Below, one piece after another: positions 1 to 64,000 of a DNA stretch of 64,000 nucleotides; position 1 is the stretch's first letter; every line of letters starts with the position of its first letter. Origin of the DNA: Gemmobacter megaterium (GTDB taxonomy: Bacteria > Pseudomonadota > Alphaproteobacteria > Rhodobacterales > Rhodobacteraceae); NCBI RefSeq assembly GCF_900156815.1, contig NZ_FTOT01000004.1, forward strand, positions 1-64,000, in the 5' to 3' direction. The notes below the pieces were generated by a model. It was given only the letters and a program-made list of their open reading frames with translations. It had not been told where the DNA came from and did no database searches. The translations under genes were made by a program, and so were the position numbers.

Positions 1-32
1 GTCCTGTAGGTCGGGGGTGTAGGTCTGCTCAT
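1..32 (-). CDS. IS5-family transposase, first ten codons only
   Basis: The ATG at 32 reads MSRPTPPTYR before the window ends. This matches the usual N-terminus of a widespread alphaproteobacterial IS5-family transposase group (MSRPTPPTYKT...). Position, about 60 bp inside the element terminus, is as expected. Nothing can be said about whether the rest of the gene is intact. Confidence 0.5.
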   Translation of the reverse strand, partial: MSRPTPPTYR

Positions 33-95
33 GTATCCCAGCTACCACGCTGGATTCATGAGATGAATCCCACACGGGATTTGTGCAACAGAGCC
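1..95 (-). mobile_element. End of an IS5-family insertion sequence, continuing beyond the window
   Basis: On the minus strand the sequence from 95 downward begins GGCTCTGTTGCACAAAT, a terminus typical of IS5-family elements, and is followed by a short leader and an ATG at 32. The element starts exactly where the IS3-family transposase at 96-905 loses similarity to its family, so it appears to have inserted into that gene. Only about 95 bp are inside the window, so the other end and any target duplication cannot be seen. The terminus match is from memory of the family, not from a search. Confidence 0.6.
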
Positions 96-905
96 GGCGG
101 GTGTGATACCGCCGGTGCCCATGTTCGGGCGGTCGTTGTTGTAAGTCCATAGCCATTGCGTGGCGAAGTCCTGAGCCTCCTCGATGGTTTCGATGATGTA
201 TTGATCGAGCCACTCCTGCCGGACGGTGCGGTTGTAGCGTTCGATGTAGGCGTTCTGCTGCGGCTGTCCGGGTTGGATGTGCTGGATCGTGATGCCGCGT
301 TTCTCGGCCCAGATCAGCAGCTTGCCACTGATGTATTCCGGGCCGTTGTCGACCCGAATGGTGCCAGGCTTGCCGCGCCATTCGATGATCCTGTCGAGGC
401 TCCGGATCACCCGTTCGGCAGGTAGCGAGAAGTCGACCTCGATGCCCAGCCCTTCGCGGTTAAAGTCATCAAGCATGTTCAGCAGCCGAAACTGGCGGCC
501 ATCCCCCAGGCGATCAGCCATGAAGTCCATGGACCATGTCATGTTCGGAGCCTCAGGCACCGTCAGGACATCGGGCTTCTCGCGCTTCAGCCGCTTGCGG
601 GGTTTGATGCGCAGGTTCAGTTCAAGGGCACAGTAGATGCGGTAAACCCGTTTGTGGTTCCACGGATGCCCCTTCACGTTGCGCAGGTGCAGGAAACACA
701 GGCCAAAGCCCCAAGTTTTGCGGGCATCGGTCAGCCCGACAAGCAGATCGGCAATCTCCTCGTTCTCGTCCTTCAGCTTCGGGCTGTAGCGATAGCAGGT
801 CTCGCTGACCCCAAAGGCCCTGCAGGCCAGCGCAATGCTGACACCTCGTCGCGCCACCGCTTTCTCGGCCATCTCGCGGCGTTGAGATGGCCGATCTATT
901 TTTTC
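42..905 (-). pseudogene. IS3-family transposase OrfB (DDE integrase), 3' end interrupted
   Basis: The frame is readable from about 905 ([17 protein letters not shown]); the first ATG is at 872. It encodes the HTH-like start, then the rve integrase core with the DDE residues visible in WSMDFM, VDNGPEY and YIERYN. The last recognisable family residues are GGITPA; the following 17 residues to the stop at 42 are encoded by the inserted IS5-family terminus, so the protein is chimeric at its C-terminus. The family usually ends a few residues after TPA, so little catalytic sequence is lost, but without orfA and both termini the gene is a relic. Confidence 0.75.
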
Positions 906-1008
906 CGAGGGCTTCCTTAAGCAGATCCGCCTGCATGCTCAGGTCGGCATACATCCGCTTCAGGCGCCGGTTCTCCTCTTCCATGGCCTTCACCCTCCCC
1001 CGTTCCAT
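96..1008 (-). mobile_element. IS3-family element relic, damaged at both ends
   Basis: The region holds most of an IS3-family (IS407-like) transposase on the minus strand. The upstream half of orfA is missing: similarity to the family starts only around 1000, at an [17 protein letters not shown] segment. The downstream end of orfB is replaced at 95/96 by the terminus of an IS5-family element. Neither IS3 terminal repeat is present, so the element cannot move by itself. Sequence above 1008 up to the L,D-transpeptidase stop at 1167 shows no recognisable feature. Confidence 0.75.
899..1008 (-). pseudogene. IS3-family OrfA, C-terminal remnant with altered slippery run
   Basis: Translation from the CAT at 1006-1008 gives about 37 residues typical of the OrfA leucine-zipper end ([17 protein letters not shown], then LLKEALGK). 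The N-terminal helix-turn-helix part is absent. At 899-904 there is a run of six A on the coding strand. With six A the orfA frame reads on past GK instead of stopping, and orfB lies at +1. With seven A orfA would end GKK-stop and orfB would be in the -1 frame, the usual IS3 arrangement. I infer one A has been lost. Confidence 0.6.
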
Positions 1009-1166
1009 GTGGTGATCCGAAAGGGGCCTCGGGCGCTTCTCTGCTCACGGGTGAACGCGCGCAGGTCTTGCCTGGGATCAACCTGCCTGCTGCAAGACAT
1101 GGCCGGGGCTCGACAAGATGACCCTGACCCGCTCTGCCGCCCCGGCACAAGGAACCTGCGCTGAAC

Positions 1167-1802
1167 CTATCGGACAATCACCTTCGCCCCCGGCGACACC
1201 CGATCATACAGATCCAGCACATCCTGCTGGATCATGCGGAAACACCCCGATGACGCGTTGCTGCCGATGGATTGCCACTGCGGCGTTCCGTGGATGCGAA
1301 AGCCGGTGTCGTGGCCGTCCTTGTACAGATAGATCGCCCGTGCACCCAGCGGATTGCTCGGCCCGCCGGGCTGGCCCTCGCGCCAGCGCTCCAGCTCTGG
1401 CTGGCGCGTGATCATCTCGGGCGGCGGCGTCCAGGTGGGCCAGTGGGCCTTGCGCGCCACCACCGTTTCGCCCGACCAGCCAAAGCCCTCGCGCCCCACG
1501 CCGATACCATAGCGCAGCGCGGTGCGCTTGTCCTGGATCAGATAGAGATGCCGGGTCTGGGTATCGACCAGGATGGTTCCCGGCGCTTCGTCCTTCAGCG
1601 GGTTGGGCACCAGAGTGCGCTGATAGGCCAGCGGCACCTTGCTGGCATCCACCGCAGGAATGGCATGGGCGCCATCCTTGGCCGCCACATAGGCGACCGG
1701 CCTTGGTTCCTCTTTCACCTCGACGAAGGTGCCGGTCTCTGGATCAAAGGTACAGGCGGCCAGAATCGCCAGCGCAAGGGCCGCAAGGAGGGGGCGCATC
1801 AT
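1167..1802 (-). CDS. L,D-transpeptidase (YkuD domain) lipoprotein
   Basis: A 211-residue protein with a lipoprotein signal (lipobox LAAC, Cys17) and a YkuD catalytic domain in the C-terminal half. The active-site region runs from His171 (HGTPQ) to Cys187 in SSGCFRM, matching the H...SxGC(F/I)R(M/L) signature. Such enzymes form 3-3 peptidoglycan cross-links or attach lipoproteins to peptidoglycan in the periplasm; which applies here cannot be told. Two adjacent ATG codons (1802, 1799) follow a GGAG. It stands alone, but an element about 49 bp upstream resembles one upstream of kynU. Confidence 0.88.
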   Translation of the reverse strand: MMRPLLAALALAILAACTFDPETGTFVEVKEEPRPVAYVAAKDGAHAIPAVDASKVPLAYQRTLVPNPLKDEAPGTILVDTQTRHLYLIQDKRTALRYGIGVGREGFGWSGETVVARKAHWPTWTPPPEMITRQPELERWREGQPGGPSNPLGARAIYLYKDGHDTGFRIHGTPQWQSIGSNASSGCFRMIQQDVLDLYDRVSPGAKVIVR

Positions 1803-1850
1803 CAGGCTCCGGTTGTTCGCACAACATGAAGTCTAGGCCCGAGCCCGCAG

Positions 1851-1880
1851 AACTCAAACGAAATTCCGGGCGCCCCCGCT
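1851..1880 (-). promoter_or_regulatory. Element shared with the kynU upstream region, copy 1
   Basis: The plus-strand core AAACGAAATTCCGGGC recurs with one gap upstream of kynU at 4223-4252; the aligned 29-30 bp differ at only a few positions. Both copies lie about 50 bp upstream of a minus-strand start codon (1802 here, 4171 for kynU). I infer a common promoter or regulator site. This copy also lies just beyond the kynA stop. Confidence 0.35.
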
Positions 1881-1885
1881 ACGCC

Positions 1886-2725
1886 CTACAAAGTGGTGCG
1901 CAGATGCCAAAGCTCGGGGAACAGCTCCACCTCCAGCATCCGGCGCAGATACTGCACCCCGGCCGTGCCGCCCGTGCCACGCTTGAACCCGATCACCCGT
2001 TCGACGGTGGTGACATGGTTGAACCGCCAGCGGCGGAAATAATCCTCGAAATCGACCAGTTTCTCGGCCAGTTCATAGGCTTCCCAATAGGCTTTGGGGT
2101 CGCGGTAAACGGCCTCCCACACCGCCTGGACCCCGTCATGCGGGGTCCAGTGGCTGCGCAGATCGCGGTTCAGCACATCCTGTGGCACGGGCAGACCCGA
2201 CCGGGCCAGAAAGCGCAATGCCTCGTCATAAAGGCTTGGCCGGGCCAGTTCGGCCTCCAGCAGGGCGACCAGTTCGGGCCGGTGCGCATGGGGGCGGATC
2301 ATCGCCAGATTGCGGTTGCCCACAGCGAATTCGATCAGCCGGTACTGGTGCGATTGAAAGCCCGACGATTGCCCGAGACCCTCGCGAAAGGTGGTGTAAT
2401 CGCTGGGGGTCATGGTGCGCAGCACATCCCAGGCGCTGTTGAGTTGCTCGAAGATCCGCGCAATGCGGGCAAGCATCTTGAACGCCTCGCGCGCGCGATC
2501 TGCGGCAATCGCTGTGCGCGCCGCGTCCAGTTCGTGCAATGCAAGACGCATCCACAACTCGCTGGTCTGATGCTGGATGATGAACAGCATCTCGTCATGC
2601 GCGCCGGTCAGCAGGCGCTGGCTGTCGAGAAGCCGGTCGATCTGAAGATAGTCGCCATAAGAAAGGCGGCCATCAAAGGACATCTGCGCGCCTTCGCGGG
2701 CAGGATCATAGGGGGTTTTGGTCAT
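1886..2725 (-). CDS. kynA: Tryptophan 2,3-dioxygenase
   Basis: A 279-residue haem enzyme that opens the indole ring of L-tryptophan to N-formylkynurenine, the first step of the kynurenine pathway. The family motifs are present: [14 protein letters not shown] with the substrate-binding His52, SGFQSHQYR (residues 121-129), the haem-ligand His237 in [13 protein letters not shown], and GTGGTAG. The start at 2725 is preceded by AGGAATTCCGAC and gives the usual family length; a longer frame reaching 2914 has no family similarity. It lies 249 bp downstream of kynU on the same strand. A kynurenine formamidase gene (kynB) is not in the window. Confidence 0.96.
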
Positions 2726-2974
2726 GTCGGAATTCCTGTGGCTGCAAGTGGCTGTCAGACGGCAACCACATCCCTCCGACACAGGATGGACACCGACCCG
2801 AGGCGCCGCCACAGACAGGCCCACCCCGACGGCCGGCACAGCGGAGGCAGGCGCGGGCCCATTCGCTCTGCCCCGGATATCCCTGCCAGCGGCAACCGGC
2901 ACACCTGCCTGCATTGGCGGGCAACCCAGATGCCTCTGGCAAGGGGATATGTATCAGAGCGCGGCATGGAGTGT

Positions 2975-4171
2975 TCAGGTCACCTTGGCACGTGTACGAT
3001 ATTCGGGGCGATCCCACAGGCGGTGGTCCATGACATCCTTCAGGATCGCCACCGCAGCCTGCACATCCCCTTCGTCGATGTAAAGCGGCGTCAGGCCGAA
3101 GCGCAGAATATCGGGGGCACGGAAATCGCCGATGACGCCGCGGGCAATCAGCGCCTGCATGATGGCGTAGCCCTCGGGGTGACGGAAGCTGGCCTGCGAA
3201 CCGCGCATGACATGATCGCGCGGTGTGACCAGCGTCAGTTCCGGGCAGGCCGCCTCGACCCCGGCAATAAAGGCATCTGTCAGATGCAAGGAGCGGGCGC
3301 GCAGGTCGGCCAAGGTAACGTCTGCCCAGACATCCAGCGCCGCATCCAGCGCCACCAGTTGCAGGATGGGCGGCGTGCCGACGCGCATCCGCTCGATCCC
3401 GCGACCGGGGCGATAGTCGAGATCGAAGGCAAAGGGCGATTCATGGCCCAGCCAGCCCGACAGGGCCGGACGCACCGTTTCGGCATGACGCGGCGCGACA
3501 TAGATGAAGGCCGGACCGCCAGGGCCGGAGTTCAGGTATTTGTAGGTGCACCCCACCGCGAAATCGACATCGCAGTCGGCCAGCGCGCAATCCAGCGCAC
3601 CTGCCGAATGCGCCAGATCCCACACCGCCAGCGCGCCCATCTGATGCGCGCGCGCGGTAATCGCCTTCATGTCGTGGCGCCGCCCGGTGCGATAGTCCAC
3701 TTCGGTGATCATCGTCACCGCCACCGTCTCGTCGATGGCGTCCAGCACATCCTCCGGTGCGACCGTGCGCAGGGTGTAGCCCTGCCCCAGGGTGCGCACC
3801 AGCCCATCGGCCATGTACAGATCCGACGGGAAGTTCCCGGTATCCGACAGGATCACACGCCGCGACGGATTGAGTTCCAGTGCCGAGGCCAGCGCCTGAT
3901 AGACCTTGATCGACAGGGTATCGCCCATCACCACGGTGCCGGGCGCCACACCGATCAGCCGCGCGATCCGGTCGCCGACGCGGGCGGGCATCTCCATCCA
4001 GCCAGCCTTGTTCCAGCCGGTGATCAGCATCTGGCCCCATTCGTCAGTCACCGCGCGCCCCAGGCGTTCGGCCACCCCTTTCGGCAGGGGGCCCAACGAA
4101 TTGCCATCCAGGTAGATCACGCCTTTCGGCAGGTCGAACATCGCCTTGGTGGCGGCAAAATCGGTGGTCAT
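2975..4171 (-). CDS. kynU: Kynureninase
   Basis: A 398-residue PLP enzyme that cleaves kynurenine to anthranilate and alanine. It shows LDGNSLGPLP near the N-terminus, the aspartate in WDLAHSAGA (Asp185) and the Schiff-base lysine in CTYKYLNSGPGG (Lys211). The ATG at 4171 follows GGGAGAG and gives the family length; an ATG five codons upstream lacks a good site. It is upstream of kynA on the same strand, probably one operon, although the 249-bp gap could hold a separate kynA signal. A palindrome-like element lies about 50 bp upstream. Confidence 0.96.
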   Translation of the reverse strand: MTTDFAATKAMFDLPKGVIYLDGNSLGPLPKGVAERLGRAVTDEWGQMLITGWNKAGWMEMPARVGDRIARLIGVAPGTVVMGDTLSIKVYQALASALELNPSRRVILSDTGNFPSDLYMADGLVRTLGQGYTLRTVAPEDVLDAIDETVAVTMITEVDYRTGRRHDMKAITARAHQMGALAVWDLAHSAGALDCALADCDVDFAVGCTYKYLNSGPGGPAFIYVAPRHAETVRPALSGWLGHESPFAFDLDYRPGRGIERMRVGTPPILQLVALDAALDVWADVTLADLRARSLHLTDAFIAGVEAACPELTLVTPRDHVMRGSQASFRHPEGYAIMQALIARGVIGDFRAPDILRFGLTPLYIDEGDVQAAVAILKDVMDHRLWDRPEYRTRAKVT

Positions 4172-4222
4172 GGAACTCTCCCTCATTCAGGTGCGATCAA
4201 AGCGCAATCCGATAGAAATTTC

Positions 4223-4252
4223 AAGCTTAAACGAAATTCGGGCACCCGCGCT
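4223..4252 (-). promoter_or_regulatory. Element shared with the L,D-transpeptidase upstream region, copy 2
   Basis: Second copy of the AAACGAAATTC-GGGC element, about 50 bp upstream of kynU. Together with the preceding GAAATTTC at about 4215 it forms an imperfect dyad around AAGCTT, as expected of an operator. Lrp-type KynR regulators are known to control kyn genes in other proteobacteria, but no kynR is visible here, so the regulator is not identified. Confidence 0.35.
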
Positions 4253-4289
4253 GCTTGCCCGTCATTGTCTACAGCCAGCCCCGGCCACA

Positions 4290-4934
4290 TCAACGCGGCA
4301 TCGGCACAGCCCGCGCCCGCGTTCCTGTCAGCACGGCCAGCGCATCGGCGCCCATCAAGTCCGACAGCGGCGGCTGTCGGCAATCAAGCCCGCCGGTAAA
4401 GGCCCCGAAGGCGGGCAGGATCACCCGGTCGGCATCGACAAGAAAGCAGGGTCGCGCCACACCGGCAACACGGGCCTTGGGATGGAAATGCCCCGAAATC
4501 TCGCCCCGCTCCTGGGCAATGTGGCGAAACGACAAGGCCCGATGCTGCCACCGTGACACCAGGCTCCCGCCCAGTGCGACAGGCCCCGGATCATGGTTTC
4601 CGGCGATCCACAACCAGACACGCCCCGCCATCAGCCGCGCCAGCCAGGCGGCATCGGCCTCCAGCAGCCGCGCCTCGGCCTCGGGGTCGTCGAAACTGTC
4701 GCCCAATGCGATCACAACAGCCGGATCCAGCAGGGAAATCTCGGCATCGAGCCGCGCAAGGGTCTCGCGCATTTCATAGGGGGGCAACAGGCCGCCGCCG
4801 CGCAAGGCCATACGCTGCGCCTTGCCGAAATGCAGGTCTCCCACGATCAGCGTGCGCTCGGTCGCCCACCACAACACACCCGAGGCCCGCGCCTCCAGCC
4901 GCTCGCCGTGAAATGTGAAACCGTATCCGCTCAT
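4290..4934 (-). CDS. pdeM: Ligase-associated DNA damage response phosphoesterase PdeM
   Basis: A 214-residue calcineurin-like metallophosphoesterase. The metal-binding motifs are GDLHFGKA, GDSFDD and GNHDPG, with GHFHP further on. It matches the PdeM family found with the Lhr helicase, an MBL exonuclease and an ATP-dependent ligase. The start at 4934 (MSGYGFTFHG) gives the family length and starts where similarity begins; an upstream in-frame ATG at 5084 overlaps the helicase stop by four bases, with its GGAGGG directly against the codon. It follows the helicase on the same strand. The exonuclease and ligase genes sit 15 kb away at 19.5-22 kb. Confidence 0.85.
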   Translation of the reverse strand: MSGYGFTFHGERLEARASGVLWWATERTLIVGDLHFGKAQRMALRGGGLLPPYEMRETLARLDAEISLLDPAVVIALGDSFDDPEAEARLLEADAAWLARLMAGRVWLWIAGNHDPGPVALGGSLVSRWQHRALSFRHIAQERGEISGHFHPKARVAGVARPCFLVDADRVILPAFGAFTGGLDCRQPPLSDLMGADALAVLTGTRARAVPMPR

Positions 4935-5080
4935 GCCCAGCCCCGACCCCTCTGCATCCCACCAGATCGCCCGCCGCCGTGCAAGCCCCGCGCAGCCTTG
5001 CACCCTGATGCGGGATCCTCCGGCGGGGGGATGCGCACCCACGCGCGCGCCAGGGGCAGAACACCCCCGGACCTGGCCGC

Positions 5081-7495
5081 TCATCCCTCCAGTTGGCCAA
5101 GGCCCGCGCGCTGCATCAACTGGCCTGCCGCCCGGTCCAGCAGGATCTCGCGCGCGGCCCCATGGATGGGAATGCGCCCCGGCTCCAGCATCAGCGGTGC
5201 GGCAAGTGGGGTCAGCATCTCCAGATGAACATGGTCAATGCGCCGCTCGACACGTTCCAGCATCGCCTCGATCCGGCCGAAATCCACCAGCCCGCGTGCC
5301 GCCTCGTCCCGCGTGATCCGCAACAGCAGGTGGTCCGGGTCGTGGCGCCGCAGCGTGTCATACAGGATATCGGACGAAAAGGTGGCCTGCCTGCCCGATT
5401 TGCGCTGCCCTGCGCGCGACTGTTCGATCAGTCCCGCCACGATAGCCACCGAGCGGAAGGTCCGCTTCATCACCGCATTTCCGGCAAGCCAGCCCTCCAG
5501 CCCCTCGCGCAGCCGTTGCGGGTCCAGCAGCGGGCAGATGTCGGGCACCGGCTCCAGCCCCCAGATCAGCGTGGCGTAATCGGTGGCGACAAAGCCCAGC
5601 GGGTTCAGCCCTTCGGCCTCCATCCGGTTGGTCAGCAACAACCCCAGCGTCTGCTGCGCATTGCGCCCGGCAAAGCCATAGATCACCGTTTGCGCCCGCC
5701 CGTCCCACGGGAAACTCTCGACCAACAGCCGCCCCGGTTCCGGTAGCCGCGACCGTTCGCGCTGCAAGGCCAGCCAGCGCGCGGTGTGAACCGGCACCCC
5801 CGGCCAGCCGGGCCGCTGAAACAGCGCCAGCATCCGGTCGCACAGCAGGGTCGAGGTGGCGAATTTGGTTCCGTTGAACACGGCCACCTTGGGCGCGCGC
5901 CCCGGATTGCGCGTGACCTCGACCGTCAGCTCGCGCAGCCCCTCGTACCGCACCACCTCGCCCCCCATCAGAAAGGTATCGCCGGGGGTCAGGGTGGCCG
6001 CGAACCCCTCTTCAATTTCGCCCAGCGGCACGCCGCCCCGGCCGCGCAGGCGCACCTTCAGCGTCTCGGTGTCGATGATGGTGCCGATGTTCTGCCGGAT
6101 CACGGCAGCCGAACGCGGATCGCGCAAGCGCCACAGGCCATCGCGCAGCATCAGGCGCTGCCAGCGGTCATAGGCCCGCAAGGCATAGCCCCCCGTCGCG
6201 GCATAGTCGAGACAGGCATCGAAATCGGCGCGGCTCAGCCCCGCATAGGGGCCCGCCCCCGTGACTTCGACATAAAGATCATCCGCCGCGAACGGCGCGG
6301 AACAGGCCGCGATCAGGATTTGCTGACACAGCACATCCAGCGGGCCGGGGCCCCGCGGATCGCCATCCAGATCTCGGGCGCGCACCGCCTCCAGTGCGGC
6401 CACACATTCGACGACCTCGAAGCGGTTCGCGGGCACCAGCCGGGCCTTTGACGGCGCATTGTAGCGGTGGTTGGCCCGTCCGATCCGCTGGACCAGCCGC
6501 TTGACGTTCTTTGGCGCGCCGATCTGGATCACCAGATCCACATCGCCCCAGTCGATCCCAAGATCCAGCGTGCCGGTACAAACCACCGCCCGCAACTGCC
6601 CTGCCGCCAGCGCCGCCTCGACCCGCTGGCGCTGCTCGCGCGCAAGGGCGCCATGGTGGATGCCGATGGGCAGGCCGTCGGTATTCTCCATCCACAGGGC
6701 CTGAAAGAACAGCTCGGCCTGCGCCCGCGTGTTGTGAAAGATCAGCGTGATGCGGTGCTGCGCGATCTGGTGCAGCACATCGGGCACCGCATGGCGCCCG
6801 CCGCCGCCCGACCAGGGCGGAGGGGTCGCGGTCTCCAGCATGGCGATGTCCGGCTCCGGCCCCGGATCGGCGCGCACGATGGCACAGCCCTGACCGCCCG
6901 CTGCCAGAAACCGCGCCAGCGCGTCGGGATCCTCGACCGTGGCCGACAGGCCCACGCGGCGCAGCCCCGGTTCCATCCGCTGCAACCGCGCCAATGCCAG
7001 CATCAACTGATCGCCGCGCCGACTTTCGGCCAGGGCATGGGCCTCGTCGATCACCACCCGGCGCAGGCCCGCGAAGATGCGTGGCGCATCCTCGTAGGAC
7101 AGCAGCAGGCTCAGGCTTTCGGGCGTCGTCAACAGGATATGCGGCGGATCGGCCCGCTGACGCCGACGGACAGCGGCCGATGTATCGCCGGTCCGGTCCT
7201 CGATCCGGATCGCCAGCCCTGCCCCCTCGACCGGCGCACGCAGGTTGCGCGCGATATCGGCTGTCAGCGCCTTGAGCGGCGAGACATAAAGCGTATGCAA
7301 TCCCGGCGCGGGCGCGGCGCCCAGTTCGGCCAGGGTCGGCAGAAAGCCCGCCAATGTCTTGCCACCGCCGGTCGGGGCGATCAGCAAGGTTGCAGCCTCG
7401 CCAGCACGTGCAAGCATCTCGGCCTGATGCGGATGCAGCGCCCAGCCGCGCCCTGACAGCCAGCGCCGCAAGGGGTCGGGCAAGGTCTCCTGCAT
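5081..7495 (-). CDS. Ligase-associated DEXH-box DNA helicase (Lhr type)
   Basis: An 804-residue superfamily 2 helicase. Walker A is APTGGGKT, Walker B/DEAH is VVIDEAHALAESRRGDQ, motif III is SATVED, and motif VI is in RIGRANH; a long C-terminal region typical of the Lhr-C2 'ligase-associated' branch follows. The start MQETLPDPLRRWL at 7495 fits the family; upstream residues in the same frame have no similarity. It is predicted to act in DNA repair with PdeM, the exonuclease and the ligase. All helicase motifs appear intact, unlike the ligase homologue at 19.5 kb. Confidence 0.9.
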   Translation of the reverse strand: MQETLPDPLRRWLSGRGWALHPHQAEMLARAGEAATLLIAPTGGGKTLAGFLPTLAELGAAPAPGLHTLYVSPLKALTADIARNLRAPVEGAGLAIRIEDRTGDTSAAVRRRQRADPPHILLTTPESLSLLLSYEDAPRIFAGLRRVVIDEAHALAESRRGDQLMLALARLQRMEPGLRRVGLSATVEDPDALARFLAAGGQGCAIVRADPGPEPDIAMLETATPPPWSGGGGRHAVPDVLHQIAQHRITLIFHNTRAQAELFFQALWMENTDGLPIGIHHGALAREQRQRVEAALAAGQLRAVVCTGTLDLGIDWGDVDLVIQIGAPKNVKRLVQRIGRANHRYNAPSKARLVPANRFEVVECVAALEAVRARDLDGDPRGPGPLDVLCQQILIAACSAPFAADDLYVEVTGAGPYAGLSRADFDACLDYAATGGYALRAYDRWQRLMLRDGLWRLRDPRSAAVIRQNIGTIIDTETLKVRLRGRGGVPLGEIEEGFAATLTPGDTFLMGGEVVRYEGLRELTVEVTRNPGRAPKVAVFNGTKFATSTLLCDRMLALFQRPGWPGVPVHTARWLALQRERSRLPEPGRLLVESFPWDGRAQTVIYGFAGRNAQQTLGLLLTNRMEAEGLNPLGFVATDYATLIWGLEPVPDICPLLDPQRLREGLEGWLAGNAVMKRTFRSVAIVAGLIEQSRAGQRKSGRQATFSSDILYDTLRRHDPDHLLLRITRDEAARGLVDFGRIEAMLERVERRIDHVHLEMLTPLAAPLMLEPGRIPIHGAAREILLDRAAGQLMQRAGLGQLEG

Positions 7496-7592
7496 GTCCA
7501 CTGTGTTACACCTGTGTCCGGTCGGGTTGTTCGGGATCGTCCAGCAAGGGTCCGGCGCCCGTCTGGCCATGGCATGTGGCGCCAACCGCGCC

Positions 7593-8108
7593 CTACATCC
7601 AGTCCGCCTCGTCAGGCATGACGAACAGGTCGGTATCCTCGGTCCTGGCTCCTGCCATGGTCAACATGGCATGGACCTGCCCACGATGATGGGCCTGATG
7701 GTTGAAGAAATGCATGACGCAAAGCGCCATTGGCCGCGTGACGCTGCGCCCGGCCAGCCCGGAATGCCAGAACAGATCGCCCTGCAACTCCGCCTCTGTC
7801 AGCCGGTCAGCCCATCCGATGATCCTGGCATCCGTCGCCTGCCGTTCGCGCCGCCAATCCTCCCACACTCCATGGGCATCGGCGCTGCTAGCCAGCCCCC
7901 CGACCGGACGGGCGCCGCCATCGAAACGGCTCATCCACATCAGGTCGCCCCACAGCAGATGCGACAGCGTTCCCGAGATCGAGCCCCAGAACGCCCCGCG
8001 CGGCTTGCGCCGGGCCGATGGCTCCAACCCCTCGGCGGCCTGAAGAATGCAGCGGTTCTGCCAACGATTGTAGCGTGCCATGGTCACGCAATATGCGGGA
8101 GTGATCAC
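7593..8108 (-). CDS. DinB-family protein
   Basis: A 171-residue four-helix-bundle protein of the DinB/YfiT class. The likely metal-binding histidines are His50 (LSHLLWGD), His137 and His141 (FFNHQAHHRGQ). Family members include thiol-dependent transferases and many proteins of unknown role; nothing here fixes the substrate. The start at 8108 is the most upstream ATG and gives the usual length. It ends 98 bp beyond the helicase start and is divergent from the binding-protein gene at 8408. Confidence 0.88.
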   Translation of the reverse strand: MITPAYCVTMARYNRWQNRCILQAAEGLEPSARRKPRGAFWGSISGTLSHLLWGDLMWMSRFDGGARPVGGLASSADAHGVWEDWRRERQATDARIIGWADRLTEAELQGDLFWHSGLAGRSVTRPMALCVMHFFNHQAHHRGQVHAMLTMAGARTEDTDLFVMPDEADWM

Positions 8109-8407
8109 CGTCCCCGACCTTTTTGCAACAATCCGAATGCCCGTAGTGACGGCCTACCCGGCAAAACACTGGCGCCGGTTGCCCCAAGTTGTCCACGACC
8201 TGCGGCACGCTGACAAGCCCCAACCCATAGGACGCACCATGGCGACGAGGCAAGCCGCAACCTGCCCTGAATCACGCCCTGTGCCACTATGGCGCGCGGA
8301 AAAGCGCCGAACGGCATGAAGTTGCGCGCCAGGCAACGGAAACGCTTGAGACCGCAGCAGGGCTATTCTACGGTTCGGTATTCCCACTCTCCAACCATGG
8401 ACCTGAC
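8109..8407. other. Divergent intergenic region
   Basis: About 300 bp between the DinB-like gene (minus) and the PotD-like gene (plus). It should carry both promoters. No convincing gene, hairpin or repeat is visible; the short frames are not preceded by ribosome binding sites and resemble no protein I know. Confidence 0.5.
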
Positions 8408-9457
8408 ATGATCCGCAAGCCTGCCCTTCTGGCCTCTGTGACCGCGTTTGCCCTTGCCACCCCGGTCATGGCCGCAGATCCGCAACTGACCGTCTTCGAC
8501 TGGGCCGGGTTCGAGGTCGATGGCCTGTTCGCCGACTATGTCGCCAAACATGGCACCCCCCCCACCTTCGCGCTGTTCGGTGACGATGACGAGGCGTTCC
8601 AGAAGGTGGCGTCCGGCTTCAAGGTCGATGCCGTGCACCCCTGTTCGCAGATGGTGTCGAAATACCGCGATGCCGGGCTGATCGAACCTTGGGATGAATC
8701 GCGGCTGACCGCGCTGGCCGACATCGACCCCGAATTCCTGGACTCGCCGGTGTTCAAGGACGATGCGGGACTGTGGTTCTTGCCCAGCTACTGGGGCGCC
8801 ACGGCCGTGGCCTACAACACCGATCAGGTTCCGGCGGAAGATGTCGCCTCGCTCCAGGTCTTTGTGAACCCGAAATACCAGGGCCGCACCTCGATGCCCG
8901 ACAGCTCGGACGATGTCTGGGCGCTGGCCTATCTGGCCACCGGCGTAACCGACTGGACCGCAGTCACCGAAGAACAATATGCCGCCGCCGCCGCCTGGCT
9001 GCGCGAGGCGCATCAGAATGTCTATGCCTATTGGGCGGATCCGTCGGAACAGACCCAGCAAATGGCCTCGGGCGCCGTTCTGGTGTCATGGTCGTGGAAC
9101 GATGGCGTCGCACTCTTGCAGGCCGAAAACTACCCCGTCGGTTTCCAGCGCGAGGCAACCGAGGGATCGTCCACCTTTGTCTGCGGCTTTGTGAACATGA
9201 AGGACGGCCCCGGTTCCGAAGACAAGCTCTATGATTTCATGAACTCGTGGCTGCGCCCCGATGCCGCTGTCGCCCTGATGGACGAACTTGGCTACGGCCA
9301 CAGCAATCTGAAGGGCATGGCCCTGAAATCCGAAGAAGATCTGGAGATCGCGGGCTTGGGTCATGTCGATGCCCCGACCCTGCCCCAGGTGCCCAACAAC
9401 CCGCAACTGCGCGAGCGTCAACTGGCGGAGTTCGAAAAGATCAAAGCTGGCTTCTAA
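8408..9457 (+). CDS. PotD-like extracellular solute-binding protein (polyamine type)
   Basis: A 349-residue periplasmic binding protein with a Sec signal (MIRKPALLASVTAFALATPV, then MAA) and the PotD/PotF fold: LTVFDWAGFE at the start of the mature chain, GLWFLPSYWGATAVAYNTDQ, and WSWNDGVALLQ. The family binds putrescine or spermidine for an ABC importer. No permease or ATPase gene is adjacent, so it is an orphan binding protein or serves a transporter encoded elsewhere. The ATG at 8408 has only a weak upstream site. A GC-rich hairpin follows. Confidence 0.87.
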   Translation: MIRKPALLASVTAFALATPVMAADPQLTVFDWAGFEVDGLFADYVAKHGTPPTFALFGDDDEAFQKVASGFKVDAVHPCSQMVSKYRDAGLIEPWDESRLTALADIDPEFLDSPVFKDDAGLWFLPSYWGATAVAYNTDQVPAEDVASLQVFVNPKYQGRTSMPDSSDDVWALAYLATGVTDWTAVTEEQYAAAAAWLREAHQNVYAYWADPSEQTQQMASGAVLVSWSWNDGVALLQAENYPVGFQREATEGSSTFVCGFVNMKDGPGSEDKLYDFMNSWLRPDAAVALMDELGYGHSNLKGMALKSEEDLEIAGLGHVDAPTLPQVPNNPQLRERQLAEFEKIKAGF

Positions 9458-9477
9458 GCGCCGGCAAACGAACGGAG

Positions 9478-9511
9478 AACGGCCGGGCCCTTGCCCGGCC
9501 GTTCGCTTTCT
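9478..9511 (+). terminator. Intrinsic terminator-like hairpin after the PotD-like gene
   Basis: A perfect 11-bp stem (AACGGCCGGGC / GCCCGGCCGTT) with a CCTT loop, followed by CGCTTTCT. It begins 20 bp after the stop at 9457. The T tract is broken, so efficiency is uncertain. Confidence 0.7.
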
Positions 9512-9520
9512 GCGCTGTCG

Positions 9521-9574
9521 CAGCGGGGGTTTTCCACCCCCGCACCCCCGGAGGGTATTTCCGGCAAGATGAAA
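9521..9574 (-). repeat. Dispersed intergenic repeat, long form, copy A
   Basis: On the minus strand it reads TTCATCTTGCCGGAAATACC, then a G-rich stretch and a hairpin (GCGGGGGT / ACCCCCGC around GGAA). It is almost identical over about 50 bp to copy C at 40224-40275 and shares the first part with copies B (11987) and D (53803). It lies between two convergent genes. The A and C copies carry the hairpin; B and D do not. Confidence 0.75.
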
Positions 9575-9585
9575 GCCGCCGCAAG

Positions 9586-11400
9586 TCAGATCGGGGCGCA
9601 GGCGCTGGTCAGCCAGGCACGGGTATCGGCGGTGCACTGCGGGCCGATTTCGGCCAGCACCCTGGCGTGATACGCATTCAGCCAGTCCCGCTCGCCCGGT
9701 GAAAGCCGGTCTGCCAGAATCAGGGTCCGGTCGATTGGGGCGAGTGTGAGCGTCTCGAATTCCAGCATGGACCGGGCGGTGTCGCCCTCGGGCAGCGCGC
9801 CTGCCGGCTGAACCACGACAAGGTTCTCGATGCGTATTCCGTAGTGGCCTTCGCGGTAATAGCCCGGCTCGTTCGACAGGATCATGCCCGGCTCCAGCGG
9901 CACCTCCGAGACCCGCGACAGGCGCTGCGGACCTTCGTGGACCGACAGGAAGGCGCCAACCCCGTGACCTGTGCCATGGTCGTAGTCGCGCCCCTGAAGC
10001 CATAGGTTGTACCGCGCCAGCGCATCCAGATCGCGTCCGGCAAGGCCCTTGGGCCAGCGCGCGCGGCAGATGGCAATCATGCCCTGCAACACGGCTGTAA
10101 AGGCGGTTGCCGCCCCCTTGGGCGGGGCACCGATGGCCACAGTGCGCGTTATATCCGTGGTGCCGTCACGGTACTGGCCGCCGCTGTCGACCAGCAACAG
10201 GCTGCCCGGCTCCAGCGCGCGATCGGTCGCCTCGGTCACGCGGTAATGAACGATTGCCCCGTTCGGCCCTGCCCCGCAGATGGTTTCGAAACTGAGGTCG
10301 TGCAACTGATTGGTTGCCCGGCGAAATGCCTCGAGCGCCTTGACGACGCCAATCTCGGTCTGCCGGGCGCCGGTGCTGACCGCCGCCGCCTGGGCATCCA
10401 GCCAGCACAGGAACTCTGCCATCGCCACGCCGTCGCGCAGATGCGCCGCGCGGCTTGCCGCAATCTCGGCGGGGGCTTTGCAGGCTTTGGGCAGACGACA
10501 GGGATCGTCGCCCCATACCACCTCCACGCCTGCCTCGCGCAATTCGGAGGAGACGGCCAGCGGAGCCGAACTGCGATCCACCCGCACGGGGCCTTGCAGA
10601 CTGCGAAGACCAGGGACAAAGGCAACTGTCGGTCGCAGCGTGACATGATCGCCCAGCGCGGCCCGTGCCTCTGGCCCGAACTTTTCCGGATCGGCAAAGA
10701 CAGTGACGCGGCCATCATCATGCAGGATGGCAAAGGCTTGCACGACCGGGTTCCGGGGCACATCCGCACCCCGGATGTTCAGCAGCCAGCAGATCGAATC
10801 GGGCAGGGTCAGCACTGCGGCGCGATGACCTGCCGCGCGCAGCACGGCGCCAAGACGGGCACGCTTGCTGGCCGAACTTTCCCCGGCAAGATGATCGGGA
10901 TGGGGCCAGACCTGCCCCTGCGGCGGATCGGGCCGGTCAGGCCACACGGTATCGAGCAGGTTGCGCATCGGGCGCAGCGTCACGGGATGTCCGGCCAGCG
11001 CCGTCTCGATCCGCGCCATCTCGTCGGCAGTGTGAAGCCAGGGATCAAAACCCACCACGCCGCTGGCAAGATTGGCGCGCAGCCAGGGACCAGCCTGGGT
11101 TTCGGGCCAGGGCACCGGGGTGAACTCGGGCGCCACCTGCGCGCGCACCTGCAAACGGTATCGCCCGTCGATGAACACCCCTGCAAGCGCCGTCAACGCG
11201 ATGCAGAAACCCGCCGATCCGGTAAAGCCCGTCAGCCAGGCCAGCCGTTCGTCACAGGCGGCCACATATTCCCCCTGAAACGCATCCGCGCGCGGCACCA
11301 GAAACCCCTGCACCCCGTCCGCACGCATGGCCGCGCGCAAGGCCGCCAGCCGGGGCGGACCCTGATCAGGCGTGGTGGTGGCGGTGAAGGACTGCAACAT
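9586..11400 (-). CDS. pepP: Xaa-Pro aminopeptidase (aminopeptidase P, M24B)
   Basis: A 604-residue metallopeptidase that removes N-terminal residues preceding proline. Two creatinase-like N-terminal domains precede the pita-bread catalytic domain. The dimetal ligands are visible: the two aspartates in VDSGGQYRDGTTDITR, His in HGTGHGVG, and glutamates in LSNEPGYY and IRIENLV. The start at 11400 (MLQSFTATTT) follows AGGGGG and gives the typical 600-residue length; the frame stays open further upstream without similarity. It is divergent from, and its start lies 94 bp before, the TerB-like gene. Confidence 0.93.
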   Translation of the reverse strand: MLQSFTATTTPDQGPPRLAALRAAMRADGVQGFLVPRADAFQGEYVAACDERLAWLTGFTGSAGFCIALTALAGVFIDGRYRLQVRAQVAPEFTPVPWPETQAGPWLRANLASGVVGFDPWLHTADEMARIETALAGHPVTLRPMRNLLDTVWPDRPDPPQGQVWPHPDHLAGESSASKRARLGAVLRAAGHRAAVLTLPDSICWLLNIRGADVPRNPVVQAFAILHDDGRVTVFADPEKFGPEARAALGDHVTLRPTVAFVPGLRSLQGPVRVDRSSAPLAVSSELREAGVEVVWGDDPCRLPKACKAPAEIAASRAAHLRDGVAMAEFLCWLDAQAAAVSTGARQTEIGVVKALEAFRRATNQLHDLSFETICGAGPNGAIVHYRVTEATDRALEPGSLLLVDSGGQYRDGTTDITRTVAIGAPPKGAATAFTAVLQGMIAICRARWPKGLAGRDLDALARYNLWLQGRDYDHGTGHGVGAFLSVHEGPQRLSRVSEVPLEPGMILSNEPGYYREGHYGIRIENLVVVQPAGALPEGDTARSMLEFETLTLAPIDRTLILADRLSPGERDWLNAYHARVLAEIGPQCTADTRAWLTSACAPI

Positions 11401-11494
11401 GTCGAACCCCCTGCAACACGAAATCCGGTGCAGGGTTGCACCCCCTGCCGTCCTGCGCAATGGTCTGCGGAGCAAGACGGCAAGAGGACAGCCC

Positions 11495-11896
11495 ATGCTC
11501 ACCAGGTTGCTGGATCGCCTGCGTGGCGTCCCGCCGGATCGCCCCCTGCCGCAAGCAGATGCCCGGCACCTGCTGGGCACATTGATGATCCGGGTCGCGC
11601 AGGCAGACGCGACCTTGAGGGTCGAGGAACTGCGCGAAATGGACCGGCTGCTGGGCGCGATGTTCGGCCTTGGTCCGGTCGAGGCCGCACGCCTGCGGGC
11701 CGAGAGCGAGCGACTGGCGCAGACTCTGCCGGCAACGGCCGAACTCGGCCCGATGTTGCGCGCCGCCCTGCCGCCCGCACACCGCGCGGACCTGCGTGCC
11801 GCCCTGCGGCGGGTGGCCGAAGCCGACGGCGACTGGGATCCGCGCGAGGCGCAAGTGATCGAGGCGGTGTCCACCCTGCTCCACCCCCGGCCCTGA
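11495..11896 (+). CDS. TerB-family protein
   Basis: A 133-residue all-helical protein of the TerB/TerB-like superfamily, which carries acidic metal-binding helices (ADATLRVEELREMDRLL; VAEADGDWDPREAQVIEAV in two related halves). Despite the name, most such stand-alone proteins have no shown role in tellurite resistance. The ATG at 11495 follows AGAGGA. No other ter gene is nearby. It is divergent from pepP and convergent with cobT. Confidence 0.8.
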   Translation: MLTRLLDRLRGVPPDRPLPQADARHLLGTLMIRVAQADATLRVEELREMDRLLGAMFGLGPVEAARLRAESERLAQTLPATAELGPMLRAALPPAHRADLRAALRRVAEADGDWDPREAQVIEAVSTLLHPRP

Positions 11897-11986
11897 TCCT
11901 GCGACCTCCCACCGGGCGGACGTTTCCGTCAGGAACATGATCCTGAAGATGCGGGAAAAGCGGCCCCCAAGCGCCTCTCGGCGCCA

Positions 11987-12021
11987 GCTTTCATCTTGCC
12001 CCAAATACCCCCGCCGGAGGC
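11987..12021 (+). repeat. Dispersed intergenic repeat, short form, copy B
   Basis: Begins GCTTTCATCTTGCCCCAAAT and continues through ACCCCCGCCGGAGGC. It is nearly the same as copy D at 53803-53837, on the same strand, and shares its first half with the long copies A and C. It lies between convergent terB-like and cobT genes. Confidence 0.8.
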
Positions 12022-12101
12022 ACGTCGCGCGACACGCGCGACGCCATGCCCAAAGGGAGCGCCCTGCCCTGGCAGGGTGAACGACCTGCGGGAGTGTCCG
12101 C

Positions 12102-13985
12102 CTATCGCCAGCCGGCAGCCTTGGACATGCCCAGCACACGGGCACGTTTGCGCGGGTCGGTATCGAACAGGCTGGCCAGTTGTTCGGTCATCGCACCTGC
12201 CAGTTGCTCGACATCCGTGATCGTCACGGCGCGCTCGTAATAGCGGGTCACGTCGTGGCCGATCCCGATGGCGATCAACTCCACCTGCTTGCGTTTTTCC
12301 ACCATGGCGATCACATCGCGCAGGTGTTTCTCCAGATAGCTCGCCGGGTTGACCGACAGCGTGCTGTCATCAACCGGGGCACCGTCCGAGATCACCATCA
12401 GGATCTTGCGCTGTTCCCGTCGCGCCGTGACCCTGCGATGCGCCCATTCCAGCGCCTCGCCGTCGATGTTTTCCTTCAGCAGGCCCTCCTTCATCATCAG
12501 GCCCAGATTGTCGCGCGTCCGCCGCCAGGGGGCATCGGCGGATTTATAGATGATATGGCGCAGGTCGTTCAGACGGCCCGGCTGTTGCGGGCGCCCGTCG
12601 GCCAGCCATTTTTCCCGGCTTTGTCCGCCCTTCCAGGCGCGGGTGGTGAAACCGAGGATCTCGACCTTGACGGCGCAGCGCTCCAGCGTGCGGGCCAGCA
12701 CATCAGCGCAGATCGCCGCGATGGAGATCGGGCGGCCGCGCATGGAGCCGGAATTGTCCAGCAGCAGCGTCACCACGGTATCGCGGAACTCGGTGTCCTT
12801 TTCCCATTTGAACGACAGCGGCGTCGTCGGGTTGGCGACCACGCGGGCCAGACGGCCCGCATCGAGGATGCCTTCCTCCAGATCGAACAGCCAGCTCCGG
12901 TTCTGCTGGGCCTGCAAGCGGCGCTGCAACTTGTTGGCCAGGCGGCTGACGGCGCCTTTCAGCGGCTCCAGTTGCTGATCCAGATAGGCGCGCAGGCGCT
13001 CCAGCTCGGCAGGCTCCGCCAGATCCTCTGCGCGGATTTCCTCGTCGAACTGGGTCAGATAGGCACGGTAATTCGGATCGGCATCCGACAGCGCGGGCGG
13101 CGGAGGTGGTTCGGGGGGGGCATCGGGGGCCGGGTTGTCGGCCTCTTCCATATCGTCAAGATCTTCGGAGTCTTCTGTCGAGACCTGGGCCTGCGCGGCA
13201 TCCTGCTGTTCGTCCTGGCTGCGCTCGGGGTCGGCATCGCCCTCGTCGTCCTGCTGATCGTCTTCGGACCCGGCGCTGTCGGGATCGTCGTCCTCTTCGC
13301 CCTGCTCTTCCGATTCGTCCTGATTGTCGTTCTGGTCGGGGTCGTCGCCCAACTGATCGCCATATCCCAGATCGGCAATCACCTGCCGGGCAAGCCGGGC
13401 GAATGCGGCCTGATCGGCCAGCACATCGCCCAGATTTTCCAGCGTGCCGCCGGCCTGCGCCTCGATGAAGCCGCGCCACAGATCCATCACGTTCTGCGCC
13501 CCGCGCGGCAGGGGGCGGCCAGTGGCCAGATGGCGCACCAGATAGCCCGCAGCCACCGCCAGCGGCGCATCCGACGCCTGGGTGATCTGGCCATAGCCCT
13601 TGCGATCGGCCTCGTGCGCGATCTTGGCATCAATGTTGACGGCCGTTCCCGGCATCACACGGGCGCCCACCGCCTCGCAGCGGGCAGTTTCCATCGCCTC
13701 ATAGATGTCGCGGGCCAGTTGGCCGGTCGGGGCATAGCGCCCGGCTGTGCCGTCGTCATGGTACTTGTGGCGCAGCGCAAAGGCATCCGCCGTGCCGCGG
13801 GCCAGCAAAACCTCGTCACGGGTCATGCGGCGCGACACCTGCGGCAGGCGCATCGTGTCCTTGGTCATCCCGGCCGGATCGACCGAATAGGTCACCGTCA
13901 GGTCGGGATCATCCGCCATGGTCCGCGTGGCCTCGGCCAAGGCTTTCTTGAAGGGATCTGCGGGGTTGTCGACGGGCTTGTTCAT
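12102..13985 (-). CDS. cobT: Aerobic cobaltochelatase subunit CobT
   Basis: A 627-residue subunit of the ATP-dependent CobNST chelatase, which inserts cobalt into hydrogenobyrinic acid a,c-diamide in the aerobic B12 pathway. The central part (roughly residues 200-300) is extremely acidic, and the C-terminal von Willebrand domain has the MIDAS motif DNSGSMRG. The start [16 protein letters not shown] at 13985 fits the family length; the frame reaches 14147 without similarity. cobS lies 2.9 kb further on, separated by three unrelated genes, whereas the two are usually adjacent. cobN is not in the window. Confidence 0.95.
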
Positions 13986-14180
13986 GGCCCGAACATACAC
14001 CCGGCAGAGCCAAGCGCAAGAATGCGTATGCAGCACCGCAAGAGGAGAATGGCGCCCGGTTCCGTGCGCAGATGCACAGCGGCTTGACACTTGCGCAGAA
14101 TTGATCGCGGGCCATCGACGCGCCACCTCTGGCACCAGACGCAGCACCCCTGCGACGCAGCATCCAAAAGGAAATTCACG

Positions 14181-14765
14181 ATGTCCAAACCCAAGATTGC
14201 CGTCATCATCGGATCGACCCGCCCCACCCGTTTCGGCGAGATTCCCGCCAAATGGATCCTCGACCAGGCCAACGCACGTGGCGACATGGACGCCGAAATC
14301 GTGGACCTGCGCGATTTTGACCTGCCGCTGTTCGATGAAGCAGCGTCGAATCTATGGGCGCCGTCAAAAAACGAAAAGGCCGTCGCCTGGCAAAAGAAGA
14401 TCGGCGAGTTCGACGGCTACATCTTCATCGTGGCGGAATACAATCACTCGATCACCGGCGCGCTCAAGAATGCGCTGGACCAGGCCTATGTCGAATGGAA
14501 CCAAAAGGCGTTCGGCATCGTCGGCTATGGCGGTGTGGGCGGCGCGCGCGCGGCGGAACATCTGCGCGGTATCGGGATCGAATTGCAAATGGCCTCGACC
14601 CGGTCGGCGGTTCACATCGCCGGTGGCGATTTCATGAAGGTGCATCCGGGCTTTGGCGGCTCGGGCAATCTGGGCGACATCGAGGGCAGCATTGGCGGCA
14701 GCGCCAAGGCGATGCTGGATGAGCTGATCTGGTGGACCAAAGCGACCAAAGCCGCGCGCGGCTGA
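14181..14765 (+). CDS. NADPH-dependent FMN reductase-like flavoprotein
   Basis: A 194-residue flavodoxin-like protein. The phosphate-binding loop is [12 protein letters not shown], and [16 protein letters not shown] is the conserved flavin-site segment of the NADPH-dependent FMN reductase/quinone reductase family. The substrate could be FMN, a quinone or another acceptor. The ATG at 14181 follows AAGGAAATTCACG. It is divergent from cobT and followed by a strong terminator. Confidence 0.9.
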
Positions 14766-14790
14766 GTGGGTCTTTGTGTGCGAGTGATCG

Positions 14791-14813
14791 GGGGCGGGCG
14801 ACCGCCCCTTTTT
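14791..14813 (+). terminator. Rho-independent terminator after the FMN reductase gene
   Basis: Stem GGGGCGG / CCGCCCC with loop GCGA, followed directly by TTTTT. It starts 26 bp after the stop codon at 14765. The convergent small gene ends at 14817, just beyond it. Confidence 0.85.
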
Positions 14814-14816
14814 CTG

Positions 14817-15203
14817 TCACGACAGTCCAAGAAGTGATGTACAGGCGCGCTCCAGCCGCCTTGCCTGATCGGATGCCGCCGCATTGGCGCCGAATGTTGC
14901 AGCGGACAACAACGCGGCATGGGCGGCCTTGGTCTCGATCCGCAACATCATGGCCGCCTGCGCAGCCGGACGGTCCTGCGCGACCGCCGCAAGCAGTTCC
15001 AGCACCTGGCGGCGCAGGCCATCGGTGCGATCCGATGCCGCCGGGTCCATCAGCCATTGATGCTCCATCAGGGCAGACAATCGCCCCGCACAGGAGGCAA
15101 AGCGATACAGCGCGCCCTCTGGATCGGGCCTGCTCTGACCGACGGCCATTGCAGGCGTCAGAACCAGACAGAGCAGCATGGTCGCCATTCGCAAACTGCG
15201 CAT
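14817..15203 (-). CDS. Small secreted protein of unknown function
   Basis: About 128 residues beginning MRSLRMATMLLCLVLTPAMA, a plausible Sec signal, with a helical, alanine-rich mature part containing two cysteines (SCAGRL; RACTSLL). I do not recognise the family. The ATG at 15203 is taken as the start; a GTG at 15218 is an alternative. Neither has a strong ribosome binding site. It is convergent with the FMN reductase gene. Confidence 0.55.
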   Translation of the reverse strand: MRSLRMATMLLCLVLTPAMAVGQSRPDPEGALYRFASCAGRLSALMEHQWLMDPAASDRTDGLRRQVLELLAAVAQDRPAAQAAMMLRIETKAAHAALLSAATFGANAAASDQARRLERACTSLLGLS

Positions 15204-15569
15204 GATTGCATCATGCACCCCGATTGACCGCCAATCAAATGAACTTCGGCAAAATTGCGTGCCGCATCTGCGCGCCGGGGAGCGGGGCTTCGGCGGCTAG
15301 GCAACGCAGGCGGCACCGCACGACCATCGCGAGGAGGCAGCCATTCGCATGGCACCGCACGAGTCGGGCGGCGCGGGCCATCCTGCGATCACATCGCCGT
15401 TACACCATGACCAGGGATGGAACCCGGCATCAACCGGCAGGCGGGCGCCTATGCCGTTGCAAGGAACAGGCGGCATTCCGTCGCGCGCGCGCCTGACCGC
15501 GTTCGGCGCATGACAGGGGCAGCCACCGGGGCTATGTACAATGCCCCGTGCATCCACATCGGAAAACTG
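15204..15569. other. Divergent intergenic region, no gene recognised
   Basis: About 366 bp between the small secreted protein (minus) and the OpgC-like gene (plus). Short frames across it are arginine-rich and look like non-coding translation. I see no repeat or hairpin. Confidence 0.45.
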
Positions 15570-16856
15570 ATGTCAGATCAACCGTTTGCCCGTTCCACCC
15601 CAAGAGACCACCGGATCGACCTGATCCGGGGCGTCGCGCTGACGATGATCTTCATCAACCACGTGCCCGGCAATATGTTCGAGCGGGTGACAAGCCGGAA
15701 TTTCGGCTTTTCGGACGCAGCCGAAGCCTTTGTCCTGCTGGCCGGGATCTCTGCCGCGCTGGCCTATGGGCGGGGCTTCTCGGACGGGGTCGTCTGGCGG
15801 GCGGCGCTGCGGCCCTGGGGGCGGGCATGGTCGCTCTATCAGGTGCATCTGATGCTGTCGCTGGCCGTTCTTGCCCTGGTGGCGGGATTGATGCGGTTCG
15901 GCGGCAACCCGGCGCTGATGCTGGGCGACAACTTCGACGCGCTGTTGCGCGACCCGTTGGGGGTGTTCGTCGGACTGCCGCTGATGCTGCACCAATTCGG
16001 ATATGTGAACATCCTGCCGCTCTATGTGCTGCTGTTGCTGGCAACCCCAGCCGCCCTGTGGCTGGGGATACGGCGGCCGATGGGGCTGCTGGCCGGGTCT
16101 GTCGGGCTGTGGCTGCTGGCAGGCACCGCGCGGGTGAACCTGACCACCTATCCGGGGCTGAACGGCTGGTTTCTGAACCCGCTGTCATGGCAGTTGATCT
16201 TTGTGGTGGGTCTGCTGATCGGTCTGCGGCTGAAAGCGGGCCAACGGCTGGTGCCGGTGCACCCGAAACTGGTGGCGCTGGCGGCAGGCTATCTTGGTGT
16301 TTCGCTGGTCTGGGTCAGCGTGCCGCAGGTGGCGCATGGCGGGCGGGCCTTGCTGGGCGCGCTCGCGGATCTGGGCGTGCCCCGGCTGTTCGTGCAGTTC
16401 GACAAGGGCTATGTGGAATTGCCCCGCCTGCTGCATGTGCTGTCGCTGGCCTATCTGGCCAGCGCCTGGCCCGCCTTGCGCACCGCCGCCACGGCACCCG
16501 GTTTGCGGCTCCTGGCCGTGATGGGGCGGCAGGCGTTGCCGGTTTTCGCCTTTGGCACCATGCTGTCCTTTGTGGCACGCATCCTGCGGCTGATGCTGGA
16601 CGAAGCGGGATACCCCGCCGGGCTGACGCTGGACGCAAGCATCATTCTGGGTGGCATCGCGCTACAGATCGGACTGGCGCTGCTGTGCGAGGCGGCAAAG
16701 TCCCGCAAACCGCAAGAGAGCCCCCTGCCCGACGCCATGCCGGCCACGGGCGCCACCCTCGCGCCCCCCGGTACGATCCGGCCGATCCCGCCGAAAACGG
16801 CCGCAGCGATGCGCGCCTTGCCGCGCGCCCGTCAGGATCACCCGCAGCCCGCCTGA
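15570..16856 (+). CDS. OpgC-domain integral membrane protein (acyltransferase type)
   Basis: A 428-residue protein with about ten hydrophobic helices and the N-terminal signature RDHRIDLIRGVALTMIFINH of the OpgC family. OpgC-type acyltransferases transfer succinyl groups to periplasmic glucans; related members act on other glycans, so the substrate is open. The last 60 residues are a hydrophilic, proline-rich tail. The ATG at 15570 matches the family start but has a weak site; an in-frame ATG at 15540 is possible. No glucan synthase gene is nearby. Confidence 0.85.
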   Translation: MSDQPFARSTPRDHRIDLIRGVALTMIFINHVPGNMFERVTSRNFGFSDAAEAFVLLAGISAALAYGRGFSDGVVWRAALRPWGRAWSLYQVHLMLSLAVLALVAGLMRFGGNPALMLGDNFDALLRDPLGVFVGLPLMLHQFGYVNILPLYVLLLLATPAALWLGIRRPMGLLAGSVGLWLLAGTARVNLTTYPGLNGWFLNPLSWQLIFVVGLLIGLRLKAGQRLVPVHPKLVALAAGYLGVSLVWVSVPQVAHGGRALLGALADLGVPRLFVQFDKGYVELPRLLHVLSLAYLASAWPALRTAATAPGLRLLAVMGRQALPVFAFGTMLSFVARILRLMLDEAGYPAGLTLDASIILGGIALQIGLALLCEAAKSRKPQESPLPDAMPATGATLAPPGTIRPIPPKTAAAMRALPRARQDHPQPA

Positions 16857-16868
16857 TCCGAAAACACC

Positions 16869-16891
16869 AAGGGCGCCCGAGGGGCGCCCTT
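16869..16891. terminator. Bidirectional terminator-like hairpin between opgC and cobS
   Basis: A 10-bp stem AAGGGCGCCC / GGGCGCCCTT around a GAG loop, lying 12 bp after the OpgC stop and 27 bp from the convergent cobS stop. There is no long T run on either side. Confidence 0.65.
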
Positions 16892-16917
16892 GCATCCTTC
16901 CGACAGGATCGGCCGCG

Positions 16918-17892
16918 CTATTTCATCGCCTGGCTCGCTGCCGATTCCGGCAGCTCTTCGCCAAAGCAGCGCTGATAGAATTCCGCCACAGTCTGGCGTT
17001 CCAGCTCGTCGCATTTGTTCAGGAACGACAGACGGAACGCATAGCCGACATTGCGGAAGATCTCGGCATTCTGGGCCCAGTTCAGCACCGTCCGTGGCGA
17101 CATCACCGTGGACAGGTTGCCATTCATAAAGGCCGTGCGGGTCAGGTCGGCCACCGTGACCATCTGATTGATGGTCTTGCGGCCCTTCTCGTTGTTGTAA
17201 TGCGGGTTCTTGGCCAGCACGATGGCCGCCTCGGCATCATGCGACAGATAGTTCAGCGTGGCCACCAGCGACCAGCGGTCCATCTGGGCCTGGTTGATCT
17301 GTTGGGTGCCGTGATACAGGCCGGTCGTATCGCCCAGACCCACGGTGTTCGCCGTGGCGAACAGGCGGAAGGACGGATGCGGGGTGATGATCTCGTTCTG
17401 ATCCAGCAGGGTCAGCTTGCCGTCATGTTCCAGCACGCGCTGGATGACGAACATCACGTCGGCTCGCCCGGCGTCGTATTCGTCGAACACGATGGCAACG
17501 GGGTTGCGCAGCGCCCAGGGCAGGATCCCCTCGTGGAATTTCGTGACCTGCTTGCCGTCTTCAAGCTTGATGGCATCCTTGCCGATCAGGTCGATCCGGC
17601 TGATGTGGCTGTCAAGGTTGACACGCACACAAGGCCAGTTCAGCCGTGCCGCCACCTGCTCGATATGGGTGGATTTGCCGGTGCCGTGATAGCCCTGGAT
17701 CATCACGCGACGGTTGTAGGCAAAGCCTGCAAGGATGGCCAGGGTCGTGTCCGGGTCGAATTTGTAGGTCGGGTCGATCGCGGGAACGCGATCCGTGCGA
17801 TCCTCGAAGGCCTTGACCTTCATGTCGGTATCGATTCCGAAAACTTCGCGTACCGAGATTTCCTCGGTCGGTTTCATACCCGTATTCGCCAT
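16918..17892 (-). CDS. cobS: Aerobic cobaltochelatase subunit CobS
   Basis: A 324-residue AAA+ ATPase that drives cobalt insertion by CobN together with CobT. Walker A is GYHGTGKST and Walker B is IVFDEYDAG; the N-terminus reads [16 protein letters not shown] as in other CobS proteins. The start is taken at 17892 (MANTGMKP); an ATG four codons upstream at 17904 is equally possible, both having GGAA-type sites. Its partner cobT is 2.9 kb away on the same strand. Confidence 0.95.
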
Positions 17893-18084
17893 GCCTTCCG
17901 CCATCCGTTCCGCTTGGCACCCGTCTGGCACCACAGGGGTTGTGGAACATATATCTGGCGGGGGTGCAAGGGGAACGGCGGCGGGAATGCGCAAACCGGG
18001 GAAAGGGTTTGTCTGCCCCGGCTGCGCGACAGAGGCGCGCAGTCCTTGGCGGGGATCTCGGATCAGCGCGACAGGCGCCGCATG

Positions 18085-18801
18085 TCAGAAGCGGCGGTGG
18101 CGCACCGCCTGCCACAGGACGACCGCCAGATAGGCAAGGCCCAGCACGAACATCAGCAGCCAGAACCGGCTGAGGATCAGCCCGACCATCAGGGCGGCGC
18201 CGACCAGCACATAGACCGCCTTGTCGCGCGGCACCCGCAGGCCCTTGGCCGAAGGGGTAGGGATGCGGCTGACCATAAGCACGCCGATCATGCCCAGCCA
18301 CAGCGCCACCAGCAGCGGCACGTCAGCCAGATCGACGATCCCGGCAAAGGTGGCAAAGACCGGCATCAGCGCAAGCCCCGCCCCTGCCGGAGCGGGAACC
18401 CCGACGAAATGGCCCGGCGCGTCCGGGCTGGCCCGCATCACGTTGAACCGCGCAAGACGCAGGCAGCAACAGATCGCATACACCAGCGCAAAGACCCAGC
18501 CGAGCCCCGGATCCTGCGTCATCCCAAAGCGAAAGACGACAATGGCCGGGGCCACACCAAAGCAAACGAAATCCGACAGCGAGTCGAGTTCGGCCCCGAT
18601 CTGGCTGGTGGCCCGCAGGCGCCGGGCGATCAGACCGTCCAGCCCGTCGATCAGCGCGGCAAAGACGATCAGCCCGGTCGCCACCGCGAACCGCCCGTCA
18701 AAGGAATAGCGGATGGCCGTCAGCCCGGCGCAAAGCCCGATGATGGTGACAAGGTTCGGCACCAGATGCAGGAACGGAAGGGATTCGCGCCGGTTGTCCA
18801 T
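18085..18801 (-). CDS. pssA: CDP-diacylglycerol-serine O-phosphatidyltransferase
   Basis: A 238-residue membrane protein of the CDP-alcohol phosphatidyltransferase family with about seven hydrophobic segments. The active-site signature DGLDGLIARRL...GAELDSLSDFV (D-G-x2-A-R-x8-G-x3-D-x3-D) is complete. It makes phosphatidylserine, which the Psd enzyme encoded just upstream converts to phosphatidylethanolamine. The start at 18801 is 3 bp from the psd stop, so the two genes are one operon. Confidence 0.94.
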   Translation of the reverse strand: MDNRRESLPFLHLVPNLVTIIGLCAGLTAIRYSFDGRFAVATGLIVFAALIDGLDGLIARRLRATSQIGAELDSLSDFVCFGVAPAIVVFRFGMTQDPGLGWVFALVYAICCCLRLARFNVMRASPDAPGHFVGVPAPAGAGLALMPVFATFAGIVDLADVPLLVALWLGMIGVLMVSRIPTPSAKGLRVPRDKAVYVLVGAALMVGLILSRFWLLMFVLGLAYLAVVLWQAVRHRRF

Positions 18802-18804
18802 GGC

Positions 18805-19506
18805 TCAGATCATCCGCGCGCGGCGCGCGACGGGGCCTGCTGCCAGATCGGCCAGCACCGTTTCACCGGCCACCGCCTTTTGCCCCACCGCGACCAGCGG
18901 GGCGACACCATCGGGCAGATACACATCGACGCGCGAGCCGAACCGGATCAGGCCAAAGCGCTCTCCGGTGTCGAGCGCCTGCCCCGGCTGGACCCAGCAC
19001 AGGATGCGGCGGGCGACGAGTCCGGCAATCTGGACCATGCCCACCTCGCGCCCGTCGGGCAGCGTCAGCAGCAGGCCATTGCGCTCGTTGTCCAAAGACG
19101 CCTTGTCGAGCGAGGCGTTGAGGAACTTGCCCTCGACATAGGCCACTTTCGTGACTGTCCCGCCAATGGGCGCGCGGTTCACATGGCAGTCGAAGACATC
19201 CATGAACACCGAGATGCGGGTCAGCTCTGCCGCCTGCATTCCCAGTTCCGGCGGTGTCGCCACCCGTTCGATCATCTGGACGACGCCATCGGCCGGGCTG
19301 ACGACCAGCCCGTCCTGCTGCGGGACCGCGCGGATCGGGTCGCGGAAAAAGGCGAGGCACCAGATTGTCAGGATCACACCCACCCAGCCCAGCGGTTCCC
19401 AGATCAGGAACAGCGCCAGGGTGACGGCTGCGAAAATGGCGACGAACTTGCGCCCCTCGGGATGAAGGCGGACCTTCAGTCGGGCAAATGCAGAGCCTCC
19501 GGCCAT
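18805..19506 (-). CDS. psd: Phosphatidylserine decarboxylase proenzyme
   Basis: A 233-residue proenzyme of the short PSD-A type. Self-cleavage at Gly190-Ser191 in [11 protein letters not shown] would create the pyruvoyl group on the small alpha chain. An N-terminal hydrophobic hairpin ([16 protein letters not shown] and [15 protein letters not shown]) fits membrane attachment. It produces phosphatidylethanolamine. It is the first gene of the psd-pssA operon. Confidence 0.94.
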
Positions 19507-19535
19507 GCTGTCTCCTGTGTCATGGGTAGGGCTGT

Positions 19536-20945
19536 CTAGCGGTCTTGGCCGCGCGGATCAAGCGCCGGGTCGGTCAGGCTGTCCAGCCTGGCAACCTGAT
19601 CGGGGGAATGATCCGGCAGATAGGCCAGGATCCGCGGCGCACGCAGCCAAAGCCCCGCCTTGCGGCGCGGTGCCGGGTCCACCGCCTCGAACCCCAGCCG
19701 GTAGAGGCGCCGGGGCGGCACCTCGCGGACCGGACCGAAACGCGCGGTTGCATGGCGGCGGATCCAGGTGCCCAGATCGTCCAGATCTTCGCGCGACAGA
19801 CCGTCGATGGTCCGGGCGACCGGCACCAAGGCCGTGCCAGAGCGCACGGCGAAGGTCAGCCCCGCGATGTCCCGGCCGCCGGACCCCAGTTCGGCATGGA
19901 CCAGCACCGCATCGGTTTCGCGCGGATGCGGCGCCCAGTCATGCCAGGGGCAGTCCGGGCCGGCATCCTGACGACGCAGCCACAGGCCCTCCCGCCGACG
20001 GATCAACTCAAGCGCGGCCCAGTCCGTCGCGGGCACGGCGGGCGCAAGGCCGATCGGCCCGCCGCAACCCTCCGCCAGCAAGGCCCGGCGCTGCGCGAAA
20101 CCAAGGGCCGCCACGGGTTGGCCCCGCCATTCCAGCAGATCCAGCGCCCACAGGACACCGGGCTGCGGCTCTACCGCCTCGATCACGGTGCCGATTGCCA
20201 GATCCTGCAAGACCGATGCAAGGTCGGGCCTGGTCCCGGTCAGCAACCTGCCATCTTCGGCCCAGACCTGCGCCGGGCCGGTCCGGCGCAGCACTTGCAG
20301 GCGCGGCTGGTCCATGCGGGGAAAGGCGGCCCAGTCCGCAACCGGACCAGCGGGCCCCGTGAACGGGCGCAGTGTGGCAAAGGGCCGGGCGATCTGTTCC
20401 GGGGCGACCGCAGCGATCAGCGCGGCAAGCCCCATCTCTGGCCTCCAGGTCTCCAGCTTCAGCACGATTGCCCCCGCAATGCCCCCGCTGATCTCTGCCA
20501 GTGCCTGGCCAATCTGCGGCGCAGGCAGGGTCAGGCGCAGCGTGCCGGTCAACAGGCGGATCGCGGCCAGCCGGACCGTAACCGGCAAGACCTCAAGCCG
20601 CGCGAGGATCTCATCGGGCTCCAGGCCGCGACACTGCCCGAGCAGATCCTGCGGCGCGACCTCCTCGGGGGTCGGGGCGTCGGGCAACAGATGGGCAATC
20701 GTTTCGGCCACGCTGCCGGCAGCGGCCCGGCTTGCCTCGAACAGCCAGTCGGGGATCCCCTCGGCACGACAGGCGGCCTGACGCAGGGCGGCGAGCGTCA
20801 CGGCGGGCCGGGGGCGCTGGCCAGATACCCAGGACAGCACATGCGCCGCCTCGACAGGCGATGCCGACCGCAGATAGGCGCCCAGCGCGGGAACCGCAGG
20901 GGCGCCGGTCGTCAACGCCTCGATCAGGGCGGCAAACGCCCTCAT
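19536..20945 (-). CDS. Degenerate ATP-dependent DNA ligase homologue, catalytic motifs lost
   Basis: Residues 1-90 and the C-terminal OB-like half align by eye with the 'cisplatin damage response' ATP-dependent ligase (LigC-like) linked to PdeM, Lhr and the MBL exonuclease; the ending RFGPVREV...RAPRIL is typical. The catalytic motifs are not: motif I (normally KWDGIR) reads RMDQPR at 210-215, motif III (DGEL) reads IEAV, motif IV (EGxMLK) reads EGLWLR at 319-324, and the WxKWK motif V reads CPWHDW. Length is 469 residues against about 530, with material lost between motifs I and IV. Adenylation at lysine is therefore unlikely. The reading frame is open and codon use is like its neighbours. 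Start at 20945 ([11 protein letters not shown]); an upstream ATG at 21014 is possible. Confidence 0.8.
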
Positions 20946-21033
20946 GGCCTGCGCACGGGGGCACGGGTCGTCCCGGCACGTCGACCGGCCAGACGCGTGA
21001 TCCGATGGGTGCAAGGGGGGACGGCGGCCTGTG

Positions 21034-21993
21034 TCATGCCCGCCCCGCAGCGGATGTCAGCGGCGCCGCATCAAGGCCCTGTTCGCAAAGCCAGCGGGCA
21101 AAGGCGTCTTCATAGCCATGCGTCACCAGCACGCGGCTGGCGCCGGTGGCCCGGATGGCGGCGTTCAGTCCCGGCCAGTCGGCATGATCCGACAATACGA
21201 AACCTTGGCCCGCGCCGCGCCGCGTGCCACGCAGCGCCATCCAGCCCGAAGCCATCGCGCTGCGGGTCCGGGCCGGAAGCCCGGCCTGCGGCGCCGCAAT
21301 CAGCAGGGCGCCCGATGGCAGCGCCGCACCATCCCACACAGATGCCGCCGGCAGGGAGTAGCCGACAGAGGCCAACGCCGTGGTGGCCGCAGCCGCAGCC
21401 GGGTGCAACAGAACTGGCCCTGGCCCGGTTCCGGCCAGCAGATGCAGCAACCGTTGGGCCTTGCCCAGTGAATAGGCGGCAATCGCGGCCCCCTGCCCTG
21501 CGGCCGCAGCGGACTGCCACCAGCCCCGGATCTGATCGGCAACCAGCGCCTGCGGCGACCAGCGGAACACCGGCAGCCCAAAGGTGCATTCTGTGACGAA
21601 CCCATGGCAGGCCACCGGCTCGAACGGTTCGGCAAGGCCGTCCTCCTCGGTCTTGTAGTCGCCAGAGACCACCCAGATCTCGCCCCCCACCTCGATCCGC
21701 ACCTGTGCTGCGCCGGGCAGATGGCCGGAGGGATGGAAACTGACCTCGGCCCCCGCGACGCGCAATCGTTGGCCAAAGGGCAATTCCTGCACGGTGACAC
21801 GGCCCAGCCGCTGACGCAGCATCACCGCCGTGCCGGGCGTCGCCAGATAGGCCCCTGCGCCGGGGCGTGCGTGATCGGCATGGGCATGGGTCACGACCGC
21901 CAGCGCCACCTTGCCGGACGGATCGACATGGAATCCCCCCGCCGGGCAGGCCAGACCTTTGGGATCGACGACAAGAACAGGATCGCGCGGCAT
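21034..21993 (-). CDS. Ligase-associated DNA exonuclease (metallo-beta-lactamase fold)
   Basis: A 319-residue MBL/beta-CASP-type nuclease. The metal site is intact: THAHADHARPG (HxHxDH), HPSGHLPGA, SGDYKTEEDG, and the C-terminal SDHADW and VTHGYED motifs. It matches the exonuclease of the ligase-PdeM-Lhr repair set. It precedes the degenerate ligase on the same strand, 88 bp from its preferred start or 19 bp from the alternative one, so the two are probably co-transcribed. Confidence 0.88.
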   Translation of the reverse strand: MPRDPVLVVDPKGLACPAGGFHVDPSGKVALAVVTHAHADHARPGAGAYLATPGTAVMLRQRLGRVTVQELPFGQRLRVAGAEVSFHPSGHLPGAAQVRIEVGGEIWVVSGDYKTEEDGLAEPFEPVACHGFVTECTFGLPVFRWSPQALVADQIRGWWQSAAAAGQGAAIAAYSLGKAQRLLHLLAGTGPGPVLLHPAAAAATTALASVGYSLPAASVWDGAALPSGALLIAAPQAGLPARTRSAMASGWMALRGTRRGAGQGFVLSDHADWPGLNAAIRATGASRVLVTHGYEDAFARWLCEQGLDAAPLTSAAGRA

Positions 21994-22374
21994 GGGGCAA
22001 ACTTAGGGCAGCGGGCACGAAAAGGGAACATCTCCTGTCGCACAGCGGCGCAAGCCATGGCGGCACAGCGCGACCCCGCGACCCGAGGCAGGGCGCAGTC
22101 GCGCCCCCACAGCCGCGCAGATCGGCACAGACCTCCGCCTGGCCGGGTGCAGGGCAACCCGGCAACCTGCCACTTTTTCACGCGACTGGCCCGCATAGTG
22201 CCCTTGAATGCCGATGGCATGGGCAGGTTCCGCCAGTCACCCCCCGTTCACACCCGGTACTTGCACAAAAAACAGGCAGACCCACCCACCTGACGCAACC
22301 GCCCCGATCAGGGGGCTTGTCCTTTCGCCGCCCGCAGTGATTGACTGGTGTTAACGAGTGCATCAGGGGGCATC
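21994..22374. other. Divergent intergenic region before the ATP-grasp gene
   Basis: About 380 bp between the exonuclease gene (minus) and the ATP-grasp gene (plus). It should carry promoters for both. The last 100 bp are less GC-rich than the rest (TTCACACCCGGTACTTGCAC; TTGACTGGTGTTAACGAG). No gene or clear hairpin is seen. Confidence 0.45.
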
Positions 22375-23787
22375 GTGACAAGTTTTTTTAACGAAATGTT
22401 CCATTCGGGGCGGGTGCGCCCTCCCTATGCGAGACTTCAGGACTGGGTGGCGGCAATGCCCGCAGCCCTGCGCCAGATGAAACAGGCCGAGGCCGAGGAG
22501 TTGTTCCGGCGCATCGGAATCACCTTCGCGGTCTATGGCGAGGGGGGCGACCCGGACCGGCTGATCCCCTTTGACATGTTCCCGCGCGTCTTCACCAATC
22601 AGGAATGGACCCGGCTGGAACGCGGGATCAAGCAAAGGGCACGGGCGCTGAACGCCTTTCTGGCCGATGTCTACAGCCGGGGCGAGATCGTGCGGGCCGG
22701 GCGCATCCCGGCACGGCTGGTCTATTGCAACGAGGCCTATGAAAAGGCGGTGGCCGGGATCCGCCCGCCAAAGGACGTCTACAGCCATATCGTGGGCATT
22801 GATCTGGTGCGCACCGGACCGGATGATTTCTATGTGCTAGAGGACAACTGCCGCACGCCGTCGGGTGTGTCCTACATGCTGGAAAACCGCGAGATCATGA
22901 TGCGGATGTTCCCCGACATCTTCCGGGAAAACCGCATCCAGCCTGTCGATGGCTACCCCGAGGCGCTGCGCCGCACGCTTGCCTCTGTGGCACCGCCGAA
23001 GTGCAATCACGAACCCAATGTGGTGATCCTGACACCGGGTCATTTCAACAGCGCCTACTACGAACACAGCTTTCTGGCCGATCTGATGGGCGTCGAACTG
23101 GTCGAGGGGCAGGATCTGTTCGTAGAGGGCGAATTCGTCTGGATGCGCACCACCGAAGGCCCCCGCAAGGTGGATGTGATCTATCGCCGGATCGACGACA
23201 GCTTTCTGGACCCGCTGTGCTTTCGCCCCGATTCCATGCTGGGCATTCCGGGGCTGATGGATGTGTACAGGTCGGGCGGCGTCAGCATCTGTTCGGCGCC
23301 GGGGGCAGGCGTGGCCGACGACAAGGCGGTCTATACCTATGTGCCCGAAATGGTGCGCTTCTATCTGGGCGAGGAACCGATCCTGCAAAATGTGCCGACC
23401 TGGCAATGCCAGAAATCGGACGAGCTGAAATATGTGCTGGAAAACCTGGGCGAACTGGTGGTCAAGGAGGTGCATGGCTCGGGTGGCTACGGGATGCTGG
23501 TGGGGCCGAAATCGACATCCGAACAGATCGAGGCGTTCCGCCACCGCATCATCGAAGACCCGGACAATTACATTGCGCAACCGACATTGGCGCTGTCGAC
23601 CGTGCCGACCTTTGTCGAAGAGGGCGTGGCACCCCGCCATGTCGATCTGCGCCCCTATTGCCTGGTGGGCGAGCGGATCGAACTGGTGCCGGGCGGGCTG
23701 ACACGGGTTGCGCTGCGCGACGGATCCTTGGTGGTGAACTCGTCGCAGGGTGGCGGGGTCAAGGATACATGGGTGCTGGCGGAATGA
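22375..23787 (+). CDS. Circularly permuted ATP-grasp protein (predicted peptide/amide ligase)
   Basis: A 470-residue protein of the circularly permuted ATP-grasp type 2 family (formerly DUF404/DUF407). Seen motifs include EDNCRTPSGVSYMLENRE, VIYRRIDDSFLDP, LVVKEVHGSGGYGMLVG (nucleotide-binding glycine loop) and HVDLRPYCLVG. The family is predicted to form amide or peptide bonds using ATP; a substrate is not known. The GTG at 22375 is chosen because AGGGGG lies five bases upstream; a GTG at 22348 has no such site. First gene of a cluster with alpha-E, transglutaminase and Anbu genes. Confidence 0.9.
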   Translation: MTSFFNEMFHSGRVRPPYARLQDWVAAMPAALRQMKQAEAEELFRRIGITFAVYGEGGDPDRLIPFDMFPRVFTNQEWTRLERGIKQRARALNAFLADVYSRGEIVRAGRIPARLVYCNEAYEKAVAGIRPPKDVYSHIVGIDLVRTGPDDFYVLEDNCRTPSGVSYMLENREIMMRMFPDIFRENRIQPVDGYPEALRRTLASVAPPKCNHEPNVVILTPGHFNSAYYEHSFLADLMGVELVEGQDLFVEGEFVWMRTTEGPRKVDVIYRRIDDSFLDPLCFRPDSMLGIPGLMDVYRSGGVSICSAPGAGVADDKAVYTYVPEMVRFYLGEEPILQNVPTWQCQKSDELKYVLENLGELVVKEVHGSGGYGMLVGPKSTSEQIEAFRHRIIEDPDNYIAQPTLALSTVPTFVEEGVAPRHVDLRPYCLVGERIELVPGGLTRVALRDGSLVVNSSQGGGVKDTWVLAE

Positions 23788-23935
23788 TGCGGGCATCCGA
23801 TGGACTGGCGCAGACGGCACCAAGGCCCCTGCGCCCCGCGCCGACAGTTTGCCGAACGGATGGGGCGCCGACGCACACCCCCGCCGGATCTGTGCCGTCA
23901 GATGAAAACGCCAGCCGTTGCCGGGAGGAATTGTC

Positions 23936-24889
23936 ATGCTGAGCCGGACCGCCGACAACCTGCACTGGCTGGCGCGCTACATGGAGCGCGCCGAAACCGC
24001 GGCGCGGCTGCTGGAAGTGGGCGCGCGGATCGCCCTGTTGCCCAATGCCGGGCAAGGCTACCGCAACGAATGGGATGCGCTGCTGCACGCCGGGGGCAGT
24101 GCCGACGCCTTTGCCCGCAAATACGGCGAGGCCGTGCAGCGAAACATAGAAAGCCATCTGTTCTTTGACCGCGACAATGCCTCTTCGGTGGCTAGCTGCA
24201 TCACGCGGGCAAGAGAGAACGGGCGGATCGTGCGGACGGCGCTGTCGGTGCAGGTCTGGGACGCGCTGAACACCGCCTTTCAGGAACTGCGTCAGTTGGA
24301 ACGGACCCCGCGCAGCGACCTGTCGCTGTTCACCCTGACGGAATGGACGATGCGCCATGCGGCCATGGTGCGCGGCGCGATCGACGCCACGCTTCTGCGC
24401 AACGACGGGCATGATTTCCTGAACCTCGGGTTCTTTCTGGAACGCGCCGACAACACCGCGCGGCTGCTGGACGTCAAATACTATGTGCTGCTGCCAAGAG
24501 CCGATTTCGTGGGATCGGGGCTGGACAACTATCAATGGACCACGCTGTTGCGGGCCATGTCGTCGCACCGGGCCTTCCATTGGGCCTATGGCGGCGATGT
24601 GACGGCGGCCAAGATCGCGCATTTCCTGATCCTGAACAACCAGTGCCCCCGGTCGCTGATCACCTGTGTCGAGGGGCTGACACTGCATCTTGACCGGCTG
24701 GCAAAGCGCTATCATCGTTCGGGCGCCGCGCAGCAGGCGGCGCGCGGCATATTGGGGGAACTGGCCGAGATGAAGGTCGAGGATATTTTCGAGGAAGGAA
24801 TGCACGAATTCCTGACCCGCTTCATCGGTGAAATCTCGGGGATCGGACGGACCATCCATGACGCCTATCTGAACGGGGATGTGCGATGA
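23936..24889 (+). CDS. Alpha-E domain protein (DUF403)
   Basis: A 317-residue mostly helical protein with the family start MLSRTADNLHWLARYMERAE and the later motif FLERADNTARLLDVKYY. The alpha-E family is almost always encoded with the permuted ATP-grasp and a transglutaminase-like protein; its molecular role is not established. The ATG at 23936 follows GGGAGGAATTGTC. It lies 148 bp after the ATP-grasp gene and overlaps the next gene by four bases. Confidence 0.92.
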   Translation: MLSRTADNLHWLARYMERAETAARLLEVGARIALLPNAGQGYRNEWDALLHAGGSADAFARKYGEAVQRNIESHLFFDRDNASSVASCITRARENGRIVRTALSVQVWDALNTAFQELRQLERTPRSDLSLFTLTEWTMRHAAMVRGAIDATLLRNDGHDFLNLGFFLERADNTARLLDVKYYVLLPRADFVGSGLDNYQWTTLLRAMSSHRAFHWAYGGDVTAAKIAHFLILNNQCPRSLITCVEGLTLHLDRLAKRYHRSGAAQQAARGILGELAEMKVEDIFEEGMHEFLTRFIGEISGIGRTIHDAYLNGDVR

Positions 24890-25701
24890 GGCTGGCCGTC
24901 GAACATGTGACGCTCTACCGCTATGACCAGCCGGTGCGCGCCGCGGTGCAAAGCCATAGGCTGCATCCTTCCAGCTTTGACGGCCAGCGGGTAGAGGATT
25001 GGCAGGTCACCGTATCTGGCGGGGTAAAGGGCGGCGGGTTCCGGGATGGCGCCGGCGACTGGATCCAGGGTTGGACGGTGGCGGGGCCCGTCTCTGAAAT
25101 CACCGTGACCGTGACGGGCCTGGTCGAGACTCGCGACCTTACGGGCGTGCTGCGCGGACACCGCGAGCAGGTATCGCCCATGGCCTATCTGCGCGAAACC
25201 GGGCCAACCCGCGCCGATGCCGCGCTGGCCGCGCTGGCCCGGTCGGTCGAGGCGGACAGCTCTCTGGCGCTGGCTCATGGGCTGGCTGCCATCGTGGCGG
25301 AATCCATCGCCTATGCCCCCGGCAAAACCCATGCCCACACCACCGCCGCCGAGGCGCTGGCCATGGGCGAAGGCGTCTGCCAGGATCATGCCCATGCCCT
25401 GATCGCCTGTGCCCGCGACCGCGAGATGCCGGGGCGGTATGTCTCGGGCTATCTGTTGGCGGATGCCGAGGGCAGACCACACGAGGCCGCCCACGCCTGG
25501 GCAGAACTGTGGGTGGACGGGCTGGGATGGGTCGGGTTCGATCCCGCGAACCGCTGTTGCCCCGATGAGCGGTATATCCGGCTTGGTTCCGGTTTCGACG
25601 CCCGTGACGCCGCGCCGATCCGCGGCATCGCCCGCAGCCCCGGCGAAGAACAGATGGATGTGCGGGTCGCGGTCCAATCGGTGCAGAACGCACAGCAATA
25701 G
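24886..25701 (+). CDS. Transglutaminase-like cysteine protease domain protein
   Basis: A 271-residue protein: an N-terminal beta-rich transglutaminase N domain (residues 1-90) and a transglutaminase/protease core with the triad Cys165 (GEGVCQDHAH), His203 (AAHAWAELWV) and Asp219 (VGFDPANR). Bacterial members are generally predicted peptidases or amidases rather than cross-linkers. It overlaps the alpha-E gene by ATGA, suggesting translational coupling. No signal peptide, so cytoplasmic. Confidence 0.92.
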   Translation: MRLAVEHVTLYRYDQPVRAAVQSHRLHPSSFDGQRVEDWQVTVSGGVKGGGFRDGAGDWIQGWTVAGPVSEITVTVTGLVETRDLTGVLRGHREQVSPMAYLRETGPTRADAALAALARSVEADSSLALAHGLAAIVAESIAYAPGKTHAHTTAAEALAMGEGVCQDHAHALIACARDREMPGRYVSGYLLADAEGRPHEAAHAWAELWVDGLGWVGFDPANRCCPDERYIRLGSGFDARDAAPIRGIARSPGEEQMDVRVAVQSVQNAQQ

Positions 25702-25827
25702 CGCCTTGGCACGGCAGCCACAGCCTGGCTATTTCTCTGGCAAGGCGCGGTGTGTGTGCCCTGCCCCGTTTCCGCGGTGCAGAATTCCCGCTAGCGTCGG
25801 TCTCGCAACCGAATCGGATATGTGACG

Positions 25828-26553
25828 ATGACCTATTGCGTGGGCCTGCTGCTGAACGAAGGAATGGTGCTGCTGTCGGACACCCGCACCAATGCCGGGC
25901 TGGACAATATCGCCACCTATCGCAAGATGTTCACCTTCGAGGTGCCGGGCGAACGCGTCATCGTGATCATGACGGCGGGCAGCCTGTCGGTCACGCAGAC
26001 GACCATTGCCCGGCTGCGCGACATGAACGATTCGCCCGATGCCGATCCCACGACCTGCATTCTGCGGGCGCCCACCATGCTGGCCGTGGCCGAGATCGTC
26101 GGCTCGACCCTTGCCGCCGTGCGTGGCGAAATTCAGGAAAAGCTGTCGGCCATGGGCCAGGGCGCCAGCGCCAGCATGATCGTGGCGGGTCAGCGCAAGG
26201 GCGGCGGGATGCGGATGTTCCTGATCTATCCCGAAGGCAATTTCATCGAGGCGACCGAGGACACACCCTTTCTTCAGATTGGCGAGCACAAATATGGCAA
26301 GCCGATCCTGGACCGTGTGGTCAAACCATCGACCAGCCTGCTTGATGCACAAAAGGCCGTGCTGCTGAGCATGGATTCGACCCTGCGGTCGAACCTGTCG
26401 GTCGGAATGCCGCTGGATCTTGCGGTGATCGACAAGGACGCACTGAAGGTGACAGCGGCCCGGCGGATCGAGGCGGGCGACCCCGATTTCCGCGCCATGT
26501 CCGAAGCCTGGTCCACCGCCCTGCGCGACGGATTCCAGAAGATCGAGCTGTGA
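25828..26553 (+). CDS. Anbu, proteasome-related N-terminal threonine peptidase
   Basis: About 241 residues starting MTYCVGLLLNEGMVLLSDTR. Removal of Met would expose Thr1; Asp17 (SDTRTNAG) and Lys32 (TYRKM) fill the usual proteasome/HslV active-site positions. Anbu ('ancestral beta subunit') proteins are proteasome-like but assemble differently from the closed 20S ring, and their substrates are unknown. The ATG at 25828 is preferred to a GTG at 25822 because it puts Thr at position 2. It follows the transglutaminase gene by 126 bp, completing the conserved four-gene set. Confidence 0.92.
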   Translation: MTYCVGLLLNEGMVLLSDTRTNAGLDNIATYRKMFTFEVPGERVIVIMTAGSLSVTQTTIARLRDMNDSPDADPTTCILRAPTMLAVAEIVGSTLAAVRGEIQEKLSAMGQGASASMIVAGQRKGGGMRMFLIYPEGNFIEATEDTPFLQIGEHKYGKPILDRVVKPSTSLLDAQKAVLLSMDSTLRSNLSVGMPLDLAVIDKDALKVTAARRIEAGDPDFRAMSEAWSTALRDGFQKIEL

Positions 26554-26595
26554 TCAGCCGTCGATTTGCGATGTGAATGACGCTAGGCTCGGGCC

Positions 26596-27243
26596 ATGCG
26601 CGCCCTTGCCTTTGCCCTGTCCCTCATGCTGCCCGGTGCGGGCCACGCCTGCAAGGCCGCGCTTGTGCTGGCCATGGATGTCTCGGGCTCGGTCGATGCC
26701 GGCGAATGGCGCTTGCAGGCCGATGGGCTGGCGGCGGCACTCGCCGACCGTCAGATCCGCGAGGTGCTGGTGCAGGAACAGGTCGCGCTTGCCGTGGTGC
26801 AATGGTCTGCGCTGGGGCAACAGGCCCTGGTGATCCCCTGGCAACGGATGCTCGACCAGCGCGCCGTTGACCGCATGGCGGAACGGGTGCGCACCATGCC
26901 GCGCGCCTTTCCAGGCTCGGACACGGCGGTGGGCGAGGCGCTGGAGTTTTCTCTGGCGCAGTTTTCGGCCGTTTCGGATTGCCGGCGCAAGATCATCGAC
27001 ATGTCCGGCGACGGGGACGAAAACGTCGGCTTCACAACCCCGCGCGCAAGACGCGCAGCGATCGAGGCGGGGGTAGAGGTCAACGGGCTGGCAATCGAGT
27101 CGATGGGCCTGTCGATCACCAACTATTATCGGCGCTGGGTGATCACGCCGCGCGGATTCGTGGAGACGGCACAGGGCCATCTGGACTATGCCCGCGCGAT
27201 ACGCGCCAAGATGCTGCGCGAACTGACCGCCCCGACCAGTTGA
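26596..27243 (+). CDS. DUF1194 protein, von Willebrand A-like, exported
   Basis: A 215-residue protein with a signal peptide (MRALAFALSLMLPGAGHA) and a von Willebrand A-like fold carrying the MIDAS sequence DVSGSVD (Asp28, Ser30, Ser32), followed by PGSDTAVGEAL and IIDMSGDGDENVG. Members of DUF1194 are frequent in Rhodobacterales and have no assigned role. It lies 42 bp after the Anbu gene and may be co-transcribed, but its export separates it from cytoplasmic Anbu. Confidence 0.88.
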   Translation: MRALAFALSLMLPGAGHACKAALVLAMDVSGSVDAGEWRLQADGLAAALADRQIREVLVQEQVALAVVQWSALGQQALVIPWQRMLDQRAVDRMAERVRTMPRAFPGSDTAVGEALEFSLAQFSAVSDCRRKIIDMSGDGDENVGFTTPRARRAAIEAGVEVNGLAIESMGLSITNYYRRWVITPRGFVETAQGHLDYARAIRAKMLRELTAPTS

Positions 27244-27362
27244 TCCGCCCCTGTGGCCGGTCCGGGATGCGGACTTTGCGAGTGCGGCGAAAAATCCGGC
27301 CCGCCCCCTTCCATCGCGGGTCAAATCCCCTATGCTGGCCGACAACACGACGAGGGGGCGGC

Positions 27363-27836
27363 ATGGCGCGTGGCATCGATTACGGCAACCTGATGCATCA
27401 GGCGATGCGGGGCCTGATCCGGCAAGTGCTGACCGACGTGGCCGACCATGGTCTGCCCGGCGCGCACCATTTCTTCATCACCTTCGACACGACCGACCCC
27501 GATGTGCAGATTGCCGACTGGCTGCGCGCCCGCTATCCATCGGAAATGACCATCGTGATCCAGCATTGGTTCGAGAACCTGATGGTCGATGACGAGGGGT
27601 TCACCGTCACGCTGAATTTCGGCAACCAGCCCGAACCGATGCGCGTTCCCTTCGACGCGCTGCGCACCTTTGTCGATCCCTCGGTAGAATTCGGTCTGCG
27701 ATTCGAGTCGCATGACGAGGATGATGACGAGGACGCCACCGACGAAGACGACGATGATGACGGCGGCGATGACGATCCCCCGCCCCCCCCGCGAGAGGCC
27801 GAGGTGGTGCGGCTCGACCGCTTCCGCAAGTCCTGA
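27363..27836 (+). CDS. sspB: SspB-alpha, ClpXP adaptor
   Basis: A 157-residue protein with the alphaproteobacterial SspB core (MARGIDYGNLMHQAMRGLIR; FFITFDTTDPDVQI; LNFGNQPEPMRVPFDAL), which delivers ssrA-tagged proteins to ClpXP. A long Asp/Glu-rich linker (about residues 118-140) leads to the C-terminal tail EVVRLDRFRKS, the likely ClpX-docking peptide. The ATG at 27363 follows GAGGGGGCGGC. The next gene starts 4 bp after its stop. Confidence 0.92.
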   Translation: MARGIDYGNLMHQAMRGLIRQVLTDVADHGLPGAHHFFITFDTTDPDVQIADWLRARYPSEMTIVIQHWFENLMVDDEGFTVTLNFGNQPEPMRVPFDALRTFVDPSVEFGLRFESHDEDDDEDATDEDDDDDGGDDDPPPPPREAEVVRLDRFRKS

Positions 27837-27840
27837 GACG

Positions 27841-28395
27841 ATGCTTCAGGATACACGGCTGTTCCTGAAAGAGGCCCTGCGCAATCCGCGCATGGTGTCT
27901 GCGGTTGTACCGTCGTCACCGGCGCTTGCCCGCGCCATGGCCGAAGGGCTGGGCCCGCACAGTGGCAAGGTTGTGGAATTCGGCCCCGGAACCGGGCGGC
28001 TGACCGAGGCGATCCTGGCTGCGGGCGTTCCACCGCAGAACCTGACACTGTTTGAAATGAGCGAGGAGTTCGTCCGCCACCTGCGCCAGCGGTTTCCCGG
28101 CGTGACCGTGGTGCACGGCCCGGCCCAAAGCGCCCCGGATCACATGCCGGCAGAGGCGGAACGGGTGATCTCGGGCCTGCCGCTGTTGTCGATGCCGCAC
28201 GAGCTTCGCGAGGAAATTCTGGCGGCCGCCTTTCAGGTGCTGGCGGTCGGCGGGGTCTATGTGCAGTTCACCTACGGCCCCAAGACACCGCTGACGCCGG
28301 GGCAGATGCTACGGCTTGGCCTGCGCGTGACGCCGCGCAGGCGGGTCTGGGGCAATCTGCCCCCCGCCCGTATCCTGCATTTCCGCCGCGCCTGA
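27841..28395 (+). CDS. PmtA-like phospholipid N-methyltransferase (SAM-dependent)
   Basis: A 184-residue class I methyltransferase with the SAM-binding loop [16 protein letters not shown] and the later segment [11 protein letters not shown]. It resembles the Rhodobacter-type PmtA branch that methylates phosphatidylethanolamine toward phosphatidylcholine, but also rRNA adenine methyltransferase-like proteins, so substrate is inferred. psd and pssA, which make phosphatidylethanolamine, are encoded 9 kb away. It starts 4 bp after sspB. Confidence 0.75.
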
Positions 28396-28486
28396 CCGGC
28401 GCACGCGCGATGTATGCAGCGGCATACCGATTGATTCCGCCCCTGCCCCGCACTATGCAAGGCAGCGCAGCATTCAGGAGGCCCCG

Positions 28487-29881
28487 ATGACCGCCACCCG
28501 CACCGAGACCGACAGCTTTGGCCCGCTGGACGTCCCCGCCGACAAATACTGGGGCGCGCAGACCCAGCGCAGCATCATCAACTTTCCCATCGGCTGGGAG
28601 CGTCAGCCGGTGCCGATCATCCGTGCACTTGGCGTGATCAAGAAGGCCTGCGCGCTGGTCAACAAGGCCCAAGGCGACATGGCCCCCGAACTGGCTGACG
28701 CCATCGCCGCCGCCGCGCAAGAGGTGATCGACGGCAAGTTCGACGACAATTTCCCGCTGGTGGTCTGGCAGACCGGCTCGGGCACGCAGTCGAACATGAA
28801 CGCAAACGAAGTGATCTCGAACCGCGCCATCGAGATGCTGGGCGGCGTTATGGGCAGCAAGAAGCCGGTCCACCCCAACGACCATTGCAACATGGGGCAA
28901 TCGTCGAACGACACCTTCCCCACCGCCATGCATGTGGCCATCGGGATGCTGGCGCGCGACGTGCTGCTGCCGGGTCTGGAAAAGCTCCACGCTGCGTTGC
29001 AGGCGAAGTCCGAGGAATTCAAGGACATCATCAAGATCGGGCGCACCCATACCCAGGATGCGACGCCGCTGACGCTGGGCCAGGAATTCGGCGGCTACGC
29101 CCATCAGGTCGCCAAAGGGATCGAGCGGGTCAAGGCCTGCCTGCCCGACATCTACGAACTGGCGCAGGGCGGCACCGCCGTGGGCACCGGGCTGAACACC
29201 CGTGTGGGCTGGGACAGCCGCGTCGCCGCGCAGATTGCCGACATCACCGGCCTGCCCTTTGTCACAGCGCCGAACAAATTCGAGTCGCTGGCCGCCCATG
29301 ACGCGATGGTCATGTTCAGCGGCGCCCTGAAAACCGTGGCTGCCAGCCTGTTCAAGATCGCCAATGACATGCGTCTGCTGGGCTCTGGCCCGCGCTCGGG
29401 TCTGGGCGAGCTGATCCTGCCGGAAAACGAGCCGGGATCGTCGATCATGCCCGGCAAGGTCAACCCGACCCAGGCCGAGGCGCTGACCATGGTTTGCGCC
29501 CATGTCATGGGCAATGACGCCGCCGTCGGCTTTGCCGGCAGCCAGGGCCATTTCGAGTTGAACGTCTACAATCCGATGATGTCCTACAACGTGCTGCAAT
29601 CCATGCAGTTGCTGGGCGATGCGGCGGGCAGCTTTACCGATAACATGGTCGCGGGCACCCAGGCCAATGTCACCCGCATCGACAAGCTGATGAAGGAATC
29701 GCTGATGCTGGTGACGGCGCTGGCCCCCACCATCGGCTATGACAACGCGACAAAGGTTGCCAAGACCGCGCACAAGAACGGCACTACCTTGCGCGAAGAG
29801 GCGATCAACCTGGGCTTCGTCGACGGCGAAACCTTTGACCGCGTGGTCCGCCCCGAGGACATGATCAGCCCCAAGGGCTGA
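28487..29881 (+). CDS. fumC: Class II fumarate hydratase
   Basis: A 464-residue cytoplasmic enzyme of the TCA cycle that interconverts fumarate and malate. Present are the class II signature [13 protein letters not shown], the substrate segments [12 protein letters not shown] and NQSSND-like [13 protein letters not shown], and [16 protein letters not shown]. Length equals the family norm. The ATG at 28487 follows AGGAGGCCCCG. It is transcribed alone or with the small gene that starts 91 bp later. Confidence 0.97.
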
Positions 29882-29972
29882 GCCGACGGGTTGAGACGAG
29901 GGTTCGGGCGCAGCGGCCCCGGACCGAACCTTCCGGCGGGCGCGCGCTCCGCAGGTACCGGCGAGGACGGAG

Positions 29973-30152
29973 ATGGCCGAACTGATCAACCTGCGCCAGA
30001 AACGGAAAGAGGCGGCCCGCAAGGCCGCCCGCACCCAAGCCGATGCCAATGCCGCCAGATTCGGGCGCAGCAAAGCGGAAAAGGAACTGGCCAGCGCCCA
30101 GACGGACAAGGCTGCGCGCGATCTGGACGGCCACAAGCGCGACGACACCTGA
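29973..30152 (+). CDS. DUF4169 small basic protein
   Basis: A 59-residue protein, MAELINLRQKRKEAARKAAR followed by a charged helical tail ending in GHKRDDT. The start MAELINLRQ(R/K)RK is characteristic of DUF4169, a small family frequent downstream of fumC in Rhodobacteraceae. A GGACGGAG site lies just upstream. Function unknown; strongly helical and charged. It ends two bases from the convergent gene at 30154. Confidence 0.75.
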   Translation: MAELINLRQKRKEAARKAARTQADANAARFGRSKAEKELASAQTDKAARDLDGHKRDDT

Positions 30153-30153
30153 G

Positions 30154-30711
30154 TCACGAGGCGCGGGCGAAATACCGCTCTGCGGGCAACAGCGCGGCCA
30201 GCTTGCCCGCCATCAGCCATTCGCGTTCCCACGGCGCATCGGACCCGACCAGAACCACCTGATCCCCCGGCAGCTTTCCCATCGCCTCGCGCAGGGCCGC
30301 TGCGGCCTGGGCAAACGAGGCAAAGGGGCGGGGCGCCACATGGGCGCGATCCAGCGCGCCGGGATTGGCCGCCACCAACGCGCCGGGCGGCATGGATTGT
30401 GCCAGCGCAATCCGGTCCGCCCCGGTGATCGCCGCCAGATGCACCGCTTCGGGCGCGGCAATACGGGCCACGGCATCGACACGCAGCGCATTTGTCGAAA
30501 ACAGAAAGGCGATGACATCATGCCCGCTTGCGGCGCGCACGCCGGCATAGGTCTTGTAGTCCAGCCCCAGTTCAGCGGCGCGTTTCACCCGCATACGCAC
30601 CACCTCGACCGGCAGGACGGGCAACAACCGCGCCCGCGCAGTGGTCCAGCAATGCTTGCGCCAGGCAAGGCCGTTCCAGTCCGGCCCACCGTTATGCCCG
30701 ATCCCTGCCAT
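30154..30711 (-). CDS. Conserved protein of unknown function with an IGHNGGP motif
   Basis: About 185 residues starting MAGIGHNGGPDWNGLAWRKH. The IGHNGGP motif followed by an Asp/Trp-rich stretch occurs in many short alphaproteobacterial and phage-related proteins without known function. The rest is alternating alpha/beta, with no catalytic motif I can name. ATG at 30711 has AGGAG six bases upstream; an ATG at 30717 is too close to it. Divergent from the ribbon-helix-helix gene. Confidence 0.65.
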   Translation of the reverse strand: MAGIGHNGGPDWNGLAWRKHCWTTARARLLPVLPVEVVRMRVKRAAELGLDYKTYAGVRAASGHDVIAFLFSTNALRVDAVARIAAPEAVHLAAITGADRIALAQSMPPGALVAANPGALDRAHVAPRPFASFAQAAAALREAMGKLPGDQVVLVGSDAPWEREWLMAGKLAALLPAERYFARAS

Positions 30712-30828
30712 CGCCATCTCCTGTGCTGTCCGACGGCGCAAGTCTTGCATTGCCACCTGCGCAGCGGCAAGGTCGGCGCGGCAAGATCCGGGGGCCCCGC
30801 CCATCCCTGCCCAACAAACTGGCACACC

Positions 30829-31053
30829 ATGTCCGACCGACCGCTCAAACACTCGATCACGCTGCACGGCCACCGCACCAGCGTTTCGCTGGAGGATGAT
30901 TTCTGGCAGGCGTTACAGGAAATCGCCGCACTGGAGGGCCGCCCGCTTGCGGCCCTGGCTGCGGAAATAGACGCCGCCCGCGCGCCGGACACCGGGCTGG
31001 CCACCGCCATACGCCTGCATGTGCTGAGGCATTTCCGCCACAAGGCGTCTTAG
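30829..31053 (+). CDS. Ribbon-helix-helix DNA-binding protein
   Basis: A 74-residue protein, KHSITLHGHRTSVSLEDDFW then ALQEIAALEGRPLAALAAEI, matching the RHH_4 type of ribbon-helix-helix domain: a short beta strand and two helices forming a dimer. Likely a small regulator; no toxin gene is next to it. Only a weak site precedes the ATG. It lies 216 bp before the tad secretin gene and could be a local regulator, which is inference from position only. Confidence 0.78.
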   Translation: MSDRPLKHSITLHGHRTSVSLEDDFWQALQEIAALEGRPLAALAAEIDAARAPDTGLATAIRLHVLRHFRHKAS

Positions 31054-31269
31054 CCCCTCGCCCATATGGTATGGCAGGATCACCTGCGCCCTACATCTTG
31101 CGCCGCGAGTCCTGGATGTGCCGATCCGCCCCAGCGGCCGGATGCAGTGTAACGTCTTGAAACTTGCAATGATTCGCGGGTTCATGCAGACTGCGGGCAA
31201 TAGTGGTGTACAAGACCAACGAACCGGACGCAGATCCGGCGGGCAGCGGTGATCGGAGAGGCAGGTCAC

Positions 31270-32694
31270 ATGAGTATCAGATTGATCGGGCAGGCCAGCC
31301 TGATGGGGTTTTCATTGGCCCTGTTCATGGCACCAACAGGTGCCGTGGGTGAAAGCATACGCGTCATGCGCGGCGAGGCGGCATCTGCCTTGCAGGTTCC
31401 GATGAACCGCGCCGTCGTCGTGGAAAGTGACACGCCCTTTGCCGAACTGTCGATTGCCAACCCCGGCATCGCCGATATTTCCACCTTGTCGGACCGTTCG
31501 ATCTATGTGCTTGGCAAGACGCCGGGACGCACCACGCTGACATTGCTGTCGGCGGATGGGCGGCTGATCTCTAACGTCGAAGTGCAGGTGACGCCGGATA
31601 TCGCAGAGTTCAAGGAACGCCTGCGCCAGATTCTGCCCGCCGAAAAGATCGAGGTGCGCACCGCCAATGACGGGATCGTCATGTCGGGCACGGTATCGTC
31701 CATCGCGCGGCTGGACCGTGCCCTGGACCTCGCCGAACGCTATGCGCCTGGCCGGGTCTCGAACCTGATGAGCGTGGGCGGTACGCAGCAGGTCATGCTG
31801 AAAGTGCGCTTTGCCGAAATGCAGCGGTCGGTGTCAAAATCGCTGTCGGCCTCGCTGGCTGCGCGCGGCACGGCTGGCCGCGCCGGTGTGGTGGGCGGAA
31901 CCGGCAACTTTACCGGCAGCGGCGCGATCGGAACCGTGTTCGACGGTGGCAGCTTCCCGATCAATGCCCAAAGCGCGGGTGCGCTGGGGCTGGGGTTCTC
32001 GGCGGGGTCGATGCAATTCGCCGTGCTGCTGGAGGCGCTGGAATCCAAGGGGGTCGTGCGGACACTGGCCGAACCGAACCTTACCGCCCTGTCAGGGCAA
32101 GAGGCCAAATTCCTTGCCGGTGGCGAGTATCCCATCCCGGTACGGGATGACGATGGCGGCATCAGCGTGGAGTACAAGCCCTTTGGGGTCGAGTTGAACT
32201 TCACCCCCCGTGTGGTGGATGGCGATGCGATCAACCTGACGATCAACGCCGCCGTTTCTGCGCTGGACAGCTCCATCGCGGTGCAGGCGTCGGGCATTTC
32301 GATCAACGGCTTCAAGCGGCGGGAAACCTCGACCACGGTCGAGATGCGCGACGGCGAAAGCTTTGCCATCGCCGGTCTGTTGCAGGACGATTTCCGCAAT
32401 CTCAAGGGCCAGGTTCCGTGGTTGGGCGACATTCCGATCCTGGGTGCGCTGTTCCGTTCGGCGGACTACAATCGTGAACAGTCGGAACTGGTGATCATCG
32501 TCACCCCGCATCTTGTCACCCCGACGCGAGGCGAGGCCCTGGCCCTGCCGACCGACCGCATCAAGCTGCCCAGCGAAAAGGAGTTCTTCCTGTTCGGCAA
32601 GGTGGCAGGCGGCGACCGCAAGGCGCCCAAGGGTGCTGCGGGCGAGGTGGCCCGGCAGGATTTCACCGCCCCCTATGGCTATGTGATGGAGTAA
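31270..32694 (+). CDS. cpaC: Tad pilus outer-membrane secretin (CpaC/RcpA)
   Basis: A 474-residue secretin. A signal peptide (about 28 residues) is followed by the pilus-assembly N-terminal domain (residues about 30-100), a BON-like domain (about 105-170) and the secretin domain ending near residue 430, with FLAGGEYPIPV, EYKPFGVELNFTPRV and VPWLGDIPILGALFRS typical of the family. It forms the channel for the Flp pilus. CpaB (RcpC) normally precedes it and is missing. The start MSIRLIGQASLMG at 31270 has GGAGAGGCAGG upstream. Confidence 0.94.
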   Translation: MSIRLIGQASLMGFSLALFMAPTGAVGESIRVMRGEAASALQVPMNRAVVVESDTPFAELSIANPGIADISTLSDRSIYVLGKTPGRTTLTLLSADGRLISNVEVQVTPDIAEFKERLRQILPAEKIEVRTANDGIVMSGTVSSIARLDRALDLAERYAPGRVSNLMSVGGTQQVMLKVRFAEMQRSVSKSLSASLAARGTAGRAGVVGGTGNFTGSGAIGTVFDGGSFPINAQSAGALGLGFSAGSMQFAVLLEALESKGVVRTLAEPNLTALSGQEAKFLAGGEYPIPVRDDDGGISVEYKPFGVELNFTPRVVDGDAINLTINAAVSALDSSIAVQASGISINGFKRRETSTTVEMRDGESFAIAGLLQDDFRNLKGQVPWLGDIPILGALFRSADYNREQSELVIIVTPHLVTPTRGEALALPTDRIKLPSEKEFFLFGKVAGGDRKAPKGAAGEVARQDFTAPYGYVME

Positions 32695-32699
32695 GCGCC

Positions 32700-33344
32700 A
32701 TGGCCCTTTCGCTGCGCGCCCCCGTTGCCGTCCTTGCCTTGCTTGCCCTGACCGCCTGTGCCGATCACGAAATGGGTGCCGAACTCAGCACGACCGGCTT
32801 TGGCGACGCCACCATGAACAACACCATGATCCAGTCTGGCCAAAAGGATTATGTGATGGATCTGGCCGGGCGCTTCTCGCGCGAGGTGCCGGATACGGTG
32901 AACTTTGCCTTCAATTCGGCTGTTCTGGACGGACAGGCGCAGGATATCCTGCGCCGTCAGGCCCACTGGATCCGCCAGTTCCCCGAAGTGCGCTTCCGCG
33001 TGTTCGGCCATACCGACCTTGTCGGCTCCGACGCCTATAACAAGGGGTTGGGCCTGCGCCGGGCACAGGCGGTTGTGGCCTATCTGGGCACCCAGGGTAT
33101 CAGCCGTTCGCGGCTGGAGGCGATGGTCAGCTACGGCAAGACCCGCCCCATCATCCAGACCACGAACGAGGAACGCCAGAACCGCCGGACCGTCACCGAA
33201 GTGAGCGGGTTCGTGAAACGGCATCCGACCGTGATGAACGGCAAATATGCCGAAGTCGTGTTCCGCGAATACATCACCGAGGCTGAACGCCAGCATCCGC
33301 AGAACAAGCCCGTCGTGACACAGGTCGGCGACACCGGCGACTGA
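32700..33344 (+). CDS. OmpA-domain lipoprotein of the tad locus
   Basis: A 214-residue protein with a lipobox (LTAC, Cys20) and an OmpA-like peptidoglycan-binding domain at about 60-165 (FAFNSAVLDGQAQDILRRQA; FGHTDLVGSDAYNKGLGLRR). It occupies the position of cpaD and is the usual version in Rhodobacterales; probably it anchors the secretin to peptidoglycan. It starts 5 bp after the secretin stop and is followed by a strong terminator. Confidence 0.9.
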   Translation: MALSLRAPVAVLALLALTACADHEMGAELSTTGFGDATMNNTMIQSGQKDYVMDLAGRFSREVPDTVNFAFNSAVLDGQAQDILRRQAHWIRQFPEVRFRVFGHTDLVGSDAYNKGLGLRRAQAVVAYLGTQGISRSRLEAMVSYGKTRPIIQTTNEERQNRRTVTEVSGFVKRHPTVMNGKYAEVVFREYITEAERQHPQNKPVVTQVGDTGD

Positions 33345-33374
33345 CGCATCTGTCAGACCCAATGGCGACCAAAG

Positions 33375-33402
33375 GCGCGGAACGTCACGTTCCGCGCTTT
33401 TT
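33375..33402 (+). terminator. Rho-independent terminator inside the tad locus
   Basis: A near-perfect inverted repeat, GCGCGGAAC / GTTCCGCGC around GTCAC, followed directly by TTTTT. It lies 31 bp after the OmpA-domain gene and 167 bp before cpaE, so the locus is probably two transcription units. Confidence 0.85.
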
Positions 33403-33568
33403 ACATCTAAAATACCGAAGAATGACGACTTTTTAGCCCAATTCTCGCCACCATTTCCCACGACCTTGCAATCAAGAAGCACAGCGCGCGACCACTGAGT
33501 CGTGCGGGGCCGTTTCGGGTGGCCGTGGCGCCGCCCGAGATCCTGCCCCGGAAACCGAGGATTGGCGT

Positions 33569-34831
33569 ATGGCAAACGTGGCCCAACTGCATCCCGAACC
33601 GGCCCCCGTGGTCGCCTGCACGGTATCGCGGGATGTACAGAACTTCGATCTGCTGATCGAGGATATGGAGGCCGAGCTTGGCGAAGGCTGGGGCGATCTG
33701 TCATTCGGCGACGCGCTGGTGTTCTTCGGCCAACCCGAAGCCGCCGCGCTGGAATTCATCGCGGTCGCGGTGGATGCCGATGACGAGAGCAACCTTGCGG
33801 AGATTTCCGAGGTTGTGACCGCCGCCCGCGACAAGGGAATTCGCGTTATTCTTGTCGCCGATCAGATGAGCCCGGCAAGCCTGCACCAACTGTTGCGGCT
33901 GGGGGCCGAAGACTTCGTGCCCTACCCGCTGCCCGAAGGGGCATTGCATGATGCGGTGGATCGGCTGCGCCGCCCTGCCCCGCCGCCGTCGGCGGTCACA
34001 GTCGCGCCCGAAACCGGGCAGGCCCCACCGGCCTTCAAGGCCAAGGGCGACCGCGACGGCGTGATCCTGCCGGTTCATGGCCTGGCAGGAGGGGTGGGCG
34101 CAACCTCGTTCGCGGTGAACCTGGCCTGGGAACTGGCCACACTGTCCAAGACCGATGCGCCGCGTGTGTGCGTCATCGACCTGGATTTCCAGTTCGGATC
34201 GGTTGCGACCTATCTGGATCTGCCGCGCCGCGATCAGGTGTTCGAAATTCTGTCCGACACCGCGTCGATCGACAGCGACGCCTTTGTGCAATCCATGTTG
34301 TCGTTCAATGACAAGCTGCATGTCTTCACATCGCCCGCCGACATGCTCCCGCTGGATTTCGTGACGGCAGAGGATATCAATCGCCTGTTGGCAATGGCGC
34401 GGGCGAACTTCGACTTCATCATCGTCGATATGCCCAAGACCATCGTGCAATGGACTGAAACGGTACTGAATCAGGCGCATGTGTATTTTGCCCTGATCGA
34501 ACTGGACATGCGCAGTGCCCAGAACGCCCTGCGCCTGGTCCGTGCGTTGAAGGCCGAGAACCTGCCGCACGAAAAGCTGCGCTTTGCCCTGAACCGCGCG
34601 CCGGGCTTTACCGACCTCTCGGGCAAGAGCCGCGCCAAACGCCTGGCCGAAAGCCTGTCGATCGAGATCGAGGTCATGTTGCCCGATGCGGGCAAGCCGC
34701 TGACCCAATCCAATGACCACGGGCTGCCGCTGTCCGAAAATGCAGCGAAAAATCCGCTGCGCAAGGAAATCCAGAAGCTGGCCCGACAGATCAACGACCT
34801 GAACAAGGCCGTAGAAACCGCCCGGAAGTAA
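33569..34831 (+). CDS. cpaE: Tad pilus localisation ATPase CpaE/TadZ
   Basis: A 420-residue protein with an atypical receiver-like N-terminal domain (about 20-135) and a MinD/ParA-type ATPase domain with the deviant loop GLAGGVGATSFAVNLAWE and DLDFQFGSVATYLDLPRRD. CpaE/TadZ places the pilus machine at the cell pole. The loop has ATS rather than K-T/S, as in other TadZ proteins. It is the first gene after the internal terminator, so a promoter is expected at 33403-33568. Confidence 0.93.
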   Translation: MANVAQLHPEPAPVVACTVSRDVQNFDLLIEDMEAELGEGWGDLSFGDALVFFGQPEAAALEFIAVAVDADDESNLAEISEVVTAARDKGIRVILVADQMSPASLHQLLRLGAEDFVPYPLPEGALHDAVDRLRRPAPPPSAVTVAPETGQAPPAFKAKGDRDGVILPVHGLAGGVGATSFAVNLAWELATLSKTDAPRVCVIDLDFQFGSVATYLDLPRRDQVFEILSDTASIDSDAFVQSMLSFNDKLHVFTSPADMLPLDFVTAEDINRLLAMARANFDFIIVDMPKTIVQWTETVLNQAHVYFALIELDMRSAQNALRLVRALKAENLPHEKLRFALNRAPGFTDLSGKSRAKRLAESLSIEIEVMLPDAGKPLTQSNDHGLPLSENAAKNPLRKEIQKLARQINDLNKAVETARK

Positions 34832-34841
34832 GGGGTCCCGC

Positions 34842-36290
34842 ATGTTCTCCCGCTATCGCAAGTCGTCCATCGACAAGGGTGCTCCGGCAACGGTCAGCGC
34901 GGCTGCGGCTGTTGCGCCTCCTGCGGGGCTGCCAAGCCGCGCCCCTCTGGCCAGCCTGAAACAGAACGCCGCCCCGCCGATCGCACCGGCCCAGGCGGTT
35001 GCCGCCGACAAGGACAAGAAGCGCAAGGAGCGGCTGGGCTCGCTCAAGGTCGAACTGCACAAGCGGCTGCTGGAGAACCTGAACCTCTCGGCGCTGGAAC
35101 ATGCCTCCGAGGCAGATCTGCGCTCCGAAATCGCCGACATCTCGAACGAGGCGCTGGCAGAGCTGTCGGTTGTCCTGAACAAGGAAGACCGCAGCCAGTT
35201 GTATCAGGAACTTTACGACGAGGTGATGGGGCTTGGCCCTATCGAACCGTTGCTGAAGGACGATACGGTCAACGACATCCTGATCAACGGCCCGCATCAG
35301 ATCTTCATCGAACGGGCGGGCAAGCTGACGCTGTCGGACATCACCTTCAAGGATGAAAAGCACCTGCTGCGGATCATCGACAAGATCGTGTCCGCCGTTG
35401 GACGCCGGGTTGACGAATCGAACCCCTATGTCGACGCCCGGTTGCAGGACGGCAGCCGTTTCAACGCCATGGTGCCGCCGGTTGCGGTGGATGGCTCGCT
35501 CGTCTCGATCCGCAAGTTCAAGAAGGACAAGCTCAAGATCGAGGATCTGGTCCGTTTCGGCGCCTTTACCGAAGAGATGGCGGCCTACCTGCAAGCCGCA
35601 GTGGCCACGCGCCTGAACGTGATCGTCTCGGGCGGTACCGGATCGGGGAAAACCACAACGCTGAACGCCCTGTCCAGCTTCATCGACGATCACGAGCGTA
35701 TCCTGACCATCGAGGACACGGCGGAACTTCAACTTCAGCAAACCCATGTCGGCCGCATGGAAAGCCGCCCGGCCAACGTCGAAGGCAAAGGCGCGGTCAC
35801 GCAACGCGACTGCCTGCGCAACGCACTGCGGATGCGGCCAGACCGGATCATCGTCGGCGAAACCCGCGGCGAAGAAGTGATCGACATGTTGCAAGCCATG
35901 AACACCGGCCACGACGGCTCCATGACCACGATCCACGCCAACAATGCCCGCGATGCCGTCAGCCGCCTGGAAAACATGGTGGCCATGTCGGGGATCGAAA
36001 TGCCGCTGAAAGCCATGCGCGCCCAGATTGCCAGCGCCGTCAACCTGATCGTGCAGGCCTCCCGCCTTCAGGACGGCAGCCGCCGCATGACCTCGATCAC
36101 CGAGATTACCGGGATGGAGGGAGACGTGATCTCGATGCAGGAGATCTTTCGCTACGAACGGCTTGGCGTGGCGCCGGATGGCAAGATCATCGGCCGTTTC
36201 AACGCGACCGGGGTGCGCTCTGCCTATTCCGACCGCTTCAAGCAGTGGGGCTACGACCTGCCCGCCACGATCTACGAACCCCTGCCATAG
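34842..36290 (+). CDS. tadA: Tad pilus assembly ATPase TadA/CpaF
   Basis: A 482-residue type II/IV secretion ATPase with Walker [15 protein letters not shown], the Asp box and Walker B ([19 protein letters not shown]), and the His box ([17 protein letters not shown]). It powers Flp pilus assembly at the inner membrane with TadB and TadC. The N-terminal 70 residues are Ala/Pro-rich. It starts 10 bp after cpaE. Confidence 0.96.
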
Positions 36291-36299
36291 GAACACATC

Positions 36300-37268
36300 A
36301 TGGAATTCTCGACGGCCCCGCTGATCTACGGCCTTGTCGCCCTGGGCGTGTTCCTGCTGGTCGAAGGCTTGTATCTGACGGTCTTTGGCAAATCGATCAG
36401 GCTTGACCGCAAGGTCAACCGCCGCCTTGCCCTGCTGGAAAAGGGCGGCAACCGCGAACAGGTTCTGGAACAACTCCGCAAGGAAATGGGCCAGCACCTG
36501 AAATCGCGGTCGATACCGCTCTACTCCGTGCTGGCCGAAAAGGCGCAAAAGGCCAATATCGCCTTTTCGCCCAAGGCCCTGATCGGGATCATGGTGGCCA
36601 TGTCGGGCGTCGCCTACATTGGCCTGACCATCGGCACCGAGGCGGAAACACCCGTCCGGCTGCTGGTCGCGGTGGTGATGGGCTTTGGCAGTGTCTTTGT
36701 CTGGGTCAACAAAAAAGCCAAGAAACGCATGGACCTGCTGGAAGAACAACTGCCCGACGCGGTTGAACTGATGGTCCGCTCCCTGCGCGTGGGACACCCT
36801 TTTTCGGCGGCCATCGGCATTGTCGCCAAGGAAATTCCCGATCCGCTGGGCACCGAATTCGGTGTGATCGCCGACGAATCCGCCTATGGACGTGACGTTG
36901 GCGACAGTCTCAAGGCCCTGGCCGAGCGGATGGACATGCAGGATTTGCGCTTCCTGGCCGTGGCCGTCACCATCCAGCAGCAATCGGGCGGCAACCTCGC
37001 CGAGGTGCTGGACGGGCTGGCCAAGGTGATCCGTTCGCGCTTCAAGCTGTTCCGCCGCGTCAAGGCGATCACCGCCGAGGCGAAGTGGTCGGGCATGTTC
37101 CTGTCGGGATTTCCCATCGCCGCCATGATCATGATCCAGGTGATCAAACCGGACTACTACGACGAGGTGAAAGAGACGGCCTATTTCATCCCCACCGCGC
37201 TGGTCGTGGGGGCCGTCCTGACGATCAATGTGATCTACATGAAGATCATGGTCAACATCAAGGTGTGA
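36300..37268 (+). CDS. tadB: Tad inner-membrane platform protein TadB
   Basis: A 322-residue T2SSF-domain protein with four hydrophobic helices (near residues 5-25, 95-140, 265-285 and 295-318) around a cytoplasmic helical domain containing LPDAVELMVRSLRVGHPFSAAI. It forms the inner-membrane platform with TadC. It starts 9 bp after tadA. Confidence 0.94.
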   Translation: MEFSTAPLIYGLVALGVFLLVEGLYLTVFGKSIRLDRKVNRRLALLEKGGNREQVLEQLRKEMGQHLKSRSIPLYSVLAEKAQKANIAFSPKALIGIMVAMSGVAYIGLTIGTEAETPVRLLVAVVMGFGSVFVWVNKKAKKRMDLLEEQLPDAVELMVRSLRVGHPFSAAIGIVAKEIPDPLGTEFGVIADESAYGRDVGDSLKALAERMDMQDLRFLAVAVTIQQQSGGNLAEVLDGLAKVIRSRFKLFRRVKAITAEAKWSGMFLSGFPIAAMIMIQVIKPDYYDEVKETAYFIPTALVVGAVLTINVIYMKIMVNIKV

Positions 37269-37272
37269 CGAT

Positions 37273-38259
37273 ATGAGTTTTGTAAGCGATATCAACGCGC
37301 TGATCGTGGACACCCTGGGCCCGACCGGCCCTTTGCTGGTCACCGGGGCGCTTGGCGTCCTGTTGATCCTGATCGCGCTGCCGTCGTTTCTGAACCGCAA
37401 GGCCGATCCGCTGGACAAGCTGCGCGAGTCGATCGCGCGGACAAACAGCCGTGCAGAGGGCCAGAAGACCCTGCGCAGTGTCGATTACGCCGAAAAGCTG
37501 GAGAAATTCGCCCATTTCCTCGAACCGCAAAAGGCCGAGGAAATGGGCGCCGCACGGCTCAAGCTGATGCGGGCGGGCTATCGGCAAAAGACGGCGGTGC
37601 GCAACTTCCACGCCGCGCAATTCGCTTTGGGCCTGTCGCTTCTGGCGGTTGGTGTGATCTACACCTTGCTCAACAACGATGACACCACGCCGCCCAGCGC
37701 CACCAACCTCATGCTGACGGCCCTGCTGCCCGGCGTGGCGGGGTATTTCCTGCCAAGCTACTGGGTGGAACGCCGCGTCCAGTCCAGACGCGAGGAGATG
37801 GTCAATGGCTTTCCCGACAGTCTCGACATGATGCTGGTCTGCGTCGAGGCCGGGCAATCGCTGGATCAGGCGATCATCCGGGTCTCGAAGGAAATCAAGC
37901 TGGGCTATCCCGCCCTTGGCGAGGAATACGAACTGGTCGCGCAAGAGATCAAGGCCGGCAAGGAACGTGCCCAGGTGCTGCGTGATTTCGGCGAACGCTC
38001 GGGGGTGCCGGATATCGCCTCCTTCGTCACAACCATGGTGCAATCCGCCACCTTCGGCACATCTATCGCCGAGGCGCTGCGGATCTATGCGGCAGAAATG
38101 CGTGACAAGCGCGTCATGCGCGCCGAGGAAAAGGCGAACGTCTTGCCGACCAAGCTGACTCTGGGCACAATGCTGTTCACGGTGCCCCCGCTGCTGGTCG
38201 TCCTGATCGGCCCGTCCATCTACGGCATCGCCACGACCTTGGGTGGAGGAGCGTTCTAG
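37273..38259 (+). CDS. tadC: Tad inner-membrane platform protein TadC
   Basis: A 328-residue T2SSF-domain protein, paralogous to TadB, with hydrophobic segments at the N-terminus, near residue 115-150 and at the C-terminus, and the core FPDSLDMMLVCVEAGQSLDQ. It starts 4 bp after tadB. The ATG at 37273 has a weak upstream site, so coupling to tadB translation is likely. Confidence 0.94.
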   Translation: MSFVSDINALIVDTLGPTGPLLVTGALGVLLILIALPSFLNRKADPLDKLRESIARTNSRAEGQKTLRSVDYAEKLEKFAHFLEPQKAEEMGAARLKLMRAGYRQKTAVRNFHAAQFALGLSLLAVGVIYTLLNNDDTTPPSATNLMLTALLPGVAGYFLPSYWVERRVQSRREEMVNGFPDSLDMMLVCVEAGQSLDQAIIRVSKEIKLGYPALGEEYELVAQEIKAGKERAQVLRDFGERSGVPDIASFVTTMVQSATFGTSIAEALRIYAAEMRDKRVMRAEEKANVLPTKLTLGTMLFTVPPLLVVLIGPSIYGIATTLGGGAF

Positions 38260-38260
38260 C

Positions 38261-38821
38261 GTGTCGGTTTCCTGGCGGCCCATTGCCGCCGCCGTGTTTA
38301 CGGCCCTGTTGGCCGCCTGTGGCACCACGGGCGGCTTGCGCGCACCCGAAGGCGTTGCGCCTGGCACAGACAGCCGTGGACAGGCGGTCGACGGGCTGAC
38401 CGTCGGGCACCGCCTGCTGGAGGCTGGCGAACATGACCTTGCCCTGCGCGCCTATTACCGTGCTGCGGCAGAGCAGGGCGTGAATGCCGATGTGCTGTCC
38501 GCGATCGGCTCGACCAACCTCAAGCTCGGCCGCTTGGGTCAGGCCGAACAGATGCTGCGCCGTGCCCTGGAACTCAGCCCCGATTTCGTTCCGGCGCTGA
38601 ACAATCTTGGTGTGGTGCTGATGGAAAAAGGCGAAACCGGCGAGGCCCGCCGCGTGTTCCAACGCGCCTATGCGCTGGACAGTGGCAATTCGGACTCCAT
38701 CCGCGAAAACCTGCGTCTGGCTATCGCACGAACCGAAAATCGCGTCTATGATGTCAAGACTGAGGCAAACTTCTCGCTGGTGCGGCGGGGCCAGGGCGAA
38801 TATCTGCTGCTGTCGCGCTAG
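38261..38821 (+). CDS. tadD: TadD-like tetratricopeptide lipoprotein
   Basis: About 186 residues with a lipobox (LAAC, Cys20) and three to four TPR units (residues about 50-150, for example NADVLSAIGSTNLKLGRLGQ). TadD proteins assist secretin assembly or stability. The GTG at 38261 is chosen because GGAGGAG lies eight bases upstream; a GTG at 38243 would overlap tadC. Confidence 0.85.
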   Translation: MSVSWRPIAAAVFTALLAACGTTGGLRAPEGVAPGTDSRGQAVDGLTVGHRLLEAGEHDLALRAYYRAAAEQGVNADVLSAIGSTNLKLGRLGQAEQMLRRALELSPDFVPALNNLGVVLMEKGETGEARRVFQRAYALDSGNSDSIRENLRLAIARTENRVYDVKTEANFSLVRRGQGEYLLLSR

Positions 38822-38845
38822 AGGGTCGAGCATAAAGGACGCGAA

Positions 38846-39703
38846 ATGCGCCACCCTGTGATTGTTGCGCTGTGCCTTGGCGGCATCGCGCTTGCGGGTT
38901 GCAACCGCAATTCAGACGCGGAAGTCGCCCGCGCGATGAAATCCGTCAACGTCATCGACGAAAGCAACCTGTCCGACATCATGCTGACGGTCGGGGATCC
39001 GAACGAAGCCGTGGCCTATTTCACCCGCACCGCAGCCGAAAACCCCGACCGGATCGACCTGCAACGCAACCTGGGCAAGGCGCTGGTGCGGGCAGGCAAG
39101 GCCCCCGAAGCGGCAAAGATCTGGGAAGGCGTCGTGACCCGCCCCGACTCCAATGCCGATGACAAGGTCGAACTCGCCGATGCGCTGATCCGCGCCAACG
39201 ACTGGAAACGCGCCCAGGAGGTGCTCAACACCATTCCTCCGACGCACGAGACCTTTCAGCGGTACCGGCTCGAGGCCATGGTCGCAGATTCCAACAAGCA
39301 ATGGGCCAAGGCCGACAGTTTCTACGAGATCGCCCAGGGCCTGACCAATCGCCCGGCAGGCGTGCTGAACAACTGGGGGTTCTCGAAACTGTCGCGCGGC
39401 GATTATCCGGGCGCCGAAAAACTGTTCGGCGAGGCCATCAGCTATGACCCGAAAATGTTCACCGCCAAGAACAACCTGGTCATGGCCCGCGGGGCGCAAC
39501 GCAAATACGACCTGCCGGTCATCGACATGACCCAGACCGAACGGGCCGAACTGCTGCACACCATGGCCCTGACAGCCATCAAGAGTGGCGACGTGACGGT
39601 GGGCCGTGGCTTGCTGCAAGAGGCGATCGACACCCATCCACAGCATTTCGACACTGCGGTCCGATCGCTGCGCGCGCTCGACGCCAATGTAAAGCGCGGC
39701 TGA
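38846..39703 (+). CDS. Tetratricopeptide-repeat lipoprotein of the tad locus
   Basis: A 285-residue lipoprotein (lipobox LAGC, Cys19) composed of TPR-like helices throughout, with the segments AAENPDRIDLQRNLGKALVR and LNNWGFSKLSRGDYPGAEKL. It is a second TPR protein beside TadD, common in rhodobacterial tad loci. The next gene starts on its last base (TGATG), implying coupled translation. Confidence 0.85.
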   Translation: MRHPVIVALCLGGIALAGCNRNSDAEVARAMKSVNVIDESNLSDIMLTVGDPNEAVAYFTRTAAENPDRIDLQRNLGKALVRAGKAPEAAKIWEGVVTRPDSNADDKVELADALIRANDWKRAQEVLNTIPPTHETFQRYRLEAMVADSNKQWAKADSFYEIAQGLTNRPAGVLNNWGFSKLSRGDYPGAEKLFGEAISYDPKMFTAKNNLVMARGAQRKYDLPVIDMTQTERAELLHTMALTAIKSGDVTVGRGLLQEAIDTHPQHFDTAVRSLRALDANVKRG

Positions 39704-40200
39704 TGCTGACGGCAACCGCCCGCGAGGCGCTGTGGTTCCTGCCGCTGGTGGCCCCCATCGCGCTCTGGGTCGCCTGGAGCGACATGAAGTTCATGAAGAT
39801 CCCCAACAACGCCGTTCTGGCACTTGCCGGGGTTTTTGCCATCATCGGGCTGGTCGCACTGCCCTTGCCGGAATATGGCTGGCGCTGGCTGCACCTTGGC
39901 ATCGTGCTCGGCATCACCTTCGCCCTGACCATCGCAGGGCTGATCGGCGCAGGCGATGCCAAATTTGCTGCCGCCATGGCGCCCTTCGTGGCCCTGGGCG
40001 ATCTGCGACTGTTCATCGGCATCTTCGCCGCCAGCCTGCTGGCCGCCTTTGTCGCCCACCGCCTGATGCGCGCCCTGCCGCCAATCCGCCGCGCAACGCC
40101 CGACTGGATCAGCTGGACCAGCAAGAAATTCCCGATGGGCCTTGCGCTGGCGGGCGCCCTGCTGATGCATCTGGGCCTTGTCGCCGCCTACGGCCGCTGA
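39703..40200 (+). CDS. cpaA: Prepilin peptidase, A24 family (TadV/CpaA)
   Basis: A 165-residue membrane aspartic protease that processes Flp prepilin. The two catalytic aspartates are in WSDMKFMKIPN and GLIGAGDAKFAAA (GxGD motif). Four to five hydrophobic helices. It lies last in this unit, while it is usually first or next to flp. No flp prepilin gene is in the window, so substrate genes must be elsewhere. Confidence 0.92.
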   Translation: MLTATAREALWFLPLVAPIALWVAWSDMKFMKIPNNAVLALAGVFAIIGLVALPLPEYGWRWLHLGIVLGITFALTIAGLIGAGDAKFAAAMAPFVALGDLRLFIGIFAASLLAAFVAHRLMRALPPIRRATPDWISWTSKKFPMGLALAGALLMHLGLVAAYGR

Positions 40201-40223
40201 CCACCCTGCGGATGCGCCCACCC

Positions 40224-40275
40224 CTTCATCTTGCCACAAATACCCTCGGGGGTGCGGGGGTGGAAAACCCCCGCT
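40224..40275 (+). repeat. Dispersed intergenic repeat, long form, copy C
   Basis: Begins CTTCATCTTGCCACAAATACC and runs through a G-rich stretch into the hairpin GCGGGGGT / ACCCCCGC around GGAA. It is nearly identical to copy A (9521-9574, opposite strand). It lies between convergent cpaA and pepF and could act as a terminator. Confidence 0.75.
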
Positions 40276-40307
40276 CTGCCCCCGCCATTCGCGCCACGAT
40301 CAGGGCC

Positions 40308-42137
40308 TCAGCCCTCCATCGCCTCCAGCTCGTCAATAAAGCCCGCGATCATCTCCAGCCCCTTGTCCCAGAACGCCGGATCGGACAGGTCAAGCCCGAA
40401 CGGTGCCAGCAACTCCTTGTGGTGTTTGGACCCGCCAGCTTTCAGCATATCGAAATACTTGTCCTCGAACCCCTCCAGCCCGCTGGCATAGGCCGCGTAA
40501 AGCGCATTCACCAGCCCATCGCCAAAGGCATAGGCATAGACGTAGAACGGCGAATGCACGAAATGCGGGATATAGGCCCAGAACGTCTCGTATCCGTCCA
40601 TGAAGTCAAAGGCATCGCCCAGTGACTGCGCCTGCACGCTCATCCACAATGCGTTGATGTCGTCGGGCGTCAACTCGCCTTCGGCACGCGCCGCATGAAG
40701 CTTGCATTCGAAATCATAGAACGCGATCTGCCGCACGACCGTGTTGATCATGTCCTCGACCTTGCCGGCCAGCAGCGTCTTGCGCTCGGCCGGGGTCTTG
40801 GCGGCATCCAGCAGCTTGCGGAAGGTCAGCATCTCGCCAAAGACCGAGGCGGTTTCCGCCAGCGTCAGCGGGGTCGAGGACAGCAACTCCCCCTGCCCGG
40901 CCGCCAGCACCTGGTGGACCCCGTGCCCCAGTTCATGCGCCAGCGTCATCACATCGCGCGGCTTGCCCAGATAGTTCAGCATCACATAGGGATGCACGGT
41001 GGTCACGGTCGGATGGGCAAAGGCGCCCGGTGCCTTGCCCGGTTTCACCCCGGCATCGATCCAGCCCTTGTCAAAGAAGGGCTGCGCAATCTCGGCCATG
41101 CGCGGATCGAAACCGGCATAGGCTTGCATCACCGTCTCGCGCGCCTCGTCCCAGCCCACGCTGCGCGGGGCTTCGGTCGGCAGCGGTGCGTTGCGGTCCC
41201 AGACCTGCAAGGTGTCCAGGCCCATCCACTTCGCCTTCAGCCGGTAATAGCGGTGCGACAGCTTGGGATAGGCCGCGACCACCGCATTTCGCAGCGCCTC
41301 GACCACCTCTGGTTCCACATGGTTCGACAGGTGCCGCCCATGCTGGGGGCTGGGCATCTTGCGCCAGCGGTCGTGGATTTCCTTTTCCTTGGCCAGCGTG
41401 TTGTGGACCCGTGCGAACAGCTTGATGTTCTTGTCGAACACCGCCGCCAGCGCCCGCGCCGCGGCCTCGCGCTTGGCCCGGTCCGTGTCGGTCAACAGGT
41501 TGAGCGTCGATTCAAGGTTCAGGTCTTCGTCTTCGCCGGCCACCGTAAAGGTCAGCCCCGCCATCGTCTCGTCGAACAGCTTGTTCCAGGCACTTGCCCC
41601 CACGACGGATTCGTCATGCAAGAACCGCTCCAACTCGTCCGATAGCTGGTGGGGACGCATGGCGCGCATCCGGTCGAACACCGGCTTGTACCGCGCCAGC
41701 CCGGCATCCGCCGCCAGCAAGCCCGCCAGATGCGTCTCGTCCAGCCGGTTGAACTCCAGGCTGAAGAACACCAGCGGCGTGGTGGCATTGGTGATGCGGT
41801 CCTGCACATCGGCCATGAACTTGGCCCGGCCGCTGTCCATGGTGTTCTGGTAATAACGCAGCCCTGCAAAGGACATCAGCCGCCCGGCGATCACGTCGAT
41901 CTGTTCGTACCGCGTCACGCAAGCCAGCATCGCGGCTGCATCCAAGCCGGCCAGCTTGCCTTCGTAGTCCGCCGCGAACTCTGCGCAGGCCACATCGAGC
42001 CAGTCCAGATCGCGGGTGACTTCCGGTGCATCTTCTGCGGCATACAGATCGCGCAGATCCCACTCCGGCAGACGCCCAAGGCCGCTGCCCCCGCTGGCAT
42101 TGGCATCGAAGACGGGCTGCGGCAGGGACATGGTCAT
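40308..42137 (-). CDS. pepF: M3-family oligoendopeptidase (PepF type)
   Basis: A 609-residue zinc peptidase that hydrolyses short peptides in the cytoplasm. The active site is LAHELGHGVHQ (HExxH), with the third ligand glutamate in ETASVFGEMLTF about 28 residues on. The N-terminal helical domain carries NTMDSGRAKFMADVQDR. Start at 42137 (or 42131, two codons later). Convergent with the tad locus. Confidence 0.95.
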   Translation of the reverse strand: MTMSLPQPVFDANASGGSGLGRLPEWDLRDLYAAEDAPEVTRDLDWLDVACAEFAADYEGKLAGLDAAAMLACVTRYEQIDVIAGRLMSFAGLRYYQNTMDSGRAKFMADVQDRITNATTPLVFFSLEFNRLDETHLAGLLAADAGLARYKPVFDRMRAMRPHQLSDELERFLHDESVVGASAWNKLFDETMAGLTFTVAGEDEDLNLESTLNLLTDTDRAKREAAARALAAVFDKNIKLFARVHNTLAKEKEIHDRWRKMPSPQHGRHLSNHVEPEVVEALRNAVVAAYPKLSHRYYRLKAKWMGLDTLQVWDRNAPLPTEAPRSVGWDEARETVMQAYAGFDPRMAEIAQPFFDKGWIDAGVKPGKAPGAFAHPTVTTVHPYVMLNYLGKPRDVMTLAHELGHGVHQVLAAGQGELLSSTPLTLAETASVFGEMLTFRKLLDAAKTPAERKTLLAGKVEDMINTVVRQIAFYDFECKLHAARAEGELTPDDINALWMSVQAQSLGDAFDFMDGYETFWAYIPHFVHSPFYVYAYAFGDGLVNALYAAYASGLEGFEDKYFDMLKAGGSKHHKELLAPFGLDLSDPAFWDKGLEMIAGFIDELEAMEG

Positions 42138-42201
42138 GGGGGCCTCTTTCGGTTGGTTGCCCCAGACATAAGGGGCCAGCCCCCGCGCCGCAACGGCGGT
42201 C

Positions 42202-42504
42202 TCAGTGGATGACCACTTCGTCGGCCCGCAGATAGCCCAGAACCACGCGCGCGCGCTCGTCCAGCAAATCCAGATCCAGCGAGGTGTCCGACAGGCGCGT
42301 GGTCAGATTGGTGATCCGCGCCAGTTCCTCTTCCAGCTCTGCCTTGCGCGCTTGCAGATCGGTAATATCGGCCTTGATCTGCACGCGGCGGAACAGCCCA
42401 TGGTCGCCCTGCATCGCGGCAAAGGCAAAATAGCTGGTGATCGCCACGGCCATCATCAGCAAAAGGGCCGTGCCCACGGGCGGGCGGCTGGAAGGTCCGG
42501 TCAT
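42202..42504 (-). CDS. ftsB: FtsB/DivIC-type septum formation initiator
   Basis: A 100-residue bitopic membrane protein: one N-terminal membrane helix (TALLLMMAVAITSYFAFAAM) and a periplasmic coiled coil (IKADITDLQARKAELEEEL), as in FtsB of the divisome FtsQLB complex. In many alphaproteobacteria it sits between eno and pdhA; here it stands between pepF and an acyl-CoA dehydrogenase gene. It starts 64 bp upstream of, and on the same strand as, pepF. Confidence 0.88.
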   Translation of the reverse strand: MTGPSSRPPVGTALLLMMAVAITSYFAFAAMQGDHGLFRRVQIKADITDLQARKAELEEELARITNLTTRLSDTSLDLDLLDERARVVLGYLRADEVVIH

Positions 42505-42765
42505 GGTCTGCCTCGAACGGGGTCTCGTCGCCCCTGTGCCACCACAATGCCACAGCCGAATCAGATTGAAAACCGCCCCGACTCATCCCTTTGCAGCTTT
42601 CTGCCCCTTTGCCCTGGCCTGAATACCCTTGGGGTGGCAGGCCGCAGGGACAGGGGGGCACGGGGCAGCCCCGGCCTGCCCGTCCGTCGCGCCGCAACGT
42701 CACCCCTCATCGCATTTGACCGCCCCACCCGCGCGTGAAACGCTTCCCTCCAAGGAGGATCCGTC

Positions 42766-44379
42766 ATGCCCCATGCCCCGCGCAGCCACCAGACCACCCA
42801 CGAGGTGTTCAACCAGCCGACGCCTGCCGCCCGCGATCTGTGGGCCAGCGATCCTGCCTTGCGACGCTGGGCGGGCCGTGCGGGCACCGACAGCACCCAG
42901 TTGGCCCGTTTCGGCGCCCGCGCCGGGGCCGAGGACATGCGCGAGGCCGGGCGCCTGGCCAACCGCCACCTGCCCGAACTGCGCCTGTTCGACCGCACCG
43001 GGCGACGGCTGGACGAGGTGGTCTTTCACCCCGCCTATCATCAGTTGATGGATCTGGGCCTGTCGCATGGTTACGCGGCCTGCGCCTGGGATGGCACACC
43101 GGGGGGCCATGCCACCCATGCCGCGATGCTCTACATGCTGTCGCAGGTGGAACCCGGCGTTTGCTGCCCGATGACGATGACCTATGCCGCCGTCCCCGCG
43201 CTGGCAGCAGATCCGGCCCTGGCCGCCGAATGGCAGCCCCGGCTGACGGCCCGCGCCTATGATCCGGCGGTTGTGCCCCTGTCGCACAAACGCGCCGCGA
43301 CCATGGGCATGGCGATGACCGAAAAACAGGGCGGCTCGGATGTGCGCGCCAATACGACCACTGCCCAGCCCGATGGCGAGGGCTGGCGCCTCACCGGGCA
43401 TAAATGGTTCTGTTCCGCTCCGATGTGCGACGGCTTTCTGACCCTTGCGCAGGCGCCGGGCGGCCTGACCTGCTTTGTCGTGCCCCGCTGGACGCCGGAT
43501 GGCGAACGCAACGCGCTGCACATCCAGCGGCTGAAGGACAAACTGGGCAACCGCGCCAATGCCAGTTCGGAAATCGAATATCACAACGCCTGGGCGCACC
43601 AACTGGGACCAGAGGGACAGGGCGTGCGCACCATCATCGAGATGGTGCAGCACACCCGCCTTGATACCGCGATGGCCCCTGCCGGACTGATGCGCGGCGC
43701 ACTGGCCGAGGCGCTTTGGTGGGCCAATGGGCGCAGCGCCTTTCAGCGCCGACTGATCGACCAGCCGTTGATGCGTGCCGTGCTCGCCGATCTGGCCGTC
43801 GAGGCCGAAGGGGCGCTGGCCATGGCCATGCGCGTGGCCCGCGCCTTTGACGATCCGGCACAGACCGCGCTGGCCCGCATCGCCGTGGCCGTGGTCAAGT
43901 TCTGGTCCAACAAGCGGTGCATCTGGATGATCGGCGAGGCGATGGAATGCCTTGGCGGCATGGGCTATGTCGAGGACACTCCGATGCCGATGCTGTACCG
44001 CGAGGCGCCCCTGAACGGTATCTGGGAAGGGTCGGGCAATGTCATATGCCTTGACATCCTGCGCGCGCTGGCCCGTGAACCTGCGGCGGCCGAGGCGTTG
44101 CGGGCCGAACTGATGGCCGCGACCGGCGCCGACCGGCGCTATGATGCCGCCCTGCGCGCGCATTTGGGGCGCTGGCCCGGCCTGCCGCCCGAGGCCGAGG
44201 CGCGGCTGTTCGCCGAACGGCTGGCGGTGCTGTTCGGCGCCTCGGTCCTGCTGCGCGACGGGCAGGCCGCCATGGCCGACGCCTGGATCGCCACGCGGGT
44301 CGAAGGCCAGCGTGGCGCCCTGCCCGGCGCGGTTTCGGGTATCGACACCGACGCGATTCTGGCCGCGCAGGCGGGCTGA
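42766..44379 (+). CDS. AidB-like acyl-CoA dehydrogenase
   Basis: A 537-residue flavoprotein with the acyl-CoA dehydrogenase fold. AidB-branch features are the N-terminal HEVFNQPTPA and the motifs MAMTEKQGGSDVRANTT, GHKWFCSAPMCDGFLTLAQ, IEYHNAWAHQLG and EAMECLGGMGYVEDTPMP. AidB of E. coli is part of the alkylation response and binds DNA; whether this homologue protects DNA or acts on isovaleryl-CoA is not decided by sequence. The ATG follows AAGGAGGATCCGTC. No ada gene is nearby. Confidence 0.88.
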   Translation: MPHAPRSHQTTHEVFNQPTPAARDLWASDPALRRWAGRAGTDSTQLARFGARAGAEDMREAGRLANRHLPELRLFDRTGRRLDEVVFHPAYHQLMDLGLSHGYAACAWDGTPGGHATHAAMLYMLSQVEPGVCCPMTMTYAAVPALAADPALAAEWQPRLTARAYDPAVVPLSHKRAATMGMAMTEKQGGSDVRANTTTAQPDGEGWRLTGHKWFCSAPMCDGFLTLAQAPGGLTCFVVPRWTPDGERNALHIQRLKDKLGNRANASSEIEYHNAWAHQLGPEGQGVRTIIEMVQHTRLDTAMAPAGLMRGALAEALWWANGRSAFQRRLIDQPLMRAVLADLAVEAEGALAMAMRVARAFDDPAQTALARIAVAVVKFWSNKRCIWMIGEAMECLGGMGYVEDTPMPMLYREAPLNGIWEGSGNVICLDILRALAREPAAAEALRAELMAATGADRRYDAALRAHLGRWPGLPPEAEARLFAERLAVLFGASVLLRDGQAAMADAWIATRVEGQRGALPGAVSGIDTDAILAAQAG

Positions 44380-44528
44380 GCAGGCTCTGGTTCCAACACT
44401 GGACGCAGCGGCGGAACGCCCGTTTCCCGGTCGTCTGGCTCGGGGGACGCCCGTCCTTTCCATCCCGGCCCCGTTGCACCGGGCCGACGCCGCGCCTAGG
44501 GTGGCGCGCAACCCAAGGGGAGGTTTTC

Positions 44529-45815
44529 ATGTCCAGACAACTCGGTTTCGATACACTGCAAATCCACGCGGGCGCCAGGCCCGATCCGGCCACCGGCGCG
44601 CGGCAGGTGCCGATCTACCAGACCACCGCCTATGTGTTCCGCGACGCCGACCACGCCGCCGCGCTCTTCAACCTGCAAGAGGTCGGCTACATCTATTCGC
44701 GGCTGACGAACCCCACCGTATCGGCGCTGGCCGAACGTATCGCGGCCCTGGAAGGCGGCGCCGGGGCGTTCTGCTGTTCCTCGGGCCATGCGGCACAGGT
44801 GATGGCGCTGTTCCCGCTGATGCAGCCGGGCACCAATGTCGTCGCCTCGACCCGGCTCTATGGCGGCACCGTGCAGCAGCTGACCAACATGATCAAGAAA
44901 TTCGGCTGGTCGGCCAAATTCGTCGATTTCGACGATCTGGCAGCCCTTGAGGCCGCTGTCGATGACAACACCCGCGCGATCTTCTGCGAATCCATCGCCA
45001 ACCCCGGCGGGTATATCACCGACATTCCGGCGGTCGCCAAGGTGGCCGCAAAGGTCGGGCTGCCGCTGATCGTCGACAACACCTCCGCCACCCCCTATCT
45101 GTGCCGTCCGATCGAACTGGGTGCCACCATCGTCGTACATTCGACCACCAAATACCTGACCGGCAACGGCACCGTGACCGGCGGTTGCGTGGTGGATTCC
45201 GGCACCTTCGACTGGTCGGCCAGCGGCAAGTTCCCCTCGCTGTCGGCGCCCGAACCCGCCTATCACGGGCTGAAATTCCACGAGGCACTGGGCGGCATGG
45301 CCTTTACCTTCTACGGAATCGCCGTGGGCCTGCGGGATCTGGGCATGACGATGAATCCGCAGGCCGCCCATTACACGCTGATGGGCATTGAAACGCTGTC
45401 GTTGCGGATGCAGCGCCATGTGGAAAATGCCCAGAAGGTCGCCGCCTGGCTGGAAGCCGATCCCAGGGTGGAGGTCGTGACCTATGCCGGGCTCGACTCC
45501 TCGCCCTACAAGTCCCGTGTGCCGACCGTCTGCCCCAAAGGCGCCGGCGCGCTGTTCACCTTTGGCGTCAAGGGGGGCTATGATGTGGCGGTCAAGGTTG
45601 TCGGCGCGCTGGAGCTGTTCAGCCATGTGGCGAACCTCGGCGATACCCGTAGCCTCGTGATCCATCCCGCCTCGACCACCCACCGCCAGTTGACGCCCGA
45701 ACAGCAGGCCGCCTCGGGCGCCGCGCCCAATATGCTGCGCGTCTCCATCGGGATCGAGGATGCCAAGGACATCATCGCCGATCTGGATCAGGCCCTGACC
45801 AAGGCCGGCGGCTGA
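44529..45815 (+). CDS. metY: O-acetylhomoserine sulfhydrylase (PLP)
   Basis: A 428-residue Cys/Met-metabolism PLP enzyme. It shows GFDTLQIHAGARPDPATGAR at the start, YSRLTNPT, the aspartate in IVDNTSATPYLCRP and the PLP lysine in VVHSTTKYLTGNGTVTGG. The longer family with this start is MetY, which makes homocysteine from O-acetylhomoserine and sulfide. The ATG follows GGGGAGGTTTTC. A GC-rich hairpin follows the gene. Confidence 0.93.
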   Translation: MSRQLGFDTLQIHAGARPDPATGARQVPIYQTTAYVFRDADHAAALFNLQEVGYIYSRLTNPTVSALAERIAALEGGAGAFCCSSGHAAQVMALFPLMQPGTNVVASTRLYGGTVQQLTNMIKKFGWSAKFVDFDDLAALEAAVDDNTRAIFCESIANPGGYITDIPAVAKVAAKVGLPLIVDNTSATPYLCRPIELGATIVVHSTTKYLTGNGTVTGGCVVDSGTFDWSASGKFPSLSAPEPAYHGLKFHEALGGMAFTFYGIAVGLRDLGMTMNPQAAHYTLMGIETLSLRMQRHVENAQKVAAWLEADPRVEVVTYAGLDSSPYKSRVPTVCPKGAGALFTFGVKGGYDVAVKVVGALELFSHVANLGDTRSLVIHPASTTHRQLTPEQQAASGAAPNMLRVSIGIEDAKDIIADLDQALTKAGG

Positions 45816-45825
45816 CACCCCGCCA

Positions 45826-45849
45826 GCGTGCCCCGGCAACGGGGCACGC
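45826..45849 (+). terminator. Terminator-like hairpin after metY
   Basis: A 9-bp stem GCGTGCCCC / GGGGCACGC around GGCAAC, 10 bp after the stop codon. There is no T tract, so it may stabilise the mRNA end rather than terminate. Confidence 0.55.
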
Positions 45850-46126
45850 CCGCCACTCAAGGCACCTGGGCTCTGGCGCAAGGCAGGCCCACCCGCACAG
45901 ACCGGAACGGCGCCACCAAGGAACCTGCGGTCCCCTGCGAAAAAATCTCCACGCCCTCTTGCACCGCCCAGAGTTTGCGTCTATTCCCCGCCTCGCACGA
46001 CGCTGTAGCGGCAGAGCGGCCAGACACCCCGAAACGGGCAGACACCGCAGCCAAAGCAGTTGAAAGCAACGACATTTTCGGTGGGTCGCTTGCCAGAGCA
46101 ATGGCAGAAAAGACCGGAAACAGGAT
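45850..46126. other. Intergenic region before tRNA-Thr
   Basis: About 280 bp between the metY hairpin and the tRNA gene. It should hold the tRNA promoter; an A-rich patch (GCGAAAAAATCTCC, near 45938) is the only marked base-composition change. No protein gene is convincing. Confidence 0.4.
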
Positions 46127-46201
<75 letters not shown>

Positions 46202-46284
46202 TATTTTCTGCTTTCATATCAGAAACTTGTGCGATACCTGAGGGTTAGGATGATCTCGGTTCTACACCGAGGTTCCACACCAGC

Positions 46285-47835
46285 ATGGTTTTGGCTATGT
46301 CCCGCCCGCACAAACACCCAAAGACAGGCGTCTATTACTTCCGCCAGAAGACACCCGCAGACCTGCGCGAGAAGTTCGGAAAGCCTGACGCGTCGTGGTC
46401 CCTGAGAACCAAAGACACGGTAGAGGCCAAGGCCCGCCATGCCGAGGCCCAAGCAAAGCAAAACAAGGTCTGGGCCGCGCTACGCGCTGAACCCAAGGGG
46501 CTTGCGCTGCGCGAGATCGTCGCCTTGGTGGGCACATACCGGCGCGAACTGGACTCGATTGTGGAAGCCGAAACCGGCGAACCCGCCGTCTGGGACCAAG
46601 TGCTGCGGCTTGAGGGGCAAGCCGGGGAATCAGCGCAGGCACTTGAGGGATGGCACGGTGACGATGCGAACCGCCTGTTGCTGGAACAGGGTTTGGTGAT
46701 TGACGATTACAGCCGACAGCGCCTGTTGAACGAGATGCACAAGGCATGGCTGGAATGGGCAGAGTTCCAGCGCCGCCGGTCAGTGGGCGATTTCCGCCCC
46801 GACGCCACGCTTGAGCGCTACCCGGCCCCCGAGAAGGCACAGAGGGCAGCGCCGAAGGTGACCTTGACCAGCCTCTTGGACCTTTGGGAGGCGCAACAGC
46901 GAACCAAGCCGGGCGGCGGGTCTGACAAGACCATCGCCGATTTCCGCGCAAAGGTCGCTAAACTGATCGCTTATCTTGGTCATGACGATGCAATGTCAGT
47001 GACCCCGCTCAAGGTCGATGAATGGTGCGATTCACTGGTGCAGGCAGGCGTAAGCGCCAGAACCGTAAGCGATAAGTATCTTGCAGCCGTGAAGGCGGTG
47101 TTCGGGGTCGGGGTGGACAAGAACAGGCTGGACAAGAACCCGTTGGCCGACAAGCGTTACAAGTATTACAAGCCGAACAAGGAACGACCCTCCGGCTACA
47201 CCGATGCAGAGGCCGCGCGCGTTCTGACCGCCGCGCTGGTGGACCCCAAAGAACTGGGCAAGCGTTTCGAGCACAACAAGTTGGCCATTCGTTGGCTGCC
47301 ATGGATATGTGCCTATACTGGTGCAAGGATTACCGAGACAGCGCAACTACGCGGTGATGATTTCATAACCGAGGCCGGTGTTCCCTGCCTGCGTATAACG
47401 CCAGAAGCGGGGTCGGTAAAAAGCGGCAGCTACCGAATTGTGCCGGTGCATGAACACCTCATGGAAATGGGATTGGCCGACCTGTTCAAGGCCTCGGTGT
47501 CTCGACCTGTCGTCACCGACCCGAAGCCGACGCGCGAACAAGCCCTTTCCGCCGCGCAAAGTGTGGGCAAGAAAGTGGCCGAATGGGTGCGGGACGTAGT
47601 GGGAATTGAGGATAGGCGCATCAAGCCAAACCACGCATGGCGACACCGCTTCAAGACGATTTGCCGCGACGTCGGGATCGACAAGGAAACGCGAGACGCC
47701 TTTCAAGGTCACGCTGATGGAACCTCTGCCGCCAACTATGGTGAGGTCACTATCAAGGCAATGACCCGCGCTATGGCCAACTTTCCCCGCGTCGATCTGT
47801 CCTTGAATGCTGACGAGACCCCCGACGTCATGTAG
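46285..47835 (+). CDS. Tyrosine site-specific recombinase (integrase)
   Basis: A 516-residue integrase. The N-terminal 60 residues (HPKTGVYYFRQKTPADLREK) match a domain frequent in proteobacterial island integrases, followed by a SAM-like core-binding domain (about 205-310) and the catalytic domain with Arg in YTGARITETAQLRGDD, HAWRHRFKT (HxxR), GHADG and the nucleophile Tyr in AANYGEV. All catalytic residues are present. The start is 46285 or 46297 (MSRPHKHPK). Its position after the tRNA is typical of tRNA-targeting integrases. Confidence 0.93.
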   Translation: MVLAMSRPHKHPKTGVYYFRQKTPADLREKFGKPDASWSLRTKDTVEAKARHAEAQAKQNKVWAALRAEPKGLALREIVALVGTYRRELDSIVEAETGEPAVWDQVLRLEGQAGESAQALEGWHGDDANRLLLEQGLVIDDYSRQRLLNEMHKAWLEWAEFQRRRSVGDFRPDATLERYPAPEKAQRAAPKVTLTSLLDLWEAQQRTKPGGGSDKTIADFRAKVAKLIAYLGHDDAMSVTPLKVDEWCDSLVQAGVSARTVSDKYLAAVKAVFGVGVDKNRLDKNPLADKRYKYYKPNKERPSGYTDAEAARVLTAALVDPKELGKRFEHNKLAIRWLPWICAYTGARITETAQLRGDDFITEAGVPCLRITPEAGSVKSGSYRIVPVHEHLMEMGLADLFKASVSRPVVTDPKPTREQALSAAQSVGKKVAEWVRDVVGIEDRRIKPNHAWRHRFKTICRDVGIDKETRDAFQGHADGTSAANYGEVTIKAMTRAMANFPRVDLSLNADETPDVM

Positions 47836-47967
47836 GCGGCCCAATGTGCCCTGACGGTCTCTGGTGACCATGCCATGACAGGTCGCAGGGTGACGGAGAC
47901 CCATGGCGGGAAACCCCGTTGCTGGTTGTCGCCGTGATGTGGCGGCCTTCATGGGCCTCTATCGGGG

Positions 47968-48181
47968 TCAGCGTGCCCAAACGGGTATCGAGAGCGCGCT
48001 CTCGATACCCGTTGCGCCAGGTCGTGCGTTCGCCGCTGCGTTCATGCCGGCCGGCGCCGATGATGCCTTCCACATCGGTCTCCATGATCAGTTGCAGCAC
48101 GGCTTCGGCAATGCCGCGCAGGAAGTCGCCCTGATCGTGCTTGGCCAGAAGCTCGGACAGGTCCATGTTCGTCTTGGTCAT
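47968..48181 (-). pseudogene. IS256-family transposase, N-terminal fragment
   Basis: From the ATG at 48181 it reads MTKTNMDLSELLAKHDQGDF and continues to YRERALDTRLGTL (about residue 71), a good match to mutator-type transposases. After that the frame goes on for about 45 codons without similarity to a stop near 47828. The normal protein has about 400 residues with the DDE domain, all lost here. The frame contains the 34-bp palindrome at 47980-48013. Confidence 0.8.
47980..48013. repeat. Perfect 34-bp palindrome in the IS256 fragment
   Basis: AACGGGTATCGAGAGCG is followed directly by its reverse complement with no spacer. It encodes NGYRERALDTRL-like residues that are conserved in the family, so it may come from codon choice in the transposase. 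It lies 12 bp from the point where the transposase is truncated. Confidence 0.85.
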
Positions 48182-48278
48182 CGGGGTCTCCGTAGGGTCC
48201 GTGGTTGAAGTCGCCAAACTCCACCTCGAACATACACCTCGATGGCCACCCGGGATCACACCGCCGACGGCGATGAAT

Positions 48279-48650
48279 TTACACCAGCTCCTCGGACGCT
48301 AACTCCGGCCCGTGCCGGTCCCAGGCCGACAGGCGGCGCCATGCATCCAGTGACACAACCTTACCCGTCCACGTCATGGGCCTGTCGGTTACGCTGCACA
48401 GCGCGCGCGGGGTATCCGCTACGATGCCAATGGAAACGGGGCCATCCAGCCGTGAAGGCGCGGGCGCGCTGGGCTTTGGGCGGGGCATACCACCTTCCGA
48501 CAAAACCGACACAACCGACACAACCATTTCAGGTTGTGCAGATAGGTGAGGCACTTCGCCCATGGATTGGGTTGCGTCGGTTGTGTCGGTTTTGTCGCCG
48601 GGAGGTAAGGCCGCCTTTGCGGCCCTCGCGGCCTGTAGCCATCTGGTCAT
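48279..48650 (-). pseudogene. Island-associated hypothetical protein, truncated at its 3' end
   Basis: A 123-residue frame starting MTRWLQAARAAKAALPPGDK and rich in Thr/Asp and Ser/Pro. Similar short proteins accompany DUF3987 genes in rhodobacterial prophages as far as I recall; function unknown. Its last codons and stop (LV-stop) come from the IS256-family terminus, so the original C-terminus is lost. Its start overlaps the DUF3987 stop by ATGA. Confidence 0.55.
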
Positions 48651-49594
48651 TCCTGCCTCCGGTGAACGGCTGGGTTGACAATGTAGAGCCGTGACGGGCG
48701 CCCGCCCTGCGCAGGGGCGGGGTTTTCAACGGCGCGAATGATGTCGGCCTCCTCCAGAACGACCAATGCGGGGTTCAAGTCATCGGACCTCGCAAGCCCG
48801 GTCCACTCCATCCGCAACACTACGCGCGTGGTGAAGCGGGTAAGCCCGGCCTCGCGGATCAGCGCCACCAACCGCCGCGCGGCCCGCTCGCCCTTGGCCC
48901 CCGCCGCCTCGGCATAGGCGCGGCGAGCCATCGGCAACAGGTAGCTTTCCACCAGATGCGCAGCCGCCCCGAAGTGGGCGATCGTGATTTCGCGCGGTTC
49001 CTCGGCATCGCCGCTGGCCCAGTCCATCATCCCCAGAACCAGCGACAGGCGCACCGAAAGGCCGGGCAGCTTGCCGATGAACGACAGAAGCAGCCCCTCG
49101 GCGCCGCCTTCCCAGTCCCGCACCTGTTGCCGGAAAGCGTCCAGCAGGTCTCGGGCATCTTCCGCGAAGGGGACGATCCATGGGCGCTTGTGGCCCTCCT
49201 CATCCGTCGGCATGTCCAGCGACAGCAGACGGCCCAGCGCCGCGTCAATGAAGGCTTCATCATGCAGGACGCTCGGGCGCTTGATCGGCGCCGGGTTCGG
49301 CCAGACCGGCAGGAAGCGCGCCAACAAGCTGTCATCGTCGGACTTCATCAGCAGGCTGCGCAGCCGATCGGGCTGGATCCCGCCCAGAACGCCAACCGTG
49401 AGCAAGTCCACATAGACCGGATCCCACCCCATGCGCTCCACCGAATAGGACCGGCCCCCATAGGCTTCCAGCCAGAACGGACGGTCAGACCCACCGCCCG
49501 AATAGCGCGTCATGCCTTGCAGCCACCCGGCCAGTTCGTCGCGCGCAAGCAGCGTTCCGGCCAGTGCTGCGTGGGGCGCTGCATATCTTCCCAT
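48647..49594 (-). pseudogene. DUF3987 (YfjI-like) protein, N-terminus missing
   Basis: The 315-residue frame begins MGRYAAPHAALAGTLLARDE; family similarity starts at LLARDELAGWLQGMTRYSGG and includes DRPFWLEAYGGRSYSVERMG and the C-terminal winged-helix-like part. Full DUF3987 proteins are 500-800 residues with an N-terminal ATPase region that carries the Walker A motif; here a stop six codons above the ATG ends the frame. The gene is therefore a 5'-deleted remnant of a replication-type protein of the element. Confidence 0.7.
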
Positions 49595-49630
49595 GGGCCC
49601 GGCACGAGCTCAACTTGCCGCTCTGTGATG

Positions 49631-49664
49631 TTTGATCAAAAGATACCTTCATTTCGTGATCATT
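49631..49664 (+). promoter_or_regulatory. AT-rich upstream region with TGATCA dyads
   Basis: TTTGATCAAA at 49631-49640 is a perfect 10-bp palindrome and a second GTGATCAT follows at about 49656, in a clearly AT-richer stretch about 70-100 bp before the binding-protein gene. They could be an operator pair at the ABC transporter promoter. No regulator can be named. Confidence 0.35.
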
Positions 49665-49731
49665 TTTGTGGCAGCATCCCTGCAACCGTCGCCGATTCCC
49701 GCGTGGCGGACCACCCAGCAGGAGATGCCCC

Positions 49732-50541
49732 ATGATCACCCGCCGTATTGCCCTTGGGCTTGCCACCGCGCTTGGCCTGAGCCTTGCAGCCCTGCCCGGC
49801 CTGGCCGCCGACCCGCTGAAAGTCGGCTCCTACCCCGCCAACCCGCCATGGGAGACCAAGACCGAGTCAGGCAAGTTCGAAGGATTCGAGGTCGATATCG
49901 TTACCGAGATTGCGAAACGCCTTGGCACCACCGTGGCGATCGAGGGCTATGATTTCACCGCTCTGTTTCCCGCCACCGCCTCGCGCCGGATCGACATGGC
50001 GATCTCCTCGCTCACGATCACCGACGAGCGGCTGGGCAGCCAGTCCTTTACCCAACCCTATATCGAGGGCGCGCTGGGGCTGGCCACCCGGACCGGCTCG
50101 GACGTGGCCAAGGTCGCCGACATCAAGGGGCGCACGGTGGGCACCGTCGCCACCACCTTCGCCGAAAAATGGCTGACCGAGCGCAAGGACGAACTGGGGT
50201 TCAAGGAACTGAAAACCTATACCACCACGGCCAACATGCTGACCGACATCCTGACCGGGCGTCTGGATGCCGCGTTGAACGATGTGGTCGGCCTGCGCTA
50301 TGCCGCCACGCAGATGAAGGGTCTCGACGTTCCGGACGAGATCATCACAGGCGAGCGTTTCGCCATCATGATGACCAAGGATCATCCCCAACTGGCCGCA
50401 GTCAACGAGGCGATCTCGGCCATGAAAACCGATGGGACAATGGCCGCGATCTTTCAGACATGGTTCGGGGTCGAACCTGCCGCCGGCAGCCTGACCCTGA
50501 CCCCGCTGCCGGTGCCGGTGCCCACCTCCGCCACCAACTGA
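49732..50541 (+). CDS. Amino-acid ABC transporter substrate-binding protein (family 3)
   Basis: A 269-residue periplasmic protein with signal MITRRIALGLATALGLSLAA and a family 3 binding domain (LKVGSYPANPPWE; FEGFEVDIVTEIAKRLGT; SLTITDERLGSQSFTQPY). Family 3 members bind polar amino acids; the ligand is open. The ATG at 49732 follows AGGAGATGCCCC. A hairpin separates it from the permease gene, a common way of keeping binding-protein mRNA in excess. Confidence 0.9.
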   Translation: MITRRIALGLATALGLSLAALPGLAADPLKVGSYPANPPWETKTESGKFEGFEVDIVTEIAKRLGTTVAIEGYDFTALFPATASRRIDMAISSLTITDERLGSQSFTQPYIEGALGLATRTGSDVAKVADIKGRTVGTVATTFAEKWLTERKDELGFKELKTYTTTANMLTDILTGRLDAALNDVVGLRYAATQMKGLDVPDEIITGERFAIMMTKDHPQLAAVNEAISAMKTDGTMAAIFQTWFGVEPAAGSLTLTPLPVPVPTSATN

Positions 50542-50547
50542 CCTGAC

Positions 50548-50571
50548 CGGCCCGCCATCTTTGGCGGGCCG
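50548..50571 (+). other. Intercistronic hairpin between binding protein and permease genes
   Basis: A perfect 9-bp stem CGGCCCGCC / GGCGGGCCG around ATCTTT, 6 bp after the binding-protein stop and 17 bp before the permease start. Without a T tract it is more likely an mRNA-stabilising or attenuating structure than a full terminator. Confidence 0.6.
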
Positions 50572-50587
50572 CCCGCCGGGAGGCATC

Positions 50588-51262
50588 ATGGACGCGATCG
50601 ACATCTTCTTCAACCTTGACGTCCTGCGGCGGTCAATCCCCATCCTGTTGCGGGGGCTTGGCAATACGCTGCTACTGGGGGCCGTGGCGATCGTCTGCGG
50701 CACGGCCCTGGGCATCGGGATCAGCCTTGTCCGGCTTTATGCGCCAAAACCACTCCGCTGGCTTGCGGTCATCTACACCGATCTGATGCGCGCGCTGCCG
50801 GTGCTGGTGGTGCTGATCCTGATCTACTACGCCCTGCCCTTTGCCGGGATCGTCCTGTCCTCTTTCGTCGCGGCTGCGGTGGCGCTGTCGCTGGTCCTCG
50901 CAGCCTATGCGGCCGAAGTGGTGCGCGCGGGGATCCAGGCAGTGCCAAAAGGCCAGTTCGAAGCCGCCTCTGCCCTTGGTCTCGGGTTCTGGACCACGAT
51001 GCGCAAGGTGATCCTGCCGCAGGCGATCCGCCTGGTGATCCCGCCCCATGCCTCGAATTGCGTCAGCGTGATCAAGGATACCTCGCTGGCCTCTGTCGTT
51101 GCGATGACCGATCTTCTGAAACAGGCCACCGACGCCCAGGCGCTGTTTGCCAACCCTACGCCGCTGATCGGCGCCGCCATCCTGTATGTGATGATCCTGT
51201 GGCCACTGGTGCGGCTGACAGGCTGGCTGGAGACCCGCTTCAACCGTGCCTATCAGCGCTGA
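50588..51262 (+). CDS. Amino-acid ABC transporter permease (HisM/GlnP type)
   Basis: A 224-residue inner-membrane protein with five hydrophobic helices and the permease signature around EVVRAGIQAVPKGQFEAASA (EAA loop). It follows the binding-protein gene by 46 bp, start preceded by GGGAGGCATC. No second permease or ATP-binding subunit gene follows: the next gene is a convergent P450 whose last 23 bp overlap this one. The transporter must borrow an ATPase from elsewhere or is incomplete. Confidence 0.9.
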   Translation: MDAIDIFFNLDVLRRSIPILLRGLGNTLLLGAVAIVCGTALGIGISLVRLYAPKPLRWLAVIYTDLMRALPVLVVLILIYYALPFAGIVLSSFVAAAVALSLVLAAYAAEVVRAGIQAVPKGQFEAASALGLGFWTTMRKVILPQAIRLVIPPHASNCVSVIKDTSLASVVAMTDLLKQATDAQALFANPTPLIGAAILYVMILWPLVRLTGWLETRFNRAYQR

Positions 51263-52604
51263 CCACGCGCCGCGACAGCCGCAGATATATGCCGTCCCTG
51301 GCGCGAACGGTCAGATGCGCGACTGGCACCGGGGGCGGGCCATCCGGCTGCAAGCGGAATGACCCGGCAATCAGCGCCAGCAGCAGCGTGCCCTCGACCA
51401 TGGCAAACCCGGCGCCGGTGCAGACACGCGGACCTGCCGAGAATGGCATATAGGCACTGCGCGCGCAGGCCCGCGTCTCGTCGCGCCCCCAGCGGTCCGG
51501 GTCGAAATCATCGGGCGCAGACCAGAACCGTTCATGCCGGTGCAGATGCCACGGCGACAGCACAACCTGAGCGCCCGTCGTCACCTCCCGGTCACGGAAA
51601 CATTCGGGTTGGGTCGTCTCGCGCACCATCATCGGCACAGGCGGATACAGCCGCAGCGTCTCGCGGAACACATCGCGGGTAAAGCGCAGTTTCGACAGGT
51701 TGCCAAAGGACGGATCCGCAGCAAAGACCTGCGCCTCTGCCGCCACCCTGTCCTGGATCTCGGGATGGGTCGCCAGAAGATACAGCGCCCAGGCCAGGGC
51801 AGAGGCACTGGTTTCATGCCCGGCCAGAAAAAAGATCGCCACCTGATCCACCATCTCGTCGGTGTCGAACCGCTCGCCGCTCACCGGATCCGCCGTGGTC
51901 ATGATCTTGGTGGCCAGATCGTCGGGCGCCGTGCCCGCCCTGATCGCCGCCATCCGCTCGGCCGTCAGACGTTCGATCAGGCGCCGGATCGCATGGGCGG
52001 TGCGCCTGGTCTGGCGCCGATGCAGGCGCGGCACCCAACGCGGCAGGGGAACAAAGGCGGCAAGGTTCAGGATCGGCTGGGTCCGCTGATAGTCGCGGAA
52101 CTGGTCGAACACCGCCGCCGCGACCTCGTGCTCGATCGGAATCGAGAACAGCGTGCGAAAGATCACATCCGCTGCGGCATGGCTTGTATGGCTCTCCATC
52201 TCGACCACGCCGGGCGCCAGCCGGGCCACCGCGGCCTGCCCTGCCGCAAGCATGGCCGGATAGGTATCGCGCAGCCGCCCTCCTTCAAAGGCGGGGTCGA
52301 TGATGCGGCGCTGGCGTTTCCACACCTCGCCATTGGTCAGAAAGACCGAATTGCCCAGCAGCGGCCGCAATCCTTCACCGATCCGGCCAGACTTCGGAAA
52401 GTCATCCGGCCGCTGCTTCAGCACCAGATCCACCAGCGCGGGATCGTTGCACAGATAGCTGCGAAAGAACGGCGTGCGGAACTCTGCCATCCAGGCGCGG
52501 TACAATCGGGCCGGCTGGGCTGACAGAATATCCGCCCGGAACAGACGCAGATAGCGCAGCAAGGATACCTTGTCGGGGCGGCTGGCGGGCTTCGGCGGGG
52601 TCAT
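51240..52604 (-). CDS. Cytochrome P450
   Basis: A 454-residue soluble P450. The I-helix oxygen-binding segment is FFLAGHETSASALAWAL, the K-helix ExxR is in RETLRLYPPVP, and the haem-binding loop is FSAGPRVCTGAGFAM with ligand Cys395. The substrate is unknown. Its ATG overlaps the stop of the upstream alpha/beta-hydrolase-like gene by ATGA, so the two are translated together; no ferredoxin gene is adjacent. Its 3' end overlaps the convergent permease gene. Confidence 0.93.
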   Translation of the reverse strand: MTPPKPASRPDKVSLLRYLRLFRADILSAQPARLYRAWMAEFRTPFFRSYLCNDPALVDLVLKQRPDDFPKSGRIGEGLRPLLGNSVFLTNGEVWKRQRRIIDPAFEGGRLRDTYPAMLAAGQAAVARLAPGVVEMESHTSHAAADVIFRTLFSIPIEHEVAAAVFDQFRDYQRTQPILNLAAFVPLPRWVPRLHRRQTRRTAHAIRRLIERLTAERMAAIRAGTAPDDLATKIMTTADPVSGERFDTDEMVDQVAIFFLAGHETSASALAWALYLLATHPEIQDRVAAEAQVFAADPSFGNLSKLRFTRDVFRETLRLYPPVPMMVRETTQPECFRDREVTTGAQVVLSPWHLHRHERFWSAPDDFDPDRWGRDETRACARSAYMPFSAGPRVCTGAGFAMVEGTLLLALIAGSFRLQPDGPPPVPVAHLTVRARDGIYLRLSRRVVSADRHG

Positions 52605-53809
52605 GCGACATCCCTGTAGCGCGACACAGGCGTCACGATTCGGCTTGGCGATGGCACGCGGCGCCCCATCCTGTCCCACAAGGTCAGCGGTCCGGCGGTG
52701 ATGCGGAAATATTCATAGGCATCGGGCGCATCCGGCAAGGCGTCAAAGGCGCACAGATACTGAAAATGCAGGCGAAAGAACCTCCATTTCAGCTCGGCCC
52801 GCCTGGCCGGGCTCAACGTCTGGCTGAAGGCCGCCGACAACACCAGCGGCCATCGCGCATCGGGCGGCGCCACCCCCGTCACCGCCGCAGGATCGCACAG
52901 CGCATAGGTGCAGCCATCTCCCGGCGCCGATACATCCACCCACGGGATCCGTCCCTGCCCGGCCATCATCGCCAGATCGGCCCGCAACCTCTGCGCCTGC
53001 GGCAGGAACGACACCATCGGCACCGCCTGCCCCAGGGTCAGGAACGACAGCACCGGACCGTCCGGCAGCCCCTCTCGCAGCAGATCCGCCAACACCGACA
53101 CCCCCAGATGGGCCCCCGAGGAATGGCCCACAACCAGCACCTCATCAACATCTTCCGCCATCGCGGCACGGGTCCTGGCCCCGAATTCCGCCAGCCGCCG
53201 TTCCAGATCGGGCGCATAGGCGCCGCGCAAGGCAGCGCCATAGGCAAAATCATGCATCAGGTAATGGGCAAAGATCTTGCTGTCCCACCGTTTGAACAGC
53301 CGCAGCAGCCCCCAGGCCCCGACCAGCGCCGGAACCGCAGCCAGCCAGACCGGCAGCCAGACCGCCAGCGCCAGGCAGATCAGCCAGCCGGCCCCTCCCG
53401 CGAGCGCCAACTGCCCCAACAGCATCCCCACCGGATAACAGGCGGCAAGCAACGGTCCCTTGCGCAACCGCAACAGCGGCCAGACCGCACCCGTGCCGAA
53501 ATAGACCCAGGCCGTGCGCAACATCTGGCCATAGGTCGCCGCAATACCATCCGGCATCGCCGCCTGCACCAGATCGTGCCAGACCAGCACCTCGAACCGG
53601 GTCTCGACCTCGGCCCCCTCGATCCGCGCCTGAACCGTCCAGCCCGACCCGGCAGCCGCCAGCGTCAGATCATAGCCCGACAGCCGCGCCTGCGCTGCGC
53701 CTTCCTTGCGGTACAACTCCCGATACCGACGCGGCGGGAACGGATCGAAGCCGGGGATATAGATCACCACCCGCCGCGCCACCCGTCCCTGTTGCGTTGC
53801 CCGTTTCAT
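52601..53809 (-). CDS. Membrane protein with alpha/beta-hydrolase-like GHSSG motif
   Basis: About 402 residues starting MKRATQQGRVARRVVIYIPG. VVIYIPGFDP near the start and VLVVGHSSGAHLGVSVLADL in the middle suggest a serine hydrolase-type fold (nucleophile elbow GHSSG). Two hydrophobic helices (roughly residues 130-180) lie between these parts. I know no characterised homologue. It is coupled to the P450 gene by ATGA. The ATG at 53809 lies inside a dispersed repeat (53803-53837), which also provides the GGGGCAAG before it. Confidence 0.7.
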   Translation of the reverse strand: MKRATQQGRVARRVVIYIPGFDPFPPRRYRELYRKEGAAQARLSGYDLTLAAAGSGWTVQARIEGAEVETRFEVLVWHDLVQAAMPDGIAATYGQMLRTAWVYFGTGAVWPLLRLRKGPLLAACYPVGMLLGQLALAGGAGWLICLALAVWLPVWLAAVPALVGAWGLLRLFKRWDSKIFAHYLMHDFAYGAALRGAYAPDLERRLAEFGARTRAAMAEDVDEVLVVGHSSGAHLGVSVLADLLREGLPDGPVLSFLTLGQAVPMVSFLPQAQRLRADLAMMAGQGRIPWVDVSAPGDGCTYALCDPAAVTGVAPPDARWPLVLSAAFSQTLSPARRAELKWRFFRLHFQYLCAFDALPDAPDAYEYFRITAGPLTLWDRMGRRVPSPSRIVTPVSRYRDVA

Positions 53810-53837
53810 CTTGCCCCAAATACCCCCGCCGGAGGCC
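53803..53837 (+). repeat. Dispersed intergenic repeat, short form, copy D
   Basis: Begins GTTTCATCTTGCCCCAAAT and continues ACCCCCGCCGGAGGC, nearly the same as copy B at 11987-12021. Unlike the other three copies it is not between convergent genes: read on the minus strand it overlaps the start codon of the hydrolase-like gene. Confidence 0.8.
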
Positions 53838-53866
53838 CCGGTCGCCATCCGCACAGCGACGGGGTA

Positions 53867-54616
53867 TCACCCCAACGTGGCCAGAATGGGGAAGCTTTCG
53901 AGCAGCCAGAACGAAAATGCCGCGAATTGCCCCGTCAGCATCATCAGGCCGACCGTCCACAACAACAGACCAGAGATCCGCTCGATCCGCCCCATATGCC
54001 GCTTCATCCACGCCATCGGTCCCTGCAACGCCGGAAAAAAGGCCGCGACCAGCAGAAACGGAATACCCAGTCCCACGGCATAGCCGCCCAACAGCACGGT
54101 ACCGCGCGCCAGATCGGCCTCGGACGCGGCCATCGACAGGATCGCGCCAAGGATCGGCCCCAGACAGGGCGTCCAGCCAAAGGCAAAGGCAAGGCCAAGC
54201 ACATAGGCACCAAATGCCGATCCGCCCTGATCCCCCGCATCCACCCGCGCCTCGCGGTCCAGAAACGGGATGCGGAACACCCCGACGAAATGCGCGCCAA
54301 AGACCATGATCACGATCCCGGCGATGGTAACGAACCAGTCCTGGTATTGCAGCAAGGCCCGTCCCAATGCCGACGCGGCGATCCCCAGGATCAGGAACAC
54401 AGTGGACAGACCCAGAACGAAGAAGCCGGCCGCCAGCACGACCGGCCCCCGACGCTCCGCCCCCTGCATCTGGTTGACGGAAACGCCGCCCATATAGGCC
54501 AGATAGGGCGGCACGATAGGCAGAACGCAAGGGCTGAGAAACGACAGCAGCCCCGCAAGGGCTGCCACGAATAGCGCAGGCAACATACCCGCGTCGATCA
54601 GGTCGATGCCGAACAT
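53867..54616 (-). CDS. ccdA: CcdA-type thiol-disulfide membrane transporter
   Basis: A 249-residue membrane protein with six hydrophobic helices of the DsbD/CcdA family. The redox cysteines are Cys30 (FLSPCVLPIVPP) and Cys151 (GWTPCLGPILG). It passes electrons from cytoplasmic thioredoxin to periplasmic proteins, often for cytochrome c maturation. The ATG at 54616 follows AAGGAGGGGGA. It is upstream of the hydrolase and P450 genes, 57 bp away, on the same strand. Confidence 0.92.
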   Translation of the reverse strand: MFGIDLIDAGMLPALFVAALAGLLSFLSPCVLPIVPPYLAYMGGVSVNQMQGAERRGPVVLAAGFFVLGLSTVFLILGIAASALGRALLQYQDWFVTIAGIVIMVFGAHFVGVFRIPFLDREARVDAGDQGGSAFGAYVLGLAFAFGWTPCLGPILGAILSMAASEADLARGTVLLGGYAVGLGIPFLLVAAFFPALQGPMAWMKRHMGRIERISGLLLWTVGLMMLTGQFAAFSFWLLESFPILATLG

Positions 54617-54729
54617 TCCCCCTCCTTGGCGCTGTTCAGAGGCACGCATAGCGCAGCGCGCCGCCCGCGTCACGGGGGCAGACGGTCACATGGGCGTGGC
54701 TGCCCGGCCTGTGACCGTCTGCAAGTCCG

Positions 54730-57537
54730 TCAGCGCGCGGCAGACCACCAGCCGCGACGGCGCGGCTTGGACTCGCCTTCGGTGGTCTCCGCCTCGGGCT
54801 GTGCCGCAGGTTCGGCGGCAGCCACTTCAACCGGCGCATCAGCGGTCGGGTTGGTTTCAGCAACCGCCGCAGCTTCGACCGCCTCGGCCGGAGTCACCGC
54901 ATCTGCCGCCTCGGCGGCTTTGGCCTTGCTGCGCGACCGGCTGGTCGAGGTGGAGGTGCTGCGCTTGCGTGTCGGCTTCGCCGGCGCTTCGACCTCGGCT
55001 TCGGGTGCGGCCTCGACCGTTGCTTCGGCAACCGGCGCGGCCGCCTTGGACGCCGCCGTCTTGCTGCGCGACCGGGTCGTCTTGGGCTTGGCCGGCTCTT
55101 TGGGCTCGGCCGCGGCCTTGGGCGTCGCCGTCTTGCTGCGTGACCGGGTGGACTTGGGTTTGGCGGGCGCCACCTCTTCGGCCACGGCGGGCTGCGGCTC
55201 TGCCGTCTCGACCACTTCGGAGAGGATCTCGGCAGGCGCGATCACGGCTTCGGCTGCCACGGCCACCGGCGCCTCCGGCACAGGAGCGGCAGCAGGCACG
55301 ATCACCGGCGCCACCTCGGCAATGACGTCGGGCTCGGCGGCGACATCATCGGCCTCGCCGTCGTCACCGTCATCGCCCTCGCTGTCGTCGTCCCCATCGG
55401 CACCGGACTCACCGGCGCCATTCGCCTCTTGCGACGATCCGCCCCGGCGACGGCGGCGGCGGCGGCGCTTTTTCTTGCCGTTGCCCTGCCCTTCGCCGTC
55501 CTTGGCCTCGGGGGCCGGTGCCTCGGCGGTCTCGGCCACCTCTGCGGCATCCGCGACCACGGCCTCGACCTCGTCGGTTTCGATCTCGATCTCGATCTCG
55601 ACCGGCTCGTCTTCCAACTCGGGCATGGCGGACGCATCATGCGACACCACGGGCGCAAGCGGCGCCACAACGCGGGTCGCGGTCTTGAACTTGTCGATCA
55701 CGTAATCGGGGCTGATCAGCGTGGGATCGGCCTCCATCCGAACGGCCATGCCATAGCGGGTCTCGATCTGGACGATATGCTCGCGCTTGTGGTTGAACAG
55801 GTAGTTCACGATCCCGATCGGCGCCTTGACCAGCACCTCCTTGGACCGTTTGCGCGTGCCCTCTTCCTCCAGCGCGCGCAGGATCGCCAGCGCAAGGCTG
55901 TCGTCCGAGCGGATCAGGCCGGTGCCATGGCAATGCGGGCAAGGCTGCGTCGTCGATTCCAGCATCCCCGGACGCAGGCGCTGACGGCTCATCTCCAGCA
56001 GGCCAAAGCCTGAGATGCGGCCCACCTGGATGCGCGCGCGGTCGGTCTTGAGCTTGTCTTTCAGGCGCTTTTCGACGGCGGCGTTGTTCTTGCGCTCTTC
56101 CATGTCGATGAAGTCGATGACGATCAGCCCTGCAAGGTCGCGCAGGCGCAACTGGCGGGCGATTTCGTCGGCGGCTTCAAGGTTGGTCTTGAGCGCGGTC
56201 TCTTCGATCGAGCCTTCCTTGGTGGCACGGCCCGAGTTGATGTCGATCGCCACCAGCGCCTCGGTGATCCCGATGACGATGTATCCGCCCGATTTCAGTT
56301 GAACGACCGGATTGAACATGCCTGCAAGATAGCTTTCCACCTGATAGCGCGCGAACAGCGGCTGGGTGTCGGCATAGGGCTGCACCACCCCGGCATGGGA
56401 CGGCATGATCATCCGCATGAAATCCTTGGCAGTGCGGAAGCCCACGGGCCCCTCGACAAGGATTTCGTCGATCTCGCGGCTGTAAAGATCGCGGATCGAG
56501 CGTTTGATCAGGTCGCCCTCCTCATAGATCGGGGCGGGTGCGTGCGACTGGAAGGTCAGATCGCGGATCTGTTCCCACAGCCGGCACAGGTATTCGTAGT
56601 CGCGCTTGATTTCCGCCTTGGTGCGCTTGGCGCCCGCCGTGCGGATGATCAGCCCGGCGCCTTCGGGCACCTCGATCTCGCCAGCGATTTCCTTGAGCTT
56701 CTTGCGGTCCACCGCATTGGTGATCTTGCGCGAAATGCCGCCGCCGCGTGCGGTGTTCGGCATCAGCACGCAGTAGCGGCCTGCCAGCGACAGATAGGTC
56801 GTCAGCGCCGCGCCCTTGTTGCCGCGCTCTTCCTTGACGACCTGAACCAGCATGATCTGCCGGACCTTGACGACTTCCTGAATCTTGTAGCGCTTGGGGC
56901 GTGCGCGACGCGGCTCGGGGATTTCCTCGGACACGTCCTCTTCGGCAACCGACTCGATCTCGTCGTCGAGGTCAGAGGCGTGATCGACCGCGTGATAGGA
57001 CTCGTCGCCATTCTCCGCATCCGGTGCGTCGGGCAGCGCAGGCGCATCGCCGGACTGGGCCGCAAGCGGCGCAGCCTCGGTGCCGAACAGCAGGTCGGCC
57101 CCGGCATCATCCCCCAGATCGACGACATCCATCGCGCCGATTTCGGTGCTGGTCACGGAATCCGGGTTTTTCGCACTCTCAGCCTTTGGCTGGGGCTTGC
57201 GCGACGGCTTGCGGCGGCGGCCATTGTCCTCGTCCGCCTCGGCGCGCTGCGCGGCGCGTTCTTCCTCGATCAGCGCCTTACGGTCTGCCACCGGGATCTG
57301 ATAATAGTCCGGGTGGATTTCGGCAAAGGCCAGGAACCCGTGCCGGTTCCCGCCATAATCCACGAAAGCCGCCTGTAGCGACGGTTCCACCCGCGTGACC
57401 TTGGCGAGATAGATGTTCCCGGCCAGCTGGCGCTTGTTTACTGTCTCAAAGTCGAATTCCTCGACCTTGTTTCCGTCGACCACCACAACCCGTGTTTCTT
57501 CCGGGTGGGTGGCATCGATAAGCATTTTCTTTGCCAT
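54730..57537 (-). CDS. rne: Ribonuclease E (Rne/Rng family)
   Basis: A 935-residue endoribonuclease central to mRNA decay and rRNA processing. The N-terminal part has the S1 domain, split in the alphaproteobacterial way by a long acidic insertion (about residues 85-210), then the catalytic core (GLIVIDFIDMEERKNNAAVE) and the zinc-link CPHCHG (Cys533, Cys536). The C-terminal 300 residues are low complexity: acidic, an RRRRRRRR-type cluster, then three Ala/Pro/Lys repeats around TRSRSKTA, for binding partner proteins or RNA. Start MAKKMLIDATHPEETRV at 57537, weak GGAA site. Confidence 0.95.
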   Translation of the reverse strand: MAKKMLIDATHPEETRVVVVDGNKVEEFDFETVNKRQLAGNIYLAKVTRVEPSLQAAFVDYGGNRHGFLAFAEIHPDYYQIPVADRKALIEEERAAQRAEADEDNGRRRKPSRKPQPKAESAKNPDSVTSTEIGAMDVVDLGDDAGADLLFGTEAAPLAAQSGDAPALPDAPDAENGDESYHAVDHASDLDDEIESVAEEDVSEEIPEPRRARPKRYKIQEVVKVRQIMLVQVVKEERGNKGAALTTYLSLAGRYCVLMPNTARGGGISRKITNAVDRKKLKEIAGEIEVPEGAGLIIRTAGAKRTKAEIKRDYEYLCRLWEQIRDLTFQSHAPAPIYEEGDLIKRSIRDLYSREIDEILVEGPVGFRTAKDFMRMIMPSHAGVVQPYADTQPLFARYQVESYLAGMFNPVVQLKSGGYIVIGITEALVAIDINSGRATKEGSIEETALKTNLEAADEIARQLRLRDLAGLIVIDFIDMEERKNNAAVEKRLKDKLKTDRARIQVGRISGFGLLEMSRQRLRPGMLESTTQPCPHCHGTGLIRSDDSLALAILRALEEEGTRKRSKEVLVKAPIGIVNYLFNHKREHIVQIETRYGMAVRMEADPTLISPDYVIDKFKTATRVVAPLAPVVSHDASAMPELEDEPVEIEIEIETDEVEAVVADAAEVAETAEAPAPEAKDGEGQGNGKKKRRRRRRRRGGSSQEANGAGESGADGDDDSEGDDGDDGEADDVAAEPDVIAEVAPVIVPAAAPVPEAPVAVAAEAVIAPAEILSEVVETAEPQPAVAEEVAPAKPKSTRSRSKTATPKAAAEPKEPAKPKTTRSRSKTAASKAAAPVAEATVEAAPEAEVEAPAKPTRKRSTSTSTSRSRSKAKAAEAADAVTPAEAVEAAAVAETNPTADAPVEVAAAEPAAQPEAETTEGESKPRRRGWWSAAR

Positions 57538-58071
57538 TGCATTCCATTGCACCCCGCTGCAATCCCGGCCTGCCCGGCGGCGCCCCTGTCGGGACACCGG
57601 ACAGACCAGCGGTTGAAAGAGGGTGACTTGTCTGGGGAAGGCGCCGGGCGGGGCACTCGGGCGGCGCGGCCATGGGCCGCCCCGTCATCCTCTGCGCCGA
57701 TCCGTCTCGCACCATCGTGGCTCTCTCCGGGGGTCTTGCGACGCCCGACTGTTTCGTCCCGTCGGCTTTTGGACCTTCGGGCAACTTGCGGCCTTGCGGC
57801 CATTCCGGCTGCGGTATCGTTGACCTAGCAGCACTGGGCCGCCCGGCAGACAATGCGCAGAGAATTGCGGGCGGGGCCGTGGCCCCGCGTGTTGCGACCC
57901 TACCGGGAAAGGGGAGGCGAACACAATGGGCTATTTTCAAGGGATATTCCCAGCCGCAGCGGCAGGGCACCGCCCATCATGCGCCAGCGTTCCACCGCCC
58001 CGCAGCAGGCCCGCCGTTTCCGGCGGCTCCTCGGGCCGGCCGCGCGACTGCCGACTGGCCGCCGGATACGA
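57538..58071. other. Long upstream region of rne
   Basis: About 530 bp between the response-regulator stop and the rne start. A long rne leader is known in enterobacteria to mediate autoregulation; here I see no clear hairpin that proves it. On the plus strand an ATG near 57926 after GGGGAGGCGAACACA opens a 51-codon frame (MGYFQGIFPAAAAGHRPSCA...) ending at about 58081; its composition is unconvincing, but the ribosome binding site is good. Confidence 0.4.
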
Positions 58072-59406
58072 TCAGACGTAATCCTGCCGTTGCAGGCCAT
58101 ATTTCGCCATTTTCTCGTTCAATGTCCGACGCGGCAGGCACAGTTCCTCCATCACCGCGACGATGCTGCCCTTGTGGCGGCGCATGGTGTTGTCGATCAG
58201 CATCCGCTCGAATGCCTCGACATATTCCTTCAGCGGTTTGCCCTCGGTCGTCATGGCGCCGGTGTCGGATGCCTCGTTGTCGGCCATCAGCAGCGACGCG
58301 ATGGACCCAGAGCCGCGCCGGTTCTGCAACACGGCCCGCTCGGCGATATTGACCAACTGGCGCACATTGCCCGGCCATGGCGCCTGCAATAGCTGGGCGG
58401 CCTCTTGCGCGGTGACTTGCGGGGCATCACAGCCATATTCCTCGGCGAACTGTTCCGACATGCGGGTGAACAGCGTCAGAATATCCTCGCCACGTGTCCG
58501 CAGCGGCGGCAGGGTGATCTTCATGGCGCCAAGCCGATAATAGAGATCGGGGCGCAGAACATCTTCCAGCGTCTTGTCCGGGGCATGTTCGTTGCACAGC
58601 GCAATGATCCGGGTTTCGGGCGGCGTGCCCTGTTCGTTGATCACCGTCAGCAGCCGCGCCTGCAACGGGTTCGGCAGCGCCTCGATATCCTCCAGGCACA
58701 GGGTGCCGCCCCGCGCCTCCTCGACCAAGGGCAGCCCGGCACCTTCGGCGACCGGCCCGAACAGCCGGTCCGACAGCGCCTGTTCCGAATAGGCCGCACA
58801 GGAAATCGTCACGAACTTGCGGCTGGCGCGCGGCCCGACAGCGTGCAGCGCATGGGCCACCAGCGTCTTGCCGGTGCCGGTTTCCCCGTCGATCAGCACA
58901 TGGCTGTCGGCCTGCCCCAGATCGAGGATATCCTCGCGCAGGCGCTCCATCGCCGCGCTGGTCCCGATCAGCTTTTTCATCAGCGTGGTGCCGTCGGACA
59001 ATTCGCGCCGCAAGGCCCGGTTGTCCAGCGTCAGGCGGCGCTGATTGGTTGCCCGTTTGGTCAGATCGGTCATCCGGTCAGGGTTGAACGGCTTTTCCAG
59101 AAAGTCGAACGCCCCCACCCGCATCGCCTCGACGGCCATGGGGACGTCGCCATGGCCGGTAATCATGATCACCGGCAGGCCCGAATCCATACCCATCAGG
59201 CGCTTGAGCAGCGCCATGCCATCCATTCCCGGCATCTTGATGTCGGAAATCACGACGCCCGGAAACTCTGGCCCGATCGCCTTCAGCGCATCTTCGGCCG
59301 AGGGGTAGGTTTCGGTATCGAACCCCGACAGCGCCAGCCACTGGCTGATCGAGGCGCGCATATCCGCCTCATCGTCAACGATCGCCACCTTCATCGCCCG
59401 TGCCAT
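58072..59406 (-). CDS. DctD-like NtrC-family response regulator lacking GAFTGA
   Basis: A 444-residue regulator: receiver domain with phospho-acceptor Asp55 (VVISDIKMPGMDG), AAA+ domain from about 145 with intact Walker A GETGTGKT (174-181), and a C-terminal Fis-type helix-turn-helix. Where sigma-54 activators have the GAFTGA loop this protein reads RLFGPVAEGAGLPLVEEARG, which is shorter and without the motif, and Walker B reads GGTLCLEDIE instead of GGTLFLDEIE. It is paired with a DctB-like kinase, 6 bp upstream. R. capsulatus NtrC, which also lacks GAFTGA, works with sigma-70 polymerase; that is a possible parallel, not proof. Confidence 0.88.
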   Translation of the reverse strand: MARAMKVAIVDDEADMRASISQWLALSGFDTETYPSAEDALKAIGPEFPGVVISDIKMPGMDGMALLKRLMGMDSGLPVIMITGHGDVPMAVEAMRVGAFDFLEKPFNPDRMTDLTKRATNQRRLTLDNRALRRELSDGTTLMKKLIGTSAAMERLREDILDLGQADSHVLIDGETGTGKTLVAHALHAVGPRASRKFVTISCAAYSEQALSDRLFGPVAEGAGLPLVEEARGGTLCLEDIEALPNPLQARLLTVINEQGTPPETRIIALCNEHAPDKTLEDVLRPDLYYRLGAMKITLPPLRTRGEDILTLFTRMSEQFAEEYGCDAPQVTAQEAAQLLQAPWPGNVRQLVNIAERAVLQNRRGSGSIASLLMADNEASDTGAMTTEGKPLKEYVEAFERMLIDNTMRRHKGSIVAVMEELCLPRRTLNEKMAKYGLQRQDYV

Positions 59407-59412
59407 ATGTCC

Positions 59413-61182
59413 TCACTCGGCTGCATTTGCGTTCGTGTCCAATAGGGGAAGCGACAGGTCAAAGACAGCGCCGCCCCCTTCACCATTGCGTGCGGTCAGG
59501 CGCCCGCCCAGATCCGCGGCGATGCCAGACGAGATGGCCAGGCCAAGACCCACGCCCTCGCCGGGCTTCTTGGTCGTCCAGAACGGTTCGAACAGCTTGT
59601 CCAGATCGGTGATGCCGGGGCCGTTGTCCTGCACGGTCAGGGTTGCGGTATCCTCTGCGCTCAGGATGATGTCGATCCGCGGATCAGTCACATCGCGCGT
59701 TGCATCCAATGCGTTGCGCAGCAGGTTCACGATCACCTGTTCCAGCCGGATGCGATCGGCCATCACCATCACCGGCGCACGCGGCAGGCTGCGGCTGATC
59801 CGCACGCGACGGGGTTTCAGTTGCGGCTCCATCATCGACAGCGCCTCGCCGATACAGGCCTTGAAATCCACCGGCGCAAAGGCTTCTCCGCCCTTGCGGG
59901 CATAGGATTTCAACTGCCGCGTGATCGCACCCATCCGGTCGATCAGATCGTCGATGCGCTGAAAGCTGGCCAGCGCCTCGTCCGGCTTGCGCCGTTGCAG
60001 CAGCAGGCGCGCCCCGGCCAGATAGGTTTTCATCGCGGCCAGCGGCTGGTTCAGTTCATGGCTGACCGCAGCCGACATCTCGCCCAGAACCGCCAGTTTC
60101 GACGATTGGGCCAGTGTCTGTTCTGCTACGGCCAGGTTCTGTTGCATCCGCTCCCGCTCGGCGATCTCGCGTTTCAAACGCGCGTTGAGCAGCCGCAGTT
60201 CCGCCGACTCGCGCTGAAATTCGCGGCTTTGCAAGCGGGCGCGGCGCGACATCAGATAGAACCCGCCCGCCGTCAGCAAGGCAAAGGCCATGATTTCCAT
60301 GGCCAGAAAGGCATTCACCCGCTCGCGCACCGGATCGTAACGCGAGAACATGACGATCCGCCATCCCCGGAACGGCACCCGCGCCTCTGTCCGCATCACG
60401 GCCTCTCCGCGCAGCCGGGCATCGGGCGGGGCCTGCGTCCAGTCGGACGTCACCTGCAACGCCCGTTCGATGGCCGAGGGCGGATCCCGCACCGCCAAGG
60501 CCTCGTCCAGCGACAACCCGCGCCAGCGCGGCTCTGTCGCCAATACGACATGCGCTTCGCTGTCAACCACGGCAACCGCATCGGCAAATCCGGCCCAGGA
60601 GCGTTCGTATTTCATCAGATCGACTTCGACCACGATGACCCCGCGCGCCTTGCCCCCGGCCACAAGGGCGCGCGAGAAGGTAAAGCCATAGCCCCCCGTT
60701 TCGCGGCGCCAGGCCGAAAATACCGTGTCCTTGGCGCGCTGCGCCTCGACGAAATAGGGCTGATGACGGTGATTTGTGCCCAGCCGGTTCCGATCGGTGG
60801 CGGCAACCGTGCGGCCGTCCCCATCCAGCAGCACCATCGACGCGGTGCCCAGTTCCCCCTGCAACATGATCAGCCGCTGCGAGGTGACGGAATAATCGCC
60901 CTTGTCCAGCGCCCCCGTCAGCGCGGGGTCACGCGCCAGCAACAGCGGCACCACCGAGTTGCGCTGCAATTCGGACATCAGGTTGCCGGTATAAAGCGCC
61001 AGCCGCAGCTCGGATCGGTTCCGCGTGGCTTCGGTGAAACGCTCGGTCAGGAACTGGTGGGTGAACCAGACAACGGCCACCGCCACCCCGACGATGGCAA
61101 AGGCCACCGTGCGCAGGACCAGCGTTCGCCGCTTGCCCCCCTGTGCGTCGATCTCGAAATCCGTTGGCCCGCTCATGGCCAC
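59413..61182 (-). CDS. DctB-like sensor histidine kinase
   Basis: A 589-residue membrane kinase. Two membrane helices (about residues 23-43 and 285-310) flank a periplasmic tandem-PAS sensor like that of DctB (TVAATDRNRLGTNHRHQPYF; GYGFTFSRALV). A coiled coil leads to the HisKA domain with His373-375 (SHELNQPLAAMKTYL) and an HATPase with NLLRNALDAT, DNGPGI and GVGLGLAIS. DctB senses C4-dicarboxylates; no dct transporter gene is in the window, so the signal is inferred. Start 61182 or 61176. Confidence 0.88.
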   Translation of the reverse strand: MAMSGPTDFEIDAQGGKRRTLVLRTVAFAIVGVAVAVVWFTHQFLTERFTEATRNRSELRLALYTGNLMSELQRNSVVPLLLARDPALTGALDKGDYSVTSQRLIMLQGELGTASMVLLDGDGRTVAATDRNRLGTNHRHQPYFVEAQRAKDTVFSAWRRETGGYGFTFSRALVAGGKARGVIVVEVDLMKYERSWAGFADAVAVVDSEAHVVLATEPRWRGLSLDEALAVRDPPSAIERALQVTSDWTQAPPDARLRGEAVMRTEARVPFRGWRIVMFSRYDPVRERVNAFLAMEIMAFALLTAGGFYLMSRRARLQSREFQRESAELRLLNARLKREIAERERMQQNLAVAEQTLAQSSKLAVLGEMSAAVSHELNQPLAAMKTYLAGARLLLQRRKPDEALASFQRIDDLIDRMGAITRQLKSYARKGGEAFAPVDFKACIGEALSMMEPQLKPRRVRISRSLPRAPVMVMADRIRLEQVIVNLLRNALDATRDVTDPRIDIILSAEDTATLTVQDNGPGITDLDKLFEPFWTTKKPGEGVGLGLAISSGIAADLGGRLTARNGEGGGAVFDLSLPLLDTNANAAE

Positions 61183-61221
61183 ACTCTAGGGCCCGCAGGC
61201 AGCAGCGGCAAGGCGCGCAGG

Positions 61222-61890
61222 TCAGGCGTTGGCCAACTGCCCTGCCAGCGCGCGGAACAGCGCCGATCCGTCGGTGCCGCCCAACAGGGGATCCGCCGCC
61301 CGTTCAGGATGCGGCATCATGCCCAGCACCCGACGATTGGCCGAAAGAACCCCTGCAATGTCGCGGGCCGATCCATTGGGATTGTCGGCATAGGTAAAGG
61401 CAACGCGCCCTTCGCCTTCCAAACGGTCCAGCGTGTCGGCATCGGCCTGATAATTGCCGTCGTGATGCGCCACTGGCACGGTCAGGTGCTGGCCCGGCGC
61501 GTAGTCGGTGGTAAAGGCGCTGTCCACCGTTTCCACTTTCAGCACGACCGGCTTGCAGACGAACTTCAGCCCGGCATTGCGCATCAAGGCGCCCGGCAAA
61601 AGGCCCGCTTCGGTCAACACCTGAAAGCCGTTGCAGATCCCCAGCACGAACCCACCCCGTTCGGCGTGGCGATGGACGGCCGCCATGATCGGCGCACGGG
61701 CGGCAATCGCACCACAGCGCAGATAGTCGCCATGGCTGAAACCGCCGGGCACACCCACGACATCGGCACCAGCGGGCAGGTCGCTATCCTTGTGCCAGAC
61801 GCGCGACACCTGGAACCCGGCCTGTTCAAAGGCCACGGCCAGGTCGCGGTCGCAGTTCGATCCGGGAAAGGTGATGACGGCAGCTTTCAT
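61222..61890 (-). CDS. purQ: Phosphoribosylformylglycinamidine synthase subunit PurQ
   Basis: A 222-residue class I glutamine amidotransferase that supplies ammonia to PurL in purine synthesis. The nucleophile is Cys86 ([11 protein letters not shown]), with the His/Glu pair in [10 protein letters not shown]; the N-terminus [16 protein letters not shown] is typical. The ATG at 61890 follows GGAG. purS and purL are not adjacent within the window. Confidence 0.96.
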
Positions 61891-61978
61891 GGGGAGTCTC
61901 CAGCTTGCGGCACGCGCGCTCCTACCCCAGTTCCCTGTCTGCCGCCAGCCCTTGCAGCAATTTCCGGCGGGGAATCTG

Positions 61979-62905
61979 TCAGGCAGGCGGGGCGGTGAGC
62001 ATTTCCAGCCGCTTGCGAAAGCGTGGTGCCTGGGGAAAACGCCGCGTTGCAAGCTCCAGGAACGCGACCTCGCGCTGCCGCGAGGCGCCGGCGGCCAGCC
62101 GGGCGCCAAGGTTGCGCACCCAGGGCAGATGATCGCGCCGCCTGCGCCACAGCCCGGACCACAAGGCCCCGGTCAGGCGCCGCTCGGCCGCGGCCAGCAA
62201 CAGCGGTTCCAGCACCCCCATATCCGCCAACGCCTGCTCGGGCTGCGCACCAAGGTATCGACAGGCCAGCGGCACGACATGGCGACGGCGGAACAATGCG
62301 CTGTGCATGGCATCCTCCGGCACCGCCGGATCGTGGATCAGCGCCACCGGCCCCGCCCCTTCGACCATATCCGGCGCAAAGCCGAACCGGCTGGAGAAGT
62401 CCAGCCGCCGCGCCGCCATGTGACGGCGGTCCCACCCCGCCACCACCGGCGCCAGCGTCGCCACGGGGCGGATCGCCAGAACGCTCGCCCCTGGCGCCGC
62501 GACGCTGAACGCACAGGCCGCATAACCGCCCATGCCCGCGCCGTGAAATACCACCCGGTCGAAATCCTCGAAGAACCCTTCGTCGATCAGACGGTCGAAA
62601 TACCCCCAGACCCGCCGGTCGCGGAACCAGGTCTCGCCGTCCGACAACAGGCACAGTTGCGACCAGCCCTGCGCCTCGGCAACGCGCTGAGGCTCTGGCA
62701 TGACGCCGGGGTCGCGCGATTCCAGCGACTGGATGGTCTGAAAGCTGACCAGCAGAGTGGGCCCCTCGTCGGCGAAATAGGCCCAATGGCGCGGCCCCAG
62801 CGGTTCGAAATACCCGCTGTCCTCGGCCAGATCTTCCAGCCGCTCAAGCCAGGCCTGGCGGATGCCGGACATTCCGGCGGCGGTCAGTGTCGTCTCGTCG
62901 ATCAT
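61979..62905 (-). CDS. Conserved rhodobacterial protein, alpha/beta-hydrolase-like
   Basis: A 308-residue protein. Similar proteins in Rhodobacterales are often labelled phosphoadenosine phosphosulfate reductase, but the motifs of that enzyme (the C-terminal ECGLH) are absent here. [20 protein letters not shown] looks like an alpha/beta-hydrolase elbow with Gly in place of the usual Ser. The strongest conserved stretch is [17 protein letters not shown]. No reaction can be assigned. The ATG at 62905 follows GAAGGCAG. It lies 88 bp upstream of purQ on the same strand. Confidence 0.65.
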
Positions 62906-63142
62906 GATACTGCCTTCGGAGCCGGTCACGGGCCAGCGTCGCATAGGCCCATAGCTGAAGTTGCATCATGGAAGATGTGTGCAAACAATACGGCAGACCT
63001 GTGGCACGGGCGATCCGGCTGGAAACAATCTGTTGCCCGATCCGGCCCCCCGATCCGCCCTGCCCCTTGCGCGCACCGGGCCGCGCCGCCTGCCACCCCC
63101 GACCGACAAGGCCGGCAGGGGCAGCAGCGACCGCCCGTCCGC

Positions 63143-63571
63143 TTACCAATGCCCGGTATTGGCCATGCTGGCCCATGGTTCCTGCGCTGCCTTGGCCGCT
63201 CCCTTTTGCAACAGCTCGACCGATACATTGTCCGGGCTGCGCACAAAGGCCATGCGGCCATCGCGGGGCGGGCGGTTGATCGTCACGCCATTGGCCTGCA
63301 AATGGGCGCAGGTGGCATAAATATCGTCAACCTCATAGGCAAGATGCCCGAAGTGACGGGAATCGCTGGGCAATCCTTCGTCGCCATCCCAGTTCCACGT
63401 AAGTTCCACAGGGCAGTCCGGCTGTCCCGGCGGCGCCATGAACACCAGCGTGAAGCGCCCTTGCTCGCTGTCGATGCGGCGGGTTTCGGTCAGGCCCAGC
63501 AAGGCATAGAAGGCGATGGATTTTTCCAGATCCAGCACGCGGACCATGGTGTGCAGATAGCGGATCGACAT
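63143..63571 (-). CDS. gloA: Lactoylglutathione lyase (glyoxalase I)
   Basis: A 142-residue metalloenzyme that isomerises the glutathione-methylglyoxal adduct to S-lactoylglutathione. The four metal ligands are visible: His7 (YLHTMVRV), Glu56 (PVELTWNW), His76 (FGHLAYEV) and Glu119 (NVSVELLQ). The ATG follows AAAGGAGACCGCC. A 6-bp inverted repeat sits immediately upstream. Confidence 0.95.
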   Translation of the reverse strand: MSIRYLHTMVRVLDLEKSIAFYALLGLTETRRIDSEQGRFTLVFMAPPGQPDCPVELTWNWDGDEGLPSDSRHFGHLAYEVDDIYATCAHLQANGVTINRPPRDGRMAFVRSPDNVSVELLQKGAAKAAQEPWASMANTGHW

Positions 63572-63583
63572 GGCGGTCTCCTT

Positions 63584-63601
63584 TGTTCCGTCACTGGAAC
63601 A
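63584..63601. promoter_or_regulatory. Inverted repeat upstream of gloA
   Basis: TGTTCC and GGAACA separated by GTCACT, 13-30 bp upstream of the gloA start and just beyond its ribosome binding site. It could be an operator or a short leader hairpin. Short enough to occur by chance. Confidence 0.25.
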
Positions 63602-63633
63602 TAGGCACGGCCGCCACAGGACACCACCCGTGC

Positions 63634-64000
63634 CTAGAACACCGACCGGATCCCGAAGGCGATGCCCAGATCGCGCCCGTCATACAGCTTCACGTTGGAG
63701 GCGTTGCGGCTGGCCCGCAGATCCACCATGGGGGCAAACCCCATGTAGTCGAGTTTCTGGAATGTCACGGAAACGCCGGCATCCAGCCGCAAATCGCGCC
63801 GCCCCTGCGGTGCCAGCATCGACGGATCATATCTGCGCCCCTCGATGCCCAGCGAGGTTTCAATCCGCACCCCGGCCATCGGCGTGGCGGGTTCCCAGCC
63901 GATCCGGCCCATCAGCGCCTTGTGCCGGGTGTCCAGGCTGGCCGCTTCGGTGTGGCGCGCGCCAAGGCTCAGGCGCAGACGGGCACCGGACTCGAGGTGC
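63634..64000 (-). CDS. SLAM/DUF560-like outer-membrane barrel protein, C-terminal part
   Basis: The open frame enters from the window edge and ends at 63634; about 121 residues are visible. Alternating strands (RLRLSLGARHTEAASLDTRH; GVRIETSLGIEGRRYD; GVSVTFQKLDYMGFAPMVDL) end with KLYDGRDLGIAFGIRSVF, a C-terminal Phe as in outer-membrane beta-barrels. The GFAPMVDLRASRNASNVKLYD stretch resembles the end of surface lipoprotein assembly modifier (DUF560) proteins. The N-terminal TPR part expected of that family is outside the window. Confidence 0.55.
   Translation of the reverse strand, partial: HLESGARLRLSLGARHTEAASLDTRHKALMGRIGWEPATPMAGVRIETSLGIEGRRYDPSMLAPQGRRDLRLDAGVSVTFQKLDYMGFAPMVDLRASRNASNVKLYDGRDLGIAFGIRSVF

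Follow-up and report, generated by a model that had tools for sequence, protein, structure and literature searches.

Organization of the locus and its four proteins

The window, i.e. the whole stretch of 64,000 nucleotides analysed from Gemmobacter megaterium (contig NZ_FTOT01000004.1), contains four genes transcribed in the same direction and preceded by two candidate regulatory elements, as follows:

22262–22278, + strand: predicted NtrC-type operator, a 17-bp dyad (TGC-N11-GCA) conserved in relatives
22317–22344, + strand: possible promoter of the sigma-70 type (TTGTCC, 16 nt, GATTGA), picked out by eye with low confidence
22375–23787, + strand: ATP-grasp gene, GTG start; PF14403 (2.2e-166) and PF04174 (1.6e-149); circularly permuted, predicted amide ligase
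23936–24889, + strand: alpha-E gene; PF04168 (2.7e-86); constant partner of ATP-grasp
24886–25701, + strand: transglutaminase-like (TG) gene, papain-fold; PF01841 (1.4e-18) and PF08379 (1.9e-17); Cys165-His203-Asp219
25702–25827, no strand: spacer of 126 bp between TG and Anbu
25828–26553, + strand: Anbu gene, ATG start; proteasome-beta-like Ntn hydrolase with a weak match to PF00227 (7.9e-07)

The preliminary description had placed four genes on one strand here, and its coordinates, strand and reading frames are all correct. Tight coupling within the window is confined to the alpha-E and TG genes, which share the ATGA overlap it reported, at 24886–24889; gaps of 148 bp and 126 bp separate ATP-grasp from alpha-E and TG from Anbu, respectively. 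All four genes are present in 77 of 80 close relatives, with order and strand kept in all 77; the three incomplete loci stop within the alpha-E gene (L106 and L109) or 520 bp past the TG gene with no Anbu match (L099). The alpha-E and TG genes overlap by 4 nt in 35 relatives and by 1 nt in 34, as judged from the ends of BLAST alignments. Because order and strand are invariant and the overlap recurs among relatives, the arrangement of these two genes is not due to chance.

The TG/Anbu spacer contains one weak terminator-like hairpin (25716–25730; the scan gives 8 such sites in the region, with 2.8 expected), and its RNA fold is unexceptional (z = −0.78), such that a regulatory structure between these genes is unsupported. 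Anbu may have a promoter of its own within the spacer; DNA upstream of the Pseudomonas putida Anbu gene gives constitutive expression (PMC8050072). Genes for a DNA ligase and an exonuclease adjoin the operon upstream in only part of 100 loci, and the downstream DUF1194 gene is matched beside it at one locus of the 100 (L035); for this reason these neighbors are left out of the system.

The ATP-grasp protein is, by its family matches and conserved motifs, a member of the circularly permuted ATP-grasp family and a predicted amide ligase, as had been proposed; the motifs EDN-x-R (residues 156–160) and SGGYG (residues 369–373) are invariant in 19/19 sequences. The sole solved structure matched by its profile is 3n6x (3.8e-238), titled as a putative glutathionylspermidine synthase. 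The Pfam family GSP_synth is absent among the matches to an E-value of 10, in a search whose filters remove the majority of matches weaker than about 0.1; the glutathionylspermidine synthase link, which comes from the name of 3n6x with no Pfam match, is kept as an analogy. The alpha-E protein is assigned by PF04168 and by two ER motifs, E17-R18 and E169-R170, both invariant in 20/20 sequences. Its predicted model is all-helical and confident (pLDDT 88.8); none of the 50 matches listed on comparison with the PDB is significant (best E-value 0.41, TM-scores of about 0.3 or less), and the fold therefore offers no lead to function.

The TG protein is, as judged from its sequence, a transglutaminase-like papain-fold protein with an intact Cys-His-Asp triad, and the Anbu protein is a member of the Anbu family, assigned by its Thr1, Asp17 and Lys32 residues and its similarity to solved Anbu proteins. 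Both sets of catalytic residues had been described as intact, and each is invariant in 17/17 aligned proteins (Cys165, His203 and Asp219 in TG; Thr1, Asp17 and Lys32 in Anbu, or T2, D18 and K33 with the Met counted). The earlier view of Anbu as a proteasome relative agrees with the PF00227 match and with an Anbu profile (17 sequences, the window's among them) that finds five solved Anbu sequences, all at 3.4e-87 or better. Other Anbu proteins form an open split-ring (lock-washer) assembly, according to three papers (PMC5666114, PMC6376114, PMC8665760). That TG and Anbu work in the hydrolytic direction is something we infer.

Distribution and co-inheritance

The claim that this gene set recurs in proteobacteria is borne out by the conserved order in close relatives and by the wider distribution. 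Among the matches listed, ATP-grasp and alpha-E genes occur in the identical 119 of 199 Pseudomonadota genomes, so that the independent distribution named in the preliminary description as grounds for refutation is not seen, and they lie within 1 kb of each other at least once in all 119 (again among the matches listed, with alpha-E matches in fused paralogues left out). The pair is also fused in the paralogue at C19. The trees of the four genes correlate with each other (r = 0.94–0.97, 31 taxa), and in all four trees the window type is monophyletic together with L121 and L122, its nearest foreign relatives.

Among the matches listed, 81 of the 82 genomes with Anbu have the ATP-grasp/alpha-E pair, 38 of the 119 genomes with the pair have no Anbu, and in 15 of the 82 Anbu is away from alpha-E (more than 5 kb distant, on another contig, or with no alpha-E). 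Across 120 Rhodobacteraceae genera, Anbu is present in 86 of the 91 with ATP-grasp and in none of the 29 without it. Anbu is a separable, optional passenger of the pair; of the earlier proposal that the four genes form one unit, the ATP-grasp/alpha-E core stands, whereas Anbu does not belong to it as a fixed component. That the four genes are just adjacent and act independently is highly improbable: the 15 genomes with Anbu apart from alpha-E would fit, but the pair is co-present and adjacent in every genome that has it, the order is kept in 77/77 relatives, and the trees are congruent.

Protein tagging and turnover, in which ATP-grasp and alpha-E would tag proteins and Anbu would remove the tag or degrade the tagged protein, is an unlikely account of the operon. 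It draws on the presence together of a ligase, an Ntn hydrolase and a papain-like enzyme, on the near-constant occurrence of Anbu in genomes with the ligase pair, and on the higher protein turnover that accompanies nitrogen starvation. Against it are the pair genomes that lack Anbu and, by inspection, the lack of an evident tag gene in the operon; moreover, according to PMC6376114, which credits Iyer 2009 and Valas and Bourne 2008 with two versions of the idea, the tested Anbu proteins had no amidase activity on standard proteasome substrates in vitro, and no specific interaction or complex of Anbu with the other three proteins was detected.

The upstream dyad and promoter type

The regulation of the operon, missing from the preliminary description, is the most informative clue. 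The dyad sits 113 bp ahead of the first gene, and resembles a site ahead of the same genome's glnB-type P-II gene. It differs from the published Paracoccus denitrificans NtrC site, mutation of which abolished induction, by two mismatches on the reverse strand and three on the forward strand; this site, taken from the paper, was the scoring motif. By itself the window dyad is not significant, and it matches the motif no better than does a second site in the window, at −29; the significance lies in how it is conserved and where it sits. Sites with two or fewer mismatches are present in 71/88 Rhodobacteraceae upstream regions compared with 27/83 downstream controls (p = 1.3e-10, although the operator p-values are too small because the loci are related to each other), and 17/88 have three mismatches. 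Within the window clade, 22 of 81 upstream regions have a site with at most one mismatch (2.5 expected) and 66 a site with at most two (24.5 expected). The 18 loci that fall outside this clade show little excess (10 have two or fewer mismatches, about 5.6 expected; of the 20 loci L114–L133, L124 and L129 gave no upstream region, the ATP-grasp match not starting near the gene start), and L121 and L122 have weak sites.

Related dyads in the same genome precede both the glnB-type P-II gene and glnK-amtB, with two to three mismatches to the published motif. A pattern derived from the quartet and P-II sites has 22 matches genome-wide compared with 5 for the reversed pattern, glnK-amtB being matched at two mismatches; the two zero-mismatch matches are built in, since the pattern was made from those sites. 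Four other matches examined lie near uvrC, a purL-like gene, a secretin gene and a cation ATPase gene, none of which is to our knowledge an NtrC target. The dyad is a predicted NtrC-type operator, conserved among the Rhodobacteraceae relatives. Binding of the palindrome by another regulator (e.g. NtrX or a local repressor), with the operon outside the nitrogen regulon in Rhodobacteraceae, is quite unlikely: many bacterial operators are dyads of similar size, NtrX is a paralogue, and the window's match to the motif is imperfect, but the motif is a published NtrC site needed for induction, related dyads precede P-II genes in the same genome, and elsewhere the same genes have sigma-54 promoters or NtrC dependence.

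The organism's own NtrC lacks the GAFTGA loop; its best family match is TIGR01818 ntrC (400 bits, below the cut-off of 559), and its gene adjoins an NtrB-like kinase gene (best match NR(II)). Because the loop is missing, sigma-70 use would be expected, and NtrC acting with sigma-70 has been described in R. capsulatus work cited in PMC10274813. A consensus scan found no sigma-70 promoter; the upstream DNA of relatives repeatedly contains k-mers such as CTGATTA/GTTAATCA. Sigma-54 promoters with two or fewer mismatches of 12 are present at 3 of 88 Rhodobacteraceae loci (300 bp upstream), as expected by chance (2.7), compared with 16 of 20 genomes from outside the class (0.7 expected) and 10 of 20 from other families within it (0.75 expected), where 400 bp were used; these genomes, drawn from 62 and 49 respectively, are a non-random sample, most of which stood at the head of the ATP-grasp list. 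A sigma-54 site at 22187 that is attractive on inspection (2 mismatches of 11) was rejected, as the window has 43 such sites with 38.7 expected, and as it is unconserved in Rhodobacteraceae. Nitrogen control seems to have been kept while the promoter type changed.

Interpretation and comparison with known systems

We consider it probable that the operon is a nitrogen-starvation module for amide ligation and hydrolysis, switched by NtrC, with ATP-grasp and alpha-E as its core and Anbu as an option. Phosphorylated NtrC, in the form without the GAFTGA loop, would bind the dyad and activate a sigma-70 promoter, such that nitrogen shortage switches the operon on. ATP-grasp with alpha-E would activate a carboxylate using ATP and join it to an amine, yielding an amide-linked conjugate, for which a small peptide, an amine conjugate and a protein tag are candidates. 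The TG cysteine enzyme, plus Anbu where present, would open amide bonds so that nitrogen or carrier is reused, Anbu being an optional trimming enzyme that is probably partly expressed on its own. Against this reading, Pi release from ATP by the Yersinia bercovieri ATP-grasp is not increased by Glu, Gln or Anbu, and the negative Anbu assays and the missing complex described above weigh against it as well. A broader proposal, of a phylum-wide nitrogen-starvation cycle with the ATP-grasp/alpha-E pair at its core, is tentative and rather unlikely; in it the pair would couple carriers to amines at the cost of ATP, a cysteine enzyme and optionally Anbu would reopen the conjugates, the promoter would have switched between sigma-54 and, in Rhodobacteraceae, sigma-70 with NtrC dyads, and alpha-E would be a specificity or transfer subunit.

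Small-molecule synthesis, in which the ligase pair would build a conjugate of peptide-like or amine type (an osmolyte, or a compound for storage or scavenging) and the hydrolases would tailor it, is a serious if doubtful possibility. It is favored by the name of 3n6x, by the urea and polyamine transport that forms the context of the Burkholderia cenocepacia NtrC regulon, and by the Y. bercovieri ATP-grasp, which is reported to release Pi from ATP without a protein partner. It is opposed by the absence of GSP_synth from the matches within the filter limits given above, and by the lack of a transporter or other biosynthetic gene in the operon. The published accounts of the Anbu operon assign it no substrate, in agreement with the preliminary description, and the function of Anbu was still called unknown in 2021 (PMC8665760).

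The nitrogen-type switch suggests where the purpose of the operon should be sought. If nitrogen control is phylum-wide, the nitrogen-starved cell is the right setting, ATP-grasp and alpha-E come before Anbu as targets, and the function can be tested directly in ordinary laboratory strains.

Glutathionylspermidine synthetase/amidase, which makes and breaks one amide, resembles the operon in combining an ATP-grasp ligase with a papain-like amidase. The analogy is one of logic, as the window genes are separate and have no GSP_synth match. A second locus in the same genome shares domains with the window, encoding a TG-DUF2126 protein (1109 aa), an ATP-grasp/alpha-E fusion (802 aa) and a TG protein, and adds a putative amidoligase domain (PF09899). 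The only Anbu match in the genome is at the window locus. The best NtrC site ahead of the second locus has two mismatches, is common by chance, and is unconvincing.

Clusters in P. putida (PP_2685–2688, with PP_2687 read as alpha-E from its place) and B. cenocepacia (I35_5080–83) are likewise nitrogen-controlled and contain genes for ATP-grasp, alpha-E and transglutaminase proteins. The B. cenocepacia genes change by log2 −6.0 to −9.4 in an ntrC mutant, and the P. putida genes are induced under nitrogen limitation (PMC8050072 among the sources), where a listed rpoN mutant seems still induced, the column order being inferred. Unlike the window locus, both have been linked to sigma-54 by their authors. 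A large transglutaminase-like protein is among those listed for the Burkholderia cluster, whose paper mentions neither Anbu nor the proteasome.

The closest comparison is with the Anbu operon, whose gene order and ligase-plus-hydrolase idea are already in print in PMC5666114 and PMC6376114, both citing Iyer 2009; the former also places Anbu early in proteasome evolution and, as a point against nitrogen control, cites expression of the operon's proteins that stays unchanged from one condition to another. The window locus shares the four families, gene order and catalytic residues, and is the published Anbu operon, here in a Gemmobacter-like member of the Rhodobacteraceae, so that calling it the best candidate for an undescribed system was too strong. 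The window copy differs in being a distinct sequence type, with 59–60% ATP-grasp identity to the other type in the family (L114–L120), and its relatives differ in that they have an NtrC-type dyad but no sigma-54 promoter that is conserved. The gene set and order are thus already published, and what is new here is the regulation.

The operon genes and their association

The preliminary description of four genes on one strand is borne out, and all four are intact. The host genome is of the Rhodobacteraceae type, with Gemmobacter nectariphilus the closest named relative by ATP-grasp (94% identity) among the matches listed.

22375–26553, plus strand: circularly permuted ATP-grasp, alpha-E, transglutaminase-like (TG) and Anbu genes, four intact genes

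The ATGA overlap described between the alpha-E and TG genes is real, and the catalytic residues named for TG and Anbu are present and invariant in alignments (17/17 each). The gap between the ATP-grasp and alpha-E genes is unusual, at 148 bp in the window versus 3–7 bp in 66 of 80 close relatives. Anbu is followed directly, in the same orientation, by a DUF1194 (VWA-type) gene (26596–27243), which among 100 loci has a match next to the operon in L035 only. On the minus strand at 19536–21993 are the adjoining genes of a ligase-associated DNA damage response exonuclease (TIGR04122, 357 bits, cut-off 325) and an ATP-dependent DNA ligase-like protein; the latter scores 179 bits with TIGR04120, far under the family cut-off of 400, and is therefore taken as a divergent or degenerate ligase.

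Phylogenetic profiling of 199 genomes of the phylum (95% completeness requested) shows that ATP-grasp and alpha-E are not independently distributed: both occur in the same 119 genomes, and in every one of them the two genes lie within 1 kb of each other at least once. TG (cut-off E 1e-25) is present in 113 genomes, 112 of them among the 119 and one (G127) outside, by reading of the tables, and Anbu (cut-off E 1e-20) in 82. All of these Anbu genomes but one (G094) also carry the pair, 81 in total, and in 67 of the 82 no more than 5 kb separates Anbu from alpha-E. No Anbu match was found in 38 of the 119 pair genomes. In a family survey of 120 genera, one genome each, searched for ATP-grasp and Anbu, ATP-grasp was found in 91 and Anbu in 86, all within the 91. 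ATP-grasp and alpha-E are therefore an inseparable core which TG usually accompanies, and Anbu needs this core yet is optional.

Between TG and Anbu, 17 of the 93 fetched four-gene loci (named hosts include Pseudotabrizicola and Cypionkella) carry a conserved same-strand ORF of 170–254 aa.

L060:11294–11959: ORF between TG and Anbu
L042, L046, L051, L058, L059, L062, L063, L065, L067, L076, L078, L081, L088, L092, L094, L110: further carriers of this ORF

By eye, most copies have a hydrophobic C-terminal segment, and the structure model of the L060 copy has a C-terminal helix. There was no Pfam match above cut-off for the two members scanned, no significant PDB fold match, and no match in five genomes of the window's genus.

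Inheritance and a paralogous locus

Midpoint-rooted gene trees were built from 31 taxa (the window and 30 of the 100 fetched loci). Pairwise distances correlate at 0.94–0.97 across the four trees, and in all four the window type clusters with a locus from another family (L121) and one from another class (L122) with support of 0.95–1.0, separately from a second operon type of the window's own family. This suggests that the whole operon was moved or duplicated as a block.

G000:C19:136000–148000 (source genome): second, paralogous locus (L003) of three genes, TG-DUF2126, ATP-grasp/alpha-E fusion and TG

Here ATP-grasp and alpha-E are joined in one 802-aa protein, a natural fusion that once more identifies them as partners; adjoining it is a 1109-aa protein that combines a transglutaminase domain with a putative amidoligase (DUF2126). 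The third gene is of the TG type. Neither Anbu nor a convincing NtrC site was found at this locus. Elsewhere, genome G210 has a second, broken-looking ATP-grasp copy (C1:1490557–1491773; in-frame stop, split match) besides an intact one, and in a metagenome-derived contig (L107:5115–6061) the alpha-E match is spread over two frames, from either sequencing error or a real frameshift.

Upstream sites and probable nitrogen control

Upstream of ATP-grasp, enriched k-mers pointed to a dyad, TGC-N11-GCA, which in the window lies 113 bp ahead of the start codon.

22262–22278: 17-bp dyad, predicted NtrC-type operator

It scores at least 11/15 in 54 of 81 upstreams versus 44 of 1620 shuffles, with a consensus derived from these same sites, and at least 12/15 in six of seven loci of the family's other operon type (L114, L116–L120). 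Shuffles were of two-letter blocks, and single-letter in one test; p-values overstate certainty because the loci are related. The dyad resembles a predicted NtrC site of Paracoccus denitrificans, (T/C)GC(C/A)NNNNTTNNT(G/A)GCA, whose mutation in the nasT promoter is reported to abolish induction (PMC5424462). This motif occurs with at most one mismatch in 22 of 81 window-clade upstreams (2.5 expected) and with at most two in 66 (24.5 expected), and with at most two in 10 of 18 loci outside the clade (about 5.6 expected). Against control stretches, the 250 bp that follow Anbu, the figures are 71/88 versus 27/83 at two mismatches or fewer and 23/88 versus 4/83 at one or fewer; the motif reversed but uncomplemented gives 20/88 at two mismatches and none better. 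The best sites lie at −110 to −147 in 48 of 66 cases. The window's own dyad, TGCACAAAAAACAGGCA, has two mismatches on the reverse strand and ties with another site at −29, so the evidence for an operator is the conservation and placement of the dyad, not the individual copy.

Related dyads in the same genome, with two to three mismatches to the motif, precede glnK-amtB and a P-II gene (TGCACAAAATACCGGCA) taken as glnB. One response regulator has the ntrC model as its best match (400 bits, below the cut-off of 559) and adjoins a kinase whose best match is NR(II). This regulator lacks GAFTGA, which fits reports that Rhodobacterales NtrC lacks this loop and that R. capsulatus NtrC works with sigma-70 (PMC10274813).

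Other branches appear to use a different promoter type. The comparison used 40 genomes drawn largely from the highest-ranking matches, their class and family being given by kinship labels. A sigma-54 promoter (at most 2/12 mismatches) lies upstream of ATP-grasp in 16 of 20 genomes from other classes (0.7 expected; 10/14 genera). For other families within the class the figure is 10 of 20 (0.75 expected; 7/10 genera), and the sites in the two groups lie at −54 to −318, whereas the 3/88 in Rhodobacteraceae loci is at chance level (2.7 expected). Three loci of another family of the class (L187, L188, L189; f10) have a dyad-like palindrome, e.g. TGCCTAAATTTAAGGCA, upstream of ATP-grasp and no sigma-54 promoter (four mismatches each).

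Published expression data point the same way. In a Burkholderia cenocepacia ntrC mutant, ATP-grasp, alpha-E, TG and a large TG are reported down by log2 8.2, 9.4, 9.4 and 6.0 (PMC5491218). In three P. putida strains, nitrogen limitation raised PP_2686–2688 11- to 37-fold and PP_2685 (Anbu) 1.1- to 4.8-fold (PMC7801951); other reports give PP_2685 as 11.1-fold (PMC3325844) and log2 4.44 in nitrate versus ammonium (PMC8050072), the last describing a 3.7-fold response to nitrogen limitation for the PP_2688 (ATP-grasp) promoter region and a constitutive region before PP_2685. An RpoN-type site is tabulated before a Bradyrhizobium CP_ATPgrasp_1 gene (PMC13207237), and in marine metagenomes the operon's domains are reported to associate with urea metabolism domains (PMC3597751).

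Proposed function and relation to described systems

We read the operon as a nitrogen-starvation module for amide formation and opening. ATP-grasp and alpha-E would form an amide, the bond, its substrates and the role of alpha-E all being putative, and two hydrolase-type enzymes, TG and Anbu, would open amides, presumably by hydrolysis. Directly established here are the protein families, intact residues, co-inheritance and operator conservation; phosphate release from ATP has been reported for a Yersinia bercovieri ATP-grasp.

The gene set is already published, so it is not the undescribed system first proposed. Among the papers listed in the literature searches, Iyer 2009 and Hervas 2009 not included, none was seen to describe an NtrC site ahead of the Anbu operon in Rhodobacteraceae, or to report that promoter type differs between branches of the phylum. 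Nitrogen or NtrC control as such is already known for Pseudomonas and Burkholderia; the new part would be the regulation, namely the dyad before the operon in Rhodobacteraceae and the contrast in promoter type.
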